In this document: positions 1-64,000 of the stretch, one piece after another
Numbering within the stretch: position 1 is the first letter of the stretch
How the letters are laid out: each line of letters starts with the position of its first letter
NCBI RefSeq assembly: GCF_030824455.1
Contig: NZ_JAVBXR010000013.1
Coordinates: forward strand, 1-64,000
Source of the DNA: Desulfobulbus sp.
GTDB taxonomy: Bacteria > Desulfobacterota > Desulfobulbia > Desulfobulbales > Desulfobulbaceae
Direction of reading: 5' to 3'
DNA length: 64,000 bases
The notes under the pieces: generated by a model
Database searches by the model: none
Seen by the model: only the letters and a program-made list of their open reading frames with translations
Told to the model about the DNA's origin: nothing
Program-made: the position numbers and the translations under genes

Positions 1-2
1 CC

Positions 3-89
3 GATCTCATCGCCCGCCTCCGTCTTTATCTCCGCAAAAAGGCCTTTGAAAAAAGATCATTAAAAAACTGCGAGATAGCCGAAAGTTAG
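3..89 (+). CDS. C-terminal tail of an unidentified gene (partial)
   Basis: Frame 3 is open from the window edge for 28 codons and stops at a TAG at 87-89. The tail is basic (many Lys and Arg) and ends NCEIAES. This is too short to assign to a family. It could equally be chance open frame. The gene, if real, begins before the window. Confidence 0.3.
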   Translation, partial: DLIARLRLYLRKKAFEKRSLKNCEIAES

Positions 90-185
90 CCCACAGTTCC
101 GTCAAGCAGGAGCAGTGTGGCGCCTCCCGTGCAAATGTCCGTAGCCAAGTGGATAAGTTCGTTCCCCCTGGCTTGGACCTGACCA

Positions 186-1124
186 ATGGAAAACCCCGGC
201 GCTGAAAATCAAAACACCACCTTGCAGGCGTTTCATCGCCTCTTTCCCACGGAAGAGGCCTGCGTCGACTTTCTCTTTCCGTTGCGCTGGCCCCAGGGGT
301 TTGTCTGCCCCTTTTGCCGCACCCGCCACCCGCGTCTTGCCCTGCGGCGCTACATCATTTGTCCGCACTGCGGCAACCGCAGTTCGCTGACCACCGGCAC
401 CCTGATGCACGGGGCCAAAAAACCGATCAAGGACTGGCTGTTGGCCATCTGGTGGTTCAGCGCCTCGCCCTTTGACGTCAGCGCCAAGGAGCTGCAGCGA
501 CTCTTGGGCCTCTCCTGTTACCAAACCGCCTGGACCTGGCTGCAGAAGCTGCGCCTAGCCATGGGCCGGGCCGATGGAGAGCGCTGTCGGGGCGTGGTCG
601 AAATCGGCTGCGGACCGACGGCGCCCGCCTATGAGCGCAAGGAGCGCGCCCTGGTGCTGATTGCGGCCGAAATCGTGCTCACCCTGGGCATCACCGGACG
701 CATTCGCATGCGCCACATCCCCCGACTCGACGCCGAAACCCTGCCCCTCTTCCTTCACGACGCGGTCCAGGTCAACAGCAGCCTGCTGGCCGGCGACGAA
801 CAGCTGCTGACCCTGCTCAACCAGGTTGGGGCCTATCACGTCGCGCCGACCGAACCCGAGCAACCCTCGCGCGCCACTGAGCTGGCCCGCAGTTTCGAGA
901 CCTGCCTCCACACCGTCCACCGGGGCGGGGTCACGGTCAAGCATCTCCAGCTCTATCTCGACGAGTTCTGTTTTCGCAACAACGCCTCGTTCCTGCCCGA
1001 CCATCTGGCGGTGTTCAAATCCCTGCTGGCCGGCGTTCTGGACGAATCGATCCAGCAGTATCGGCACGCCGTCCAGGCCGGCCGCACGATTGACGAGGCA
1101 CCGCTTCCAAGGAGGCAGCCATGA
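186..1124 (+). CDS. Degenerate IS1595-family transposase-like protein, probably domesticated
   Basis: The N-terminus has the IS1595-type zinc ribbon: CPFC at residues 41-44 and CPHC at 59-62. The family's hallmark block follows (SSLTTGT, then KDWLLAIWW). A helix-turn-helix-like stretch lies around 98-125. The C-terminal region still aligns with the ISXO2 fold (GGVTVKHLQLYLDEFCFRNN near residues 245-265). The first catalytic Asp, expected in a VEVDE-type motif, is replaced by VVEIGCG at 137-143, and the TDG block carrying the second Asp is not recognisable. No terminal inverted repeats or target duplications were seen. The stop overlaps the ftsH start by ATGA (1121-1124), so it is probably translated together with ftsH. 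It is most likely a retained DNA-binding or regulatory protein. Its actual function is unknown. Confidence 0.75.
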   Translation: MENPGAENQNTTLQAFHRLFPTEEACVDFLFPLRWPQGFVCPFCRTRHPRLALRRYIICPHCGNRSSLTTGTLMHGAKKPIKDWLLAIWWFSASPFDVSAKELQRLLGLSCYQTAWTWLQKLRLAMGRADGERCRGVVEIGCGPTAPAYERKERALVLIAAEIVLTLGITGRIRMRHIPRLDAETLPLFLHDAVQVNSSLLAGDEQLLTLLNQVGAYHVAPTEPEQPSRATELARSFETCLHTVHRGGVTVKHLQLYLDEFCFRNNASFLPDHLAVFKSLLAGVLDESIQQYRHAVQAGRTIDEAPLPRRQP

Positions 1125-2977
1125 AAAATCCGGTGCAACTCGGCCTCTGGCTGTTGGCCCTCACTGCGGTCGGCATCTTTGGCTACAACGTCTATTTGCG
1201 CGAAACCACGCCACCGCAGCGCGCCTACACTGAATTTCTCTCCGAGCTGCGGCAGGGCGCCATCGCCAAGGTCCATATTCAGGGCCAGACGCTCACCGGC
1301 GAGGATACGGCCGGCCGCGCCTTTGGCGCCTTTGTTCCGGACGTGGCCGCGCTGACCCCGCTTTTGGTGGAAAAAGAGGTCGTGGTCACCGGCGAGCAGG
1401 CAACCCCTTCCGGCCTGGCCGACGCCTTCAAAACCCTGCTGCCGGCCCTGCTGATCCTCGGCGGCTGGCTGATCTTCAGCAAAAAATCGTTCAAGGGCGA
1501 CTTTGCCGCCGGCCGCGACTCGCGCTTTACCCCGATCAAAAGCGAGCGCATCACCTTTGCCGATGTGGCCGGCATCACCGAGGCCAAGGAAGAGCTGCAG
1601 GAGATCGTCGAGTTCCTCAAAAATCCGACCAAATACAGCCGCCTGGGCGGCCGCATCCCCAAGGGGGTGCTGCTCCAGGGCGCGCCCGGCACCGGCAAGA
1701 CCCTGCTGGCCAAGGCCATTGCCGGCGAGGCCTCGGTGGCCTTCTTTTCGATGGGCGGCTCGGATTTTGTCGAAATCTTCGCCGGAGTGGGGGCCTCGCG
1801 GGTGCGCGAGCTGTTCGCCGAGGCCAAAAAGAGCGCGCCCTGCCTGATCTTCATCGACGAGATCGACGCCATCGGCGGCCGACGCTCCGGCGGCCAGAAC
1901 AGCGGCGCCAGCGACGAACGCGAGCAGACCCTCAACGCCCTGTTGGTGGAGATGGACGGCTTTGATTCCGAGGAAACGATCATCATGATCGCGGCCACCA
2001 ACCGTCCCGACATCCTTGACCCTGCCCTGCTCCGTCCCGGCCGGTTCGACCGCCAGATCACCATCTCCCTGCCCGACGTCAAGGGCCGCCTCAAGATCCT
2101 GGAAGTGCATGCCCAGAAAATCGTCGCTGCCCCGGAGCTCAATCTGGCGGCCATCGCCCGCTCCATTCCGGGCTTCAGCGGCGCCGAGATCGCCAACTTG
2201 GTCAACGAGGCGGCCCTGACTGCGGCCAAGCGTAACAAGGACGCCGTGGAAATGACCGATTTCGAGGAGGCCAAGGACAAGATCGTGATGGGACTGGCGC
2301 GCAAGAGCGTGGTGGTCAGCGAAAAAGACCGCCGCCTCACCGCCTATCACGAGGCGGGCCACGCCATTGTCGGCCTGATGCTGGAAGAGACCGATCCCCT
2401 GCACAAGATCACCATCATCCCCCGGGGCCGGGCCATGGGCCTGACCCAGCAGGTGGCTCTGGATGAACGCCTCACCTATTCCCGCGAATACCTGCTCAAC
2501 CGCATCGCCATTCTCATGGGCGGACGGGCGGCGGAGGAGCTGGTGTTCAACCGCCTGACCACCGGGGCCAGCAACGACATCGTCCAGGCCACCGAGATTG
2601 CCTCCCGCCTGAGCTGCGAATGGGGCATGAGCAGCGTACTGGGGCCCATCGCCTACCGAACAAGCGGCGACGGGTTTCTCGGCGAAAGCGGCCAGATCAA
2701 GCCGTACAGCGAGATGATCGCCCGCCGCATCGACCAGGAAATCAAACATCTGATCGGCGACTGTTACGACCAGGCCGCCGAGCTGTTGAAGAAGCACAAC
2801 CGGTTTCTCCATAAATTCGCCGAGGCCCTGCTCCTCAACGAAACCATGGACGCCGAAGAAGTGGATCTTGTGTACCGCAGTTACCTGAAAGAACGGGAGC
2901 TTGAACGCATATTGACCGAAAACGGAGGAAAGAATGACAGCATCAACACCAATGAACAGACGGAGGTTTTCCCATGA
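1121..2977 (+). CDS. ftsH: ATP-dependent zinc metalloprotease FtsH
   Basis: Membrane-anchored AAA+ protease (618 aa, normal family length) that extracts and degrades membrane and regulatory proteins. Two N-terminal transmembrane segments (about 6-26 and 104-121) flank a small periplasmic domain. The AAA domain has Walker A GAPGTGKT at 187-194 and Walker [11 protein letters not shown], followed by the second region of homology. The M41 protease domain has the zinc-binding HEAGH at 410-414. The start ATG overlaps the preceding stop (ATGA), and the gene's own stop overlaps the cytochrome start at 2974 by ATGA. FtsH is therefore locked into an operon with a redox complex, which is not its usual setting. 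A second, housekeeping FtsH may exist elsewhere; this cannot be told from the window. Confidence 0.95.
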
Positions 2978-3513
2978 CAATTAACCCCAAGGCCGTGCTT
3001 GCGGCTGCGGTTTTGCTGCTGGCCGGGACGCTGACCACGCCGGGCCGGGCCATGGACCAGCTGGACGCGCCGGAAACGGTGACCATCGACGCCCTGGCCG
3101 ACCTGTACAAACCGGTCGAATTCAGCCACAAGCGCCATGCCCAACTGGCCCGCTGCAAGGACTGCCACCACCACACCACCGGTCAGCAGGACATGGACCC
3201 CAACTGCGTCCGCTGCCACGCCCAGTCTCCCGAGACCGGGCGGGTGAGCTGCCAGGACTGCCACATCAAAAAGCAGTTTTACCCGGAACAGGTGATTGCC
3301 GGCAACAACCCCAACATCTACCACATCGACAAACCGGGGCTGAAGGGGGCCTATCACCTCAACTGCGTGCCCTGTCACATTAAAAAGAACGCGCCTTCCG
3401 AATGCGACAGCTGCCACGCCCTGACCGACAAAGGCCGTGATTTCTTCCATGTTGGCGGCGAGAAAAACGGCAAGGCCGGTCCGGCCAAGGGCAAGGACGA
3501 ACATGCCCGCTGA
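2974..3513 (+). CDS. Periplasmic multihaem (five CxxCH) cytochrome c, class III-like
   Basis: 179 aa with a signal peptide of about 26 residues (hydrophobic 7-20, cleavage near GRA/MDQ). Five CxxCH haem motifs start at residues 61, 78, 93, 131 and 144. Upstream FSHKRH and repeated His residues are typical of cytochrome c3-like folds with bis-His haems. The next two genes encode a Tat-exported ferredoxin-like subunit and an NrfD membrane subunit. Together they resemble the periplasmic-facing redox modules of sulfate reducers (Hmc/Nhc/Qrc/Ohc type), with this cytochrome as the electron entry or exit point. It is not a clear match to the haem number of any of those I know. The start overlaps ftsH by ATGA. 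Confidence 0.9.
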   Translation: MTINPKAVLAAAVLLLAGTLTTPGRAMDQLDAPETVTIDALADLYKPVEFSHKRHAQLARCKDCHHHTTGQQDMDPNCVRCHAQSPETGRVSCQDCHIKKQFYPEQVIAGNNPNIYHIDKPGLKGAYHLNCVPCHIKKNAPSECDSCHALTDKGRDFFHVGGEKNGKAGPAKGKDEHAR

Positions 3514-3555
3514 TGGCGGCCATATCCTGAACACCAACCATACAGGTGAACGATA

Positions 3556-4488
3556 ATGAATAAACTGATTAACCGGAGAGGGTTTCTGCAGGGCAGCCTT
3601 GTTGCTTCCGCCGCCGCAACCGTCTCCCTGGCAAAGAAATCCGAGGCCGCAACCTTTGAAGGCTACCCCAACGCCATGGGCGTGCTGGTGGACCTGTCGC
3701 GCTGCGTCGGCTGCCGCAGTTGCGAAGCCGCCTGCAACAAGGAGCAGAACCTGCCGGCGCCGGCCAAGCCCTTCAACGATTTCTCGGTGTTCGACGAGAT
3801 GCAGCACGGCCAGAAACGGCGCACCGACGAAACCCGCTACACCATCGTCAACCGCTACGACATTCCCGGCCGGGAGCACCCGCTGTTCCGCAAAATCCAG
3901 TGCAACCACTGCCAGGAACCGGCCTGTCTGACCTCCTGTTTCGTCAACGCCTACACCAAAACCCCGGAAGGCGCGGTGATTTACGACCCCGACGTCTGCG
4001 TCGGCTGCCGGACCTGCATGGTCGCCTGCCCCTTCTACATCCCCACTTTCCGCTATTCCAGCGCCTTTCATCCCCGGATCATGAAGTGCGTGTTCTGCTA
4101 CGACACCCGGCTGACCAAGGGATTGCCGCCGGCCTGCGTCGAGTCATGCCCCCAGGAGGCGCTGACCTTTGGCCGCCGCTCCGATCTGCTGGACATGGGC
4201 AAGCAGCGCATTCGCGAAAATCCTGGCGCCTACGTCGACCACATCTACGGCGAGCACGAGGCAGGCGGCACCGCCTGGATGTATATCTCGCCCGCGCCCT
4301 TTGAGCAGGCAGGCTTCGACGTCACCGTGCCCAAGGAACCCATCCTCAACTACGTCAAAGATTTCCTGTCGATCGTCCCCATGGTGCTGACCATCTGGCC
4401 GGCCCTGTTTGCCGGCTTTCACCTGCTGGCGACCAGAAAAGACAAGATGGAACAACAGAAAAAGAATGAGAACGAGGGGGAGGTCTGA
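3556..4488 (+). CDS. Tat-exported 4Fe-4S ferredoxin-like subunit (HybA/HmcB type), C-terminally anchored
   Basis: 310 aa. The start carries a twin-arginine signal (NRRGFLQG at 6-13, then an Ala-rich stretch). Four cysteine clusters follow: CVGCRSCEAAC at 50-60, CNHCQEPACLTSC, CVGCRTCMVACPF, and CVFC...CVESCP. This is the standard four-[4Fe-4S] layout of HybA/NrfC/HmcB proteins. A single membrane segment near 272-292 (VLTIWPALFAGFHLLA) anchors the C-terminus, as in HybA. It should pass electrons between the cytochrome upstream and the NrfD protein that starts three bases downstream. An AGGTGA ribosome site lies in front of the ATG. Confidence 0.93.
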   Translation: MNKLINRRGFLQGSLVASAAATVSLAKKSEAATFEGYPNAMGVLVDLSRCVGCRSCEAACNKEQNLPAPAKPFNDFSVFDEMQHGQKRRTDETRYTIVNRYDIPGREHPLFRKIQCNHCQEPACLTSCFVNAYTKTPEGAVIYDPDVCVGCRTCMVACPFYIPTFRYSSAFHPRIMKCVFCYDTRLTKGLPPACVESCPQEALTFGRRSDLLDMGKQRIRENPGAYVDHIYGEHEAGGTAWMYISPAPFEQAGFDVTVPKEPILNYVKDFLSIVPMVLTIWPALFAGFHLLATRKDKMEQQKKNENEGEV

Positions 4489-4491
4489 ACC

Positions 4492-5745
4492 ATGAACGCC
4501 TTTATCAGCAACAAGCAGGAAATACCCATCGCCTCCCATGTCAAGCCGGACGGGGGCGCCTGGAGCATCAAGGAAAAACTGTGGCTGGGTCTGAGCCGCG
4601 ACGAATACAAGGCCCAGTTTCTGCGCAATCCGGTTAACTGGGCGTTAATTGTGATTTTTGCCGTCGGCGTGCCGATCATCCTCCAGCGCTATCTCTTCGG
4701 ACTCGGCTCCATCACCCACGCCTCCAACGACTACCCCTGGGGCCTGTTCCTGGGCTTTGGCCTGTTCGGGATGGTGCCGCTGTCGGCCTCGGGATTTCTC
4801 CTGGGCACCACGGTGGAGATCTTCGGCCGCAAGGATTTCGTGCCGATCGAGCGGCTGGCCCTGCTCAACGGCCTGCTCGGCTACTTTTTTGCGGTGGTCT
4901 ACCTGGAGGTCGACCTGGGCATGCCCTGGCGGCTCTACTACCCGATGTTCGTCAGCCTGGGGCCGGCGGCGGTGCTTTTCCTCGTCGCCTGGCATGTGGC
5001 CACCTATCTGTCGGTGCAGGTGGCGGAGGTGTCGTCCGCCTATTTTGAATGGATCGGCTGGCTCAAGGGCAAACGGTTCATCAAATCGATTGCCGTTGGT
5101 CTGACCATCTCCGGCATCATCCTCTCCACCTTGCATCAAGGCGCCCTGGGCGCGCTCTTTACCTATGCGCCCGCCAAGGTGCATCCGCTCTGGTTTTCCG
5201 CCAATTTCCAATGGATCCACTTTTTCTGCTCAGCCATCTTCGCTGGGTTGTCGATGGTGATTGTCGCCAGCGCCCTGTGCAAAAAATACATGGCTTGGCG
5301 CTGCGACCGGCGCTTCCTCGACAGCGTCGACGAACTGACCTTGGGCCTTGGCAAAGGCTGCGCCTATGCCATGATCACCTACTTGGTGATCAAGCTGGTC
5401 GGCGTGGCTCACGACAACGACTGGGCCCACCTGCTCACCGGCTGGGGCCAGTATTTCCTGCTGGAGATCGGCGTGGCGGTGGTGCTGCCGATGTTCATGT
5501 TTGCCGTGGGGGTCAAAAATCGGCTGGTGGGGATGGTGCGCTGGGCCGCGTTGATCAGCGTGCTCGGCATCGTCTGGAACCGGCTCAACACCTCTATGAT
5601 CTGCTTCAACTGGCAGCTCTACCAGGAGATTCCGCACTGGAAAGAGGTTTGGACGACCGTCACCATCTTTGCCCTCTACTTCATTGTTTACCGCTTTATC
5701 CTCTACCGTCTGCCCATTCTCTACCAATGGCAGGGTGAAAAATAA
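4492..5745 (+). CDS. NrfD/HybB-type integral membrane quinone-interacting subunit
   Basis: 417 aa, dominated by about ten hydrophobic segments. The family region begins near residue 45 after a soluble N-terminal stretch. The HybB-like features are visible: YPWGLFLGFGLFG near 78-90 and STLHQGALGALF near 205-216. In this family the protein exchanges electrons or protons with menaquinone in the inner membrane for the Fe-S partner encoded just upstream. With the cytochrome and ferredoxin it forms a minimal complex-iron-sulfur (CISM-like) module without a molybdopterin subunit. The direction of electron flow cannot be read from sequence. Confidence 0.92.
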   Translation: MNAFISNKQEIPIASHVKPDGGAWSIKEKLWLGLSRDEYKAQFLRNPVNWALIVIFAVGVPIILQRYLFGLGSITHASNDYPWGLFLGFGLFGMVPLSASGFLLGTTVEIFGRKDFVPIERLALLNGLLGYFFAVVYLEVDLGMPWRLYYPMFVSLGPAAVLFLVAWHVATYLSVQVAEVSSAYFEWIGWLKGKRFIKSIAVGLTISGIILSTLHQGALGALFTYAPAKVHPLWFSANFQWIHFFCSAIFAGLSMVIVASALCKKYMAWRCDRRFLDSVDELTLGLGKGCAYAMITYLVIKLVGVAHDNDWAHLLTGWGQYFLLEIGVAVVLPMFMFAVGVKNRLVGMVRWAALISVLGIVWNRLNTSMICFNWQLYQEIPHWKEVWTTVTIFALYFIVYRFILYRLPILYQWQGEK

Positions 5746-5752
5746 TGCGTTC

Positions 5753-5805
5753 GGTTGCGGATTCCGGCATCCCCCCGCTCTCTTCCCGCGCCGGGATCCG
5801 CAACC
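5753..5805 (+). promoter_or_regulatory. 16-bp intercistronic stem-loop downstream of the NrfD gene
   Basis: Bases 5753-5768 pair with 5790-5805 along all 16 positions, with a single U-G wobble. The loop is pyrimidine-rich (21 nt). There is no T-tract, so it is not a classic terminator. It sits between the NrfD stop and the GGAGG ribosome site of the next gene. It could stabilise the redox mRNA or lower expression of the downstream gene. Confidence 0.6.
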
Positions 5806-5821
5806 ACCCCGGAGGTGAACA

Positions 5822-7273
5822 GTGACGGCACGCAGGCAAGGCGCGATGGTGCGGAAAATGGCTGACTGGCCGCTAAATCGGGTGTTTTTCGCCATCACCG
5901 CCGCGGTGTTGGTTTTCCTCGCCCTGGTTCTCGCCCTCGGCGTTCGCCAATACCTGCTGTATCACCAGTGCAGCCAGGCGATGACCGAGGGCGACCAGCT
6001 GCTGTTCCAGTTCACCGCGGTCAAGGATCATCTCAACGAATCCCTGATTCTGCGGGAAGAAGTCAACCTGCGCGCCTTGAACGGCGAATTGCAGAGTCTG
6101 GAAAAAGCGGCCGAGGTCTTGGCGCGCAACCTCCTGGTTCCAGAGAGCCTCAAAGCAACCCTGCCCTCCCGGGTCGACCTGGTCGGCCTGGAGGTGCGGC
6201 TTCGGGCCATTCAGGAGCAACCGCAGGAAAAAATTCGGGAAACCGCCGAGCTGGCGCGCCTGCTCAACAGCGTCAACATTGGCCTGCAGCAATTCCGTTT
6301 TGGCCTGAGCGACTATACCCAAACCATCCTCCTGGGACTGCACAAGATCATTGTCGGGGCATTGGGGTTGATTGTGACCCTGTCCTGCACCCTGCTCTAC
6401 CTGCTCAACCGCCGTCTGGCCGCGCCGATCCTCGAACTCTGCACATTGACCGCCCCTGCCGGCGAGGAGGACGACGACGCGCCGTGCTCCCTGCGCATGC
6501 TGACCACCCGGGTCCGCGACCTGCTGGCCGGCGAGGAGCAGCGGCGCGCAAGACCGGAAGAGGCGCCCCCCGACGATCCCGAGCAATTGCGGCGGGCCGC
6601 GCTTCGCTATCGCTACGCGGTCACCGGCTGCATCGGCGCGGAATTGACCAGCGAACTGACCAATCGCATCAACGGGGTGATCAATTACACCCAAACCCTG
6701 ATCGACATCGACGAACAGGGCGGCGATCGGAAGCAGTCCGTGGTCGTGCAGCAATCGCTGGTGAGCGAAGAGAAGAAGACCGCCGAACTGGTCGGCGCCA
6801 TGCAGCGCATCGGCCAATGGCAGCCGGCCCGGGCCTCAAGTGTATCCCTGGCGACCCTGTTTCGCCTCCTGGCTCTGGTGTTCGAAAAACCGTTGCGGGC
6901 CGAATCCATCACCCTCGATCTGCCCGTCGAATGCAACCAGGAAGCAGCCGTTGCAGCCGGCGATCTCTGGCTGGTGCTGCTTGCCTTGATGCAGCAGGGC
7001 CGCCGCGCCCTCAATCGCGCCTTGCCCGGCAAGCAGGGTGAAAAACGGCTGCAGATCGAATGTCGCGTTCACCCCGGCGAAACCCGCCGCCTCACCTTAA
7101 CCCTGACCAACACTGCCGGCGCCTGGGACGACGACAGCGCCGGCGCGGTCTGGCCGCCGCTTTCTTTTTGCACCCACCTGTTGCAGATGCACGGGGCCTC
7201 GCTCGCCCCTGAATCGACCGGCGGCGAAACCCGCCTTCTCATCGAACTGCCGTACCGCAGTTCCGTTGCCTGA
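5822..7273 (+). CDS. Membrane histidine-kinase-like protein lacking the phospho-accepting His (pseudokinase)
   Basis: 483 aa from a GTG start chosen because GGAGG at 5811-5815 is six bases upstream. An ATG ten codons in is the alternative. Two membrane segments (about 20-43 and 173-195) enclose a helical periplasmic sensor of some 130 residues. A dimerisation-like region follows, ELTSELTNRINGVINYTQ, which matches the H-box of kinases with ELTHELNN-type motifs. Ser277 stands where the His should be. The C-terminal third resembles a decayed HATPase domain: no clear N-box and no DxGxG motif. It follows the redox genes in the same direction. Family knowledge suggests an ancestor that sensed redox or quinone state. 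The present role may be a scaffold or a non-catalytic sensor. Confidence 0.75.
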   Translation: MTARRQGAMVRKMADWPLNRVFFAITAAVLVFLALVLALGVRQYLLYHQCSQAMTEGDQLLFQFTAVKDHLNESLILREEVNLRALNGELQSLEKAAEVLARNLLVPESLKATLPSRVDLVGLEVRLRAIQEQPQEKIRETAELARLLNSVNIGLQQFRFGLSDYTQTILLGLHKIIVGALGLIVTLSCTLLYLLNRRLAAPILELCTLTAPAGEEDDDAPCSLRMLTTRVRDLLAGEEQRRARPEEAPPDDPEQLRRAALRYRYAVTGCIGAELTSELTNRINGVINYTQTLIDIDEQGGDRKQSVVVQQSLVSEEKKTAELVGAMQRIGQWQPARASSVSLATLFRLLALVFEKPLRAESITLDLPVECNQEAAVAAGDLWLVLLALMQQGRRALNRALPGKQGEKRLQIECRVHPGETRRLTLTLTNTAGAWDDDSAGAVWPPLSFCTHLLQMHGASLAPESTGGETRLLIELPYRSSVA

Positions 7274-7684
7274 CTTCCGCCCCTGACACACCCTTCCCGC
7301 CACAGATTCGCGCACAGCGGCTTTTGCATTCGCCGCGCAACCGTGCCTAACCGCGCCTGACCTCACCTCGCCCAGCTGTCTCCAGACCTTGCCAACCTGT
7401 CCGCTCACCTGTCTGCCACATGCCGCAACACAACCGTGCCGCAATCGCCACACCTTCGCCGTTGCCGCGCCACGCACCTGTGGTCCCCGTGCGGCGTCGC
7501 CACAAATGCGTGGTGCGGCAAGACGCTCCAGCCACAACTTTCAATTAAATTAAATCGAAATAAATCAAATATTTATTCAGAATTTCATTTTAAATCCACC
7601 CCGCTCCTTTCTCTGGCGCCGGGGGTGCAATTCCAAGGGCAAAGCAACGCAAACTCGCAGCCTACCCCAGCCCAGGAGGACATT
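7274..7684 (+). other. Intergenic region: C-rich/G-poor stretch, then an AT-rich block
   Basis: About 410 bases without a convincing gene. From roughly 7275 to 7530 the plus strand is conspicuously rich in C and poor in G, without stable hairpins. That is the composition of Rho-utilisation regions. From 7540 to 7600 it switches abruptly to AT-rich sequence containing ATTAAATTAAAT and AAATATTTATT, a plausible promoter/UP-element region for the small genes at 7685. An open frame on the opposite strand here has no recognisable protein character. Confidence 0.5.
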
Positions 7685-7882
7685 ATGACCACTCAAATTA
7701 TCAACAAGAACGAAACCAAGACCGATGTTGCCCAGGAAACCTCCAAGTTCACCATCCGAGTGGTCATGACCATGGCCGCAATGATTGGCGTGTGGGCCTT
7801 GGCCTGCCTGATTGGCGGTTTGGCCAGCGGCGGCGTCGGCAACCTGATCAAAGGATACGTCAGTACGATTATCGGCTACTGA
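7685..7882 (+). CDS. Small single-pass membrane protein, unknown
   Basis: 65 aa with a strong AGGAGG ribosome site (7674-7679) five bases before the ATG. The polar N-terminus of about 22 residues is followed by one hydrophobic helix (VVMTMAAMIGVWALACLIGG) and a short glycine-rich tail. I do not recognise the family. It lies 37 bases before another small membrane protein and downstream of the redox module. Both may be accessory subunits of a membrane complex, which is inference from position only. Confidence 0.75.
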   Translation: MTTQIINKNETKTDVAQETSKFTIRVVMTMAAMIGVWALACLIGGLASGGVGNLIKGYVSTIIGY

Positions 7883-7919
7883 TTCACTGAAAATGCAGAG
7901 CAAAACAAGGAGCGCAACA

Positions 7920-8222
7920 ATGTCTGAAAACACCAACAGCAAAAAAGTTTCCGCCGTCATGCTGGGGTTTGGAGCCCTGGTTGTCCTCTGGGTGTCGGCC
8001 GCGTTTGTCGGCGCCCTGCATCATGCCAACTGGCAGTTCGGCGAACTGGCGCGGCAGTACATGCTGGCCACCGGGATGATGAAGCCGCTGCACACTCTGG
8101 TTGATTTTTACTCGCACATCAAAGGCGTCGAATACCTGATCTGCGTCGCCTTCTTTGTCGCCTTCCCGGTGTTCTTCAAGTACGTCAACAAGGAGAAGCG
8201 GACCGTCCAGGTGAGCAAATAA
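7920..8222 (+). CDS. Small two-pass membrane protein, unknown
   Basis: 100 aa from the ATG at 7920, which follows AAGGAG. Two hydrophobic helices (about 11-33 and 68-86) flank a loop with HHANWQFGELARQY and a second His/Tyr-rich stretch (KPLHTLVDFYSHIKG). Several His residues near membrane edges are compatible with cofactor ligation, but no family motif is recognised. It forms a pair with the 65-aa protein upstream and is followed by a strong terminator at 8256. Confidence 0.75.
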   Translation: MSENTNSKKVSAVMLGFGALVVLWVSAAFVGALHHANWQFGELARQYMLATGMMKPLHTLVDFYSHIKGVEYLICVAFFVAFPVFFKYVNKEKRTVQVSK

Positions 8223-8255
8223 ACCGCCCGGCGATTGCCGCCAGACCATGGATCA

Positions 8256-8300
8256 GCCCCATTCCCCGTCGCACGGCGGAGAATGGGGCCTTTTCTTTTT
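8256..8300 (+). terminator. Rho-independent terminator
   Basis: GCCCCATTC at 8256-8264 pairs with GAATGGGGC at 8281-8289, with extra pairing possible in the loop. CTTTTCTTTTT follows. It ends the transcript of the two small membrane proteins. Confidence 0.9.
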
Positions 8301-8433
8301 CCCCCTCATCAGGGCAAGCCCGCGACAGTCACCCCAAAAAGCGGCGCGCTGTTGCGCCAGCGGCGCATCCCGTCCATCCAAGCCGCAGCCTGTTGCAACA
8401 ATCCCCCAAACTTCCCCTTTTTTCTGAGAGTGC

Positions 8434-8462
8434 TTGACATCGAATCGCCTCTTTTGTACCAC
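8434..8462 (+). promoter_or_regulatory. Candidate sigma-70 promoter for the binding-protein/kinase pair
   Basis: A perfect TTGACA (8434-8439) is followed after 17 bases by TACCAC, a weak -10. The remainder of the 8301-8597 gap shows nothing else that I can name. The spacing and position suit transcription of the gene at 8598. Confidence 0.4.
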
Positions 8463-8597
8463 TTCTTGGTGTCGGTTCACGCGACAGTTGCTGCGGATCA
8501 GGACAAGGGGCGCAGACCTTGACCTTTTCAGAATGCACCGCAGCACGCCCCTTCGATCCAGACGACATAACTTCATCTTTCCTCTGTGGAGCCGCCC

Positions 8598-9419
8598 ATG
8601 AAAGCCAGCAGCCCCAAGCGCCTGACGGCCCGAAAGATGTGGTGGTTGTTGCCGGCGCTGTTGGCCTCGAAGAATGTAACGTCTCTAGACCTGTCGCACG
8701 CTTCGGCTTCCGACGCCTCGCCCGTTGTTCTCCGCCTGGCCAACGGCGAATGGCCGCCGTATACTGGCCAGCATCTGCCCGCCCACGGCTGCGATTCCCA
8801 GGTGGTGACCGAGGTCTTTGCCCAGGAGGGCATCAGGGTGGAATACCAATTCCTTCCCTGGGCGCGCGGCCAGTTGCTCTCGCAAAACGGGAAGGTCGAC
8901 GGCACGCTCGAATGGGCGGACACCCCTGAACACCGGCTCACTCATTTTCTCAGCAAGGAGCCGCTTTCCCGCCAACAGTGGGTCTTTTTTCACCGCAAAG
9001 ACAAAACCGTCTCCTGGGAGCGCCTTGACGATCTGCATCACCGCTCCATCGGCCTGACCATCGGTTACGCGTACAGCGACGCCTTTACCGATCTGCACAA
9101 GCAGCGCCCGGCCATGTTCCATGAGGCGGCCGGCGATCTGCTCAATTTCAAAAAACTGCTGACCGGACGAATCGACCTCTTCCCCATGGAGCTGGCCGTC
9201 GGCCGGCATCTGATCGCCAACAACCTAAGCGCCGATGAGCAGGCGGAACTGACGGCCCATCCCAAACCCCTGGCCGAATTTTCGCCGCATCTGCTGCTTT
9301 CCCGCGCCCTGCCCGACAACGAGCGCCGGATGCAGCTTTTTGATCAGGGCCTGCAACGGCTCAAGGCCAGCGACCGTTACCGCGAAATCATGGCGCCATG
9401 CACGTGTGAAAGCCCATGA
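8598..9419 (+). CDS. Periplasmic solute-binding protein, amino-acid-type (SBP family 3)
   Basis: 273 aa from the ATG at 8598 (a GTG at 8586 is also possible). A hydrophobic signal-like segment is followed by the family 3 opening VVLRLANGEWPPYTG. Next come GCDSQVVTEVFAQEGIRVEY and the typical WARGQLL and WADTPEHR blocks, then the second lobe. No permease or ATPase genes are adjacent. Instead a membrane hybrid kinase begins 43 bases downstream, so the protein may present a ligand to that kinase rather than feed a transporter. The ligand is unknown. Confidence 0.82.
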   Translation: MKASSPKRLTARKMWWLLPALLASKNVTSLDLSHASASDASPVVLRLANGEWPPYTGQHLPAHGCDSQVVTEVFAQEGIRVEYQFLPWARGQLLSQNGKVDGTLEWADTPEHRLTHFLSKEPLSRQQWVFFHRKDKTVSWERLDDLHHRSIGLTIGYAYSDAFTDLHKQRPAMFHEAAGDLLNFKKLLTGRIDLFPMELAVGRHLIANNLSADEQAELTAHPKPLAEFSPHLLLSRALPDNERRMQLFDQGLQRLKASDRYREIMAPCTCESP

Positions 9420-9462
9420 AAACAAAAACTCCCCTCAACTGCAGCGTTCGCGCCCACACCCC

Positions 9463-11715
9463 ATGAAGCCCCTGCTCCCTTTGCTCGCCTCCCTGAGAAG
9501 CCGCCGCCTAGCGCTGAGCCTGTTGCTGGCCATTGGCGGCTGCAGCCTGGCGTGCATTGCGCTGGCCATCGGCTTTCAGCTCCACAGCGAGTACCGCCGG
9601 GATCTCGACGGCATCGCCCATCGCCTCCAATTCATTGAAAACAGCTATGTCCCGCCTCTGACCGCCGGGGCCTATCAACTGGACGACGAACAGGTGCGGC
9701 TGCAGCTCAAGGGCGTGCTGCAACTGCAGGACATCGTGTATGCGCGGGTGCGCGAGGACCTCAACAAAGGCTCCTACGACATTGTCGAAGGCGATCCGGA
9801 AGCTCGGGGCGCAATCATTCGCGAATACCCCCTGGTCTATCAGGCCAATCAACCGGTTCCGGTGGGCGTGCTTGAGGTTCGGGCCAGCCTTGACGGGGTT
9901 TATGCCCGCCTCAAGGAACGGATTCTGACCATAGCCCTTACCAACGCCCTGCTGATTGTCCCTCTGGCCGGCGTCATTCTGCTCATCCTCCAGGTTGCCC
10001 TTAACCGGCATCTGACGCGCATGGCCCGATACACCGGCAGCCTCAGCCTCGACAGTCTGGATCAGAGTTTGAGCCTGCAGCGCGCGCCGAGCCGCTCCGG
10101 GAACCAGGACGAACTCGATCAACTGGTGCAGGCCATCAACGAGATGCGGTTGCGCATCCGCGACGACGTGGCGCATCGGCAGGCGGCGGAACAGGAACTG
10201 CTGTTCCGCAAGGCCATGCTTGAATGCGTGCTTGAAGCCCGCATCGACGGCATTTGCATCATCGACGCCGACAACGCCTGTTTGTTTGGCAACAACCATT
10301 TCCGCAGTCTCTGGCATGTGCCGATCCACTGTCTGCCTGGCGCTCCGGCCCAGCCGATCTTCGCCTTGATCGAGGAGCAACTGCTTGAGCCGGAGAGTTT
10401 CCGGGCCGCCCTGGACGAGGCGCGGCAAGCTCCTCTTACTGAGCTTCAGGGAGAAACGGTCCTGATCAGCGGCAGGGTCCTTGAATACTCCAGCGTGCCG
10501 GTGCTCACCACCGAGGGCAGGCTCTACGGCCGACTGTGGAGTTTCCGCGACGTCAGCCAGCGCAAACAGCTGGAAGAACAGCTGCGCCAGAGCCGCAAGA
10601 TGGAAACCCTGGGCAACTTGGCCGGCGGCATAGCCCATGATTTCAACAACCTGCTCTCGCCGATCATTGGCTATGCCGAACTCGGCCTGAGTCGGCTGGA
10701 GCCAAACGACGCCCTGGTTGTCGATCTCAACCAGATCCGCAAAGCCGCCGCGCGGGCCGCCGATCTGACCCGGCAGATTCTCGCCTTCAGCCGCAAGCAG
10801 ATGCTTGAGGTCAAGGTGATTGATCTCAACGAGCTGATCCGCGATTTCGAGCCCATGGTGCGCCGTTTGATTGGCGAGTCGATCACGGTGCGCACCCTGC
10901 TTTGTCCGCTGCCGGCCCTCATTCGGGCGGACAAGGGCCAGATCGAGCAGGTAGTGCTGAACATGGCGGTCAACGCCCGCGACGCCATGCCCGAGGGCGG
11001 AACCCTGACCCTCGAGACGGCCGAGGTTGCCCTGGACCAACGCTATGCTGAACGCCACGTCGAGGTCGAGGCCGGCGACTATGTGATGCTGTCGATCAGC
11101 GACACCGGCGTCGGCATTGAAGAGGCCATCCAAGACCGCATCTTCGAGCCCTTCTTCACCACCAAAGAGCGCGGCAAGGGCACCGGCCTGGGCTTGGCAA
11201 CCTCGTTTGGTGTCGTCAAGCAGCACCACGGCCATCTCTGGGTCTACAGCGAGCCCGGCCACGGAACCACCTTTAAAATCTACCTACCCAAGGCCCAAGA
11301 GGACCTGTCGGCGCCGGAAGCGGTTGCAGCCGCAGTTCCGGCGGATTCGTTCGGCGGCGAACACATTCTGGTGGTTGAGGACGACGCCATGGTGCGCGAG
11401 TTGGTCTGCGACACCCTCGTCTCGCACGGCTACCGGATCTCGGAGGCGGAGCATCCCGACATGGCACTGGAAATGGCCGCCCGGATTGATGACGTCGACC
11501 TTCTCCTCACCGACGTGATCATGCCGGGCATGAACGGCCGGGAACTGCACCGGCGTTTGTCCGCCCGCATCCCCGATCTCAAGGTGCTCTACATGTCGGG
11601 CTACTCGGAAAACGTCATTGCCAACCAGGGCATGCTCTACGAGGGGGTTCATTTCATCCAAAAACCGTTCTCGGTTCGCGCCCTGCTGGAGAAGATTCGC
11701 CAGTCCCTGGGGTAA
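9463..11715 (+). CDS. Hybrid sensor histidine kinase (HAMP-PAS-HisKA-HATPase-REC)
   Basis: 750 aa from ATG 9463. Two membrane segments (about 17-39 and 148-173) bracket a periplasmic sensor, followed by a HAMP-like linker and a PAS-like domain (about 245-365). The H-box is AGGIAHDFNN with His392. The ATPase domain has the N-box (NMAVNARDAM), DTGVGI, and the GKGTGLGLAT loop. A C-terminal receiver has its phospho-acceptor Asp684 in LLTDVIMPGMNG and a conserved Lys in QKPF. All catalytic residues are present. The binding protein gene just upstream is a plausible sensory partner. No output regulator gene is adjacent. Confidence 0.92.
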   Translation: MKPLLPLLASLRSRRLALSLLLAIGGCSLACIALAIGFQLHSEYRRDLDGIAHRLQFIENSYVPPLTAGAYQLDDEQVRLQLKGVLQLQDIVYARVREDLNKGSYDIVEGDPEARGAIIREYPLVYQANQPVPVGVLEVRASLDGVYARLKERILTIALTNALLIVPLAGVILLILQVALNRHLTRMARYTGSLSLDSLDQSLSLQRAPSRSGNQDELDQLVQAINEMRLRIRDDVAHRQAAEQELLFRKAMLECVLEARIDGICIIDADNACLFGNNHFRSLWHVPIHCLPGAPAQPIFALIEEQLLEPESFRAALDEARQAPLTELQGETVLISGRVLEYSSVPVLTTEGRLYGRLWSFRDVSQRKQLEEQLRQSRKMETLGNLAGGIAHDFNNLLSPIIGYAELGLSRLEPNDALVVDLNQIRKAAARAADLTRQILAFSRKQMLEVKVIDLNELIRDFEPMVRRLIGESITVRTLLCPLPALIRADKGQIEQVVLNMAVNARDAMPEGGTLTLETAEVALDQRYAERHVEVEAGDYVMLSISDTGVGIEEAIQDRIFEPFFTTKERGKGTGLGLATSFGVVKQHHGHLWVYSEPGHGTTFKIYLPKAQEDLSAPEAVAAAVPADSFGGEHILVVEDDAMVRELVCDTLVSHGYRISEAEHPDMALEMAARIDDVDLLLTDVIMPGMNGRELHRRLSARIPDLKVLYMSGYSENVIANQGMLYEGVHFIQKPFSVRALLEKIRQSLG

Positions 11716-11744
11716 ACCGCGCAATTCGACTGGGTTCCCGGCCG

Positions 11745-11770
11745 GCCGCCCGCAGGGTGCGGCTTTTTTT
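11745..11770 (+). terminator. Rho-independent terminator after the hybrid kinase
   Basis: GCCGC (11745-11749) pairs with GCGGC (11759-11763), followed by seven T residues (11764-11770). The stem is short but GC-only. Confidence 0.7.
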
Positions 11771-11811
11771 GCGGACTACAGGCGAATCGCTCACGGGCGT
11801 GCAGAGTATCC

Positions 11812-11840
11812 TTGAGATTTGGCGAATGAATAGGTATACA
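11812..11840 (+). promoter_or_regulatory. Sigma-70-type promoter of minCDE
   Basis: TTGAGA at 11812-11817, a 17-base spacer, and TATACA at 11835-11840. It lies about 37 bases before the minC ATG and after the preceding terminator. Confidence 0.7.
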
Positions 11841-11876
11841 TTTCGCTTTTGAATTCTCACGAACCCATGACGTTCC

Positions 11877-12680
11877 ATGAAAACAAGCGACACATCCACC
11901 GCCCCCCCCGTGTTTGAGCTCAAAGGCAGCGTTTTGACCGTGATGGTGCTGCACGTCCGGGAAACCAATCCGGAGTTGCTCTATCCGCAGTTGGAGAAAA
12001 AGATCGGCCCGGCCCGCTCTTTTTTTGCCAACGCGCCGCTGGTGATTGATCTCAAAATGGTCGCCGAAGACGAGCAGTCAGCCCTGGATTTGCAGTATCT
12101 CGCCGGCTTCCTGCGTGGTCTGGGCCTGGTGCCGGTGGGCGTGCGCGGCCACGTCGCAGCCATTGCCGACCGTGCGCTTGCCACCGGCCTGGGTTTGTTG
12201 GCCGCCGCGCCCAAGACCGAGAAATCAGTCGCCAGCCCGGAGGAAGCCCCACCCCAGGCCGTTGCAGAGAAACAACCGGCCGAGGAACACACGGCCGATG
12301 CGCAGCCCCCGGAGCCGCCGCAACCGGCCCGGGCCGCAACCATGGTGATCGCCCATCCGGTGCGCTCCGGCCAGCAGGTGGTGGCCCCCGAAGGCGATCT
12401 GGTTATTTTGTCCTCGGTCAACGCCGGGGCAGAGGTGATTGCCGCCGGCAACATCCATATCTACGGGGCGCTGCGCGGACGGGCCATGGCCGGCGTGCAT
12501 GGCGACGTTTCCGCCCGGGTGTTCAGCCTGCAGTGCAACCCGGAACTGGTGGCCGTGGCCGGCGAGTATGTGGTCAACGATCTGCTCGACCGGGCGGTGC
12601 TCAATCAGAGCGTGATCGTCACCCACGGCACGGGCGGCCTGCGCTTTGAGGTTCTGGGCGACTTCCGCCCCCATGGGTGA
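11877..12680 (+). CDS. minC: Septum site-determining protein MinC
   Basis: 267 aa inhibitor of FtsZ ring assembly. The N-terminal domain (about 1-105, FELKGSVLTVMVL start) is followed by a Pro/Ala/Glu-rich linker (about 108-155). The C-terminal beta-helix domain has the diagnostic VRSGQQVVAPEGDLVIL and IHIYGALRGRAMAGV, which bind MinD. minD and minE follow in the same direction, completing the operon. Confidence 0.95.
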   Translation: MKTSDTSTAPPVFELKGSVLTVMVLHVRETNPELLYPQLEKKIGPARSFFANAPLVIDLKMVAEDEQSALDLQYLAGFLRGLGLVPVGVRGHVAAIADRALATGLGLLAAAPKTEKSVASPEEAPPQAVAEKQPAEEHTADAQPPEPPQPARAATMVIAHPVRSGQQVVAPEGDLVILSSVNAGAEVIAAGNIHIYGALRGRAMAGVHGDVSARVFSLQCNPELVAVAGEYVVNDLLDRAVLNQSVIVTHGTGGLRFEVLGDFRPHG

Positions 12681-12753
12681 CGTGCAAGGAATATGATGAC
12701 ATTAAACAGGAATGCAGCATTCTTGACAGAGAGAGAACAAGGAGGAACACACG

Positions 12754-13563
12754 TTGTCTAAAGTGGTCGTTGTAACGTCCGGCAAGGGCGGAGTAGGCAA
12801 AACAACTACCAGCGCAGCCTTTGCGGCGGCCCTGGCGGTACGCGGATACAAAACAGTCGTCATTGATTTCGACGTCGGTCTGCGCAATCTCGACCTGGTC
12901 ATGGGCTGCGAACGGCGGGTGGTCTACGATCTGCTCAACGTCATCCACGGCGAGGGCGCGCTCAATCAGGCCCTGATCAAGGACAAGCGGGTGGGCAATC
13001 TCTATATCCTGCCGGCCTCGCAGACCAGGGACAAGGACGCCCTGTCCAACGAGGGCGTCGGCAAGGTGATTGAGGCGTTGCGGCAGAGCTTTGAATACAT
13101 CGTCTGCGATTCGCCGGCCGGGATTGAAAAAGGGGCGATGTCGGCCATGTATTTTGCCGACGAGGCCCTGGTGGTCACCAACCCCGAGATCTCCTCGGTG
13201 CGGGATTCAGACCGGATCATCGGCATGCTGGCCAGCAAGACCCAACGGGCGGAGCAGGACAGCGACCCGGTGAACGTCCACCTGGTGGTGACCCGGTACG
13301 ATCCAGTGCGGGTGGAGCGGGGCGACATGCTCAGCGCCGACGACGTGTGCGAAATTCTCGCCATCCCCTTCCTCGGGGTGGTGCCTGAATCCAAACTGGT
13401 GCTGGCCGCTTCCAACTCGGGCATTCCGGTGACGCTTGCCGAGGACAACGACGCCAGCGAGGCCTATTTCGACATGGTGGACCGGTTCCTCGGCGAAGAC
13501 GTGCCGTACCGTTTTATGGATGTTCAGAAAAAGGGTTTTTTCTCCCGCTTCTTTGGATCGTGA
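12754..13563 (+). CDS. minD: Septum site-determining ATPase MinD
   Basis: 269 aa ParA-like ATPase that recruits MinC to the membrane. The start is a TTG at 12754, chosen because GGAGG (12741-12745) lies eight bases upstream and translation gives the family's exact N-terminus (SKVVVVTSGKGGVGKTT, deviant Walker A at 9-17). FDVGLRNLD and CDSPAGIE are the family's next motifs. The C-terminus ends in a basic/aromatic amphipathic helix (KKGFFSRFFGS), the membrane-targeting sequence. Confidence 0.96.
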   Translation: MSKVVVVTSGKGGVGKTTTSAAFAAALAVRGYKTVVIDFDVGLRNLDLVMGCERRVVYDLLNVIHGEGALNQALIKDKRVGNLYILPASQTRDKDALSNEGVGKVIEALRQSFEYIVCDSPAGIEKGAMSAMYFADEALVVTNPEISSVRDSDRIIGMLASKTQRAEQDSDPVNVHLVVTRYDPVRVERGDMLSADDVCEILAIPFLGVVPESKLVLAASNSGIPVTLAEDNDASEAYFDMVDRFLGEDVPYRFMDVQKKGFFSRFFGS

Positions 13564-13567
13564 CGCC

Positions 13568-13828
13568 ATGAACCTCTTCGACTTTTTCCGACCTAAGAAA
13601 CCTAAATCCGCGTCGGTGGCCAAGGAACGCCTGCAGATCATCGTCTCCCACGAACGCCGGCGCTCATCCACACCCGACTTCCTGCCGCAACTGCAGACCG
13701 ACATTCTGCAGGTGGTGCGGAAGTATATCCAGATCAACGAAAACCAGATCAAACTGTCGCTGGACAAAAGAGGCGACTGCGAGGTGTTGGAACTCAACAT
13801 CTCGCTCTCCGAATCGGGAAAGCCCTAA
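13568..13828 (+). CDS. minE: Cell division topological specificity factor MinE
   Basis: 86 aa. The N-terminal membrane/MinD-binding part (MNLFDFFRP, then ASVAKERLQIIVSHER) and the dimerising C-terminal domain (LQTDILQVVRKYI...LEL) match the family in order and length. It starts five bases after minD and completes minCDE. Confidence 0.95.
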   Translation: MNLFDFFRPKKPKSASVAKERLQIIVSHERRRSSTPDFLPQLQTDILQVVRKYIQINENQIKLSLDKRGDCEVLELNISLSESGKP

Positions 13829-13833
13829 GCAAA

Positions 13834-13867
13834 TCCGGCGGGATGCAGGTTGATTGCATCCCGCCGG
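13834..13867. terminator. Perfect 14-bp hairpin after minE
   Basis: TCCGGCGGGATGCA (13834-13847) is the exact reverse complement of 13854-13867, with a six-base loop. No T-tract follows on the plus strand. It may protect the 3' end of the min mRNA or act with Rho. Confidence 0.6.
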
Positions 13868-14132
13868 AACACTCCTCGCCGCGCCGCGATCAAGCGCCCG
13901 GTTCCCATTGCGGCTCCGGCGTCTGATCGCGTCTGCTTCTCCTACCCCTCGTTTTACCGGGGCGGCCTGTCGTCTGGGCCACCGCTTTCCGAAGCGTGCC
14001 GGCTTTGCTCCGGACGCGCCTCTTTCCTCGCCCTTTTGTCAGCACAGTCGACCGTTGAACGCTCGTTCACCGGCGTCCGGCTGATACTTGCCCTGCGTCA
14101 GGTCAACTCATCCGCGCGGGAGCGCAACCAAG
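13868..14132. other. Intergenic region, nothing recognisable
   Basis: The sequence between the minE hairpin and the convergent VF530-type gene. Open frames on the plus strand here have an Arg/Ser/Pro-rich composition typical of non-coding GC-rich DNA. No RNA gene or repeat was recognised. Confidence 0.4.
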
Positions 14133-14381
14133 CTATCGTGCGCGCGGCGCCGAAGCCCATTTTTTCACAATCAGTTTGAGATACAACCGTTCGACCTTGG
14201 TGCGAGCCCAGGGGGTGCGGCGCAGGAATTTGAGACTGGAGGCGATGGAGGGATGGTCCTGGAAACAGCGGATGTTAACCTGCTCAGCCAGCCCTTCCCA
14301 ACCGCACTGCGCCTGCAGTTCGGTCAGCATCTGCTCCAGGGTGACGCCATGCAGGGGATCTTTGTTTTTTTCGGTATCCAT
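14133..14381 (-). CDS. VF530-family small DNA-binding protein
   Basis: 82 aa. The whole family signature is present: [47 protein letters not shown] and KVERLYLKL. The structure known for the family is a small helical bundle related to DNA-binding folds. Its biological role is not established. It is transcribed convergently with minE. Confidence 0.88.
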
Positions 14382-14422
14382 GGGAGATGCGTAATCGGGC
14401 GGGTGTGTGCTGCTGGGTGCGG

Positions 14423-14474
14423 AAAAAAATCAGGGGAACAGCAGGTCCGGCGGTGGGGTGCGGTTCGCCGGACC
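14423..14474 (-). terminator. Hairpin with distal T-tract after the 80-aa gene
   Basis: Read on the minus strand, a 9-bp GC-rich stem (14474-14466 with 14452-14444) follows the stop at 14483. A run of seven T residues lies about 14 bases beyond it. That distance is longer than usual for intrinsic termination. Confidence 0.4.
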
Positions 14475-14482
14475 CGTTGTGG

Positions 14483-14725
14483 TCAGCCCTGCTTCATGAA
14501 CGCATGAATTTCATCGTAGGTGATCACCTGGATGTCCGCTTCCATGTTGAGAGACTTGATCTTGGTCGGCGGGGCCTGGCCTTGGCGCACAGGCAGGAGT
14601 TGAGGTTTTTCCTCGTCAACAAAGACAATCACCGCCGGGGCGCGGTCCGTGTCTTCGAGACGGAACCCGTGCAGTTTTTGAGTCTCTTTGTCAATGACTA
14701 CCGTGTCGTTTTCTATGGACAACAT
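14483..14725 (-). CDS. Small hypothetical protein (80 aa)
   Basis: The start at 14725 is preceded by AGGAAAA. The protein has alternating beta-strand-like segments (NDTVVIDKETQKLHGFRLED, then PAVIVFVDEE) and an acidic/basic C-terminus ending HAFMKQG. It has no signal, membrane segment or family motif that I recognise. It lies downstream of the dehydratase-activator pair but has its own 119-base leader, so it may be a separate unit. Confidence 0.65.
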   Translation of the reverse strand: MLSIENDTVVIDKETQKLHGFRLEDTDRAPAVIVFVDEEKPQLLPVRQGQAPPTKIKSLNMEADIQVITYDEIHAFMKQG

Positions 14726-14844
14726 CGTGCTTTTCCTGGTGAGAGCGTTGCAGGTTGCAGCGCCGGGCAACGGGTGCCCCAACGCGGATTTCCCCCCTTC
14801 TATACCATTCCTCAACCGAGAGGTTAAGCAAAAAGGCGCTGCAG

Positions 14845-15618
14845 TCACACGCCCGTGCGGCAGCCGTGCACCGCAGCCCCGTGCGCGCCGACCATTTCCG
14901 GCTGTTCCGGGATGCAAAGCGGCGTTCCCAGGGCGGCGGCAAGTAACCGCACCACGCAGGGATTGTTGGCCACGCCGCCGGCAAAGAGCACCGGGGAGGC
15001 AAGCCCCACCCGGGCCAGCATGGCGGTCGTTCGTTTGACGATCGAGGCGTGCAGCCCAAGGGCAATGTCGTGCGGGTCGCGCCCCCGGGCCATCAGACTG
15101 ACCGCCTCGGTTTCGGCAAAGACCGTGCACATCGAGTTGATCGTGAGCTGCTCCTTGCCCTCCAAGGCATAGGCCCCGAACTCGGCCAGCGGAATCTGGA
15201 ACACCGTGGCCAGATGTTCCAGAAACTTGCCGGTGCCGGCGGCGCAGCGGTCATTCATCTCAAATTTGAGGATCTTGCCGCCCGCCGCCAGGGCAATGGC
15301 CTTGGTGTCCTGGCCGCCGACGTCGAGCACGGTCCGCGCCTCGGGACACAACGCCGCGGCCCCCAGTCCGTAGGCCTTGATCTCGGTGATGGTCTCCACC
15401 GCCGCGCAGAGGCCGGCGTTTTCCACCAGTCCTCGGCCGTAGCCGGTGGCCACCAGCCGATCAAGGCGCACGCCCGCCAGCAGTGCGCGCGCCTGCCGCA
15501 AAGGATCAAAGGTGGTGGCCGTCTTGCGCTGATCCACCACCCGGTCGCCGTCGTGGAGCACCAGTTCAATTGAGCGGGAGCCGACGTCCAGCCCGCCGAC
15601 AAGCGGCACGCTACCCAC
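14845..15618 (-). CDS. 2-hydroxyacyl-CoA-dehydratase-type activator ATPase (BadF/HgdC family)
   Basis: 257 aa ASKHA-fold ATPase. The family motifs are present in order: GGLDVGSRSIELVL (phosphate 1), TGYGR, VLDVGGQDTKAIAL, FEMNDRCAAGTGKFLE (the Cys in NDRCAAGTG helps ligate the dimer-bridging 4Fe-4S cluster), SMCTVFAE (second cluster Cys), and LFAGGVANNP. Such activators use ATP to inject an electron into a partner with a double-cubane or 4Fe-4S site. The partner gene lies 51 bases upstream on the same strand (15,670-16,947). Confidence 0.92.
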   Translation of the reverse strand: MGSVPLVGGLDVGSRSIELVLHDGDRVVDQRKTATTFDPLRQARALLAGVRLDRLVATGYGRGLVENAGLCAAVETITEIKAYGLGAAALCPEARTVLDVGGQDTKAIALAAGGKILKFEMNDRCAAGTGKFLEHLATVFQIPLAEFGAYALEGKEQLTINSMCTVFAETEAVSLMARGRDPHDIALGLHASIVKRTTAMLARVGLASPVLFAGGVANNPCVVRLLAAALGTPLCIPEQPEMVGAHGAAVHGCRTGV

Positions 15619-15669
15619 GCTCCCGACGACAACCCGGCGCCGCGCCCGCGTTTTTGCGGCCCAATCCGC

Positions 15670-16947
15670 TCATTTGATCATCTCAACAAAGGCCTCGACC
15701 CGGGTCTTGAGCTGCTCGACATCCTCCATGCTGTAGTCGGTGGCAATCGACAGCATCGGCGTTCCGTCCTGGCTCAGGGTCTTTTCGATCTTGATCGCCT
15801 CGTACTCATAAGGCTGGCAGAACAGCAGACTGTAGTGGATGACGCCGTCGGCCTGCAGATCCTTGACCATGGCGCGGACGTTGTCCTGCCGCTCCTGGTT
15901 GGGGGTGAAACAGGCGCAGTCGATCTTGAGATAGCGATCCACCAGGGCGTCGATCATCTCGTCCAGGGTTGCGGCCTCCTCGCTGACCAGATCGCGGGTG
16001 TTGCGGCTGCCGATGCACGATTCCTCGCCGACAATGACCGCGCCGCTGCTCTCGACAATGTAGGGCAGCTTCCAGTTGGGTACGGCCATGGGACAGCCGC
16101 TGAGCAGCAGACGCGGCGTTCCGGCCGGGGCCACGCCTTCCTTTTTGCCCACCCGTTCCCCGATCTGATCGCAGAGGGCGTTGATGCTGGCGGTGAAGCG
16201 GATCGGGTCGTCGTAAAAGGCCACCTGGTTGATCAAAAGGGCGTCGCGGCCGGAGATCGGCGCCGGATCGGCCTGACGCAGCGCATTCAACCGCTGCAGC
16301 GCCCGCCGTTTGGCGTTGACCGTTTGAATGGCGGCCTGCAATTTTTCGGCGGTGATCTGGTTGCCGGTGAGTTCTTCCAGCAGCTGTTTGTACCGCAGGA
16401 CCTCGCTCTTCCACAGCAGGCGGTCGGCGGCTGTTTTGCGTTGCGGCACTTCCAGCACCTCCAGCGGCACATGCTCGGCAAAGGCCTCGTAGGCTTTTTT
16501 CTTGCCGTCGCAGGTGGTCTCGCCGATCACCAGATCGCAGGATTCGGTGAACGGACAGAGCCGGGCCAGCTTGAAGCCAATAAAGGATTTGATCAGGGCG
16601 CAGGTGTTGCGCGGCACCAGTTGTTCGGCCTCAGCGAAGCCCGCCTCGGCCCCGGAACAGAGCCCGACGTGAACGGCGTCGGCGGCCAGGGTCAGTTCCT
16701 CGGGCACAAACACGCAGAAGGTTCCCACAATCTTGCGGCCGGAGGCCTTGGCGTCCTGCAGCTCTTTGATGCGCAGGCCATGCACCTCGCTCAGGACAAA
16801 ATCCAGATATTCCATCCCTTTGAGCCGTCCCGACTGGGACAGGTAGATATCGCCGTAAAATTTGCCCAGCACCGCCAGCAACCCGTCATGGGCCGGGATG
16901 TCCAGGTTGAGTTGTTCCCACATTGCCTGATGCGCGTTTGTCGTCAT
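15670..16947 (-). CDS. Double-cubane cluster protein / HgdB-like 2-hydroxyacyl-CoA dehydratase family
   Basis: 425 aa single-subunit member of the HgdB/HgdC/FldB family, with E. coli YjiM as a familiar relative. Cysteines lie in the positions expected for cluster binding: GTFCVFVPEE, LCSGAEAGF, CPFTESCDLVIGETTCDGKKK, SGCPMAVPNWK, GEESCIGSRNTR, DCACFTPN and FCQPYEYE. Being a single subunit paired with its own activator, it fits the double-cubane proteins, which reduce small low-potential substrates, better than the two-subunit dehydratases. GGAGGG precedes the start. The natural substrate is unknown. Confidence 0.88.
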   Translation of the reverse strand: MTTNAHQAMWEQLNLDIPAHDGLLAVLGKFYGDIYLSQSGRLKGMEYLDFVLSEVHGLRIKELQDAKASGRKIVGTFCVFVPEELTLAADAVHVGLCSGAEAGFAEAEQLVPRNTCALIKSFIGFKLARLCPFTESCDLVIGETTCDGKKKAYEAFAEHVPLEVLEVPQRKTAADRLLWKSEVLRYKQLLEELTGNQITAEKLQAAIQTVNAKRRALQRLNALRQADPAPISGRDALLINQVAFYDDPIRFTASINALCDQIGERVGKKEGVAPAGTPRLLLSGCPMAVPNWKLPYIVESSGAVIVGEESCIGSRNTRDLVSEEAATLDEMIDALVDRYLKIDCACFTPNQERQDNVRAMVKDLQADGVIHYSLLFCQPYEYEAIKIEKTLSQDGTPMLSIATDYSMEDVEQLKTRVEAFVEMIK

Positions 16948-16980
16948 CGTTCTTTCCCTCCAAGGTAAGCGTAGTCAAGA

Positions 16981-17002
16981 GCCCCCTTCTATCATAGGGG
17001 GC
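16981..17002. promoter_or_regulatory. Hairpin in the leader of the double-cubane gene
   Basis: GCCCCCT (16981-16987) pairs with AGGGGGC (16996-17002) around an eight-base loop, 34 bases before the gene's ATG on the minus strand. A looser inverted repeat (GGTATTCCT near 17019 and AGGAATATCC near 17049) lies further upstream and could be an operator. The rest of the 16948-17344 gap shows nothing I recognise. Confidence 0.45.
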
Positions 17003-17344
17003 CAGGATCCGGCAAATAGGTATTCCTGAAGAGTTTGGCGCGTCCAAAAGGAATATCCTATACCAACCTCCTGGCGAGGATCGCCGGCAATGGGACAATC
17101 CCACCAAACGCGGATCAGGAAACGAGCGAGGCGGCAGTGCATGGTGCACGCCTGCACTTGCCCGCAACTTCGCCCAGGAGGGAATGAAAAATGGGCGCGG
17201 TGCAGCCTTTGACCTGTACACAGCGAATCGACTCGCCTATCCTTGAGCATATTGACGCCTTCGGCCCACAACCACAACCAAATGCCAGATTGCCGCGCCG
17301 TCGCCACCCTGCAGAGCCGTGGCAGCAAGCGCCAGGAAAGCCCG

Positions 17345-19702
17345 ATGAACAAGAAACACACCGTCGCCCAGCTGATCAGCGTAGACCGGGTGCAGCGGTT
17401 CAACTCGCAAATTATTGTCGGCATCATCGCCTCGATCCTCATTTCCGTGGTCATGGCCGGCATGCTGCTCGAGGTGACGCCGCCCAGCAAGGTGGCCTGG
17501 TGGCTGTCGGCCTTCCTGGTCACCAGTCTGATCCGGCTGTCGATCTACCTGTACTACCGACGACGCGGCACAACCGTCGAATCGGTGGGGCTGCAAAAAA
17601 ACCTCCTGCTGCTGTCGCTGTTTTTCGCCGGCTGCATGTGGGGCACGGCGGCCATCTTCCTTTTTCCGTACAACTCGATCACCCACCAGGTGTTGCTGGC
17701 CTTTGTGCTCGGCGGCATGGTCGCCGGTTCGGTGAACATCTTTGCCTCGATCATGACCAGCTTCTACGTATTCAGCATCCCGACCATCGTGCCGTTGACG
17801 GTGGTGCTGTTCAGCATCGGCGACCGGCTGCATATGGCCATGGGGTTGATGCTTTCGATCTTTGTGCTGTTCATGGCCCTGGCCAACAGGAAAATCAATC
17901 TGGAAATTTATGAATTTCTGGTGCGTAAACATCAGAATCTCGAGCTGATCCGAAATCTTGAGCTGGAAATTGGGGTGCGGCAGGCGGCAGAGGAAAAATT
18001 GCTGCTGAAAAATCAACAGATCGAATCCATCGTCGAAGAGCGCACCGTGGAACTGCGGCAGGTCAACGAGCAACTGCTGGCCGAGATTGACGAACGGATC
18101 GAGGCGGAAAAGGCGCTCAAGGAAAGCGAGCTGAAATACCGGGAGCTGGCCAATTCGCTGCCGCAGATCATCTTTGAAACCGACGCCGCCGGCCGGATCA
18201 CCTTTGCCAACCGCAACGCCGGCAAACTGCTGGGCTACGCCAAAACCGACTTCAGCCAGGGGCTGAGCGCCTTTGACGTTCTCGCGGCGAGTCAGGCTGC
18301 GCAATCCGTCGCCGGATTGCGCGCGGTCTTGCAGGGCCGCCCACTGACCGGGGAAGAATATCAGGCCCACGGCAAAGACGGCCGCAGTTTTCCGGTTTCG
18401 GTGCATGCTGCGCCGGTGTGCCAGCACGGGGCCATTGTCGGCGCGCGGGGGCTGATGATTGATCTCACCGAGCAAAAGCGGATCGAGGCGGAACAACACC
18501 GGTTGCAGAACCAGTTGCAGGCGGTGCAAAAGATGGAGGTGCTGGGCGCGGTGGCCGGAGGCGTGGCCCACGATCTGAACAACATCCTCTCGGCCATTGT
18601 CAGTTATCCCGATCTCTTGCTGATGCAAATCCCGCCGGACAGCTCGCTGCGCCAGCCCCTGCTGATCATGCAGGAGTCCGGCAAACGGGCTGCCGCCGTG
18701 GTCCAGGACCTGCTGACCCTGACCCGCCGGGGAGTGGTGGTTGAGGAGGTGCTGAATCTCAACGAAATCATTGAGCGCTACCTGCAGAGCCCTGAACATG
18801 AACAGCTGATGCAGGCCCATCCGGGCGTCCGGGTGCGCGTCGCGCTGGATGAGCGGCTGCTCAACATGACCGGCTCCAAGGTGCATCTGTTGAAAACCCT
18901 GATGAACCTGGTCTTTAACGCGGCCGAGGCCATGCCCGACGGCGGCTTCATTGACGTCGCCACCGGCAACTGCCGCCTGGACCAGCCGCTGAGAAAATAC
19001 GACGCCGTGGTCTCAGGCGAGTATGTGGCGCTGACCGTGGCGGACACCGGCACAGGGATCGCCCCGGAGGACATTGACCGCATCTTTGAGCCTTTCTTTA
19101 CGCGCAAAAAAATGGGCCGAAGCGGCACCGGGCTGGGCATGGCGGTGGTGTGGGGCGCGGTTCAGGATCACGGGGGCTACATCGACGTGACCAGCGTCGA
19201 GCATCAGGGAACCCGCTTTGCCTTGTACTTTCCGGCAACACGAAGGGAAACCGACGGCGGCGAGCAACCGGCGCCGATCGCGGCGTGGCAGGGCAAGGGC
19301 GAATCCATCCTGGTGGTGGACGACGTCCCGGTGCAACGGAGGATTGCCTCCGACCTGCTGACCCATCTGGGCTATCAGGTCGCCACGGCGCAGAGCGGCG
19401 AAGAGGCAGTCGAGTTGCTGCGCGCCCGCCCGGTTGATCTGGTGGTGCTCGACATGATCATGGCGCCGGGCATGGACGGCCTGGACGCCTTTCGCCAGAT
19501 CCGCCGCATGTATCCGGGCCAGAGGGCGGTAATCGCCAGCGGCTATTCGGAAACCGAACGGGTTCGGGAGGCGCTCGCCCTGGGAGCCGGACCCTACGTC
19601 AAAAAACCCTACACCTGGATCACCCTTGGCCAGGCGGTCAAGACTGCGCTGAACCGCGCGGAGACAACGCCCCAAGCCTTCGGACCAGCCGGCGAGGCGT
19701 GA
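17345..19702 (+). CDS. Hybrid sensor histidine kinase with multi-pass membrane sensor (PAS-HisKA-HATPase-REC)
   Basis: 785 aa from ATG 17345, preceded by AGGAAAG. The N-terminal 190 residues form about six membrane helices (MASE-like). A coiled coil (about 200-270) and a PAS domain (about 265-380) follow. The H-box is AGGVAHDLNN with His409. The ATPase domain has NLVFNAAEAM, DTGTGI and GRSGTGLGMAV. The C-terminal receiver has Asp703 in VVLDMIMAPGMDG, one residue longer than the usual motif, and KKPYTW at the end. It is monocistronic and faces away from the double-cubane operon. Confidence 0.92.
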   Translation: MNKKHTVAQLISVDRVQRFNSQIIVGIIASILISVVMAGMLLEVTPPSKVAWWLSAFLVTSLIRLSIYLYYRRRGTTVESVGLQKNLLLLSLFFAGCMWGTAAIFLFPYNSITHQVLLAFVLGGMVAGSVNIFASIMTSFYVFSIPTIVPLTVVLFSIGDRLHMAMGLMLSIFVLFMALANRKINLEIYEFLVRKHQNLELIRNLELEIGVRQAAEEKLLLKNQQIESIVEERTVELRQVNEQLLAEIDERIEAEKALKESELKYRELANSLPQIIFETDAAGRITFANRNAGKLLGYAKTDFSQGLSAFDVLAASQAAQSVAGLRAVLQGRPLTGEEYQAHGKDGRSFPVSVHAAPVCQHGAIVGARGLMIDLTEQKRIEAEQHRLQNQLQAVQKMEVLGAVAGGVAHDLNNILSAIVSYPDLLLMQIPPDSSLRQPLLIMQESGKRAAAVVQDLLTLTRRGVVVEEVLNLNEIIERYLQSPEHEQLMQAHPGVRVRVALDERLLNMTGSKVHLLKTLMNLVFNAAEAMPDGGFIDVATGNCRLDQPLRKYDAVVSGEYVALTVADTGTGIAPEDIDRIFEPFFTRKKMGRSGTGLGMAVVWGAVQDHGGYIDVTSVEHQGTRFALYFPATRRETDGGEQPAPIAAWQGKGESILVVDDVPVQRRIASDLLTHLGYQVATAQSGEEAVELLRARPVDLVVLDMIMAPGMDGLDAFRQIRRMYPGQRAVIASGYSETERVREALALGAGPYVKKPYTWITLGQAVKTALNRAETTPQAFGPAGEA

Positions 19703-19741
19703 CCGGCGCCAACACGCCGCGCCCGTTGGTCCCGCCGGTCA
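19700..19741. terminator. Hairpin between the convergent kinase and arsR genes
   Basis: TGACCGGC (19700-19707) pairs with GCCGGTCA (19734-19741) between the two convergent gene ends. Neither strand has a T-tract, so termination is only suggested. Confidence 0.35.
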
Positions 19742-20089
19742 ACCGCAGGCCGCGGTCTCTTTGCCGCGCAGGTAGGTTTCCAGGCGTTCCCTGTCCGCCC
19801 GGCAGACCGCGCCCCCCACAAAACGCTGAATAAGCAGAGCCAGTTGCGCCTGATGCAAGCCGTCCATCTCCTGCTGCAAGCGGTAATACATCCACACGCC
19901 GCCCCGACGGTCCTGCAGCCAGCCGCAGCGTTTCAGGGTGGCCAGATGGCGGGAAACGGTCGACTGCGGCATGTCCAGGGCCTGCATCAGATCGCAGACG
20001 CACAACTCCTGCCCAGACTGGAGCAAAATCAGGATCCGCAGCCGGGTTTCGTCGGCAAGCGATTTGAAAATTTCCACGGTTGTTTGCAT
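19739..20089 (-). CDS. arsR: ArsR-type arsenite-responsive repressor
   Basis: 116 aa winged-helix repressor, starting at the internal Met that gives the family N-terminus (MQTTVEIFKSLADETRLRIL). ELCVCDLMQ carries the paired cysteines (CxCDL) that bind As(III)/Sb(III) in classical ArsR. STVSRHLATLKRCGWL is the recognition helix region, and the wing is DRRGGVWMYYRL. It is divergent from acr3-arsC, which it presumably controls. Confidence 0.93.
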   Translation of the reverse strand: MQTTVEIFKSLADETRLRILILLQSGQELCVCDLMQALDMPQSTVSRHLATLKRCGWLQDRRGGVWMYYRLQQEMDGLHQAQLALLIQRFVGGAVCRADRERLETYLRGKETAACG

Positions 20090-20413
20090 CAGGCCACCAT
20101 ATCGTGAGCAGGAATTCCCGTCAAACATTCCCGAAACAGGCTCATCCATCTCGAATTACAGATACACAGCCTGCTGCCAACCCAGCGCGAGCACACATCC
20201 GCCAAGATGTGACCGCTATACGAACTAACACAATAGTAACATTTTCACAACAAAACAAACAATTAAGCAGCCGCGCACCCTTTTGCCGATTGACCCCGCA
20301 CGCATTGCACCAAGGCTTGACGCATCCGTACAGGCGGATTAATATCATGGCCACAATTGGATCAACGCCGGCCAACAGGCCCGCCCCCTTCCCTCTTTCA
20401 TCAAGGACGCGCC
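20090..20413. other. arsR-acr3 divergent control region
   Basis: This 324-base gap holds the strong acr3 promoter described separately. It also has an AT-rich stretch (20221-20270) that probably carries the arsR promoter on the minus strand. I could not identify a convincing ArsR operator palindrome by eye. Confidence 0.5.
20317..20345 (+). promoter_or_regulatory. Sigma-70 promoter of acr3-arsC
   Basis: TTGACG (20317-20322), a 17-base spacer, and TAATAT (20340-20345). The transcript would start near 20352, about 60 bases before the acr3 ATG. Confidence 0.75.
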
Positions 20414-21514
20414 ATGCGACAGCACCCTAAACAGCTTGGTTTTCTTGACCGCTTCCTCACCCTGTGGATCTTTCTCGCCATGTTCGCCGGCGTCATGCTG
20501 GGGTATGCCGCACCCGGCGCGCCGGACCTGATCAACGCCTTCCAGGTCGGGACCACCAACATCCCCATTGCCGTCGGCCTGATCATGATGATGTACCCGC
20601 CCCTGGCCAAGGTCCGGTACGAAAAATTGGGCCAGGTGTTCCGCAACGGCAAGGTCTTGCTTCTCTCCCTGGTGCAAAACTGGGTGATCGGCCCGGCGCT
20701 GATGCTGTTGCTGGCCATCGCCTTGCTTCCCGATCACCAGCACTATATGGTCGGCCTGATCCTCATCGGCCTGGCGCGCTGCATAGCCATGGTCATTGTC
20801 TGGAACGATCTGGCCGACGGCGACGCCGAATACTGCGCCGGCCTGGTGGCCTTCAACTCGATCTTTCAGGTGCTGTTCTTCTCCGTCTACGCCTGGATCT
20901 TCATCACCGTCATTCCCCGCTGGTTCGGCCTGACCGGGGCGGTGGTCGACGTCTCCATCGGCCAGATCGCCCAGTCGGTGTTCATCTACCTGGGCATTCC
21001 CTTTATTGCCGGCATGCTCAGCCGTTTGATCGGCGTCAGGATGAAAGGCGAGGACTGGTACGAAACGGTGTTCATCCCGCGCATCAGCCCCCTGACCCTG
21101 ATCTTTCTCCTCTGCACCATCCTGGTGATGTTCTCGCTCAAGGGCGAGCACATCGTCCAATTGCCCCTGGACGTGCTGCGCATCGCCCTGCCTCTGACCG
21201 TCTATTTTCTGGTGATGTTCGCGCTCTCCTTCTTTCTTTCCATGCGGGCCGGGGCCACCTACGAACAAACCGTGACCCTGAGCTTCACCGCCGCCTCCAA
21301 CAACTTTGAACTGGCCATTGCCGTTGCCATCGCGGTGTTTGGCGTCAACTCCGGCGAGGCCTTTGCGGCGGTTATCGGCCCCCTGGTTGAAGTGCCGGTG
21401 CTCATCGCCCTGGTCAATGTGGCCCTCAGGCTGAAAACCAAATACTTCCCGCAGGAACAGCGAACCCTCGCCGGGGTCTGCCACGTCCGCGCGCCCCAGG
21501 AGAACAGATCATGA
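20414..21514 (+). CDS. acr3: Arsenite efflux permease Acr3
   Basis: 366 aa, ten hydrophobic segments, in the BART superfamily. The start at 20414 has AAGGA upstream and gives the usual N-terminus ([16 protein letters not shown]). The family's [18 protein letters not shown] carries the conserved Cys required for As(III) transport. Further conserved features are [29 protein letters not shown] and [13 protein letters not shown]. It exports arsenite using the membrane potential. Its stop overlaps the arsC start by ATGA. Confidence 0.95.
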
Positions 21515-21978
21515 CAGACCCGGCAAGCCCGGATCGGGAAGCAACCGCGCCGCCCGCCAAGACCACCATTCTCTTCCTCTGCACCGGCAATGCCTGCCGC
21601 AGCCAGATGGCCGAGGGCTGGGCGCGGCATCTGCGCGGCGAGGTTGTCGCCCCCTATTCCGCCGGCATTGAACGGCACGGCTTGAACCCGTATGCGGTGC
21701 GGGTCATGGCCGAGGCCGGCGTCGACATTTCGCGCCAGCACTCCAAACTGACCACCGAGTTGCCGATTGCCGCCTTTGATTATGTGATCACCCTCTGCGG
21801 CCATGCCCACGAGACCTGCCCCTATTTCCCGGCCAAAACCATGCATCACGGCTTCCCTGATCCTCCCGAACTGGCGAAGACCGCCACGACGGAGGAGGAA
21901 ATCCTTGCGGCCTACCGCACGGTGCGCGATCAGATCCGCGATTTTGTTGCAGCCCTGCCGGAGTCGCTCCGCACGTAG
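21511..21978 (+). CDS. arsC: Arsenate reductase ArsC, low-molecular-weight phosphatase type
   Basis: 155 aa. The P-loop [14 protein letters not shown] gives the nucleophilic Cys and Arg. [10 protein letters not shown] supplies the second and third redox cysteines of the thioredoxin-coupled class, and FPDPPE carries the acid/base Asp. It reduces As(V) to As(III), which the coupled Acr3 exports. A 17-residue N-terminal extension before the core is longer than usual. ATGA overlap with acr3. Confidence 0.95.
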
Positions 21979-22150
21979 GCGCTCAGCGCTCGCCCGCTTG
22001 AGGATCTCCCGACGGCGCCGTCGCTGAAAATCGCGGCAGCGCCTGTGTTTTTCCCGTCCAGGGGCAAGAGAGGATTGCCTTTCCCGCTGCAATGGTTACA
22101 ATTCAGCCACAATCTCGCATCCCCACCACACAACCAAGGAGAAAACCCCT

Positions 22151-22864
22151 ATGCAAACACAGATTGGAACCCGCGACATCACCCGCGCCCAGGCAAAGCA
22201 GGAGGCTTCCACCGTTTTTCTGGCCAAGGTGTTCAACTGGATGGCCATCGGCCTTGCCGTCACCGGCGGCGTCGCCTTTCTCACCGCCCAGTCCGGCATG
22301 GTCAGAACGCTGGTGTCCAGCCCGCTCTTTCTCATCCTGGTGCTGGCAGAGTTGGGCATGGTCTTTTTCCTCTCCGCCCGCATCGACAAACTGCAGCCGG
22401 CCACGGCCACCGGGCTGTTTGTCGGCTATTCGGTGCTCAACGGCATCACCCTGTCCACGATCTTCCTGGCCTACACCCACGCCTCCATCGCCGCCACCTT
22501 CCTGGTGACCGCCGGCATGTTTGCGGCCATGGCAGTGTATGGCCTAGTCACCAAACGCGACCTTTCCGGCATGGGATCGTTCATGTTCATGGGCTTGATC
22601 GGCATTCTGCTGGCCTCGGTGGTCAACATTTTCCTGAAAAGCTCGGCCATGTACTGGGCGATTTCCGCCATCGGCGTACTGGTCTTTGTTGGCCTGACCG
22701 CCTACGACGTGCAGAAGATCAAAAACATCGGCGAAGAAGGCATTATGCAGCAGGGCGAATCCGCCATCCGCAAGGGGGCGATCATCGGCGCCCTGGCGCT
22801 CTACCTCGATTTCATCAACCTGTTCTTGATGCTGCTGCGCTTCTTCGGCGGCAGCCGCGACTGA
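22151..22864 (+). CDS. Bax inhibitor-1 family membrane protein (YbhL/YccA-like)
   Basis: 237 aa with seven hydrophobic segments and the family order: FLAKVFNWMAIGLAVTGG at the start, GLFVGYSVLNGITLS, FLVTAGMFAAMAVYG, and YDVQKIKNIGEEG near the C-terminus, with the Asp that controls the calcium-leak pore in characterised homologues. YccA, a relative, is a substrate and modulator of FtsH. Whether that holds here, with an ftsH in the window, is only a suggestion. CAAGGAG precedes the start. Confidence 0.9.
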   Translation: MQTQIGTRDITRAQAKQEASTVFLAKVFNWMAIGLAVTGGVAFLTAQSGMVRTLVSSPLFLILVLAELGMVFFLSARIDKLQPATATGLFVGYSVLNGITLSTIFLAYTHASIAATFLVTAGMFAAMAVYGLVTKRDLSGMGSFMFMGLIGILLASVVNIFLKSSAMYWAISAIGVLVFVGLTAYDVQKIKNIGEEGIMQQGESAIRKGAIIGALALYLDFINLFLMLLRFFGGSRD

Positions 22865-22890
22865 ACACCCCGCCTTTTTTAGGCGTCAAC

Positions 22891-22917
22891 AAAGGGATCG
22901 ACCAGGTCGATCCCTTT
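22891..22917. terminator. 13-bp hairpin after the Bax-inhibitor-like gene
   Basis: AAAGGGATCGACC (22891-22903) is the reverse complement of 22905-22917, with nearly no loop. No T-tract follows. It lies just before the ppaC promoter. Confidence 0.5.
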
Positions 22918-22963
22918 GCATTGTAAAGGGTTCCCGCTGCGTCGGGATTTTTCCTTTTTCTGC

Positions 22964-22992
22964 TTGACGCTTATAAATGAACATTATAATAT
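22964..22992 (+). promoter_or_regulatory. Sigma-70 promoter of ppaC
   Basis: TTGACG (22964-22969), 17 bases, TAATAT (22987-22992), which are the same hexamers and spacing as the acr3 promoter. A TATAAT overlaps at 22985-22990 with a 15-base spacer. It leaves about a 95-base leader before the ATG. Confidence 0.75.
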
Positions 22993-23093
22993 CGTTCAAT
23001 TTTATTGTTTCCGGCCTGCGACAGGCCTGAGATGGAAGAGAAGCGCACATATTGGATATGTGTCATTTATCAAGTTCTGGGAGGTAATACGCT

Positions 23094-24014
23094 ATGTCTG
23101 TTTATGTTTTTGGTCACAAAAGTCCGGATACCGATTCTGTCACCGCTGCAATTGCCTATGCTGAGTTGATGAAAGCCCAAGGGGAAGATTATGTTCCCGT
23201 TATGCAGGGCAAACTGAATCCTGAAACAGAGACCGTACTCAAACGGTTTGGCTTTGCCGCTCCCGAGATCATGACCGACGCAGCCGGCAAAAAGGTTGCT
23301 CTGGTTGATCACAGCGACCTGGCGCAGGCTCCGGACAATCTCACTGCCAACGATGTTGTTGCCGTGGTTGACCATCACAAAATCGGCGACGTCACCACCA
23401 ATCAGCCGATCTTTTTCTGCAACATGCCGGTTGGCTGTACCTGCACCGTGCTCAAGATCCTCTACGATGTGAACGGCGTGGCTGTTGCGCCCAAGGTTGC
23501 CGGCCTGATGCTTGCCGCCATCCTCAGCGATACCGTGAATTTCAAATCCCCGACCTGCACCCCTGAAGACAAGAAAGCAGTCAAAGAGTTGGCAGCCATT
23601 GCCGGCGTCACCGACTGCGACGAGCTGTTCATGGAAATGCTCAAAGCCAAGAGCGCTGTTGCCGGCGTTCCTGCCATGGATCTGCTCCACCGCGACTACA
23701 AAGACTTCGATATGAAGGGCAAAAAAGTTGGCGTTGGCCAGCTTGAGCTTGCCACCCTGGAGCAGGTTGCCGAGATGCGCGACGCCCTCTACAACGCCAT
23801 GAAAGAGCAGAAAGGCAGCGAGCGTCATTCCGTGCTGCTGATGCTCACCGATGTTGTCAAGGAAGGCACCGACCTGATGGTCATCTCCGACGACCCGGCA
23901 ATGATCGAGACCGCCTTTGGCGCCAAGCTCGCCGGCAACTCCATGTGGATTGACGGCATGATGAGCCGCAAGAAACAGACCATCCCGAATCTGCAGAAGG
24001 CTTTCGGCTGCTAA
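23094..24014 (+). CDS. ppaC: Manganese-dependent inorganic pyrophosphatase (family II)
   Basis: 306 aa DHH-family enzyme that hydrolyses pyrophosphate. The metal-binding motifs are all visible: VFGHKSPDTDS (His and two Asp), LVDHSD, VVDHHK, and AAILSDTVNFKSPT. The C-terminal DHHA2 domain carries the substrate-binding MSRKKQ. GGGAGG lies before the ATG. In sulfate reducers, pyrophosphatase activity drives ATP-sulfurylase-dependent sulfate activation. The codon use is less GC-biased than that of its neighbours, which is often seen in highly expressed genes. Confidence 0.96.
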   Translation: MSVYVFGHKSPDTDSVTAAIAYAELMKAQGEDYVPVMQGKLNPETETVLKRFGFAAPEIMTDAAGKKVALVDHSDLAQAPDNLTANDVVAVVDHHKIGDVTTNQPIFFCNMPVGCTCTVLKILYDVNGVAVAPKVAGLMLAAILSDTVNFKSPTCTPEDKKAVKELAAIAGVTDCDELFMEMLKAKSAVAGVPAMDLLHRDYKDFDMKGKKVGVGQLELATLEQVAEMRDALYNAMKEQKGSERHSVLLMLTDVVKEGTDLMVISDDPAMIETAFGAKLAGNSMWIDGMMSRKKQTIPNLQKAFGC

Positions 24015-24033
24015 GCAGGATTGTTCCAGCAAT

Positions 24034-24067
24034 AAAAAAAGGCCGCCCTCAGGGGCGGCCTTTTTTT
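24034..24067. terminator. Bidirectional Rho-independent terminator
   Basis: Seven A, GGCCGCCC, a TCAG loop, GGGCGGCC, seven T. It serves ppaC on the plus strand and the gene ending at 24105 on the minus strand. Confidence 0.95.
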
Positions 24068-24104
24068 ATTGGCGCGTGTCTTTGCGTACCCGCATTGTTC
24101 GTTG

Positions 24105-25115
24105 TTATTGCGGCCCGCGCTGCTGTTGGTCCGACTGCCGCCGGGTCTGCCGAACCACCGCCTCGACTTCCGGATCGTTGGCCACGGAGAGTTTCAAGGC
24201 GACGAACCGGTTGGCGAAAATGGACGTTTTCCCCTCCGTCGCCGCCGGTGAGGACGGCTCGCCTTCCTGCCAGCGTCCATGCCCGTTCCAGTTGACGTCA
24301 AGCACGCCCAGGTATTTGCCGCGGGTTTCGGTCTGGGCGATCAAGGTCTTGTTGACCAAGAGAGGCGTCATGTTGCCAACCACGTGTCCAGACTGGAGAA
24401 TGAGGTCGATGGCGTCATGGCTTCTGGCGATGTCCTGATTGTCCGGCAAGGAATAGTTGGACAACAACAGGATGAAATCCGCTTTGCCTTGCACCTCGGC
24501 CAAAACCGCCGGCAAACTGTCCCGCCAGGCGAGCGCCTGCGTCTCCCCGGCCTCGGCGCGCACAGCAGTGTGGTCGGCAAGCCCCAACACCGCGACCTTG
24601 AGCCCATTGACCTGACGCCACAGCACCGGCACCAACAAAGGCTTGCGCGTTTCGGGGTCGACCAGATTCAACGAAACCCAACTCCATCCAGGCGGTTTGT
24701 GATGCTGACGAAGGAAGGACATCCCGGCCGCCAGGTCCCGACTGCCGACGCCGGCCACGACGCCGCCCATTTTCTGGTTGGCCTCAATCACGCCGGCGGC
24801 GGTGATTTTGGCAGCCGTCATATTTTCCGGCGGCAAGACGTCGGCCGGGAACAGCAGATTGCCGCTGTTGACAATCAAGGCCGGACGATTCGGATCCGCA
24901 GCCAACTGTTTGGTTAAAAACGCTTTTTTGGACAGACCGCCCAATTTGTGGGAGCCTCAGCCGCAGCCGTCGAGTTCGCCGAGGTTGTCGTTGGCGTAGA
25001 TGAACCGCAGCTCGGCCGCCTCCGCCCCGCCCCAGCTCAAAAGGGCCAGCAGGCAGAAAGCGGCCAGCACCGGTTGCAGTCTATTTTTTCCGCGTCTGTT
25101 GTTCGTGTTGTTCAT
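24105..25115 (-). CDS. Probable selenoprotein: exported 5'-nucleotidase/metallophosphatase-like protein with Cys-Gly-Sec
   Basis: The frame runs from ATG 25115 to TAA 24105 (336 aa) with a single in-frame UGA at codon 53 (24959-24957). Residues 1-34 form a signal peptide (hydrophobic VLAAFCLLALLSW, cleavage near AEA/A). The mature start, ELRFIYANDNLGELDGCG, then UGA, then GSHKLGGLSKKAF, matches UshA-like proteins with a CGCG...GGL motif, so the UGA replaces a Cys. A SECIS-like hairpin lies 12 bases after the UGA (separate entry). The metallophosphatase metal ligands look lost: GVGSRD stands where GNHE is expected and QSGHV where GHTH is expected. A redox role through Cys51-Gly-Sec53 is therefore likelier than phosphatase activity. 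The 5' end overlaps rarA by 35 bases. The alternative is a nonsense-interrupted pseudogene. Confidence 0.75.
24928..24944 (-). promoter_or_regulatory. Candidate bacterial SECIS hairpin
   Basis: On the minus strand, UUGGGC (24944-24939) pairs with GUCCAA (24933-24928), six pairs including one G-U. The five-base loop GGUCU begins with G. The loop starts 18 bases after the UGA. That meets the known bacterial SECIS rules as I recall them: stem just downstream of the UGA, small loop with a G in its first two positions, and a 16-37 base distance. Confidence 0.65.
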
Positions 25116-26460
25116 GGTGTTGCGCTCGCTGTTTGAGTATCTGTTTCCATTTGGTGAGGCGATCTTTGATCACCGCCTCGTGTCCTCGGTTGGTCGGCTC
25201 GTAATAGACGTTGCCCGCAAGTTCCGGCGGCAGGTGCTCCTGCAGGACCAGCCCGTCGCGGTCGTCGTGGGCGTACTGATAGCCGTGGCCGTAGCCGAAA
25301 TCCTTCATCAGCGCCGTGGGCGCGTTGCGAATGTGCAGGGGCACCGGCAGGGAGCCGGTGCGTTCAATATCCGCCCGCACCCGGTGGGTGCAGACGTAAA
25401 CCGCATTGCTTTTCGGCGCCGTGGCCAGGTAGGCGGCCGCCTGATACAGGGCCAGTTCGCCCTCCGGAGAGCCCAGCATGTGATAGGCCTCGCGGCAGTT
25501 CAGCGCCACCTGCAAGGCCTGGGGATCGGCGTTGCCGATGTCCTCCGAGGCAAAGCGAATCATCCGCCGGGCAACGTAGAGGGGATCCTCGCCGCCGGTC
25601 AGCATCCGCCCCAGCCAGTAGACCGCGCCGTCCGGGTCGCTGTCGCGCAGGCTTTTGTGCAGGGCCGAAATCAGGTTGTAATGCTCCTCGCCCCTGGCAT
25701 CGTAGCGCAGGGTCTTCTGCTGCAGGGTTTCCCGCACCTGGGCCGCGGTGATGGTTGACGCGCCCGGGGCAATCTCCGCCTCTGGTTGGCTCCGCAACAA
25801 CTCCAAGGCAAGCGCGACCGTGGTTTCCAGATGATTGAGGGCCCGGCGGCAATCGCCGTCCGCCGCGTCGGCAAGCAGGGTCAAGGCCTCGTCGTCGATA
25901 GCCAACCCATGACGACCCAGGCCGAGGCTTGCGTCCGCAAGGGCCCGCCGCATCACCTGCTTGAGATCGTCGCGCTCCAGGGGGGCCAGCAACAGGACCT
26001 GACAGCGGGACAGCAGGGGCGCGGTGATCTGAAACGAGGGATTTTCCGTGGTCGCCCCAATCAAGGTGAGCAGGCCGCTTTCCACATGGGGTAGGAAGGC
26101 GTCCTGCTGACTCTTGTTGAAGCGGTGGATTTCATCGACAAAAAGAATGGTCGGGGTGTCGCTCCGTTCGCGCTCCACCTTGGCTTGATCGACAATCTGC
26201 CGGATCTCTTTGACCCCGGAAAGCACGGCCGAGAAAAAAACAAAATGGGCGGAAACGGTGTGAGCGAGGATGGTGGCCAGCGTGGTTTTGCCCGATCCCG
26301 GCGGCCCCCAGAGAAGCAACGACGGAATCCGGCCGCTGTCAAGCAGCTGTTTGAGGAATTTTCCTTCGCCGACCAGGTGGCGCTGGCCGACAAAATGTTC
26401 CAGTCGAGTCGGACGCATCCGGTCGGCAAGCGGGGTGTTGGCGGTTTTTGGCTCAAGCAT
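25081..26460 (-). CDS. rarA: Replication-associated recombination protein RarA (MgsA)
   Basis: 459 aa AAA+ ATPase acting at stalled replication forks. The N-terminus LADRMRPTRLEHFVGQ is diagnostic. Walker A is GPPGSGKTT, Walker B is ILFVDEIHRFNKSQQD, and sensor 1 is LIGATTENPSF. The tetramerisation domain follows (AVYWLGRMLTGGEDPLYVARR and SPEGELALYQAAAYLATAPKSN), and then RAQHHEQHEQQTRKK at the C-terminus. Its last 35 bases overlap the start of the probable selenoprotein gene, so the two are likely co-transcribed. Confidence 0.95.
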   Translation of the reverse strand: MLEPKTANTPLADRMRPTRLEHFVGQRHLVGEGKFLKQLLDSGRIPSLLLWGPPGSGKTTLATILAHTVSAHFVFFSAVLSGVKEIRQIVDQAKVERERSDTPTILFVDEIHRFNKSQQDAFLPHVESGLLTLIGATTENPSFQITAPLLSRCQVLLLAPLERDDLKQVMRRALADASLGLGRHGLAIDDEALTLLADAADGDCRRALNHLETTVALALELLRSQPEAEIAPGASTITAAQVRETLQQKTLRYDARGEEHYNLISALHKSLRDSDPDGAVYWLGRMLTGGEDPLYVARRMIRFASEDIGNADPQALQVALNCREAYHMLGSPEGELALYQAAAYLATAPKSNAVYVCTHRVRADIERTGSLPVPLHIRNAPTALMKDFGYGHGYQYAHDDRDGLVLQEHLPPELAGNVYYEPTNRGHEAVIKDRLTKWKQILKQRAQHHEQHEQQTRKK

Positions 26461-26592
26461 GGCCGACTATACCCCAATGTGGGCAGAATGAACAGCAGGA
26501 CGAGCCCCTCGGCAGCGCTTATCCGGCGCTATTGCTTGCCTTGCCCACCCGCCGATGGTAACATGAACGGTAGATTCTATGGGAGTTCCAGC

Positions 26593-28158
26593 GTGAGAAC
26601 ATCAATGAAACCTACCGTTGCCCTGCTTGCCGTTGACGACGGCCAAGCGGACGCGATCCTGGCGGTTCTGTCGCGGCGACACATTCTCCGTTGCCGCAAC
26701 GAGCAGGATGCGCTGGCGGCCTGCGCCAATCAGGCCGTGGCCTTGATCCTGATCGTCGACAACCCGCCCGCCCTTGACGGACGCCAGGCATACATCCAAC
26801 TTGCAGGCGCGCAACCGGGCCTGTCCGGCGTGCTGCTTTCCGCCGCCCCCAGCCCTCAACTGCTGCAAGGCGCCCTGGAGGCCGGTTTCTCCGGGTTGGT
26901 GGAGCTGCCGCTCAACCCCGCCTATCTTGCCCGGGTGGTGCAGCAAGCCCTGGAGCGCCACAGCCTGCAACGGGAAAACACCCGTCTGCGCACCCTGATC
27001 CCCCTGTACAGTTTGGGCGAGCAGTTTCTTGCCGCCTCCACGGAGCCGGAGATCCTCGAAGGCCTGATCAATGCGGTCGATCAGCAGACAGGGGCCACCC
27101 ATATCTCGGTAATGCTGCTTGACGCCAAAGAGCAGTGTCTGCGCATAGCCGCCTCGCGCGGCATGGATCCGGTCCTGGCGCGGTCGATCTGCCTGCAGCC
27201 CGGCGACCAGATCGCGGGCTGGGTGTTCCTACAGGGAAAAGCAGTGATTCTCAACAAGGAAGATCAGGACGACTCCATTTTCTCCCCGTTGCTGCGACAA
27301 CCCGACATCGTTTCCGCCATTTCCTTTCCGCTGAGAATCCGCGAACGGGTCATCGGCGTCCTCAACGTCAGCCAGAAGGCGACCGATGAACGATTTTCCG
27401 ACGCCGACAACGAGATGCTGGGCATCATCTGCAGCCAGGCCGCCAACGCCCTGGAAAATCTGCGGGCGCGGCTGCAACTGGCGGAAACCACACGCACGCG
27501 CACCCTGTTTGAACAGTACGTGGCCCCCGAGGTGGCGGAACTGCTTTTAACCCGCAATTCCGACCTGATGGAGCTGGGCGAGATCACCGAGGTGACGGTG
27601 CTGTTTGCCGACATCAGAAACTTCACCCGATTGGTTCAGCATATCGACCTGCGGGAACTCCGTCTGTTTCTCAACGATTTTTTTCAGTTTTTTACCGAGG
27701 AAGTGTTTCAGTGGCAGGGCACGGTCGATAAATTCATGGGGGATGCGGTGCTGGCGGTCTTCGGGGCACCGGTCAAACAGGAGCGACCGAGCCTGGCGGC
27801 GGCGCGAGCGGCTTGGACGATCAGGGCGCGCTTTGCGGCCCTGCGCGAGCAATGGCTGCAACGCGGCGCCGAATTCGCCGACGTCGATCTGGGCATCGCC
27901 GTAACCAGCGGCACGATATTCCTCGGCAATATCGGCTCCGCCCGGCGCCTCGATTACACCGTGGTCGGCAACGAGGTCAACATTGCCCAGCGGTTGGCGG
28001 CGGAATCGTCGTCGTGTCGGATCTACGTCACCGACGCGGTGCGGCAGGCGATCAGCGATAGTTTTGCCGTCAAGGCCTTAGGAGAGATGCAGCTGCGCGG
28101 GCTGGAGAACACCATCCCGGTCTTCTGCATTACGGAAGAAAAAAAACCCTCGCTGTGA
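26593..28158 (+). CDS. Class III adenylate/guanylate cyclase with receiver-like and GAF domains
   Basis: 521 aa from GTG 26593, chosen for GGGAG seven bases upstream; ATG 26605 is the alternative. Residues 5-120 are receiver-like: an acidic pair in VDDGQAD and an Asp in LIVDNPPALDG, but LPLNP replaces the usual Lys-Pro, so phosphorylation control may be altered. A GAF domain spans about 145-290. The cyclase domain (about 310-515) has VTVLFADIRNFTRL with the first metal Asp, DKFMGDAVLAVFGAP with the second, and the nucleotide-binding YTVVGNEVNIAQRLA. It synthesises cAMP or cGMP. A possible receiver of that signal is the PilB-cNMP fusion at 46,094. Confidence 0.9.
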   Translation: MRTSMKPTVALLAVDDGQADAILAVLSRRHILRCRNEQDALAACANQAVALILIVDNPPALDGRQAYIQLAGAQPGLSGVLLSAAPSPQLLQGALEAGFSGLVELPLNPAYLARVVQQALERHSLQRENTRLRTLIPLYSLGEQFLAASTEPEILEGLINAVDQQTGATHISVMLLDAKEQCLRIAASRGMDPVLARSICLQPGDQIAGWVFLQGKAVILNKEDQDDSIFSPLLRQPDIVSAISFPLRIRERVIGVLNVSQKATDERFSDADNEMLGIICSQAANALENLRARLQLAETTRTRTLFEQYVAPEVAELLLTRNSDLMELGEITEVTVLFADIRNFTRLVQHIDLRELRLFLNDFFQFFTEEVFQWQGTVDKFMGDAVLAVFGAPVKQERPSLAAARAAWTIRARFAALREQWLQRGAEFADVDLGIAVTSGTIFLGNIGSARRLDYTVVGNEVNIAQRLAAESSSCRIYVTDAVRQAISDSFAVKALGEMQLRGLENTIPVFCITEEKKPSL

Positions 28159-28170
28159 CGCGGGGGTACA

Positions 28171-28701
28171 TCAGGGGGCGCCACCGATAAAGCGGCCGAA
28201 TTTCTGCCACCAGCTTCCTCGCTGCCCCTGGTTTTGCCGTATCGCCTCGCGCAACTCCAGCATCTGCGGATCTTCCGGGTCGCCAATAAATTCCACCCCC
28301 ATCTTAAACGCCCGTATTTCCTCCTGGCGCACCAGCCCCATCCAGACGGGCTGGGCCAGAAGCATGCACTGATTGAGATCCGGAGGATGATCGATCATCA
28401 GTTGCAGCACGCAGTCGTCGACTTCGCGGGTCGAATGGAAGACATGAAAATTGTTGTGCATCACCTGACTCATCAGCAGACAGGCCCCGTGGGCCGACAA
28501 ATCGATGATCCGACCGGCAAATGGGCCGGCAAAAACGCGGTTGTCTTGTGCGCCGACAACACGCACTTCCAGGGGAAGATAATCGAGGATGCGTTGGGAC
28601 CTGCGGGATTCGGAGTCCATAAAGGCCTGTTCTTTTACGGCGCGGCTGTTATCGGGATGAAAAAAGAGACGTCCCGGTGTATGATGCTGACTCGAATGCA
28701 T
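28171..28701 (-). CDS. PilZ-domain (c-di-GMP-binding) protein
   Basis: 176 aa from ATG 28701; an ATG at 28620 would give 149 aa. RRSQR at about 33-37 and IDLSAHGACL some 30 residues later are the RxxxR and D/NxSxxG motifs of c-di-GMP-binding PilZ domains. The C-terminus is basic/aromatic (SWWQKFGRF). It has no other domain, so it probably acts through a partner. It is convergent with the cyclase gene and divergent from gabD. Confidence 0.82.
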   Translation of the reverse strand: MHSSQHHTPGRLFFHPDNSRAVKEQAFMDSESRRSQRILDYLPLEVRVVGAQDNRVFAGPFAGRIIDLSAHGACLLMSQVMHNNFHVFHSTREVDDCVLQLMIDHPPDLNQCMLLAQPVWMGLVRQEEIRAFKMGVEFIGDPEDPQMLELREAIRQNQGQRGSWWQKFGRFIGGAP

Positions 28702-28744
28702 AGTAGCACACCCGGAACTGTTCGGAACAATGAAATCTTACAAC

Positions 28745-28791
28745 AGCAGGCAGCAACAGCCTCTTTTCGGCGCGCTGCCTGCTTTCTTTTT
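28745..28791 (+). terminator. Terminator-like hairpin in the gabD leader (possible attenuator)
   Basis: AGCAGGCAGC (28745-28754) pairs with GCTGCCTGCT (28774-28783), followed by a T-rich tract to 28791. It lies only 22 bases before the gabD ATG and after the divergent PilZ start, so any transcript reading into gabD must pass it. Confidence 0.6.
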
Positions 28792-28813
28792 GGCGAACTC
28801 GCCAAGAGGGGCA

Positions 28814-30277
28814 ATGAAATTACGAAATCAAGAGCTGTTGCGCTCCCAGTGTTACGCGAACGGCAAATGGGTCGAAAACGCGGACGGCGGCCGGATAGCG
28901 GTCTTTGACCCGGCCAACGGCAAACCGGTTGGATCGGTTCCGGCCATGAGCGGCAGGGAAACGGCGACCGTCATTGAAGCCGCGCACCGGGCTTGGCCGG
29001 CCTGGCGGGCCCTCACCGCCAAGGAAAGGTCCCGCCTGCTGCGGCGCTGGTACGATCTGCTGGTGGCTCACCATCAGGACCTGGCGGTCATCATGACCAT
29101 GGAGCAAGGCAAACCGCTGGCTGAGGCGCGCGAAGAGGTGCTCTACGGCGCCGGCTACATCGAGTGGTACGCCGAGGAAGCCAAACGGGTCTACGGCGAC
29201 ACCATCCCCATGGCCCAGCAGGGCAAACGGATTGTCGTCCTCAAGGAGCCGGTGGGCGTCTGCGCCGCCATCACCCCCTGGAACTTCCCCTCGTCGATGA
29301 TCTCCCGCAAGGCGGCCCCGGCCCTGGCCGCAGGCTGCCCAGTGGTGGTCAAGCCCGCCAGCCAAACGCCCTTTTCCGCCCTGGCCCTGGCCTGGCTGGC
29401 CGAACAGGCCGGCATCCCGCCCGGCGTTTTCAATGTGGTGACCGGGCCAGCAGCGGAGATCGGCGCCGAGATGACCGCCAACCCGCTGGTGCGTAAACTC
29501 AGCTTCACCGGTTCCACCGCAGTGGGCAAGATTCTCATGCGCGATTGCGCGGCCACGGTGAAGAAAGTTTCCCTGGAACTCGGCGGCCATGCCCCGTTTA
29601 TCGTCTTTGACGACGCAGATCTTGACGAGGCGGTGCGCGGGGCCATAGCCTCCAAGTACCGCAATTCCGGGCAGACCTGCGTCTGCGCCAACCGTTTTTT
29701 TGTGCAGGAAGGGGTGTACGCGCAATTTGCCGGAAAGTTGGTCGAAGCGGTGCAACGGCTCCGGGTGGGCAATGGTTTCCAGGATGGGGTGCAGCAGGGA
29801 CCGCTGATCGACCTGACCGCCGTGTTGAAAGTTGAGGCGCAAATCGACGACGCCATAAGCAAGGGCGCCCGGGTCGCCTGCGGCGGCAAACGGGTGGGCG
29901 ACGCGGGCTTTTTCTTTGAGCCCACGGTGTTGCTCGACGCCACCCCTGAGATGTTGATCGCCAGGGACGAGACCTTTGGCCCTGTAGCCCCGCTCTTCTC
30001 CTTCAAGAAGGACAGCGAAGCCGTGACCCTGGCCAACGCCACTCCCTACGGGTTGGCCTCGTATTTTTACAGTCGGGACATCGGCCGCATCTGGCGAACC
30101 GCCGAGTCGTTGGAATACGGCATGGTAGGGGTCAACACCGGCCGAATGTCGTCGGAGGCGGCGCCGTTTGGCGGCATCAAGGAGTCGGGCATTGGCCGCG
30201 AAGGCTCAAAATACGGGATCGAAGAATACCTGGAGATGAAGTATCTCTGCCTGGGAGGGTTGGGACAAAGAGAATAA
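28814..30277 (+). CDS. gabD: NAD(P)-dependent succinate-semialdehyde dehydrogenase-type aldehyde dehydrogenase
   Basis: 487 aa. The start at 28814 follows GAGGGG. The family motifs are complete: GVCAAITPWNFPSSM (cofactor), KPASQTPFSALAL, FTGSTAVGK, the general base Glu in LELGGHAPFIVF, and the catalytic Cys in NSGQTCVCANR. The C-terminus has VNTGRMSSEAAPFGGIKESGIGREG. These features match the GabD subgroup, which oxidises succinate semialdehyde to succinate. Other short aldehydes are possible substrates. It is preceded by a terminator-like hairpin. Confidence 0.9.
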   Translation: MKLRNQELLRSQCYANGKWVENADGGRIAVFDPANGKPVGSVPAMSGRETATVIEAAHRAWPAWRALTAKERSRLLRRWYDLLVAHHQDLAVIMTMEQGKPLAEAREEVLYGAGYIEWYAEEAKRVYGDTIPMAQQGKRIVVLKEPVGVCAAITPWNFPSSMISRKAAPALAAGCPVVVKPASQTPFSALALAWLAEQAGIPPGVFNVVTGPAAEIGAEMTANPLVRKLSFTGSTAVGKILMRDCAATVKKVSLELGGHAPFIVFDDADLDEAVRGAIASKYRNSGQTCVCANRFFVQEGVYAQFAGKLVEAVQRLRVGNGFQDGVQQGPLIDLTAVLKVEAQIDDAISKGARVACGGKRVGDAGFFFEPTVLLDATPEMLIARDETFGPVAPLFSFKKDSEAVTLANATPYGLASYFYSRDIGRIWRTAESLEYGMVGVNTGRMSSEAAPFGGIKESGIGREGSKYGIEEYLEMKYLCLGGLGQRE

Positions 30278-30290
30278 GGCCGCGTTGTTT

Positions 30291-31046
30291 TCAGGAAGCG
30301 GCGGGGTCTGGCTCCAGATCGCGGCTGTCGACAAAGGCGTAGGCGCTGTGTTTGTGAATCGACTCAAAGCTCTCCACCCCCACCGAGAACCAGGCGATCT
30401 CGGGGTGGGCCATCGCCTGCTGGGCCACCTTGCGGGCCACGTCCTCGACAAACATCGGCTGGGCGTAGGCTTGCTCGGTCACATATTTTTCATCGGGGCG
30501 CTTGAGCAGGGCATAGACCTCGGACGAGCCGCACACCTCGACCAGACTGATCAGATCCTCCAGCCAGATCAGGGCCAGCGGCCGCACCGTCAGGGTGACT
30601 TCGGCCCGCTGATTGTGCGCCCCGGCCGCGCTGATTTCCTTGGAGCAGGGGCAGAGGGTGGTGACCGGAACCACCACGGTCAGCACCGGCTCGCCGCTGG
30701 TTTCCGAAGAGGCAAGGAAGGCGCACTGGTATTCCATCAGACTGGGCGTGCCCGTGACCGGCGCCTGCTTGGCGATGAAATAGGGGAACCGCATCTCCAA
30801 CTGCGCCTCAGCGGCCTGCAGCTGCTCGCGCACTCTGCCCAGCAGGGCCGGAAAAACACCGGAATGGATATCCGGCAGAAACTCCGCCAGGAGTTGGGTC
30901 ATGACGCTGACGCAGGAGTCGAGACCGTCTCGGGGCGTCTGCGCCTGCAGATTGATCGTGGCCACGGTGTGCTGGACGCTGCCGCCCTTTTCAGGGATGC
31001 AGACCGGACAGGTAAAGTTGTTGACGCCAACGGATTGTAGGGGCAT
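30291..31046 (-). CDS. folE2: GTP cyclohydrolase FolE2 (type IB)
   Basis: 251 aa. The zinc-independent-class signature is clear: VVVPVTTLCPCSKEIS followed by GAHNQRAEVTLTV, with the metal-binding Cys and the catalytic Glu/His. VEDVARKVAQQ and SFESIHKHSAYA are conserved near the C-terminus. It makes 7,8-dihydroneopterin triphosphate, the first step to folate and queuosine. It faces gabD convergently with a 13-base gap. Confidence 0.94.
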   Translation of the reverse strand: MPLQSVGVNNFTCPVCIPEKGGSVQHTVATINLQAQTPRDGLDSCVSVMTQLLAEFLPDIHSGVFPALLGRVREQLQAAEAQLEMRFPYFIAKQAPVTGTPSLMEYQCAFLASSETSGEPVLTVVVPVTTLCPCSKEISAAGAHNQRAEVTLTVRPLALIWLEDLISLVEVCGSSEVYALLKRPDEKYVTEQAYAQPMFVEDVARKVAQQAMAHPEIAWFSVGVESFESIHKHSAYAFVDSRDLEPDPAAS

Positions 31047-31241
31047 GGGCAGGTCTCACAGTGAAAGATGCACGCCCATTACCCCATTTTATCGGGATCG
31101 GCAACCGCCATTGACGGTCTCGGCCTGTGTGTCCAAGGGCGCCAATCCGCCCCCAAAGATTGCGGGCCGCTGCTTCTTTGTTTGATCGTTGCCGCGAACC
31201 GTGGTATTTTGACCCGATAAAAATTACAGAAAATATCCAAC

Positions 31242-31622
31242 ATGGACACTGTACGCATCGACAAATGGCTGTGGGCCGCCCGGTTTTTCAAGACCCGGTC
31301 CCTGGCGGCCAAGGCGGCGAGCGCCGGCCATGTGACCCTCGACGGCAACAAAATCAAGCCGGCGCGGATGATCCAGGCGGGCGACATGCTGACCATTCGC
31401 CAAGGGGTTTTCGAGTGCGTGGTCCAGGTGCTTGTGCTCAGCGAACAGCGCGGCCCGGCCGCGACTGCCCGCACCCTCTACGAGGAAACGGCGGCGTCCC
31501 TGGCCAAACGGGAGCAACTGGCTGCCGAGCGCAAGGCGCTGAACCTGCAAGGCAATCAGCCGGACCGGCGGCCGGACAAACATGAACGGCGGAAAATCCG
31601 TCAATTTTTAAAAAAAGAATAG
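31242..31622 (+). CDS. hslR: S4-domain RNA-binding heat-shock protein Hsp15
   Basis: 126 aa. The S4 fold begins at once with VRIDKWLWAARFFKTRSLA, then AASAGHVTLDGNKIKPARMIQAGD. The basic C-terminal tail (RRPDKHERRKIRQFLKKE) is family-typical. Hsp15 binds free 50S subunits carrying nascent chains. The stop is 18 bases before the purH start, so it probably leads the purine operon. Confidence 0.9.
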   Translation: MDTVRIDKWLWAARFFKTRSLAAKAASAGHVTLDGNKIKPARMIQAGDMLTIRQGVFECVVQVLVLSEQRGPAATARTLYEETAASLAKREQLAAERKALNLQGNQPDRRPDKHERRKIRQFLKKE

Positions 31623-31640
31623 GTTGTGGAAGGAGAAAGC

Positions 31641-32273
31641 ATGAGACGAGTGGAGCGGGCGCTGATCAGCCTGACCGATAAAGCAGGGGGTGAAGATTTT
31701 GCCGGGGCGCTGGCCGCCATGGGGGTTGAGATTCTTTCCACGGGCGGCACGGCCCAGAAGCTGCGCGCAAGCGGCCTTACGGTAACCGACGTATCCGAAT
31801 TCACCGGTTTCCCCGAAATGCTCGACGGCCGGGTCAAGACCCTCCATCCCCTGGTCCACGGCGGCATTCTCAACCAACGCGACAACGCCGACCATCAGGA
31901 GCAGTGCCGACAACACGGCATCAAACCCATCGACATTATTGCGGTCAATCTCTACGCCTTTGCCAAAACCGTGGCCAACCCCGACTGCACCCTGATCGAC
32001 GCCATCGAGAACATCGACATCGGCGGCCCCACCATGCTGCGGGCCTCGGCCAAAAATTTCCAGGACGTCACGGTCATCGTCGATCCCGCCGATTATCCTC
32101 TGGTGCTGGCGGAACTGCAGGCCCACGGCAACACCACCCTGGCCACCCGTTTTCGTTTGGCGCGCAAGGTTTTTGAACTGACCGCCAGCTACGACGCCGC
32201 CATTGTCCAGTGGCTGCGTCAGGTTGATCCGGAAACCAACCCTTATTTTGCCGGAGCGGGCGATCATGCGTAA
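31641..32273 (+). CDS. purH: Stand-alone IMP cyclohydrolase (PurH N-terminal domain only)
   Basis: 210 aa from ATG 31641, placed by GGAAGGAG upstream. The MGS-like IMP cyclohydrolase domain is complete: [49 protein letters not shown] and [17 protein letters not shown]. The AICAR transformylase half, some 300 residues in bifunctional PurH, is absent and the frame ends normally, so the reaction must be supplied by a separate protein. It catalyses the last step to IMP. It overlaps purN by eight bases. Confidence 0.92.
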
Positions 32274-32847
32274 AATGGCGGTGCTGCTCTCGGGCAGCGG
32301 CAGAACCCTGGACAACTTCCACGACCGAATCACCGCCGGAACCTTGCAGGCCGAGATCCCGGTGGTCGTCTCCAATGTGGCCTCGGCCCTTGGGCTGGAG
32401 AAGGCTAGGCGCTACGGCTACCCCGCCTTCCATGCCAAAAACGACGGGGAGATCAATCGCATTCTCGCCGACTACGAGGTCGATCTCATCGCCCTGGCCG
32501 GCTACTTGAAGCTGTACACGCCGCCCGAGGCGCTGAGCCGGGCGGTGCTCAACATTCATCCGGCGCTCATTCCCGCCTTTTGTGGGGCCGGCTACTACGG
32601 CCACCACGTCCATGAGGCGGTCAAGGCCAGGGGCTGCACGGTGAGCGGCTGCACGGTTCATTTTGCCAACGAATCCTACGACCAGGGGCCCATTGTGCTG
32701 CAGCGGTGCGTGGCCCTGGACGACAGCGACACCCCGGACGAGATCGCCGACCGAGTGTTTGCGTTGGAATGCGAGACCTATCCCGAGGCGATCAATCTGG
32801 TGGATGCACGAGGCGTTGACTATTTCTGGAACAGGGTGAAAGCATGA
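32266..32847 (+). CDS. purN: Phosphoribosylglycinamide formyltransferase PurN
   Basis: 193 aa. The Gly-rich start [15 protein letters not shown] is a variant of the usual [19 protein letters not shown], then [10 protein letters not shown] with catalytic Asn and His, and [20 protein letters not shown] with the catalytic Asp, are all present. It transfers a formyl group from 10-formyl-THF in purine synthesis. It overlaps purH and, by ATGA, pyrR. Confidence 0.93.
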
Positions 32848-33377
32848 CCGCACGGACCATTATGATCGGCAGAGACATCGAACGCAGCCTGGATCGCATC
32901 AGCCTGGAGATCGTCGAGCGCAACCACGGGGTGACCGGCCTCTCGATTATCGGCATCCACACCGGCGGCGTCTTTCTGGCCCAACGGATCAAGCAGAAAA
33001 TCGAGGAGCGGGAAGAGACGACCCTGCCCACGGGCAATGTCGACATCACCCTGTACCGCGACGACTGGAGCCTCATCTCCCAGAATCCGATCGTCAAAAA
33101 ATCGGACATCGGGTTTCTTCTGGAAGACAAGCGGGTCATTCTGGTGGACGACGTGGTCTTCACCGGCCGGACCATCCGCGCCGCCATGGACGCCATCATG
33201 GATTACGGCCGTCCGTTGTCGATCCAACTGGCGGTGCTGGTTGACCGCGGCGGCCGCGAACTGCCGATCCAGCCTGACTATATCGGCATGAGCGTCAGCC
33301 CCGCTCCCAACGAACGGGTGGATGTCCTGTTGAGCGAAAAGGACGACCGCGACGCGGTGGTGCTGTCCAAGCGTTGA
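32844..33377 (+). CDS. pyrR: Bifunctional PyrR (pyrimidine operon regulator / uracil phosphoribosyltransferase)
   Basis: 177 aa. The PRPP-binding loop VILVDDVVFTGRTIRAAMDA, GIHTGGVFLAQRI, and LYRDDWSLISQNP are diagnostic. In other bacteria PyrR binds pyr-operon mRNA to attenuate transcription and has weak UPRT activity. No pyr genes are in the window. ATGA overlap with purN ties it to purine genes instead. Confidence 0.93.
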   Translation: MTARTIMIGRDIERSLDRISLEIVERNHGVTGLSIIGIHTGGVFLAQRIKQKIEEREETTLPTGNVDITLYRDDWSLISQNPIVKKSDIGFLLEDKRVILVDDVVFTGRTIRAAMDAIMDYGRPLSIQLAVLVDRGGRELPIQPDYIGMSVSPAPNERVDVLLSEKDDRDAVVLSKR

Positions 33378-33449
33378 CCCTGCCCACCGGGCCAATAGTT
33401 CTTAACCGCCGACTTTACCCCCGACCTCTGAGGAGACGCCTCCCACGCC

Positions 33450-34913
33450 ATGACTGAGCAAGCGGCATCCCCCGTCATTCCCGCCGACCTGGAAATAGTA
33501 TGCCGGCGCATCCGCGAAAAAGCGGAGAGTTACGAGCAATACAATTTTTCCCAGGGCCGCAACGACTTCCTCAAAGCCTTTTTCGACCTGGCGCAGGAAT
33601 ACGATTCTCTGGAGGACTTCTACCGGATCTGCGTATCCGTGCCGCTGGCCCTGGTCGGCGTCGCCAGCGCCGTGTATCTCTGTCAGGGCGAGGAAGACGG
33701 CCTGCAATTGGTCTGCTCCAGCGAGCGCGGCGTGCTCGCCCAGCCCGAGCCGGCGCGCTATCCCATCCAAATGCAGGAAACCCCCTACGAACTGGCTGGC
33801 TCCTACATTGCCCCGATTTTCAGCAAGTACCCCTATAGCCGCAAGGAAAACGGGTGCGGGCGACAGGAGCCGGAGCAGATCAGGCTGTGGGAGGATGTGC
33901 ATGGGCTGTGCGGCGGCGGCAGGACACTGGGGATGTATGAAGTCCACCGCAAGGAAGGGCTCACAGAGGCCGACAAATTCTTCTTTGCCAAATACGCCAA
34001 TCGGATCGGCTACAACCTGGCCAACCGCCTGATTGCCAGTCAGAACATTGAACGGTTGAAGTTCATCAACACCCTGGTCATCGACATCGAACACAACATC
34101 ATTGTGCCGAACATGTATTTCCGGCATTTGTTCAACCAGCTCAAGAAAAAAATCGGTTTGATCGACGAGCTGAAAAAGGAGATTGCCGGCAGTCACGACC
34201 TGGAACAGCTTGCCAGCCCTTGCAGCCACTGCTGCGGCCAACTGCAGACCGTGCAGAACGAACTGCTCAAGTATTACCAGGAAATTGTCAAACACCACGC
34301 CAACATGAGCCTGTTTATCGAGAGCCTGTTCCGGCGCGAACACTTTGAACGCGGCCATCTGGTGCTCCATCCTAAACGCTGCTTTGTCGAAAAAGAGGTG
34401 ATCATGCCGCAGTTGGAGCACTACGCCAGTCGGCTGCAGGCCGCCGGCGTGGTGGTGGATCGACCGCGCAACATGCACGAGGAGGAATTCCCGATTCTGG
34501 TCGACATTGGCCTGTTGGCCCAGGTCTACGCCAACCTCTTTTCCAATGCGGCCAAGTACACCAAGGAGGTCGTCGATCACGAGGGACGGCCCCGCAAGGC
34601 CATGGCCTATGGCCGGGAAGTGGTCGAGAATTTTCTCCGCCCCGGCCAGCGGGGCATCAAATTCAACGTGTTCACCACCGGCCCCAACATGCCGACCGAA
34701 CAAGGCAACCGCTTGTTCCAGGAAGGCATGCGCGGCGACGACAACACCGATGTCCCCGGCACCGGCCACGGGTTGTCGTTCATCCGGCTGGTGGTCGAGA
34801 TGCACGGCGGCCTGGTGGGCTACGAGCCCACGCCCGAAGGCAATAATTTTTATTTCATCCTTCCGCTTCCGCCCCTCAACTATCCGTTGGTTTTGAGTGC
34901 GCCCCACGAATAG
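33450..34913 (+). CDS. Soluble sensor histidine kinase with GAF-like domain
   Basis: 487 aa, no membrane segments. The first 190 residues look like a GAF sensor. Residues about 195-300 form a helical dimerisation domain with INTLVIDIEHNIIVPNMYF (candidate His in IEHN). An insert CSHCCG with closely spaced cysteines could bind metal or sense redox. The ATPase domain has VYANLFSNAAKYT (N-box) and GTGHGLSFIRLVVEMHGG. The N-box to G2 spacing is long, with VFTTGPNMPTEQ where the D-box is expected. The separate unit begins 72 bases after pyrR. The cognate regulator is not nearby. Confidence 0.78.
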   Translation: MTEQAASPVIPADLEIVCRRIREKAESYEQYNFSQGRNDFLKAFFDLAQEYDSLEDFYRICVSVPLALVGVASAVYLCQGEEDGLQLVCSSERGVLAQPEPARYPIQMQETPYELAGSYIAPIFSKYPYSRKENGCGRQEPEQIRLWEDVHGLCGGGRTLGMYEVHRKEGLTEADKFFFAKYANRIGYNLANRLIASQNIERLKFINTLVIDIEHNIIVPNMYFRHLFNQLKKKIGLIDELKKEIAGSHDLEQLASPCSHCCGQLQTVQNELLKYYQEIVKHHANMSLFIESLFRREHFERGHLVLHPKRCFVEKEVIMPQLEHYASRLQAAGVVVDRPRNMHEEEFPILVDIGLLAQVYANLFSNAAKYTKEVVDHEGRPRKAMAYGREVVENFLRPGQRGIKFNVFTTGPNMPTEQGNRLFQEGMRGDDNTDVPGTGHGLSFIRLVVEMHGGLVGYEPTPEGNNFYFILPLPPLNYPLVLSAPHE

Positions 34914-35003
34914 GCCTTCTTTTTCCCCTGTCTTGACGTTTTCGCCGCGGCCCTTGGGCCAAGGCGCAGCCGCACTCTGACGCAACCTCCCGGATTCCAT
35001 CGC

Positions 35004-37295
35004 ATGACGCCAACCGATTCTGCACCGCCCTCTCCTTCGCCCATGGAACTGCTCGCTCCGGCCGGCTCCTTGGCTGCCTTTGAGGCCGCCCTGCAGGAGG
35101 GCGCCGACGCCGTCTACATCGGCGCACCTGGTTTAAACGCCCGCGCCCTGGCCAGGGACTTCACCTTTGGCGAAATCGCGGCCATGACCGCACACGCCCA
35201 CGCGTGCGGCAAAAAAATCTACGTGGCCATGAACAGCCTGATGAAAGAAGACGAGGTCCGTCAGGCCCTGGAGACGCTGTCGATGCTGGCCAAGATCGGC
35301 CCGGACGCCCTGATCCTCCAGGATCTGGGGGTTTTGCATCTGGCGCGCCGCTTTTTTCCGCAACTGGCGGTCCACGCCTCGACCCTGATGACCGTCAACA
35401 ATTCCATGGCCGCCGCGCACCTCAAACGCCTTGGCTTTGAACGCATCGTCCTGGCGCGCGAACTCAGCCTGGAAGAAATCGGCGCCATCCACGACCGTTG
35501 CGACGTGCCGCTGGAAATCTTCATTCACGGGGCCATGTGTTTCAGCTACTCCGGCCTGTGCCGTTTTTCCAGCCTCCACGGCGGCAAATCCAGCCTGCGA
35601 GGCCAGTGCGTCCAACCCTGTCGTCGCCGTTATGAATGGCAACCCTCGGGAAAACGCAGTGTCGGCGGGCATGCCGGCAAGGGCCTTGGCTATTTTTTTT
35701 CGATGAACGATCTCAGCGGCATCGAGCATCTGGCCGAGGTGCGGCAGGCGGGCGTGGTCAGCCTCAAAATCGAGGGGCGGCTTAAGTCCGTGGAGTATGT
35801 CCGCAACACGGTTCGCGCCTATCGTTTGGCCTTAAACGCGCTTGATGCTCCGCCGCAACAGCGCAGCGGCATGCTTGAAGAGGCCCAGCGGTATCTGGAC
35901 GCCGCCATGGGCAGGAAGCGGTCGTCGGGATTTTTTGTGCCCGGCAAGGAAGACCGGATGATTTTGCCCAAGCTTTCGGGCAGCACCGGCGAGGTAATCG
36001 GCAAGGTCACCCGGATTGACGAGGTCAAGGGCTTCCGGGGAGCTCGAACACTCACCCTGCAGGTTGGGCTGCAGACGGCGGTCAAGCTGGGCGACCGCTT
36101 GCGCCTGTATGAGGAACGGAGCGGGGATCGCAAGAGCTTTTCCCTGCGCGCCTTGACCGTGAAAGGCAAGCAGGTTGACCAAGCGCAGTCAGGTCAGACG
36201 GCGCTGATCACCCTGCCCGACATTGAGCCAAGCATTTTTCGCCAACCCTCGCATGGCCTGTTGTTTCGGATCGACGTCAGCGGACGGGCGGAAAATCAAC
36301 GCTCGGCTCTGACGCGAAGCGCCGCCAAAATGCCGCCGCCTCTGCCAGATCCCTTCCAAGTCGAAAAAGCCCTGACGACGCTGGCCATGGGCACGGAGCA
36401 TAAACGCGACGGCCGCGACCGCTCGCCAAGCCAGCGACCAGCAGCCGAACGCAATCGTCCGCCCCAAACACGCCCCACTGGGCCGCAGTGGTGGCTCAAG
36501 GCCCAATCTCTGGAATCGCTCGGTCAGCGCTATCCGTTCAGGGTAGCCAAGTTTTTGATCGACCTGAACCAACGCAATCTCGAATATTTTTTGTACGTCC
36601 GACAACGACGCAGCGCCAAGCTGCCCCCCTTGGTGTGGGCCTTGCCAACGGTGATTCACGAAGCGCAACTACCCGGGGTCCGGAAAGCGGTCGAACAGAT
36701 TCGGCTTCTGGGGCCAAGCTGTTTTCAAATCAGCCAGATCGGGCAGATGGCTCTGTTTTCGGATGAAGGGCAAACGCCAACCGAACACAGCCTCGCAGTG
36801 TACGGCGACTACAGCTGCAACGCGCTCAACAGCCCGGCCCTTCGGATGTACGGCGAATGCGGGCTGGCCGGCGTCCAATTTTCCCTGGAAACGGATCGAG
36901 CGACCCTTGCCGCCGCCCTAACCCATTTCTCTCAATCCCCCCTGCCGCAAGACGACCAGCGTATGCAGGTCGGGCTCCATGTCTATGGCCGGCCGCCGCT
37001 CTTCTCCGCGCGCCTGGACGCCCCGCATTTCCAGGGGCAGCGAACTTTTGCCAGCTCCCGGGGGGAACGATTTTACCTCGACCGCCGCGAAGAAACCCTG
37101 TATGCCTTTTCGCACTCGGCCTTTTCCCTGCTGCAATACACGGACGAACTTGTCCAGGCGGGGGTCGATTATCTGGTGGTGGACATCAGCCATGGACAGG
37201 CCAAACGGGAGTGCGCCGAGGTGACGGCTCTGCTGAGCGGCCGAGGCGACACGCCCACGGTTTTTTCCGGCAACTACGCTGGCGCACTTGTCTGA
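35004..37295 (+). CDS. U32-family peptidase-like protein (RlhA-type)
   Basis: 763 aa. The core begins MELLAPAGSLAAFEAALQEG at 35043, which is an equally good start. Next come GADAVYIG, then AVHASTLMTVNNSMAA, and the family signature ELSLEEIGAIHDRCDVPLEIFIHGAMCFSYSGLC. GQCVQPCRRRY then provides the cysteines that bind an Fe-S cluster in RlhA/TrhP relatives. VVSLKIEGRLKSVEYV follows, and a long C-terminal domain of the DUF3656 type. Characterised relatives hydroxylate 23S rRNA C2501 or tRNA U34 using prephenate-dependent chemistry rather than acting as proteases. The exact RNA target is unknown. Confidence 0.88.
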   Translation: MTPTDSAPPSPSPMELLAPAGSLAAFEAALQEGADAVYIGAPGLNARALARDFTFGEIAAMTAHAHACGKKIYVAMNSLMKEDEVRQALETLSMLAKIGPDALILQDLGVLHLARRFFPQLAVHASTLMTVNNSMAAAHLKRLGFERIVLARELSLEEIGAIHDRCDVPLEIFIHGAMCFSYSGLCRFSSLHGGKSSLRGQCVQPCRRRYEWQPSGKRSVGGHAGKGLGYFFSMNDLSGIEHLAEVRQAGVVSLKIEGRLKSVEYVRNTVRAYRLALNALDAPPQQRSGMLEEAQRYLDAAMGRKRSSGFFVPGKEDRMILPKLSGSTGEVIGKVTRIDEVKGFRGARTLTLQVGLQTAVKLGDRLRLYEERSGDRKSFSLRALTVKGKQVDQAQSGQTALITLPDIEPSIFRQPSHGLLFRIDVSGRAENQRSALTRSAAKMPPPLPDPFQVEKALTTLAMGTEHKRDGRDRSPSQRPAAERNRPPQTRPTGPQWWLKAQSLESLGQRYPFRVAKFLIDLNQRNLEYFLYVRQRRSAKLPPLVWALPTVIHEAQLPGVRKAVEQIRLLGPSCFQISQIGQMALFSDEGQTPTEHSLAVYGDYSCNALNSPALRMYGECGLAGVQFSLETDRATLAAALTHFSQSPLPQDDQRMQVGLHVYGRPPLFSARLDAPHFQGQRTFASSRGERFYLDRREETLYAFSHSAFSLLQYTDELVQAGVDYLVVDISHGQAKRECAEVTALLSGRGDTPTVFSGNYAGALV

Positions 37296-37385
37296 AATAG
37301 GGTAAATGCTGGCCCGAAGAGCGCAAGGTTGATCCCTTGCTGTGAAGATTTCTCTCTATTCCACGACTTTCGTTTTTTCTTTTTG

Positions 37386-39113
37386 ATGGACAACAAAACC
37401 CTTTTTTTAAAACTGCAAACGGTGTTGAAACCGTATCACACCAAACTGCTGCTGGCTATGGGCGGCATGATTGCGGTGGGCGGCTTCAACGCCTTGCAGG
37501 CCTATATGGTCAAGCCCCTGCTTGACGAAATTTTCGTTAATCACGATGCTCGCCTACTGCATCTGTTGCCACTGGGGCTGATTGCGATTTTTTTCGTCAA
37601 AGGCCTTTTCTTTTTCATGTATTCTTATCTCCTGGAGATGGTCGGCCAGTGCGTGATTCGCGACCTGCGCAACAAGATTTACACCCACCTCCATGACATG
37701 CCGCTTCATTTTTTCCACCAGCATCCCACCGGCGAACTGATCTCGCGGATCATGAACGACGTCACCATGCTGCAAGGGTCGGTGACGCATGCCCTGATCC
37801 GGACGCTGCGCGATTTTTTTTCCGTGATTGGGTTGATCGGCGTCATCTTCTTCATGGATTGGCGACTCGCCCTGGTGTCCATGCTCTTCCTGCCCATGGC
37901 CGCCGTGCCCATTGTTGTTTTCGGCAAGAAGTTCCGGAGAATCAGCACCACCTACCAAACCAAAATTGGCGAGGCCACCAGCCAACTGCATGAAACCATT
38001 GCCGGGGTGCGCATCGTCAAGGCCTTTGGCATGGAGCAATTTGAAAAACAACGCTTCGGCGCTAAAATGCAGGGCATCATGGACACCCTGATGTTGGAGA
38101 CCAAGTACAGTTGTCTCTCGCATCCGATGATCGAATTCCTCGGCGGCATCGGCATGGCCATGATCATCTGGTTTGGCGGCACCCAGGTATTGCAGGGCAA
38201 CTCCACGCCTGGCTCCTTCATGTCCTTCTTGACCGCGTTGATTATGCTCTACGAACCGGTCAAAGGCGTCAGCAAAATCAACACCACCATTCAACAGGGG
38301 CTGGCGGCATCCACCCGGATTTTCACCCTCCTGGATCTCCAACCGGACATCCGCGAAACCGCCGAGGCTGTTGTCTTGAAACCGTTCAAGAGCAGCATTG
38401 TTTTTGCAGACGTCAGTTTCCATTACGAAAACAACGAAACAGTCATTAAGCATCTCAACCTTCGCGTCAACCGGGGCGAGGTGCTGGCCGTGGTCGGGCC
38501 TAGCGGCAGCGGCAAGACGACGCTAGCCAACCTGCTCCCCCGTTTTTACGAGGTCAGCCAAGGGGCCGTGCGCATTGACGACGTGGATATCCGCCAGGCC
38601 ACCTTTGCCTCACTCCGCAGTCAGATGGCGCTGGTGACGCAACAGACAATTCTGTTCAACGACACGGTCCGCAACAACATCGCCTACGGACGGCCCGACT
38701 GTCCGGAGGAAAAGATAATCGAGGCGGCGCGGTCAGCTTTTGCATTGGATTTCATCATGGAGCTGCCCCAGGGATTTGACACCATCATCGGCGAATCCGG
38801 CGCCCGCCTCTCCGGCGGTCAGCAGCAGCGAATTTCCATCGCCAGAGCCTTGCTCAAGGATGCCCCAATCCTGATTCTGGACGAAGCGACTTCTGCTCTT
38901 GACACCGAATCGGAACGCGAAGTGCAGAAGGCTTTAGAAAATCTCATGCAAAACCGCACCACCATCGTCATCGCCCACCGCCTGTCAACCATTCAAAACG
39001 CAGATCGGATCATTGTCCTCAAAGACGGGCAGTTGGTGGAAGAAGGAACACATGGAGAGTTGCTTGCATCGAAAGGGGAATATAGCGGATTGTATCACTT
39101 GCAATTCAAATAA
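37386..39113 (+). CDS. msbA: Lipid A exporter-type ABC transporter MsbA
   Basis: 575 aa half-transporter. Six membrane helices (about 20-310) are followed by a nucleotide-binding domain: Walker A GPSGSGKTT, Q-loop QQTILFNDTVR, signature LSGGQQQRISIARAL, Walker B ILILDEATSALD, and the switch His in VIAHRLST. It flips lipid A-core across the inner membrane. Its position at the head of a run of lipopolysaccharide glycosyltransferase genes supports that assignment. The ribosome site is weak. The gene's GC content falls off sharply right after its stop. Confidence 0.92.
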   Translation: MDNKTLFLKLQTVLKPYHTKLLLAMGGMIAVGGFNALQAYMVKPLLDEIFVNHDARLLHLLPLGLIAIFFVKGLFFFMYSYLLEMVGQCVIRDLRNKIYTHLHDMPLHFFHQHPTGELISRIMNDVTMLQGSVTHALIRTLRDFFSVIGLIGVIFFMDWRLALVSMLFLPMAAVPIVVFGKKFRRISTTYQTKIGEATSQLHETIAGVRIVKAFGMEQFEKQRFGAKMQGIMDTLMLETKYSCLSHPMIEFLGGIGMAMIIWFGGTQVLQGNSTPGSFMSFLTALIMLYEPVKGVSKINTTIQQGLAASTRIFTLLDLQPDIRETAEAVVLKPFKSSIVFADVSFHYENNETVIKHLNLRVNRGEVLAVVGPSGSGKTTLANLLPRFYEVSQGAVRIDDVDIRQATFASLRSQMALVTQQTILFNDTVRNNIAYGRPDCPEEKIIEAARSAFALDFIMELPQGFDTIIGESGARLSGGQQQRISIARALLKDAPILILDEATSALDTESEREVQKALENLMQNRTTIVIAHRLSTIQNADRIIVLKDGQLVEEGTHGELLASKGEYSGLYHLQFK

Positions 39114-39156
39114 TATATAACAGCAAATCACTATTCATAGTTAACCGAAAAATAAG

Positions 39157-39822
39157 ATGAAATTAAATTCTAAATACAATAACACAATTAAAAAAAAAGA
39201 ATATTTTAGCAACAATCGGCAAGATATGCTTTTTTACATTCCAGATTGGGTGAACACGACATTAGAATTTGGTTGTGGAGACGGATCATTCTCTGAGCTT
39301 GTAAAAAATAAATATGGCTCTGAAAGTTGGGCTGTTGAGATAGAAAGTGAATACGCAAAAGAAGCATCAGGTAAAATTGATAGAGTGATAAACAATGACG
39401 CGTTTAAATCTTTACCAGAATTACCAGATAATTACTTTGACTGCATTATTATGTTTGACTTCTTGGAACATTTACAACACCCATGGACTTTACTAGAAAA
39501 AATAAAATGTAAATTGTCAAAAAATGGCATCATAGTTACATCGATACCAAACATTAGATATTATCGGGTATTTAAAGATTTATTATTGCACGGAGAATGG
39601 AATTACCAAGACCAAGGAGTCTTAGACATTACTCATTTAAGATTTTTCACTTACAAAACCATAATAAACATGTTTCACGATCTTGACTACGAAATAATAA
39701 CAATGAAAGGAATACACCCAACTCGAAGTAAAAATTTAAAAATTATAAACTTCATGACATTTAATTTATTTTCTGATGCAAAATATTTGCACTATGTAAA
39801 TGTGGTGAAACCAAAAATATAA
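39157..39822 (+). CDS. Class I SAM-dependent methyltransferase, horizontally acquired
   Basis: 221 aa. Motif I is LEFGCGDGSFSELV; the Asp/Glu-rich strand follows (WAVEIE), then FDCIIMFDFLEHLQHP and the late strand NGIIVTSIPNIRYY. This is a small-molecule or sugar methyltransferase fold of the Methyltransf_11/23 kind. The gene is very AT-rich and full of Asn, Lys and Ile, unlike the flanking GC-rich genes. Its place in a cell-surface sugar cluster suggests modification of a polysaccharide or lipopolysaccharide residue. Confidence 0.8.
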   Translation: MKLNSKYNNTIKKKEYFSNNRQDMLFYIPDWVNTTLEFGCGDGSFSELVKNKYGSESWAVEIESEYAKEASGKIDRVINNDAFKSLPELPDNYFDCIIMFDFLEHLQHPWTLLEKIKCKLSKNGIIVTSIPNIRYYRVFKDLLLHGEWNYQDQGVLDITHLRFFTYKTIINMFHDLDYEIITMKGIHPTRSKNLKIINFMTFNLFSDAKYLHYVNVVKPKI

Positions 39823-39853
39823 CTGGAAAATTAAATTTCATTCGAACAAAAAA

Positions 39854-40645
39854 ATGAAAAATTGCACCGAAATTGAAATAAAATACAAAAAACGATTTTC
39901 AATTTGCACTCTTGTCACTAATTTTTCAGAATACGAAGAGATGGTTCACTCATTTGAAACAGCCGGATTTTCAGAAAAAACTGCTGATTTCTTCTACATT
40001 GACAATTCAGAATTCAATCACGACGATGGCTACACAGGTACAAATAAATTTCTTAATCAATCGAATTACAAATATATCATAATTTGCCACCAAGATATTC
40101 TTTTAAAATTTGACAGCATTGACGTTTTAGACAAATGTATCAATGAGATAGAAGAATTAGACCCCAACTGGGCAATATTGGGAAATGCTGGTTTTCAAGG
40201 ATTTACAGAGAGATTTTACAGAATCACTGACCCGTGGGGCGACAATAGAAATACTGGAAAATTTCCCGCAAAAGTCAAAAGTCTAGATGAAAATTTTTTA
40301 CTAGTCAAAAACGAATCAAACCTTAGTTTATCGCACGATTTATCGGGTTTCCATATGTATGGAACAGATTTATGCACCATAGCTAAAATATTAGGGTGGA
40401 ATAGCTACGTAATCAATTTTCATCTCTTCCACAAAAGTGCCGGCAATGGTGGCAGTGATTTCAATGCTTCCAGATCTATGTTTATTAAAAAATACCAAAA
40501 ATGCTTAAAATCGCTTTGGATTCGCACTCCATGCACCTCTTTAATTGTCACCAAAAGTCGCTGGCTCAACAACATCCTAAATCGAAAGTTTTTTTACAGC
40601 ATAAAGAAAAGGGGAGAACAATTGAAATGTTTTTTTAACGTTTGA
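39854..40645 (+). CDS. Glycosyltransferase family 2-like protein, horizontally acquired
   Basis: 263 aa. The region IIICHQDILLKFDSI followed by LDPNWAILGNAGFQG and DLSGFHMYGTDLCTIAKILGW resembles the GT-A-like family PF13712, in which an IHQDV-type motif replaces the usual DxD. It is strongly AT-rich like the methyltransferase upstream, with which it was probably acquired. It likely acts on surface sugars. Donor and acceptor are unknown. Confidence 0.65.
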   Translation: MKNCTEIEIKYKKRFSICTLVTNFSEYEEMVHSFETAGFSEKTADFFYIDNSEFNHDDGYTGTNKFLNQSNYKYIIICHQDILLKFDSIDVLDKCINEIEELDPNWAILGNAGFQGFTERFYRITDPWGDNRNTGKFPAKVKSLDENFLLVKNESNLSLSHDLSGFHMYGTDLCTIAKILGWNSYVINFHLFHKSAGNGGSDFNASRSMFIKKYQKCLKSLWIRTPCTSLIVTKSRWLNNILNRKFFYSIKKRGEQLKCFFNV

Positions 40646-40646
40646 A

Positions 40647-42293
40647 TTGCTCATCGTCGTTCGCATGCAAACAATGACAAAATTGATGCATTATAAAATG
40701 AATTCCATCCCAACAATTTCCGTTTCCCTATTACTGTTTTTAATTCTTGGGCTCTTGGTTCGAATCATTACCCATAATCATTTAGTAATCATCAACCCCG
40801 ATGGCATTCTCTATATTTACCAAGCAAAAGCCATTGCCAGCGGCCAATGGGATCTCCTCAATCAATGCCAGCTGCCCTATGTTTCCCTGTATCCATTCCT
40901 GATCGCGCTTGCCCACCTGTTTGTGCCCAGTTGGACGACGAGCGCTCAAATGGTTTCCCTCTGTTGCGGCATGGGCATGCTGGCAGTGCTGTATCCGCTG
41001 CTGCGTCAATTTTACGATCCTGCCGTCAGTAGGCTCACCACCCTGCTTTTTGCCCTGACGCCCATGCTGGTTCGCTACAGCGCCGACGCTATGCGGGACG
41101 CAACCTTCTGGTTCTTTTTCCTCGCTTCAATGCTCGCGTTTGTCGTGCACAGCAAGCAATTGCAATCCCCACGCAGATCCTTCTTTTGGCTGCTGACCAG
41201 CAGCGTCTTCATTCTGCTGGCGGCATGGAGCCGCATTGAAGGCTTGGTTTTGCTGCCCGCCGCCTGCTTGTGCATTGTCCTTGCCCAAGGCGAACGAAAA
41301 TTGTCCCGCTTGCTGACGGTTCTTCTCCCGTTTTTGCTGCTGGCCCTCGCCGGCGGGTCCGTGTTGCTGCTTTACGGGGTCGACGTCTTCAGCCTGATCC
41401 GGCTGAATGAAGTTGCCGACAAATTTATCCAACCCATGGTCTCTTACCAAGAACTTCGCCAAGCGTTGAAAACATTGTTTAGCGGGTACGGTTTTTCGTT
41501 GCTTGGCAATTTTCTTGAGACTTCTTACCATGTTGTTTGGCTGATCGCGCTTGGGTCCATTTTGAGCAACGCCATGGAGTCTTATTTTTATCCCTACGTG
41601 CCGTTCTATCTCCTTGGGGGCGTTGTGTTCTGCACCCAATCCCGACGCCGCTCCGACTTTCTCTACGTCCTCCTGATCATTGGCGCCTCCTTTGTTCTTT
41701 TGTGCGCCCATGTCGTTCAGACCTGGGTCATGACCTATCGCTTCATTGCCCTATTGCTGCTGCCCTCCTGTCTTTTTGCCGGACTGGGCATACAAACGGC
41801 GCTCGATTGGCTTGCGGCGCGACCTCAATGGACCCCCAAAAAAGCCTTCGCCATGGTCGCCGCATTTATAGTGCTGGCGTCATTGCCGAAAAACATGCGC
41901 TCAATTGAGGACGACAAGGCTGTCTACCCTCAAATCGGCCAAGCAGCCGCTCAACTGGTCCACAACCAATTGCCTGTCGGCATTGCCGGCAGAAGGTCGA
42001 TCGCGCACAATTGGATTGTCTTCTACGCCAACGCCGATTCCACCACCCCCCTTTGTTATCACGACAGCATTGTGACCCCTGGCTCCGTTGCCGCGCTTGA
42101 ACAATTGATGCGCGCCCGAAACATGCAGTTTTTCCTCTGGGAGGAGTTGGCGTGGAAAAATGGGTCGTTCGGTCACTCAAGCATGGAGTTTCAAGACCGG
42201 TTTGAAGAAATGGGGCGTTGGCGACACGAAGACACTGGAACACTTATCCTGTTCCGGCTTAAAGGCGAGCATGAGGCGCTTCCGGACGCTTGA
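40647..42293 (+). CDS. Membrane glycosyltransferase of the ArnT/PMT type (GT39/GT83-like)
   Basis: 548 aa; later Met codons (40665, 40698) could be the true start. About eleven hydrophobic segments run from residue 24 to 405. The first periplasmic loop has the acidic INPDGILYIYQAKAIASGQWD, typical of PMT/ArnT enzymes that transfer sugars from polyprenyl phosphates. LTPMLVRYSADAMRD carries the next conserved block. The soluble C-terminal 130 residues face the periplasm. The first 150-200 bases share the AT-rich composition of the two preceding genes and the remainder is GC-rich, so the transfer boundary seems to fall inside this gene. Confidence 0.82.
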   Translation: MLIVVRMQTMTKLMHYKMNSIPTISVSLLLFLILGLLVRIITHNHLVIINPDGILYIYQAKAIASGQWDLLNQCQLPYVSLYPFLIALAHLFVPSWTTSAQMVSLCCGMGMLAVLYPLLRQFYDPAVSRLTTLLFALTPMLVRYSADAMRDATFWFFFLASMLAFVVHSKQLQSPRRSFFWLLTSSVFILLAAWSRIEGLVLLPAACLCIVLAQGERKLSRLLTVLLPFLLLALAGGSVLLLYGVDVFSLIRLNEVADKFIQPMVSYQELRQALKTLFSGYGFSLLGNFLETSYHVVWLIALGSILSNAMESYFYPYVPFYLLGGVVFCTQSRRRSDFLYVLLIIGASFVLLCAHVVQTWVMTYRFIALLLLPSCLFAGLGIQTALDWLAARPQWTPKKAFAMVAAFIVLASLPKNMRSIEDDKAVYPQIGQAAAQLVHNQLPVGIAGRRSIAHNWIVFYANADSTTPLCYHDSIVTPGSVAALEQLMRARNMQFFLWEELAWKNGSFGHSSMEFQDRFEEMGRWRHEDTGTLILFRLKGEHEALPDA

Positions 42294-43416
42294 TCCGCCC
42301 AACCGACGCATCCGTTCACACAACACGTCAACCGCATCATCATCGCCCATTCTGCACGAAAATAGGTATCCATTGAATATTGCGCTCGTTCACTCCAATT
42401 TTACCCGAGGGGGGGGCATGGAAGCGTACCTGCTCTCCCTGGTCCGTGGTTTCCAACGCCAAGGCGACCTGGTCACTGTGCACGCCTGCGCCGTTGATCC
42501 GGAGTTAGTCAAGGAAACCGGCTGCACTGTTCGGAGAATCAGGCCGATTCTGCCCCGGAAAATGCGAGAATTTCGTTTTTTGCAGCAATGCGATCAATTG
42601 CCGCTGAAACAGGAATATGATCTGGCCATTGGCATGGCCAGAACCAGCAGCACGCATGTTGCAGTGTGCGGCGGCGTCCATGTGGAAACCATCCGCCATA
42701 TCCGCCGCACCGCTTTGTTGCGTGGCGTCTACGATCTGTTTGAAACCTATTTTGAACGAAAAATGTTCCGTACGGTCCCCCACGTCATGGCGCACTCGGC
42801 CACGGTGGCGCGGGAAATTCTCGCCCATTTTCAGATCGACGGCTCCAAGGTGCAGGTTGTCTATCCGCCCATTGACTCGGCGGCCTTTCGTTTCTTCGAC
42901 AACCACGAGCGCGCCCAGGCCCGCGCCGCCCTCGGCATTGACGACAGTCGCCTGATTTTCCTCTTTGTGTCCTGCGGCCACCAGCGCAAAGGCCTGCAGG
43001 AACTGCTGCGCGCCTTTGTCTCACTGGACCCAAAGCGTTATCAGCTCCTGGTGGCTGGCAGCAAAATTTCCATGCCGCACCCCGACAACGTGCGCCACCT
43101 TGGCTATTGCACCAATCTGGCCCCGGTGTACGCTGCTGTGGATTACACCATCCTGCCGTCGCACTACGAACCGTTTGGTTTGGTCGTCCCTGAATCAATG
43201 CAATGCGGCTCCCCGGTTGTGGTCACCAAACAGGTCGGCGCCGCAGAGCTATTGCAAGGGGAACCCTCTGTGCTGCTGGACGACAACCAGCCCGCAACCA
43301 TTGTCGACGCGCTCAGGCAACTTGATCGGGGCCTGAGGGTCGAGCCCGGGTTTGCGGATCGGCACGGTTTGGGAATCAATCACCATATCAATGAAATTAA
43401 ACGGCTTTTTGGCTAA
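42271..43416 (+). CDS. Glycosyltransferase family 4 (WaaG-like)
   Basis: 381 aa from ATG 42271. A TTG at 42373 would start directly at the canonical NIALVHSNFTRGGGMEAYLL and may be the true start, because the extra 34 residues look disordered. The second Rossmann lobe has LFVSCGHQRKGLQELLRAF and the sugar-nucleotide site HYEPFGLVVPESMQCGSPVV (the E-x7-E pattern of GT4). It probably adds a hexose to the lipopolysaccharide core. It overlaps the previous gene by 23 bases. Confidence 0.88.
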   Translation: MRRFRTLDPPNRRIRSHNTSTASSSPILHENRYPLNIALVHSNFTRGGGMEAYLLSLVRGFQRQGDLVTVHACAVDPELVKETGCTVRRIRPILPRKMREFRFLQQCDQLPLKQEYDLAIGMARTSSTHVAVCGGVHVETIRHIRRTALLRGVYDLFETYFERKMFRTVPHVMAHSATVAREILAHFQIDGSKVQVVYPPIDSAAFRFFDNHERAQARAALGIDDSRLIFLFVSCGHQRKGLQELLRAFVSLDPKRYQLLVAGSKISMPHPDNVRHLGYCTNLAPVYAAVDYTILPSHYEPFGLVVPESMQCGSPVVVTKQVGAAELLQGEPSVLLDDNQPATIVDALRQLDRGLRVEPGFADRHGLGINHHINEIKRLFG

Positions 43417-43425
43417 AACGGATTC

Positions 43426-44490
43426 ATGGACTTAAACGGCAACCGGATATTGGTCGTCAAGCAAAGCTCCCTTGGCGACGTCATCCATACCTTTCCAACG
43501 ACCCACGCGCTCAAACGCTGCTTTCCGCAGTGCTCCATAGGCTGGGTGGTGGAACAAGGCTATGCGGCGCTGGTTGGCCAAGACGATTCGGTCGACCGTG
43601 TGCATCCCATGCACATCCCGTCGACCAGCAGCCCGGATTCCACCTGGTTTTCGTATGGAAGCGCGCTCGCAGCAACCTTGCGGGTCCTCCATGATTTGCG
43701 GCGCTCCTTTGCCGCCGCGCCCTACGATTTGATCCTCGACCTGCATGCCTCCTTTCGCAGCGGGCTCATGGCCGTCATGAATCCTGGCGGCCTGCGCGTC
43801 GGCTTTAAAGACGCTCGGGAATTGAACACCCTGTTTCAACACCGGTTGCTCGACGTCCCAGAGGGCACAGTGCATGCGGTGGATAAGAATCTGCTGTTTG
43901 CATCGCACTTTGCCTGCCCGGTCGTGCCGGCGGATTTTTATCTGTGCTCAAGCACGTCCGATGAAGAGCGGGTTGCCGTATTTTTATCGCAATCCGGCAT
44001 TGGCCCTGATGATCGTTTTGTGTACGTCAATCCCGCCGCCCGTTGGCAATCCAAATTCTGGCTGGAGACCCGCTGGAGCCGACTTTGCGACCGGTTGGCC
44101 GATGCTGGCGTGCGAGCCGTGTTTGGCGGCAGCGGCAGTGATGTGGCCTACATCCAAGAGGTCATCGGGCGCATGAACCACTCCGGCGCCGCAATCGCAG
44201 CCGGCCAGTTGAGCCTGACGGAATCGGTCGCCCTGATGAAAAGAGCCTCGGCCTACGTGGGATTGGACACCGGCCCCATGCACATCGCCGCCATGGCCGG
44301 CGTGCCGGTGGCGGCCCTGTTCGGCCCGACCCACCCTGAACGGGTTGGCCCATATAGGGTCCGCAATGTGATCGTGCGGGCGGAAAACGTGCCGTGCCTC
44401 TGCTGTCGGAAACGGGTGTGCGACCACATGAGCTGCATGCGCTCCATCAGCGTGGAGCAGGTGTTCGCTGCAGTGATGGGTTTACTTTGA
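43426..44490 (+). CDS. Lipopolysaccharide heptosyltransferase (GT9)
   Basis: 354 aa. RILVVKQSSLGDVIHTFPTT is the GT9 opening with the acceptor-side Asp. The C-terminal lobe has YVNPAARWQSKFWL, VFGGSGSD, GLDTGPMHIAAMAGVPVAALFGPTHP, and a Cys cluster (CLCCRKRVCDHMSC), all seen in WaaC/WaaF/WaaQ proteins. It transfers heptose to the inner core. Which heptose position it serves cannot be decided. It follows the GT4 gene by nine bases. Confidence 0.9.
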   Translation: MDLNGNRILVVKQSSLGDVIHTFPTTHALKRCFPQCSIGWVVEQGYAALVGQDDSVDRVHPMHIPSTSSPDSTWFSYGSALAATLRVLHDLRRSFAAAPYDLILDLHASFRSGLMAVMNPGGLRVGFKDARELNTLFQHRLLDVPEGTVHAVDKNLLFASHFACPVVPADFYLCSSTSDEERVAVFLSQSGIGPDDRFVYVNPAARWQSKFWLETRWSRLCDRLADAGVRAVFGGSGSDVAYIQEVIGRMNHSGAAIAAGQLSLTESVALMKRASAYVGLDTGPMHIAAMAGVPVAALFGPTHPERVGPYRVRNVIVRAENVPCLCCRKRVCDHMSCMRSISVEQVFAAVMGLL

Positions 44491-44500
44491 GAAATTGACG

Positions 44501-45304
44501 ATGATAAAAGAAAACGTGCGGATCAGCTTGATCGTGACCACCTACAACTGGAAGGAGGCGCTTGAGCTTGTGTTGCGCAGCGCCTTTTACCAAACGCTGG
44601 CGCCGATGGAAATTGTGGTGGCCGACGACGGTTCGCGGCCGGACACCGCCGAACTTATCCGCAACATGGCGTCTCAAGCGCCGGTGCCCCTGGTGCACTC
44701 CTGGCATGAAGACGACGGCTATCGATTGGCAAAAAGCCGAAACAGGGCCATCGCCCGGGCGCAAGGGGACTACATTCTGCTGATCGACGGCGACATCCTG
44801 CTGGATCGCCGCTTTGCAGCCGACCACCTGGCCGTCGCCCGGCGAGGATACTTTGTCCAGGGGCCGCGCGCTTTACTGGGCGACAAGTTGACCGCGCAGG
44901 TCTTTGCCCGCGGCGCCCTTACCATTCCCCTGGGCGCCAGAGGCGTCGGCAACAAGAAAAACTGCCTGCGTTCTGAACTGCTTTCCCGGCTGTTTTCCCT
45001 GAAAAGCACCAAACTGCAGGGCACCCGATTGTGCAATTTTGCTTTTTGGAAGGAGGATGCACTCCGGGTGAACGGATTTAATGAGGACTTTGTCGGATGG
45101 GGACGGGAAGATTCCGAATTTGTCGCCCGGTTGCTCAACTGCGGGGTGCAGCGCCAGAATCTGAAATTTCGCGCATTGGGATATCATTTGCACCACCCGA
45201 TGAACAATCGGGACCGGCTGGCTCTCAACGACGATCTGCTGCAGCGGACCATCGAAGGGCGGCTCACCTGGTGCAAAACCGGGCTTGATCAGTATCGCAG
45301 TTGA
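44501..45304 (+). CDS. Family 2 glycosyltransferase with C-terminal galactosyltransferase-like domain
   Basis: 267 aa from ATG 44501; a TTG at 44495 is the alternative. The GT-A core has ISLIVTTYNW, VVADDGS and YILLIDGDILLD. The C-terminal block NGFNEDFVGWGREDSEFVARLLN is the glyco_transf_7C-type signature. It acts on nucleotide sugars at the inner membrane surface and is the last plus-strand gene of the cluster. Confidence 0.88.
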   Translation: MIKENVRISLIVTTYNWKEALELVLRSAFYQTLAPMEIVVADDGSRPDTAELIRNMASQAPVPLVHSWHEDDGYRLAKSRNRAIARAQGDYILLIDGDILLDRRFAADHLAVARRGYFVQGPRALLGDKLTAQVFARGALTIPLGARGVGNKKNCLRSELLSRLFSLKSTKLQGTRLCNFAFWKEDALRVNGFNEDFVGWGREDSEFVARLLNCGVQRQNLKFRALGYHLHHPMNNRDRLALNDDLLQRTIEGRLTWCKTGLDQYRS

Positions 45305-45305
45305 T

Positions 45306-46097
45306 TCAGGGCGTGCGCTTCAGGGGAGGAGAAGGCGGCGGGATCCAGGCGGCCTGGAGTTCGTGCAGCTTGGCATACTTGTAAAACGTCCCTTCGAAAT
45401 TGCCGAGGGCGATGATAAAGCCGGGCCAGCCGTCGAGGAGGCCCCGTTTCAACACATACATGTGGAAAAACGACCACACCCCGTGCACCAAGGCCTGCGG
45501 CAAAGAGCCGGTTCGGCCCCGTTGCGCAAGCTTCTGTGCGCCGAGCGACGAGTATTTGTTGGCTTTGTGCACCACCTCTTCGAGGTTTTTGTACGGCACC
45601 TGCCAGATGGGGTTGCGGAGAAATCCGACCGGCAGGCGGGAATGGATGGAAAACTCCTCGTGCACCTGGTCGTCTTTGAACACCAAGGCCCCTTTCTTGA
45701 ACAGCTGCGGCTGGCGGTAATCGGGATAAAATCCTGAATAGCGTATCCAGCGACCCATGAAAAAATTTCTCCGGGGAATGTAATAGGCGTCTGCTTGCGG
45801 AGCCTGAACGCAGGTCAGGATTTCATCACGGGCTTCCGGGGTGCATCGTTCGTCCGAATCCAACGAAAAAATCCAATCGTGGGTGCAGGCGGCCATGGCC
45901 TGATTGCGCAGATCGCCAAAGCCGCGAAAGGGAATTTGCACCACCCGCGCCCCGAGTTCCTCGGCAATGGCCACCGTGTTGTCCTGGCTGGAGGAATCCG
46001 CAACCACTATTTCATCGGCCCACAGCACCGAATTGACGGCCGCGCGGATTTTGTCCGCCTCGTTGTAGGTAATGATGTAAACGGAAATTTTGTTCAT
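45306..46097 (-). CDS. Lipopolysaccharide core family 2 glycosyltransferase (WaaE/KdtX-like)
   Basis: 263 aa from ATG 46097, which overlaps the pilB-type stop by ATGA. Longer upstream Met codons add an unlikely tail. VYIITYNEADKIRAAVNSVLWADEIVVADSSSQDNT is split across the family's first two motifs, then WIFSLDSDER (DxD) and YIPRRNFFMGRWIRYSGFYPD. These match WaaE-type core glucosyltransferases. It is convergent with the preceding GT2 gene, with one base between stops. Confidence 0.88.
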   Translation of the reverse strand: MNKISVYIITYNEADKIRAAVNSVLWADEIVVADSSSQDNTVAIAEELGARVVQIPFRGFGDLRNQAMAACTHDWIFSLDSDERCTPEARDEILTCVQAPQADAYYIPRRNFFMGRWIRYSGFYPDYRQPQLFKKGALVFKDDQVHEEFSIHSRLPVGFLRNPIWQVPYKNLEEVVHKANKYSSLGAQKLAQRGRTGSLPQALVHGVWSFFHMYVLKRGLLDGWPGFIIALGNFEGTFYKYAKLHELQAAWIPPPSPPLKRTP

Positions 46098-48343
46098 GCT
46101 TGGCGGATGACCTGCTGGGGGGGACGAGCTTTCGCCGCGCTGGCAAGTTGCACCACAATCCGGTCGGTCTTGTGCAGGCGCTCGACCAGGGTGCGGAATA
46201 AATGCTTGGAGACTTCCGGATATTTTTCGATCAACTCCGCCAATTTGGCGCCCGGATACCGTTTGATCGTGCAACGCCCCACGGAAATGATGGAGGCGGA
46301 ACGCGGCTCTTCCAAAATTGCCGCCATTTCGCCAAAGTATTCGCCAGGTTCGGTAATTTCCGCAATCTTTTTCCCCGAACGCAACACCGCCACCTTGCCC
46401 CGAATCAATTTGAAAAAATCCCGATCCTTGTTGCCTTCCTGGATCACCACATCCCCGTCTTCGTATTCCTCCACATCCGGGTTTACCAGATACGCCGGCA
46501 GACTGTCTTCATGGGCCACGGTCCGTTTTAACACCTCTTCGAGACTGGTGACGCCTTCCCGCGCCTTTTGCAGACCGGCCTCGCGCAGGGTAAACATGCC
46601 TTCCTGCATGGCGACCTTGCGCAATTGCTCCTCGGAAACTTCCGCCTGAATCGCTTCGGCCACCGCTTCCGTCACTTCCATAAGCTCAAAAAAGCCAACC
46701 CGGCCCCGATACCCCAACCCGTTGCAATCCGGGCAGCCTCTGGCTTTGAATAATTTCAATTCGTCTAGCTCGTTCTCCCTGAATCCGGCGCTGAGGAGCG
46801 TTTGCTGGTCATATTCCGCCGGCGTTTTGCATTTCGCGCACAATCGTCTGGCAAGGCGCTGAGAGAGCACCATGGTCAGCGAAGAGGCCAGGATATACGA
46901 AGGAATGCCAATATCCACCATACGGCTGACCGTGGCCGGCGAATCGTTGGTGTGCAGCGTCGAGAAGACGAGATGGCCGGTCATGGCCGCTTTCATTGCG
47001 ATCTCCGCGGTTTCAATGTCGCGAATCTCGCCGACCATGATAATGTCGGGATCCTGGCGGAGAAAGGCCTTGAGCGCCGCAGCAAAGGTCATGCCGACCT
47101 CGGCGTTGACGTTGACCTGGTTGATGCCCTTGAAGTTGAACTCGACCGGGTCTTCAGCGGTCAGAATTTTGATGTCTTCGGTGTTCAGGGAGTTCAGCGC
47201 GGAATAGAGGGTGACGGTCTTGCCCGAGCCAGTCGGCCCCGTCACCAGCAGCAAGCCCTGGGGGCGCGTAAGGCATCTTCTCAGCGCTGCAAAGGTCTCG
47301 ACGGTAAAACCAAGCTTGGTCAGGTCGACATTGAGCGAGTCCTTATCCAGAATACGAAGAACAATGCCCTCGCCGTAGAGCAGCGGCAGGGTGGAGACCC
47401 GGAAATCAACCGCCCGGTTGCGGCCGAGACGGATTTTAATGCGGCCGTCCTGCGGCACCCGACGCTCGGTGATGTTCAACCCTGCCAGGATTTTCATGCG
47501 GGCAGCCATGGCGTTTTTAATCGTCAAGGGCAGGTTCATCGACTTGAACAGGGCGCCATCCTTGCGATAGCGCACCTGCATGGTCTTCTCAAACGGCTCG
47601 ATATGGATGTCGCTGACCCCGTCCTGCACAGCCTTCACCAGGATGCCGTTAACCAGCTTGATAATGGGGGCGTCTGAGGCGGAAAACTGCTCGAAAGAGC
47701 CTTCGTCCGCCCCGCCGCTCTCAATCTCGAAATCCTCCGCCGCATCGGAAACCAAGGCGCCAAAGTCGTCAACCTGGGTAACAGCCTCCTCTTCCGCCTC
47801 GGTTTCAAATTTAAAGAAGGACTGATATTCTTCGTCGCTGATATGATAATATTTTTTATAGGCGTCTATGATGTCCTTGGCTGTCGAGACGCAGACCGTA
47901 AGATTTTTCTGAATAATATCTTGCAGTTGCTCAACGTCCAAAGAGTCAGTCGGCTCCGCCATGGTGACCTGCAGCGTGTTCCCGGCGATGCGCAACGGGA
48001 AGGCCATGAACTGCTTGGCAGTTTCGTAGGGAACGAGGCTCAGCGCCTCCTTGCTCGGCGCCTCCTGGTCGACGACGACCAGGGTATAGTTGTGCATCCT
48101 GCTGAGAAAGTTGGCGATGGTGTCCCGTTCGATCGCGCCGCTTTCCAGCAAGATGCGACCCAGCCGCTCGCCTGTTTTCTTCTGAACAATTTTGGCTTCC
48201 TCAAACTGGGTGGCAGTGATGTAGCCTGCCTTGCTCAGAAGTTCGCCAATTTTCAATTTGCCGGCTCCGGACTGGTCTTTGACCGTCCGTTTCATCGAGC
48301 TTCTCTGCGAATCTGTGAGTGGTTGCCCTGGTTTTATAGCCAT
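46094..48343 (-). CDS. PilB/GspE-type secretion ATPase with C-terminal cyclic-nucleotide-binding domain
   Basis: 749 aa. Two N-terminal MshEN-like repeats (IGELLSKAGYITATQFEEA and RLGRILLESGAIERD) resemble c-di-GMP-binding modules. The ATPase has the Asp/His boxes, Walker A GPTGSGKT, Walker B IIMVGEIRDIETAE, and the zinc motif CAKC...CPDCNGLGYRGR. A linker leads to residues about 625-740, a CRP-like cNMP-binding fold: DGDVVIQEGNKDRDFFKLIRG, then GEYFGEMAAILEEPRSASI with the phosphate-binding Glu and Arg. Type IV pilus or type II secretion motors do not normally carry this domain. Confidence 0.9.
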   Translation of the reverse strand: MAIKPGQPLTDSQRSSMKRTVKDQSGAGKLKIGELLSKAGYITATQFEEAKIVQKKTGERLGRILLESGAIERDTIANFLSRMHNYTLVVVDQEAPSKEALSLVPYETAKQFMAFPLRIAGNTLQVTMAEPTDSLDVEQLQDIIQKNLTVCVSTAKDIIDAYKKYYHISDEEYQSFFKFETEAEEEAVTQVDDFGALVSDAAEDFEIESGGADEGSFEQFSASDAPIIKLVNGILVKAVQDGVSDIHIEPFEKTMQVRYRKDGALFKSMNLPLTIKNAMAARMKILAGLNITERRVPQDGRIKIRLGRNRAVDFRVSTLPLLYGEGIVLRILDKDSLNVDLTKLGFTVETFAALRRCLTRPQGLLLVTGPTGSGKTVTLYSALNSLNTEDIKILTAEDPVEFNFKGINQVNVNAEVGMTFAAALKAFLRQDPDIIMVGEIRDIETAEIAMKAAMTGHLVFSTLHTNDSPATVSRMVDIGIPSYILASSLTMVLSQRLARRLCAKCKTPAEYDQQTLLSAGFRENELDELKLFKARGCPDCNGLGYRGRVGFFELMEVTEAVAEAIQAEVSEEQLRKVAMQEGMFTLREAGLQKAREGVTSLEEVLKRTVAHEDSLPAYLVNPDVEEYEDGDVVIQEGNKDRDFFKLIRGKVAVLRSGKKIAEITEPGEYFGEMAAILEEPRSASIISVGRCTIKRYPGAKLAELIEKYPEVSKHLFRTLVERLHKTDRIVVQLASAAKARPPQQVIRQA

Positions 48344-48389
48344 GGATGTGTATAGACCCTATGCGTCAAGAGAAATGGGATTTTCAGAT

Positions 48390-48418
48390 AGTGTACTACA
48401 AAAGCGCATGCTGGTCAA
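48390..48418 (-). promoter_or_regulatory. Sigma-70 promoter of the PilB-cNMP gene
   Basis: On the minus strand, TTGACC (48418-48413), a 17-base spacer, and TACACT (48395-48390). It predicts a start about 40 bases before the ATG at 48343. Confidence 0.6.
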
Positions 48419-48502
48419 AAAGGAAGAAAACCTTTTTTGGAAGGACAGTTAAGGCGCTGACGCCGGCGCCCAATCAATGCAGCCGGCCCCAGAAGCCTCT
48501 TT

Positions 48503-49438
48503 TCAAGAGAAGACTGCAGGAAATCGTTCTTGAAGCGCTTGCTGCAACGGAATCATCACCTCGCGCATCGAGGGCTCGGCGGCCATTGAAGTGCGAAGTT
48601 CGAGGATATGCCGCCATTCCAGGAGATTGGCGTAGACGATAATCTCGGTCTTGCAGGAATTGGGCAGCACGGTGCGGGCGGCCTGCGGGGTTGCGGTCTG
48701 CAGCAGACGGAAGTACTGCTGTTCCATGGCCTCCATCGACTGCTTCCAAACGGCAAACTCTTCGCTCTGCTCGTCAAAAAAAACCGGTTTGATAAAGGTC
48801 ACCTCGTTGCCGAATTTGTCGGCGGAATAGCGACAGTATCGCTGGCTCTCCTGCAGAAAGGTACAGGGACGATGGCGAACCAGTTCGTGGGTGACCGCCC
48901 GATTGACGATGAACTTGACCGCGAGATAACGATGCTTGGCCAATTGCGGCGGAGCCAACTGCTCAACGGCTGCAAGGCTCAGTTCTTCAATAACAATGCC
49001 GTCGATTGCCTTTTCCCCTGACGCAAGGTGCAGGGTTTCAAAAAAATAGGGGTGTTTGCGCCTGAGGAACAGGCCAATGGCCTGGGAGACGGCGTCCTCG
49101 GGATGAAACAGCAGCATCTCGCGATAGGCGCGGATGGAACCAGTGATCAGCAGCCGATTCCCCTCCAGCTGATCGATCTGGAGAAATTTGGGTTGAAGAA
49201 AATACAGCGCCTGAATCGGGTCCGACCCGGCACAGGCGACGATCAATGTCGCCACGCCCATCTCCAGCACCGAGTTGTGACCGTTCTCCGCCATTTTCCT
49301 GACAAAGGGAATGGCGGAATCACGGTCAATCCGGTTTTCGCTTTTGTAGCAGATGCGACCGCAGTATTCGATGCGGACCGGCAGGCTCTGCTGGTCAAGT
49401 TCATCAAGAATGGTGAAGCTTGGCTCGATTATGCGCAT
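48503..49438 (-). CDS. thyX: Flavin-dependent thymidylate synthase ThyX
   Basis: 311 aa from ATG 49438. The ThyX signature RHRX7S is exact (RHRPCTFLQES), followed by QRYCRYS. NSCKTEIIVYANLLEWRHILELR gives the C-terminal FAD/dUMP-binding block. GHNSVLEMGVATLIV is the H-x-S region. It makes dTMP using FAD and methylene-THF without DHFR coupling. It is longer than the usual 220-250 aa owing to an insert near residues 90-145. Confidence 0.93.
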   Translation of the reverse strand: MRIIEPSFTILDELDQQSLPVRIEYCGRICYKSENRIDRDSAIPFVRKMAENGHNSVLEMGVATLIVACAGSDPIQALYFLQPKFLQIDQLEGNRLLITGSIRAYREMLLFHPEDAVSQAIGLFLRRKHPYFFETLHLASGEKAIDGIVIEELSLAAVEQLAPPQLAKHRYLAVKFIVNRAVTHELVRHRPCTFLQESQRYCRYSADKFGNEVTFIKPVFFDEQSEEFAVWKQSMEAMEQQYFRLLQTATPQAARTVLPNSCKTEIIVYANLLEWRHILELRTSMAAEPSMREVMIPLQQALQERFPAVFS

Positions 49439-49460
49439 GGGGAACCGACAAGAAATGGGG

Positions 49461-49498
49461 AAAAAAAACGCCGCCTTGGCCAAGCCACAGGCGGCGTT
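49461..49498 (-). terminator. Rho-independent terminator after nifS
   Basis: On the minus strand AACGCCGCCT (49498-49489) pairs with AGGCGGCGTT (49476-49467), followed by an eight-T run. It separates nifUS from thyX. Confidence 0.92.
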
Positions 49499-49508
49499 GG
49501 AGAAAACG

Positions 49509-50699
49509 CTACTTGTTGTTTTCTTCCCAGAAGGGAGACATGGCCCGCAGCTTGGCAATGATGGCCGGCATTTTTTCAAGGACAAAATCGACTTCTTCCT
49601 CGGTGTTGTAAATCGACAGGCTGAAGCGGATGGAACCGTGCGCGGCGGTGAACGGCACCCCCATGGCGCGCAGCACATGGGACGGCTCCAGCGAACCGGA
49701 GGTGCAGGCAGACCCCGAAGAGGCACAGATGTTGTGCTGATTCATGTGCAGCAGGATGGCCTCGCCCTCAACGTACTCAAAGCTGATGTTGGCGGTGTTG
49801 GGCAGCCGCTGTTCCGGATGACCGTTGAGCAGCGCCTTGGGAATCGAGGTCAGCAATCCTTTTTCCAGCTTGTCGCGCAGGGCCCGCACCCGGGTGTTTT
49901 CCTCGTCCATCTTGGCCGCAGCCAAGGCGCAGGCTTTGCCCAGACCGACAATGGAAGCGACGTTTTCCGTGCCGCCGCGACGACCGCGCTCCTGGTGGCC
50001 GCCGTTGAGAAACGGAATGAACGGCGTTCCCTTGCGGACGTAGAGCACGCCGATTCCTTTTGGGGCGTGGAGCTTGTGGCCGGAAAGGGAGAGAAAATCA
50101 ATCGCCGTTTCCTTGAGGTTGATTGGAATTTTGCCCACCGCCTGGACCGCGTCGGTGTGGAACAGGATGCCGCGTTCCTTGGTTATCCTGGCCATCTCTT
50201 CCACCGGAAAAATAACCCCAGTCTCATTGTTGGCCCACATGACGCTGACAATCGCGGTCTCGTCGGTGAGGCTGTCCTTGAACCGTTGCAGATCCAGGGT
50301 GCCGTCGGCTTCAACATGCAACCGGGTGGAGTGATATTTGCGGCCGGTGAAAATCTCCAGATTGTCGCAGAGATTTTTCACTGCCGGATGCTCCACCCGG
50401 GTGGTGACCACATGATTTTTTTCAGGATAGGTCTGGATGGCGGAAAGAATGGCGGTGGAGTCGCTTTCCGTGCCGCAGCTGGTGAAGACGATCTCCTCGG
50501 GGCTGGCGCCAAGCAGGTCGGCGACCTCCTGCCGGGCCTGACTGACCGCCTGGCCGACCTGGCCGCCAAAGGTGTGCATGGACGAAGGATTGCCGTATAA
50601 TTCAGTGAGATAGGGCATCATGGCGTCCAGCACCTCGGGAGCAACCCGGGTGGTGGCGTTGTTGTCCATGTAAACTACCTGGTCTGGCGAAACAGTCAT
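49509..50699 (-). CDS. nifS: Cysteine desulfurase NifS
   Basis: 396 aa PLP enzyme. VYMDNNATTRVAPEV start, EIVFTSCGTESD, HTDAVQAVGK, the PLP Lys in LSLSGHKLHAPKG, GGHQERGRRGGTENV, and the active-site Cys loop ASSGSACTSG. It supplies sulfur (and can supply selenium) for Fe-S assembly on NifU, whose stop overlaps this start by TAATG. Confidence 0.95.
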   Translation of the reverse strand: MTVSPDQVVYMDNNATTRVAPEVLDAMMPYLTELYGNPSSMHTFGGQVGQAVSQARQEVADLLGASPEEIVFTSCGTESDSTAILSAIQTYPEKNHVVTTRVEHPAVKNLCDNLEIFTGRKYHSTRLHVEADGTLDLQRFKDSLTDETAIVSVMWANNETGVIFPVEEMARITKERGILFHTDAVQAVGKIPINLKETAIDFLSLSGHKLHAPKGIGVLYVRKGTPFIPFLNGGHQERGRRGGTENVASIVGLGKACALAAAKMDEENTRVRALRDKLEKGLLTSIPKALLNGHPEQRLPNTANISFEYVEGEAILLHMNQHNICASSGSACTSGSLEPSHVLRAMGVPFTAAHGSIRFSLSIYNTEEEVDFVLEKMPAIIAKLRAMSPFWEENNK

Positions 50700-51535
50700 T
50701 ATTTGTCCTCCTCGACGATCAGGCTTTCAAGCACCTGTTCACGCAACTTTTTCTCCACATATTCCTTGAGGGTGGTCCGCGACGAATGGCAACCGGCGCA
50801 GGAACCGCGCAACGACACGGTGACGAAGTCGCCGTCCACGTCAATCAGGCGAATGTCGCCGCCGTCCTTTTTCAGGGTGGGCTTGATTTCCCGCTCAATG
50901 ACTTCCTCGATTTTTTTAATTTTCTCCAGGCTGGTCATCCGTTTTTGCTTTTTCACCCCCACGGTCTGCTCGGGCAGCCCTTCCGCCGTTTCCACTAGCA
51001 GCTCGCGCAACCGCCCCTCACACTTGCCGCAACCGCCACCGGCCTTGGTGAAGTTGGTGATTTCCTCCACCGAGGTCAGCGAATTCTCCTTGATGGCGCG
51101 GATAATCTCCAGATCGGTGACGCCAAAACACTCGCACACCACCTCGCCCTGCGCCATAGGCAGGATAACGCCGGTGTAGTCGGCAATGGCGGCCTCCAGG
51201 GCCTCGCGTCCCATCACCGAACAGTGCATCTTTTCCTTGGGCAGACCGCCAAGGGCCCTGGCAATGTCGTCGTTGGTCAGATTTTTGGCGTCTTCCAACT
51301 TCATGCCCTTGAGCATCTCGGTGAGCATGGAGGACGACGCAATGGCCGAGGCGCAGCCAAAGGTCTTGAACTTGGCGTCGGTGATGATCTGATTTTCATC
51401 GACCTTGATGGTCAGGCGCAGGGCGTCGCCACAGGCTATGGAGCCGACGTTGCCGACGCCGTCGGCGTTTTCGATCTCGCCGACGTTCTTCGGATTAATG
51501 AAATGTTCCTGGACCTTGTCTGTATATTCCCACAT
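50699..51535 (-). CDS. nifU: Fe-S cluster scaffold NifU
   Basis: 278 aa with the full three-part NifU layout. The IscU-like domain has Cys in GSIACGD, KTFGCAS and KMHCSVMG. A central 2Fe-2S BFD-like domain has CECFGV and GGCGKC. The C-terminal Nfu domain has SCAGCHSS. It assembles clusters with sulfur from the overlapping nifS. No nitrogenase genes are in view, so this is probably the general Fe-S system. Confidence 0.95.
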   Translation of the reverse strand: MWEYTDKVQEHFINPKNVGEIENADGVGNVGSIACGDALRLTIKVDENQIITDAKFKTFGCASAIASSSMLTEMLKGMKLEDAKNLTNDDIARALGGLPKEKMHCSVMGREALEAAIADYTGVILPMAQGEVVCECFGVTDLEIIRAIKENSLTSVEEITNFTKAGGGCGKCEGRLRELLVETAEGLPEQTVGVKKQKRMTSLEKIKKIEEVIEREIKPTLKKDGGDIRLIDVDGDFVTVSLRGSCAGCHSSRTTLKEYVEKKLREQVLESLIVEEDK

Positions 51536-51621
51536 GACCGATTCTCTGTGTAATGGTTTCCGATGATCTTCCCGAGCCCCTTGGCGTGCAGCATCTGCAG
51601 GGACAAATGTAAATTTCTACA

Positions 51622-53379
51622 TTAGGGCAGGAGTCCGATTTCGGCAAGCATCGATTTGGCGCTTTTTACCAGCAACGTGGTTTCCTCCCGGTTCCTCGCC
51701 TCGACATAAAAGCGGACCTTGGGTTCGGTGCCCGACGGTCGGATCATAATCCAGGAGCCGTCCTCAAAAATCATTTTGCGGCCATCGACGTCGATCACCT
51801 GGGCGATGGTTTTAAGCCCATCCCCCACCCGCACCTGGCTGCCTGGGCCGTATTGCTCCAGTTGTCCCAGGGTCTGCAGCAGAGTTGCTCCCTGCTGTGA
51901 CACCACCACGCCGTCGCGATCGGGATAGAAGCAGCCAAAGGTCGCCTCAATTTCAGCCAGATATTCGCCCAGGGATTTTTTTAGGGTCATGACCATGTCG
52001 ATGGCCAGAATCAGGCCAATAAAGGCGTCTTTTTCCGGGGTATGGCCGATGATTGAAATGCCGTCCGACTCCTCGAAATAGACCAGCGCCTTGTTGATTA
52101 CCGGCTTGAATTCCTTAAAGCCGACCTTGGGTTCAAAGACCTCCTCGCCCAGCTGCTCGGCCACGGCGTTGGCCAGATTGCTGGAGGCCACGGTTTTGGC
52201 GACCATGCCGCGTTTGCCTTTGATCTCATGGAGGAAATGGTAGGCCATGGCCCCGAATTGGTTCATCGAGATCTCGATGACGCCGTCGGTGAAACGGATG
52301 CGGTCGCCGTCCGGGTCGATGATCGCCCCGATTTTCAGCGGTTCGCTCCGTACCGCCAAGGTGCGCATCACTGGCTGCATATTGGCGGACGAAGGTTCCG
52401 GCGCAATGCCGCCAAAGGTCGGGTCTTGGCTGTCCCGCAGCAACACCAGCCGGTCCGCCGGCGGATTATTGAGCAGGCGGCGCAGATATCGACGCGACGC
52501 GCCATGCACTGCGTCAACGCAGACCACCACCTCGTCGTTGGTCGCCAGGTCGGCAAGCAACTGATCATAGGCAATGCCGTGGAGCGCGGCGCCGTTTCGC
52601 ACCAGCTGCCGCCAGCTCTCCAGTGCGTCTTCCATGACCACGCCCGGCAATTCTGCCAGCGGTTGCTGCAGATTGCAACCCGCCGGAATAAAGGGAACCG
52701 CGTCCTGCTGCACATACTCACCGGCAAACCGGGTGATGGCGTCGGTCAGCACAGGGGCGGCCGGTCCGGCGTCGGCGGCGTTGTACTTGAACCCGCCGTA
52801 TTCCATGGGGTTGTGACTGGGGGTCAGGTTGATGGAAAAGGCGGCCTTGCGAATCAGCACCGAGGCCGACAAGGCTCCGGTGGTGGCCTCGCCGGCGTAG
52901 AACACCTTCACCCCGTTGGCGCACAAAACATTGACCGCCGCCAAGGCCAGCAGAGGACCGCCAAAACGGTTGTCAAAACCAACCACGCAGCCGCGCTGCT
53001 GCATTTCGGCAAAGCTGTCGACCCCGAGGGCTGCGCGCAGCTCCGCGTTGCCCTCGGCTTGCCGGTACAGGTTGAGAATGGCGGCGGTCACCGCAGCCAC
53101 CGAGTGGACAAAAAGATCCTTGCCAAGCGTGCCCCGCCACCCGGAGGTACCAAAGGCAATCACCGCACGGGGCAGGCCTTGGTTGGAGAGCATTTCATCC
53201 TCGACCAGACGGTAGACCCGGTCAATGCCGCCCTGCCACTGCTGTCGCGACTGGGCCTCGCCTGCCCCTGCGCGGCCAGCCACCAGCTGCTTGATCGCGT
53301 CGAAATAGTTGCTTTGCTTGTGATTTTCTTCAACAGTATACCGACTTAGAATCAATTCGATCTCTTTTTCGATGGTCAT
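51622..53379 (-). CDS. pgm: Phosphoglucomutase / alpha-D-phosphohexomutase
   Basis: 585 aa. FGTSGWRG near residue 77, the phosphoserine loop INLTPSHNPMEYGGFKYN, the metal loop IIDPDGDRIRF, the sugar-binding loop YFEESDGISI (E-x-S), and the phosphate-binding end IMIRPSGTEPKVRFYVEA are all intact. It interconverts glucose-1-P and glucose-6-P for glycogen and surface polysaccharides. The first 70 residues precede the usual core and are an extension. Confidence 0.93.
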   Translation of the reverse strand: MTIEKEIELILSRYTVEENHKQSNYFDAIKQLVAGRAGAGEAQSRQQWQGGIDRVYRLVEDEMLSNQGLPRAVIAFGTSGWRGTLGKDLFVHSVAAVTAAILNLYRQAEGNAELRAALGVDSFAEMQQRGCVVGFDNRFGGPLLALAAVNVLCANGVKVFYAGEATTGALSASVLIRKAAFSINLTPSHNPMEYGGFKYNAADAGPAAPVLTDAITRFAGEYVQQDAVPFIPAGCNLQQPLAELPGVVMEDALESWRQLVRNGAALHGIAYDQLLADLATNDEVVVCVDAVHGASRRYLRRLLNNPPADRLVLLRDSQDPTFGGIAPEPSSANMQPVMRTLAVRSEPLKIGAIIDPDGDRIRFTDGVIEISMNQFGAMAYHFLHEIKGKRGMVAKTVASSNLANAVAEQLGEEVFEPKVGFKEFKPVINKALVYFEESDGISIIGHTPEKDAFIGLILAIDMVMTLKKSLGEYLAEIEATFGCFYPDRDGVVVSQQGATLLQTLGQLEQYGPGSQVRVGDGLKTIAQVIDVDGRKMIFEDGSWIMIRPSGTEPKVRFYVEARNREETTLLVKSAKSMLAEIGLLP

Positions 53380-53530
53380 GTCCGCTCCGTAGGGGGTTCA
53401 AGTGATCGGGCAACGTTGAAAAACCAAACATTCCATCAGTATAGCCCCCGGCAAGGTTCTTGGCAAGATGCTACCGATCTGGTTGCCCCGCACGACAATC
53501 AGCCGGAACAGGCAAAGGCAGACGTTTCGG

Positions 53531-53559
53531 TTGACCGGCGGGGGGATTTTTTTTATATA
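53531..53559 (+). promoter_or_regulatory. Sigma-70 promoter of ppsA
   Basis: TTGACC (53531-53536), 17 bases including G and T runs, TATATA (53554-53559). The predicted start gives a leader of about 90 bases before the ATG. Confidence 0.7.
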
Positions 53560-53658
53560 TCAGTACTTTTAGAGTTATATACGCTGGTTTCCAAGAACAG
53601 ACGGTTTGCGGAAAGGGCGGCATCCAACCGGCGGTTTCATTTCACAAGGGAGTAACAG

Positions 53659-56109
53659 ATGGAAAACCAACACAAAAAAGCACTCATTCTTTGGTTTGAT
53701 GAAATCGGCATTGAGGATGTGCCGATGGTGGGCGGCAAGAATGCTTCCTTGGGTGAAATGCACCAGAAATTAACCTCCAAAGGCGTGGTCGTGCCCAACG
53801 GGTACGCCATCACCGCCTATGCGTACCAATATCTTCTCAAAGCGGCGGGGGTTGGAGCCGCCATTGAGGAGGCGCTCGCCGGTCTGGACACCCACGACCT
53901 CTACAACCTACAGGAGCGCGGCGCCAAGGTGCGGGACATCATCCGCAACGCCGAGTTCCCTGCCGATCTGCGTCAGGCGATCATCAGCGCCTACAACACC
54001 ATGGAAAAAGAGTACGGCGCAAACGTCGACGTCGCGGTCCGCTCTTCCGCCACCGCCGAGGACCTGCCCGACGCCTCCTTTGCCGGCCAGCAGGACACCT
54101 ACCTGAACATCTGCGGGCCTGAGGCCCTGATCGACGCCTGCAAGCGCTGCTTTGCCTCCTTGTTCACCGACCGGGCCATTTCCTACCGCCACGACAAGGG
54201 GTTCGGTCAGTTCGACGTCTATCTGTCGATTGTGGTGCAGAAAATGGCGCGTTCCGACTCCGCCTGCTCCGGTGTCATGTTCTCCATTGACACCGAATCC
54301 GGCTTCAAGGACGCCGTTTTTCTCACCGGCTCCTGGGGGCTGGGGGAAAACGTGGTCCAGGGCGCGGTCAACCCCGACGAGTACTACATTTTTAAACCAA
54401 CCCTCAAAGAAGGCAAGCGGCCGATCGTCGGCAAGCGGGTGGGGACCAAGGAAATCAAGATGATCTACAACACCGAACCCGGCGCCGCCGAACCGGTGAA
54501 GAACATCGACACCACCCCCGAGGAACGCGGCTCCTACATCTTGAGCGACGACGAAATCCTCCAGTTGGCCCGCTGGGCCTGCATCATTGAGGATCATTAC
54601 GGCCGCCCGATGGACATCGAGTGGGCCAAGGACGGCGACGGCAAAACGGTGGGCACCGGCAACCTGTTCATCGTTCAGGCCCGGCCGGAAACCGTGCATT
54701 CCCAGGCGTCCAAGCGGACCATGGAAACCTATGTGCTCAAGGGAAAAGGCACGCTGCTGGCCAGCGGCCAGGCGGTGGGGGCCAAAATTGGCCAGGGCGT
54801 CACCCGCATTCTCAACGACGTCAGCCAGATTCACGATTTCAAAGCCGGCGAAGTGCTGGTGACCGACATGACCGATCCGGACTGGGAGCCGATCATGAAG
54901 ACCGCCGGCGGCATTGTCACCAACCGCGGCGGCCGCACCTGCCACGCGGCGATCATCTCCCGCGAGCTGGGCATTCCCTGCGTCATCGGCACCGAAAACG
55001 GCACCAAAATGATCAAGGACGGCCAGCAGGTCACAGTTTCCTGCGCTGAAGGCGAAACCGGCCACATCTGGGACGGTCTGCTCGACTTTGTGGTCGAAAC
55101 CCTGGATCTCGACAACATCCCGGCCACCCGCACCAAGATCATGATGAACGTCGGCCTGCCGGAAAAGGCCTTTGTCGAGGCGCAGTTGCCCAACGAGGGC
55201 GTCGGCTTGGCGCGCGAGGAGTTCATCATCAACTCGCACATTGGCATCCATCCGCTGGCCCTGATCAATTACGAAAAACTGCAGGCCCAGGCCAAGGACG
55301 ACGACGAGATCTTCGACATCATTGAGGACATCGACGCTCGCACCTCAGCCTACCCAACCGACAAACGCCAGTATTTTATCGACAAACTGGCCGAAGGCGT
55401 GGGCCGGATCGGCGCCGGCTTTTACCCCAAGGACGTCATCGTCCGCCTGTCCGATTTCAAATCCAACGAATACGCCAACCTGATCGGCGGCCATCTCTAC
55501 GAGCCCGTGGAATCCAACCCGATGATCGGCTGGCGCGGCGCTTCGCGGTACTACGACCCGCGCTACAAGGCGGCCTTTGAACTGGAGTGCAAGGCCCTGC
55601 TCAAAGCCCGCAACGAAATGGGGCTGACCAACATCAAATTGATGGTGCCTTTCTGCCGCACCCCGGCGGAAGGGCGCAGGGTGATTGAAGTGTTGCGGGA
55701 ATTTGGGCTGGTGCAGGGCGAAAACGGACTGGAGGTCTATGTGATGTGCGAGATCCCGTCCAACGTCATCAGCGCCGACGCCTTCTGCGACGTCTTTGAC
55801 GGATTCTCCATCGGTTCCAACGATCTCACCCAGTTGACCCTCGGCCTTGATCGCGACTCCGACCTGGTGGCGCACATCTACAACGAGCGCAACGAGGCGG
55901 TCAAAACCCTGATCAAGATGGTGATTGCCACGGCCAAGCGTCGCGGCCGCAAGATCGGCATCTGCGGCCAGGCGCCGTCGGATTTCCCCGACTTTGCCAC
56001 CTTCCTGGTTGAGGAAGGAATCGACTCGATCAGCCTGGTGTCGGACACAGTGGTGAAAACCCGATTGGCCATCGCGGCCAAGGAGCGGGAAATGGGCGTC
56101 AACCCGTAA
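53659..56109 (+). CDS. ppsA: Phosphoenolpyruvate synthase
   Basis: 816 aa. The N-terminal ATP-binding domain has VGGKNASLGEM, VAVRSSATAEDLPDASFAGQQ and WGLGENVVQGAVNPDE. The swivelling phosphohistidine domain has GGRTCHAAIISRELGIPCVIG. The PEP-binding barrel has the segments GVGLAREEF, SIGSNDLTQLTLG, and the active-site Cys in GICGQAPSD. It converts pyruvate plus ATP to PEP, AMP and phosphate for gluconeogenesis. The AMP- plus phosphate-forming PpsA type is favoured over PPDK by length and motif order. An AAGGGAG precedes the start. Confidence 0.93.
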   Translation: MENQHKKALILWFDEIGIEDVPMVGGKNASLGEMHQKLTSKGVVVPNGYAITAYAYQYLLKAAGVGAAIEEALAGLDTHDLYNLQERGAKVRDIIRNAEFPADLRQAIISAYNTMEKEYGANVDVAVRSSATAEDLPDASFAGQQDTYLNICGPEALIDACKRCFASLFTDRAISYRHDKGFGQFDVYLSIVVQKMARSDSACSGVMFSIDTESGFKDAVFLTGSWGLGENVVQGAVNPDEYYIFKPTLKEGKRPIVGKRVGTKEIKMIYNTEPGAAEPVKNIDTTPEERGSYILSDDEILQLARWACIIEDHYGRPMDIEWAKDGDGKTVGTGNLFIVQARPETVHSQASKRTMETYVLKGKGTLLASGQAVGAKIGQGVTRILNDVSQIHDFKAGEVLVTDMTDPDWEPIMKTAGGIVTNRGGRTCHAAIISRELGIPCVIGTENGTKMIKDGQQVTVSCAEGETGHIWDGLLDFVVETLDLDNIPATRTKIMMNVGLPEKAFVEAQLPNEGVGLAREEFIINSHIGIHPLALINYEKLQAQAKDDDEIFDIIEDIDARTSAYPTDKRQYFIDKLAEGVGRIGAGFYPKDVIVRLSDFKSNEYANLIGGHLYEPVESNPMIGWRGASRYYDPRYKAAFELECKALLKARNEMGLTNIKLMVPFCRTPAEGRRVIEVLREFGLVQGENGLEVYVMCEIPSNVISADAFCDVFDGFSIGSNDLTQLTLGLDRDSDLVAHIYNERNEAVKTLIKMVIATAKRRGRKIGICGQAPSDFPDFATFLVEEGIDSISLVSDTVVKTRLAIAAKEREMGVNP

Positions 56110-56130
56110 GTTTCTGCGGGCGGCAGACAC

Positions 56131-56170
56131 AAGGCCTGACGGGACACGCTCCCGCCAGGCCTTCTTTTTT
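56131..56170 (+). terminator. Rho-independent terminator of ppsA
   Basis: AAGGCCTGACGGGA (56131-56144) pairs with TCCCGCCAGGCCTT (56150-56163) apart from one mismatch; T-rich tail to 56171. Confidence 0.9.
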
Positions 56171-56176
56171 TGACGA

Positions 56177-56350
56177 TCAGTTTTCGACCAAAGGCGTGGC
56201 CTCGTCGATCAGCATGATCGGGATGTCGTCGCGGATTGCAAACACCAACCGGCAGGTTCGGCAGACAATCCGATCCTGCTCCTGCTGCAGCTCAACCGGC
56301 CCCTTGCATTGCGGGCAGGCAAGAATTTCCATGAGTTCTTTTTTGATCAT
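56177..56350 (-). CDS. Trm112/YcaR-like small zinc-binding protein
   Basis: 57 aa from ATG 56350, chosen for GGAGG nine bases upstream. KKELMEILACPQCKGPVEL, then RIVCRTCRLVFAIRDDIPIML: two CxxC pairs forming a zinc ribbon, exactly as in the UPF0434/Trm112 family. Eukaryotic and archaeal Trm112 proteins activate methyltransferases; the bacterial role is unsettled. Confidence 0.9.
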   Translation of the reverse strand: MIKKELMEILACPQCKGPVELQQEQDRIVCRTCRLVFAIRDDIPIMLIDEATPLVEN

Positions 56351-56570
56351 CTTCGTGGTCCTCCAGCGTTTTCGCTTCGTTGCGGCGGCTCCGCCGCGCT
56401 TTGCCTTCAAGCAACAGCCCTGCCAGACACATCCAGGGGCAGTCGCGCTTTTTTGCTGTTGCCCACTGTACCGTATTGCCTTCGGTGGGTAAAGCCGCTT
56501 GCGGCATGAAGGCTTTAAAGTGGCGGCGGAAAATATTTGTGCTCATTTCGTTATTCTGATAAACAGAGGA

Positions 56571-56656
56571 CGGTTGACCTGCGCTGCCCCCAATGCCCCA
56601 GCCGGACCGGCAACGGTGCAGCGCACGGACGCCGGAAGGAGCCGTTCTCGCAACCG
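56571..56656 (+). promoter_or_regulatory. Structured RNA leader candidate upstream of the MoeA-like gene
   Basis: Nested pairings are visible. CGGTTG (56571-56576) pairs with CAACCG (56651-56656). TGCGCTGC (56580-56587) pairs with GCAGCGCA (56618-56625). GCCG (56601-56604) pairs with CGGC (56608-56611). A GCCGGAAGGAGCC segment lies on the 3' side. An alternative pairing AACGG/CCGTT (56612-56616 with 56642-56646) would compete. The position before a molybdopterin gene suggests a Moco-type control RNA, but I could not match the consensus with certainty. The remainder of the 56351-56696 gap shows no gene. Confidence 0.45.
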
Positions 56657-56696
56657 CAGTCAAGTTGCACGACCCCTCAAGATTTTGCCAACCGTG

Positions 56697-57746
56697 ATGA
56701 ATATGGCCGAAATATCATTGAAAAAAATCATCCCAGTGACCGAGGCGGTGGGTATGGTCCTCCCCCACGACATCACCGAAATCGTCAAGGATGGGTTTAA
56801 AGGGCGCGCCTTTAAAAAAGGGCACGTAATCCGGCCTTCGGACGTGGAGCATCTCCGACGGCTGGGCAAAGAGCACATCTATGTGCTGCAACTGAGCCCC
56901 GAAGAGATCCACGAAAACGAGGCGGCCCTGCTGATGGCCAAGGCCCTGGCCGGCGCCGGCGTCGAATATTCGACCGAAATCGTCGAGGGCAAGGTCAGCC
57001 TGACTGCGGCCGCCGACGGCCTGCTCAAGATCAATCGCGAAGCGCTTTACCGGTTTAACCTGCTGGGCGAGGTGATGTGCGCTACCCTGCAGGACAACAC
57101 CCCGGTCAAAAAGGGCGAGCAGGTGGCGGCCTCGCGGCTGATTCCCCTGGTGGCCGAGCGCAGAGTGGTTGATCAGGCGGTGGCAATGGCCGCGTCGGGA
57201 ACGCCGATTGTCCGGGTAACGCCGCTGGCCAAGGTGAAAGCCGGCCTGGTGATCACCGGCAGCGAGGTCTTTTACGGTCGCATCCAGGACCGGTTTGAGC
57301 AGGTGTTGCGCGACAAGTTGACCCTGTTAGGTTCCGAGGTCGCCATGGTGGGATTTGCCCCGGACGATCCGGCGCAGATTGCGGCGGAAATCCGCAAATG
57401 CCTGGACCAGGGCGCTGAATTGATCGTCACCTCCGGCGGCATGTCGGTGGACCCCGACGACGTCACCCGCCAGGGCATCAAAGACGCCGGCGCCGAATCA
57501 ATCGCCTACGGCACGCCGGTTTTGCCGGGCGCCATGTTCCTGGTCGGCCGGATCGGCACGGTTCCGGTGCTGGGCGTGCCGGCCTGCGGCATGTTTCATC
57601 GCATCACCGTGCTTGACCTGGTCCTGCCGCGCATCCTCGCCGGCGAGGCCATTGGTCGCGAGGAACTGGCCATGCTGGGCCACGGCGGACTGTGCCGCAA
57701 CTGCCCGCAATGCCAGTACCCCATCTGCAGTTTCGGCAAGGCCTAA
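56697..57746 (+). CDS. MoeA-like molybdopterin-binding protein with C-terminal cysteine cluster
   Basis: 349 aa from ATG 56697 (56703 also possible). The N-terminal part resembles the MoeA linker domains (VTEAVGMVLPHDIT, FKKGHVI). The MPT-binding domain has AGLVITGSEVFYGRIQD and LIVTSGGMSVDPDDVTRQGI, the conserved pterin loop. The tail GLCRNCPQCQYPICSFG has four closely spaced cysteines, absent from standard MoeA, and probably binds metal. It likely works in molybdenum or tungsten cofactor insertion or sensing. Confidence 0.85.
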   Translation: MNMAEISLKKIIPVTEAVGMVLPHDITEIVKDGFKGRAFKKGHVIRPSDVEHLRRLGKEHIYVLQLSPEEIHENEAALLMAKALAGAGVEYSTEIVEGKVSLTAAADGLLKINREALYRFNLLGEVMCATLQDNTPVKKGEQVAASRLIPLVAERRVVDQAVAMAASGTPIVRVTPLAKVKAGLVITGSEVFYGRIQDRFEQVLRDKLTLLGSEVAMVGFAPDDPAQIAAEIRKCLDQGAELIVTSGGMSVDPDDVTRQGIKDAGAESIAYGTPVLPGAMFLVGRIGTVPVLGVPACGMFHRITVLDLVLPRILAGEAIGREELAMLGHGGLCRNCPQCQYPICSFGKA

Positions 57747-57785
57747 CCGCTTTCTGCGCCCCCTCTCCACCCGCGAGGTCTGACA

Positions 57786-58190
57786 ATGGAACAACCCACG
57801 TTGCGTTTTATTGGCGTGCTGCATGGCGACATCACCCGCCTCGAAGACGCCCCAAAAAGTTACGACGAGTCGGAACACGTCGGAACCCTGGAGATTTTCC
57901 CGGAATTTGCGGATGGACTCGACGGCATCGGTGCCGGCCAGACCCTTGTGGCGCTGTTCTGGCTGCACAAGGCGGCCCGCGATGTTCTCAAGATTTATCC
58001 GCGGGGCGACCGGTCGCGCGGCCTATGCGGCGTCTTTGCCGCCCGCAGCCCGGTGCGGCCCAACCCGATTGCGATTTCAGAACTCAAGGTGCTGGCCGTC
58101 CACGGCAATCGGATCGAGGTGTCCGGGCTGGACATCCTCGACGGCACCCCGATCATTGACCTCAAAAAGAGTCAGAACCGCCGGCAATAG
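57786..58190 (+). CDS. trmO: TrmO-like tRNA (N6-threonylcarbamoyl-A37) methyltransferase
   Basis: 134 aa TsaA-like beta-barrel. GIGAGQTLVALFWLHKA, then SRGLCGVFAARSPVRPNPIAISELKVL contains the hallmark FATRSP/RPNPI block, which binds SAM. VSGLDILDGTPIIDLK matches the C-terminal block. It is shorter than E. coli TrmO because it lacks the extra C-terminal domain, as in many anaerobes. It follows the MoeA-like gene by 39 bases. Confidence 0.85.
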   Translation: MEQPTLRFIGVLHGDITRLEDAPKSYDESEHVGTLEIFPEFADGLDGIGAGQTLVALFWLHKAARDVLKIYPRGDRSRGLCGVFAARSPVRPNPIAISELKVLAVHGNRIEVSGLDILDGTPIIDLKKSQNRRQ

Positions 58191-58214
58191 GTTTAAACGG
58201 CGGAGCGCCGCCCC

Positions 58215-58775
58215 TCAATGCGAAACCCCGTCGGTGCGGAACACCCTGACCAGGGTCAGCCACAAAATACGCAGATCAAAACACACTGAACGCCGCTGCA
58301 GATATTCCACATCGAGTTTGACCTTCTCCGGTATGGGCAGTTCGTCGCGGCCGTTTATCTGCGCCCACCCGGTCAGGCCCGGCACAAGCGCATGCACGCC
58401 ATGCTGGGTGCGCAGGGCAATCAGATCGTCCTGATTAAACAAGGCGGGCCGGGGGCCGACCAGGCTCATGTCGCCGGCAAGAACGCTCCAGAGCTGCGGC
58501 AATTCATCTAAACTCGATTTTCGCAGGAATGAGCCGATCGGCGTGAGGTATTGATCCGGCTCGGGCAGCAAATGGGTGGCTAGGGCCGGCGTGCCCAGAC
58601 GCATGCTGCGAAATTTCGGCATGCGGAAAATAATGTTGTTTCGCCCTACCCTATCCGACCAATACAACACCGGGCCAGGCGAGGTGAGGCGCACCAGAGC
58701 CGCGAGCAGCACAAGCGGCGCAGCCAACAGCAGCAGGGCCGTTGCGGCCAGCAGAAGGTCAAGACAGCGTTTCAT
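58215..58775 (-). CDS. Polyprenyl-phosphate phosphoglycosyltransferase (PglC/WbaP core type)
   Basis: 186 aa from ATG 58775. One N-terminal re-entrant membrane helix ([18 protein letters not shown]), then FRMPKFRSM, the catalytic pair region [27 protein letters not shown] (Asp-Glu), and [15 protein letters not shown]. It is a minimal monotopic enzyme that loads the first sugar-phosphate onto undecaprenyl phosphate for O-antigen, capsule or glycan. Its start overlaps the upstream epimerase stop by ATGA. Confidence 0.93.
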
Positions 58776-59722
58776 AGGCCAAACATTTCCCGTAACCCCT
58801 CTTCCAAACCAATTCTTGCCTGCCACCCCAGTTCCCGGGTGATGCGGGCCCCAGAGTACCACGCCGAACCCAACAGGCGATCAACCACCTCACTGTTGAG
58901 CGGAACGTGCCGTTTGCACGTCGCCTCGACAAGATCGCCGCAGCCGGCCGCAAAACGAAACACGGGTTCAGGGACGCTCCAACACGCCGCCGGCAACCCA
59001 AGCACCTTGCGCATGGCGTCATACAACTGCCGTCCAGACGGGGCTTGGGGCCCGGCGACAATGTAGGTGCGCCCTTTGGCAACATCGGCGTTCATCACCT
59101 GGCGCATGGCCTCGACCACGTCGTCGACATGCACTAAGGAACGACGATTGCCTGTTTCCGGCAACGGCGGGAACCATCCCTTGCGCACCAGTCGCCCCAT
59201 GCGTTCAAGATTACCGCGTCCTCCGGCCCCGTAGACCATGGTTAACCGCACATTAACCACATGCATGCCAAACCGCGCCCCCGCTTCCAGCACCGCCTCT
59301 TCTGCAGCGCGTTTTGATCGCCCGTAGTCCGTTGTCGGCTCGCCTGGAAACTCTTCGTCCCCGCATGCTTCGCCTGGTTCGGCCTGTGCCTTGACGCTGG
59401 AGAGAAAAACAAAGCGTTGCACTCCAGCCCGGCCAGCCGCCTCCGCCAGATTGCGCGTGGCCTGGTAATTGACTCGCCAATGCTGCCCCGCAGTCTCACC
59501 AGACAACGACGAAAACGCATGCGCATAGCCTGCGCAATGGAAAATCCGCTCGATGCCGGAACAGGCCTCACCCAACGCCGCCGGGTTGGTCAGGTCCGCG
59601 AGGTGCACGGTCCCGTCGCTGTTCCCGTGCCGAGCCAACAGTCTGCACGCCTGTCCTTGCTGCGCAAGGCGACGGGCCAGTCTGCCCCCGATGAAGCCTG
59701 TTGCGCCAGTAATCAAATCCAT
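58772..59722 (-). CDS. NAD-dependent epimerase/dehydratase (nucleotide-sugar 4-epimerase/reductase-like)
   Basis: 316 aa SDR. The NAD site is ITGATGFIGGRLARRL; FLSSVKAQAE has the catalytic Ser and DYGRSKRAAEEAV the Tyr-x-x-x-Lys. It resembles the reductases that work with PglC/WbpL-type transferases on UDP-4-keto sugars. It is the first gene of a two-gene unit with the phosphoglycosyltransferase. Confidence 0.9.
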   Translation of the reverse strand: MDLITGATGFIGGRLARRLAQQGQACRLLARHGNSDGTVHLADLTNPAALGEACSGIERIFHCAGYAHAFSSLSGETAGQHWRVNYQATRNLAEAAGRAGVQRFVFLSSVKAQAEPGEACGDEEFPGEPTTDYGRSKRAAEEAVLEAGARFGMHVVNVRLTMVYGAGGRGNLERMGRLVRKGWFPPLPETGNRRSLVHVDDVVEAMRQVMNADVAKGRTYIVAGPQAPSGRQLYDAMRKVLGLPAACWSVPEPVFRFAAGCGDLVEATCKRHVPLNSEVVDRLLGSAWYSGARITRELGWQARIGLEEGLREMFGL

Positions 59723-59890
59723 AATCAGCCCTGCCTCCACTGGCAACGGCCATCCCAGCCGTCTGCACATTCTCTCCCCTCTCAATACACTCTTCACGCT
59801 CCGTGAGCATAGAGATTCAACGAGTATTGTGCGCGCAAACGTAAAAAGGGTCAACGCGTTCCAATCACACGTCAACCCTTTCTCTCATCG

Positions 59891-59935
59891 TGGTGCTCCA
59901 GGCTGGATTCGAACCAGCGGCGCCAGGATTAGGAA
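59891..59935 (-). other. Attachment site: 3' 45 nt of tRNA-Arg(CCU)
   Basis: Read on the minus strand, 59935-59891 is a perfect tRNA 3' half. It has anticodon loop TTCCTAA, five-base anticodon stem strand, five variable bases, T-arm GCTGG/TTCGAAT/CCAGC, acceptor strand CTGGAGC, discriminator A and encoded CCA. The matching 5' half (GCTCCAG acceptor strand, CAGGA stem strand) is absent. A break exactly at the anticodon loop beside an integrase gene is the mark of a duplicated att core. The intact tRNA should lie at the other island end, past 64,000. Confidence 0.85.
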
Positions 59936-60000
59936 TTACAAACGCGTTTTAATCACTTTTAAGTTCAAGCTGTTACACGCTGTCACGGATACGCCGTGTC

Positions 60001-61033
60001 AACGTCCCACCTCTTGTTCACGAATTTTACGAGCCTCTTCTCCTACAAAATCGAGCCCAACATGGGTGTAAATTTTGTTCGTTGTCTCGATATTGCTGTG
60101 TCCCATTATCCGTTGCAATGCATACGGGTTCATCCCGGCTTCGGCCGCCAGGGATCCAAAAGTATGGCGCAACAGATGATGGTACACTTGGCGGCTTAAG
60201 CCCGCTTTGTTCGCCGCCCTGGTCAACACCTTGCGGATCGAACGATACGGTTTGCCTGTTGCCGGGTTGACGACCAAGCAACCTTCGAGTTTTTCCGAAA
60301 GGACCTTGCTCAATTCATCCTCAAATCTATGGGACAAAAAAGGGACGATTCTGTACTTGCTCCCCTTCCCGTAAACTCGGATAGTCTTGCGCGCCTCGTC
60401 AATGTCCTCAACCCGCAGCTTCAGAGCTTCCTCTTTCCGAAGCCCGTGGTCCGCCATAAGTAAAAAAAGCAACCGATACTCCGGAGCCAGGCATTCATAC
60501 AATGCATCCAGTTGCCGACGAGTCAGCGGTTGCACCGGCTCTGCCGTTGTTTTCTTCTTCGAAAATCGTGGAATGGTGAATGCGAGCGGCTGGCAATATC
60601 CATGCTCTGCTGCCCACTTGATGAGGCTTGAAAGATAACTCATGTTCTTGTTGATCGTGACGGGGGCGAGCCCCTGGTCGAGCAAATCCGCCTTGAATTT
60701 ATTGAACAAGGCCACGGTCAACTGTTTCGGCTGAAAATTGCCAAACCAAGGGATGATGTGGTTATCCATACAAAACCGCATATCATTGACCGTGTTTATG
60801 GAATTTTCCGTCCTGTACCAATCAAGGAACAAGGTCACCACATCCTTTATTTTGGGTGCGGATCCCTCGACAACGTGGTCGGGTTGCTGCCGTATGGATC
60901 GCTCGTATCTCCAAGCCTCCTCATACGAACCGTTAAAGGTGATACGCTCCCGTTGCTTCCCACGTCCGATGTCAATGACCCACCATTTTCCGGGTTCTTT
61001 TTTTGCTTTGGTTGGATGAGGGCGAACACTCAT
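60001..61033 (-). CDS. Tyrosine recombinase / island integrase
   Basis: 344 aa, complete. A core-binding SAM-like domain lies at about 65-165. The catalytic domain has all six residues visible: Arg in DHGLRKEEALKL, Lys in the beta-hairpin, HHLLRHTFGS (His-x-x-Arg), His in MGHSNIETT, and the nucleophile Tyr in NKIYTHVG. It sits 66 bases inside the tRNA-derived att site and presumably mediates integration there. No excisionase gene is seen nearby. Confidence 0.93.
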
Positions 61034-61176
61034 CTTAACAACATGATTTGACGAAACAAAACCGACCTACGAGAATCTGTTTTTCTCCCATGATAGTATC
61101 GCCTAATGCTTGGTTCATTTCGCGACTGGGATCAATCACTATTTGTTGATTCAATCAAAACGCACGCCCCCATCAG

Positions 61177-63012
61177 TTACACCTGGAGAAAACCTTGCCG
61201 ACCTTCACTGGGATTACCGGTAAATACAGTCATCCTTAACCTATCCAACACTGAATTGGGTGGATGCTGATTTTCAACGATAATAATCTGGCTATCACCA
61301 ACATGGTGATCGGCAAGATAAGAGTAAAACTGCTCTTTCAAATTTGTACCTTGTAGCAGCCTGTCATCGTCGCCCTCTGGTTTGAAATAAGCGAGAAGCG
61401 GCGAGTCCAGCACAACAAAGCCAGGATGCGGCAGGTCGTTTTCCTGACAATACTCCAACAATGCGATCGTTACTGCTGCGTGCGTAATAGCGCGTAACCC
61501 CTTGCCCCGGCTCCCTCGTGGTTTTCCATCGATGACAAAATCAGTGCTTTCTTTGTCAAAATGGACAAAACAATCACCGGGAAAATCCCACGCCTTTAGG
61601 AGGCTGGAGACTTTGAGTGAGAAGTCATGTGCAACAGACTCAGGCAAACCGGAGACGAGAGGGGCAGACGAACCTTCTTCTCCCTCACCCTGTTCCAAAG
61701 ACGTCCTCCTCCGCTCTTCTAGTTTTTTGACTCTTGCATAAAGTTCGAGTGCTTTTTGCACCTCGGCTTTCTTTTCAATCAGTTCCGAGAAAGAAGCTCT
61801 TTCCTCACTCACCGTCGGTGCAACAGTATTCTGAATTTTTGCATTAACTGATTCATATTTTTCATTCTTTTTCGATAACTCTTGCTTACGACAAACGACC
61901 TCAGACTTCAAACCAGCCACTGTTTCTTTAAGTTCACCTCTAAGTCGAAAAATTTTTTCGATTTCTGCAGAAGCCGCTTGGATGATTGCCAGAACGTCGC
62001 CATCGCACGCAGTATCGTGCTGTTGTGCATCGGGTGATGCTCCGCAAAGAGGGCAAGGTACCGATTCGACGTGTGCAAACATCGCCCCGCTCTCCTGGAT
62101 AGCTGCAAGACGTTCGATATCAATGTCATAGTGATTTAAGAGCAAATCAAATCTGACTAACAGATCAGCAACTTCGTCTAGTCGATCCCGAATTACTGTT
62201 TGCTTTTCCATCAGTTCCCTGCGTTCTGTTACAAGGGAGCCAAGCTGTGCTTGAACCTCATCCAGGGTTTCTCTTCGTTGTTCAATAGTCTCATCCAACT
62301 TATTAATCTGTTCCCGGAGGTCCGCCTCTTCTTCTCCGACATCGTCAATTTCCTGTCTGATATCGGCGAGCAGTTCATCTATCAGCTCAATCTGATTTGT
62401 TCTATCTGTTCCAACCCGCGTTGTCTCAACAACGTTAGAGTCATCAACGCCTGTCAAAAGGAGTTTTATGGTCGCCAACTCGGCAGTTTTCAGAGTGTAT
62501 TGCCCACCCCAGAATGGCGAACCAATCTGCTGAATCTCACCTTCTTGGATGATCGCAAGTCTCGCCATATTTCTAAAACTGAGGCTCTGCGTCGTACCCT
62601 TTTTTTTGCTTCGCAATATGCGTTTCCCAAGCAACCCGATTTTTTCGAGAAGGAATCCCGAAATATTGTCGGTTCTATCGTGAGCATGTTTTTGCTTAAG
62701 AACTACATTTTGCGCATCCCTATCGAGTAGATCCTGTACACTGAAGTTTCCACCTGAAGTAGCACGAAAGAACCGCCATTTCTCACCAGAGGCGACGTCA
62801 AGATCAAACTGAATCTCACCAAAAGGCGTTCGCTCCGGAATATCTCTTAGTTCAGCCCCTCCAAACATGAAATCAATCGATTCAGCCAGAAACGACTTCC
62901 CTGTGTCAGACGCACCGCACACCACGTTTACTCCTTCAGAGAATGTCATCTCGGACATTTTCTGAGGACCGGAAAAGGCAATCCGCCGCAGTTGAAGATA
63001 ACTGTTGCTCAT
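61177..63012 (-). CDS. ABC-3C system ATPase (Rad50/SMC-like)
   Basis: 611 aa. Walker A variant GASDTGKS at 33-40 follows FSEGVNVVC. A long coiled coil (about 200-450) is interrupted near 317 by CPLCG, a zinc-hook-like turn. The C-terminal half has GSRGKGLRAITHAAVTIALLEYC (signature region) and HPGFVVLDSPLLAY (Walker B with Asp-Ser-Pro), then SQIIIVENQHPP. This layout matches the ATPases of ABC-three-component conflict systems. In them, the ATPase is thought to sense invading nucleic acid or its processing and to license the effector. The start overlaps the middle-component stop by ATGA. Confidence 0.85.
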   Translation of the reverse strand: MSNSYLQLRRIAFSGPQKMSEMTFSEGVNVVCGASDTGKSFLAESIDFMFGGAELRDIPERTPFGEIQFDLDVASGEKWRFFRATSGGNFSVQDLLDRDAQNVVLKQKHAHDRTDNISGFLLEKIGLLGKRILRSKKKGTTQSLSFRNMARLAIIQEGEIQQIGSPFWGGQYTLKTAELATIKLLLTGVDDSNVVETTRVGTDRTNQIELIDELLADIRQEIDDVGEEEADLREQINKLDETIEQRRETLDEVQAQLGSLVTERRELMEKQTVIRDRLDEVADLLVRFDLLLNHYDIDIERLAAIQESGAMFAHVESVPCPLCGASPDAQQHDTACDGDVLAIIQAASAEIEKIFRLRGELKETVAGLKSEVVCRKQELSKKNEKYESVNAKIQNTVAPTVSEERASFSELIEKKAEVQKALELYARVKKLEERRRTSLEQGEGEEGSSAPLVSGLPESVAHDFSLKVSSLLKAWDFPGDCFVHFDKESTDFVIDGKPRGSRGKGLRAITHAAVTIALLEYCQENDLPHPGFVVLDSPLLAYFKPEGDDDRLLQGTNLKEQFYSYLADHHVGDSQIIIVENQHPPNSVLDRLRMTVFTGNPSEGRQGFLQV

Positions 63013-63503
63013 TGACCACCTCGCGGTTCATCTCTGCCCAAGAACTGACTTGTCCAATTATTGAAGAGTCGATGTGTGATTTGTCGAATCTCCAATGTCG
63101 TGATATCTGTAAATCGATCGACTGCCCATTGGGCCCGGTGTTTGAGCCGCTGGGAATAGATTGACGTAAGGGAGGCAAGGAACGGCGCTGCCGCTTCTCC
63201 AGCAACGTAGTTGAAACCGTCATCTGCGGGTATCCGTTGAATGAGGTTTCGACTTGACATCAACAAAAGACCTTTTTCGATCAGCCCCCGTCGAACCAAT
63301 AATTCTCCCGCTCTCATAGGAAGAGCAGCATGAAGGCTTTCAGGACCATTAGCGTCGCCAGAATGCACGACGAGATAGTCCATTTCAACCAGCCTTTCCA
63401 GATCGAAAGCCGAAGGATGCGCAGCGACCAGAATCGCCAAAGAACGGACTCCGGTCTCCAATGGACTGTTGAATATTGCTGGATGTAAGCGGTTAGTCAT
63501 CAT
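63009..63503 (-). CDS. ABC-3C system middle component (MC2-like)
   Basis: 164 aa (a second Met at 63500 is possible). IFNSPLETGVRSLAILVAA, FDLERLVEMDYLVVHSGDANGPESLH, MRAGELLVRRGLIEKGLLLM and IQRIPADDGFNYVAGE are the features I associate with middle component 2 of ABC-3C systems, a winged-helix-like adaptor between effector and ATPase. It overlaps the effector stop by 11 bases and the ATPase start by four. Confidence 0.75.
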   Translation of the reverse strand: MMTNRLHPAIFNSPLETGVRSLAILVAAHPSAFDLERLVEMDYLVVHSGDANGPESLHAALPMRAGELLVRRGLIEKGLLLMSSRNLIQRIPADDGFNYVAGEAAAPFLASLTSIYSQRLKHRAQWAVDRFTDITTLEIRQITHRLFNNWTSQFLGRDEPRGGQ

Positions 63504-64000
63504 CCATCACCCATTCAAGAAGATCTTCATTTGCAAGTTGGTGGCAGATACCTTGACGATCCTGCGACTTGGTCACTGAAGCAAGTGGATTTGCGGTCAA
63601 CGCTATAGTTGATGCTTGCGCTACCGTAGCTTTCATCCTTTCGTACCCGTTGGAATGGGTTGCTTCCGTAACGTCAACCACACCATGATAGATCTCATCC
63701 TGAAGTTCATCGAATGTCCCTTCCGGCACTGTGTCTCTGGCAAAATTTCTTAGTGCTTCTGCATGATAGAAACGCTCGCGTTGCCTCAAAAAATCTCTTT
63801 CCAACACGCTGTGAGCGGATAATGAGCTCATATCGTGGAGTGGAGCCCCTAAATGATCTCCGTAGGCGTCAAGAAGCTGGCGAATATATCGGCTCTCAGA
63901 TGCTACCGGAACGGCAGGAGGCGCTTCGGGGTTTGGCCTTGCAGGTAAACCGCCCCCGAACCTAACTGCGTGAAACTCTGTATGACTATGTGCTTCAATA
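63493..64000 (-). CDS. ABC-3C system effector, C-terminal part (5'-partial)
   Basis: The frame is open from the window edge (64000) to the stop at 63493, 169 codons. It should not be started at the internal Met at 63831, because the same frame continues upstream without a stop. The visible part begins with a Pro/Ala/Gly-rich linker. The conserved effector tail follows: ESRYIRQLLDAYGDHLG, RQRERFYHAEALRNFARD, FDELQDEIYHGVVDV, and KSQDRQGICHQLANEDLLEWV. The toxic or enzymatic N-terminal domain lies beyond the window, so the killing mechanism cannot be named. Confidence 0.8.
   Translation of the reverse strand, partial: IEAHSHTEFHAVRFGGGLPARPNPEAPPAVPVASESRYIRQLLDAYGDHLGAPLHDMSSLSAHSVLERDFLRQRERFYHAEALRNFARDTVPEGTFDELQDEIYHGVVDVTEATHSNGYERMKATVAQASTIALTANPLASVTKSQDRQGICHQLANEDLLEWVMDDD

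Follow-up and report, generated by a model that had tools for sequence, protein, structure and literature searches.

Does a UGA codon within an otherwise open gene of Desulfobulbus sp. encode selenocysteine (Sec), and what would the resulting protein do? The gene lies on the minus strand of the window, as the whole 64,000-nucleotide stretch of DNA analysed is called here; its coordinates and those of associated features are given in Table 1. An earlier note on this DNA, made from the letters alone, had pointed to one UGA in a 336-codon frame, and exactly one internal TGA is indeed present there, with ELDGCG encoded before it and GSHKLGGL after it. The N-terminus of the protein has a hydrophobic stretch followed by an AEA/A-like cleavage site (read by eye from the translation), and residues 14-26 form a helix in an AlphaFold2 model, in a region of low confidence. 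With a signal-peptide-like N-terminus of this kind the protein is presumably exported, to the periplasm or the surface.

Table 1. Coordinates of the probable selenoprotein gene, its parts, and its neighbors in the window.
Feature	Coordinates	Strand	Basis
UshA-like gene, very probable selenoprotein, 336 codons and TAA stop	24105..25115	-	Frame; NF041198 279.2 bits; homologues in 70/73 genomes
Likely signal peptide, about residues 1-33, AEA/A site	25017..25115	-	By-eye reading of translation
Cys51 codon of Cys-Gly-Sec motif	24963..24965	-	Translation; Cys-Gly conservation on tree
UGA codon 53, predicted Sec	24957..24959	-	69 homologues: 63 UGA, 6 Cys
Bacterial SECIS-like hairpin, 6 possible pairs, loop GGUCU	24928..24944	-	12 nt after UGA
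mgsA/rarA-type AAA ATPase gene	25081..26460	-	Pfam MgsA_C 218 bits; 35-nt overlap with selenoprotein frame
DHH/DHHA2 gene, ppaC-like, convergent	23094..24014	+	Pfam DHH and DHHA2

Homologues were found in 70 of the 73 genomes of the same taxonomic family, the window genome counted; the homologue of one genome (G035) is partial and does not cover codon 53, leaving 69 for codon counts. Codon 53 is UGA in 63 of these (window gene included) and Cys in the other six, which is the Sec/Cys alternation that the earlier note had proposed looking for, and the homologues run past codon 53 rather than ending or shifting frame there. As judged from these alignments, UGA is conserved at this codon far beyond chance. 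The further suggestion that relatives carry the second Cys of a CGCG motif holds for the Cys at codon 53, but the motif itself is CGC (for example EPCGCKS and LSCGCSY) and not CGCG. A search of the contig database with the single protein gave no match; an alignment of ten close relatives used as the query gave 13 loci.

The Cys genes are nested inside the Sec tree. All five compared genomes of one genus (g11; completeness 69-95%) have Cys at codon 53 and no selA match, and in the two g11 genomes examined the best matches to the tRNA-Sec model are tRNA-Trp and tRNA-Ser; the sixth Cys genome, G019 of the window genus, retains selA, so that a selA match is missing from five of the six. A selA match is likewise missing from seven genomes that carry UGA; their completeness is 56-84% for six and 93% for the seventh.

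The six-pair GGUCU hairpin described in the earlier note (UUGGGC-GGUCU-GUCCAA, 17 bases) is present as a possible fold. Its distance from the UGA is exactly the same in 63 of 63 UGA genes, in all of which pairs 2 to 6 (the inner five) are standard, and each of the six Cys genes has at least one of these five pairs broken. Pair 1 is T-A in 16 UGA genes, C-G in 39, T-G in one, and non-standard in seven; it covaries, being standard in 56 of 63, and none of 20000 shuffles did as well (the shuffle ignores relatedness). The Gly codon of the loop is GGT in 53 of 63 UGA genes, versus 255 of 1347 Gly codons further downstream in the 69 genes. When the 42 nt after the UGA are folded alone, 48 of 63 UGA genes have the inner five pairs in their minimum-energy structure; for the window gene a competing hairpin is favored (-8.2 versus -6.4 kcal/mol for the expected one). 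Across the compared genes, the hairpin shows the conservation that a bacterial SECIS would. Matches to Rfam in the window are sub-threshold only and fall mostly near a terminator-like hairpin at 24030-24070; none is useful for SECIS.

The window genome has the full set of genes for Sec insertion that the earlier note had named as a check, with selA (617 bits), selB (361.6 bits), selD (364.2 bits), and tRNA-Sec (selC; 72.1 bits) all above their cut-offs. Because of the UGA/Cys alternation, the conserved hairpin, and this machinery, the gene very probably encodes a selenoprotein, into which SelB and tRNA-Sec would insert Sec at codon 53. The selD gene of the window genome (L156, G000:C101:19768-20706) itself holds one in-frame TGA; Sec-containing SelD proteins, with a TGA within selD, are known.

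An AlphaFold2 model of the window protein, built on 13 sequences, has a mean pLDDT of 82.9, falling below 50 in the Sec loop (residues 51-55). The top Foldseek match to the model is YunD (4.7e-19), followed by 5'-nucleotidases of E. coli (4.5e-18), with SoxB at 2.9e-14. A Pfam search with the protein gave no domain, even at E 10, and since a sequence-only search of the PDB is weak (best E 0.0068), the assignment rests on the model, Foldseek, and profile comparison; these support a predicted 5'-nucleotidase/SoxB-like fold in which most metal ligands are substituted.

The idea of a decayed metallophosphatase gains support both from Foldseek and from alignment with L155, a 5'-nucleotidase-like protein from the window genus that served as reference. 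In that alignment the ligand motifs are substituted as had been proposed, GSRDL standing against GNHEF and SGHVV against GSHTH. At the positions taken here, by reference to UshA, to be metal ligands, only Asp43 is kept, the others being L45, N86, S125, N220, G243, and V245; the two-metal ligand set of UshA and the 5'-nucleotidases (COG0737) is not found in the window protein. An alignment of 38 of the 69 proteins (A1) has Asp43 and the Sec/Cys column invariant, with a variable column for the Cys two residues before Sec/Cys.

C-terminal CxxCH motifs are found in 38 of the 69 proteins: four motifs in 36 of them, three in G010, and one in G068. They are absent from 31, including the window protein; all 22 window-genus proteins of the set are in this group. 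Among these 31, contig ends cut G028 and G033 early and G024 2 bases after the last codon read. All of the three long forms that were put to Pfam match Cytochrome_C554 (PF13435). In G013, a distant paralogue (L154, G013:C182) has CGU and four CxxCH motifs but no ND motif; it is a second Sec-plus-heme UshA-like frame in that genome. At loci outside the taxonomic family, multiheme cytochrome genes lie near the Sec gene in two of ten (L184 and L192, both from one other family), and a motif pattern search at another such locus, L190, gave no Sec motif.

The best explanation of these observations, and a probable one, is that the gene product belongs to family NF041198 as an exported selenoprotein, has lost its phosphoesterase site, and uses Cys51-Gly-Sec53 as a redox centre. 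The exported protein would probably go to the periplasm; its 5'-nucleotidase/SoxB-like fold would have lost the two-metal phosphoesterase site, and the Cys51-Gly-Sec53 loop at the former metal site may serve as the redox centre. In the long relatives, electrons would pass on to c-type hemes of the same chain; the window form lacks a heme domain and would need another protein as partner to take them. The CxxCH motifs of 38 of the 69 relatives favor electron transfer, although the window form is without them, and together with the CGU motif the heme fusions make a redox or electron-transfer role reasonably likely. The redox protein with a CxU site envisaged in the earlier note is in this respect indirectly supported; a CxU pair common to all members is not, as six of 29 heme-less members have Sec without Cys in the preceding four residues.

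These six fall into four changes on a tree of 67 proteins, from which G028 and G033 were dropped while G024 was kept, leaving 29 heme-less members. One protein (G025) has Sec but not a single Cys in the stretch regarded as mature, and for both reasons an internal Se-S bond would not be a requirement throughout the family. An intact Cys-Gly directly ahead of Sec/Cys is shared by 38 of 38 heme forms and 19 of 29 heme-less members, with eight changes on the tree; the heme label itself changes twice. Changed Cys-Gly spacing is accordingly confined to heme-less members (0/38 versus 10/29; Fisher p 8e-5 on rows), and this gives a handle for testing electron transfer. On the tree only two heme contrasts are independent (sign test p 0.5), so the link between the heme domain and Cys-Gly spacing is suggestive, a lead rather than a result.

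Neither neighboring gene, one mgsA-type and one DHH-type, is an obvious redox partner. The start codon of the selenoprotein frame sits within the 3' end of the mgsA/rarA-type gene; an mgsA-type match lies upstream on the same strand at 55 of 69 loci of the taxonomic family, mostly overlapping or abutting, and directly upstream also at two loci from other families of the order (L185 and L187). No such match was found at 14 of the 69 loci, including all five of genus g11 and one (G071) that offers only 163 bases upstream. A hairpin-plus-T sequence resembling a terminator (by eye) separates the selenoprotein gene from the ppaC-like gene. Elsewhere in the window, at 19739-21978, genes for an ArsR-like regulator, an ACR3-like transporter, and an ArsC-like protein adjoin one another in an apparent arsenic resistance cluster (by eye).

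The protein could instead be a hydrolase or act in sulfur transfer as SoxB does, in which case Sec would be a nucleophile or metal ligand instead of taking part in electron transfer. There is some resemblance to SoxB, with a weak match to the SoxB profile TIGR04486 (E 6.5e-10) and SoxB structures among the fold matches, and such a role would fit both the invariance of Asp43 in A1 and the persistence of Sec without a nearby Cys after the four tree changes described above. The SoxB match nevertheless reaches 37.9 of 550 bits, far below the cut-off, the positions of the His, Asn, and second Asp ligands are substituted, and the hemes of relatives point toward electron transfer; a role of this kind is unlikely for the window protein.

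Another reading concerns the residue rather than the role: the UGA at codon 53 might be translated partly or wholly as Cys by a second tRNA, perhaps in a selenium-dependent manner. The window genome has a second tRNA with a UCA anticodon (C90:117942-118036, at L160 540-636; 58.1 bits, anticodon assigned by ARAGORN), in which the discriminator base before CCA is U, where the tRNA-Sec of the genome has G. A selC* type of tRNA-Cys with U73 and a modified 8/4 structure (with a bulge in the T-stem), sometimes with a UCA anticodon, is described in a review for Proteobacteria and other phyla, accompanied in some delta-proteobacterial orders by an extra selB and cysS (PMC7609411); U73 and UCA are both present in the second tRNA, and its minimum-energy folds have a long acceptor branch, but the structures differ between copies. 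Sequences resembling this tRNA are found elsewhere in the window genus (L162, L164, L166, L170, and L172).

A second cysS match above the cut-off and the Cys at codon 53 in six relatives would also suit a Cys-inserting tRNA. That cysS match lies on a different contig from the tRNA, in a frame that reads as cysK-cysS, and the contig of the tRNA has no selB or cysS above cut-off. This frame (L180 1480-3816, G000:C100), of 778 residues, seems to join a cysteine synthase to a downstream cysteinyl-tRNA synthetase, the cysS part by model match and the cysK part by eye. Against Cys insertion, selA, selB, selD, and tRNA-Sec are all present; only one selB is above the cut-off in the window genome, so that the second SelB described in some orders is not found here; and UGA genes also occur in genomes with no second match to the tRNA-Sec model listed above its cut-off, many of these genomes being incomplete. 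Some insertion of Cys at codon 53 is possible from these sequences, and translation of the UGA by the second tRNA as set out above is quite improbable as the main account. A speculative extension, of similarly low probability, is that in the heme-less branch that includes Desulfobulbus, selenium works alone at the dead metal site, the neighboring Cys having been lost or moved in several lineages, while the codon may be contested by a selC*-type tRNA-Cys, with a switch between Sec and Cys forms according to selenium supply as the result.

That the UGA is a true stop, marking a pseudogene or the split between two genes, is vanishingly improbable and was dropped on account of the conservation across the UGA: an internal TTG does open a shorter frame downstream, as any mechanical list of open reading frames would show, but 63 of 69 homologues share the UGA at this codon, identity to the window protein along the frame is 29-60% for the 37 relatives in A1, the signal sequence lies only before the UGA with the domain after it, and the hairpin is conserved.

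The earlier note had left it uncertain whether the family was already on selenoprotein lists; it is, having been tabled with the motif CxU since at least 2008, when a COG0737 UshA-like selenoprotein with this motif appeared in the GOS selenoproteome table (PMC2398784). In the same source UshA-like, together with SelD and FdhA, is excepted from the families that have a conserved Cys-based redox motif, and the accessible part of the paper gives no function, heme fusion, or heme-less form for UshA-like (PMC2398784). The family is also included in reviews of 2022 (PMC9312934) and 2026 (PMC13188914). In literature searched with most subscription journals outside the scope, it was found only in tables, with no function or heme fusion given; one Geobacter paper mentions UshA solely within a reference. 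The window gene is accordingly a solid additional example of a selenoprotein family for which no published function was found, and its genus has members in culture; by record names, the genus includes Desulfobulbus elongatus DSM 2908. The homologue set moreover resembles a natural experiment, in which an apparent change from Sec to Cys accompanies selA loss in one genus, the hairpin decays in Cys genes, and the heme domain is gained or lost.

Among known systems, the closest is NF041198 (NCBIfam UshA_like_PCGU, "UshA-like (seleno)protein"), which has a match above cut-off in 68 of 395 genomes of a phylum sample. By its profile score the window gene is a member of this known family and not of a new one: the whole protein exceeds the curated cut-off of 275 bits (Table 1), although the single best stretch in a genome scan, 252.5 bits, does not, and the two share the UGA/Cys alternation and the Cys-Gly-Sec/Cys motif before GGL (DGCGU...LGGL in the window protein, PCGU in the name of the model). 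They differ in that the best stretch of the window protein spans positions 18-278 of the 519 of the model, the C-terminal CxxCH part, heme-binding in long forms, being absent; as the curated cut-off is still passed, the missing part marks a short form rather than exclusion. The match to NF049981 (UshA-like (seleno)protein family 2), listed with CxxU in PMC13188914, is weak (E 1.5e-9; 37.7 of 140 bits) and below cut-off. To the SoxB thiosulfohydrolase and the UshA 5'-nucleotidase the window protein is related by the same predicted fold and distant sequence similarity; at 336 residues it is too short to hold the second domain of a 5'-nucleotidase, and it differs from both in that its metal-ligand positions are substituted and a predicted Cys-Gly-Sec loop is present.
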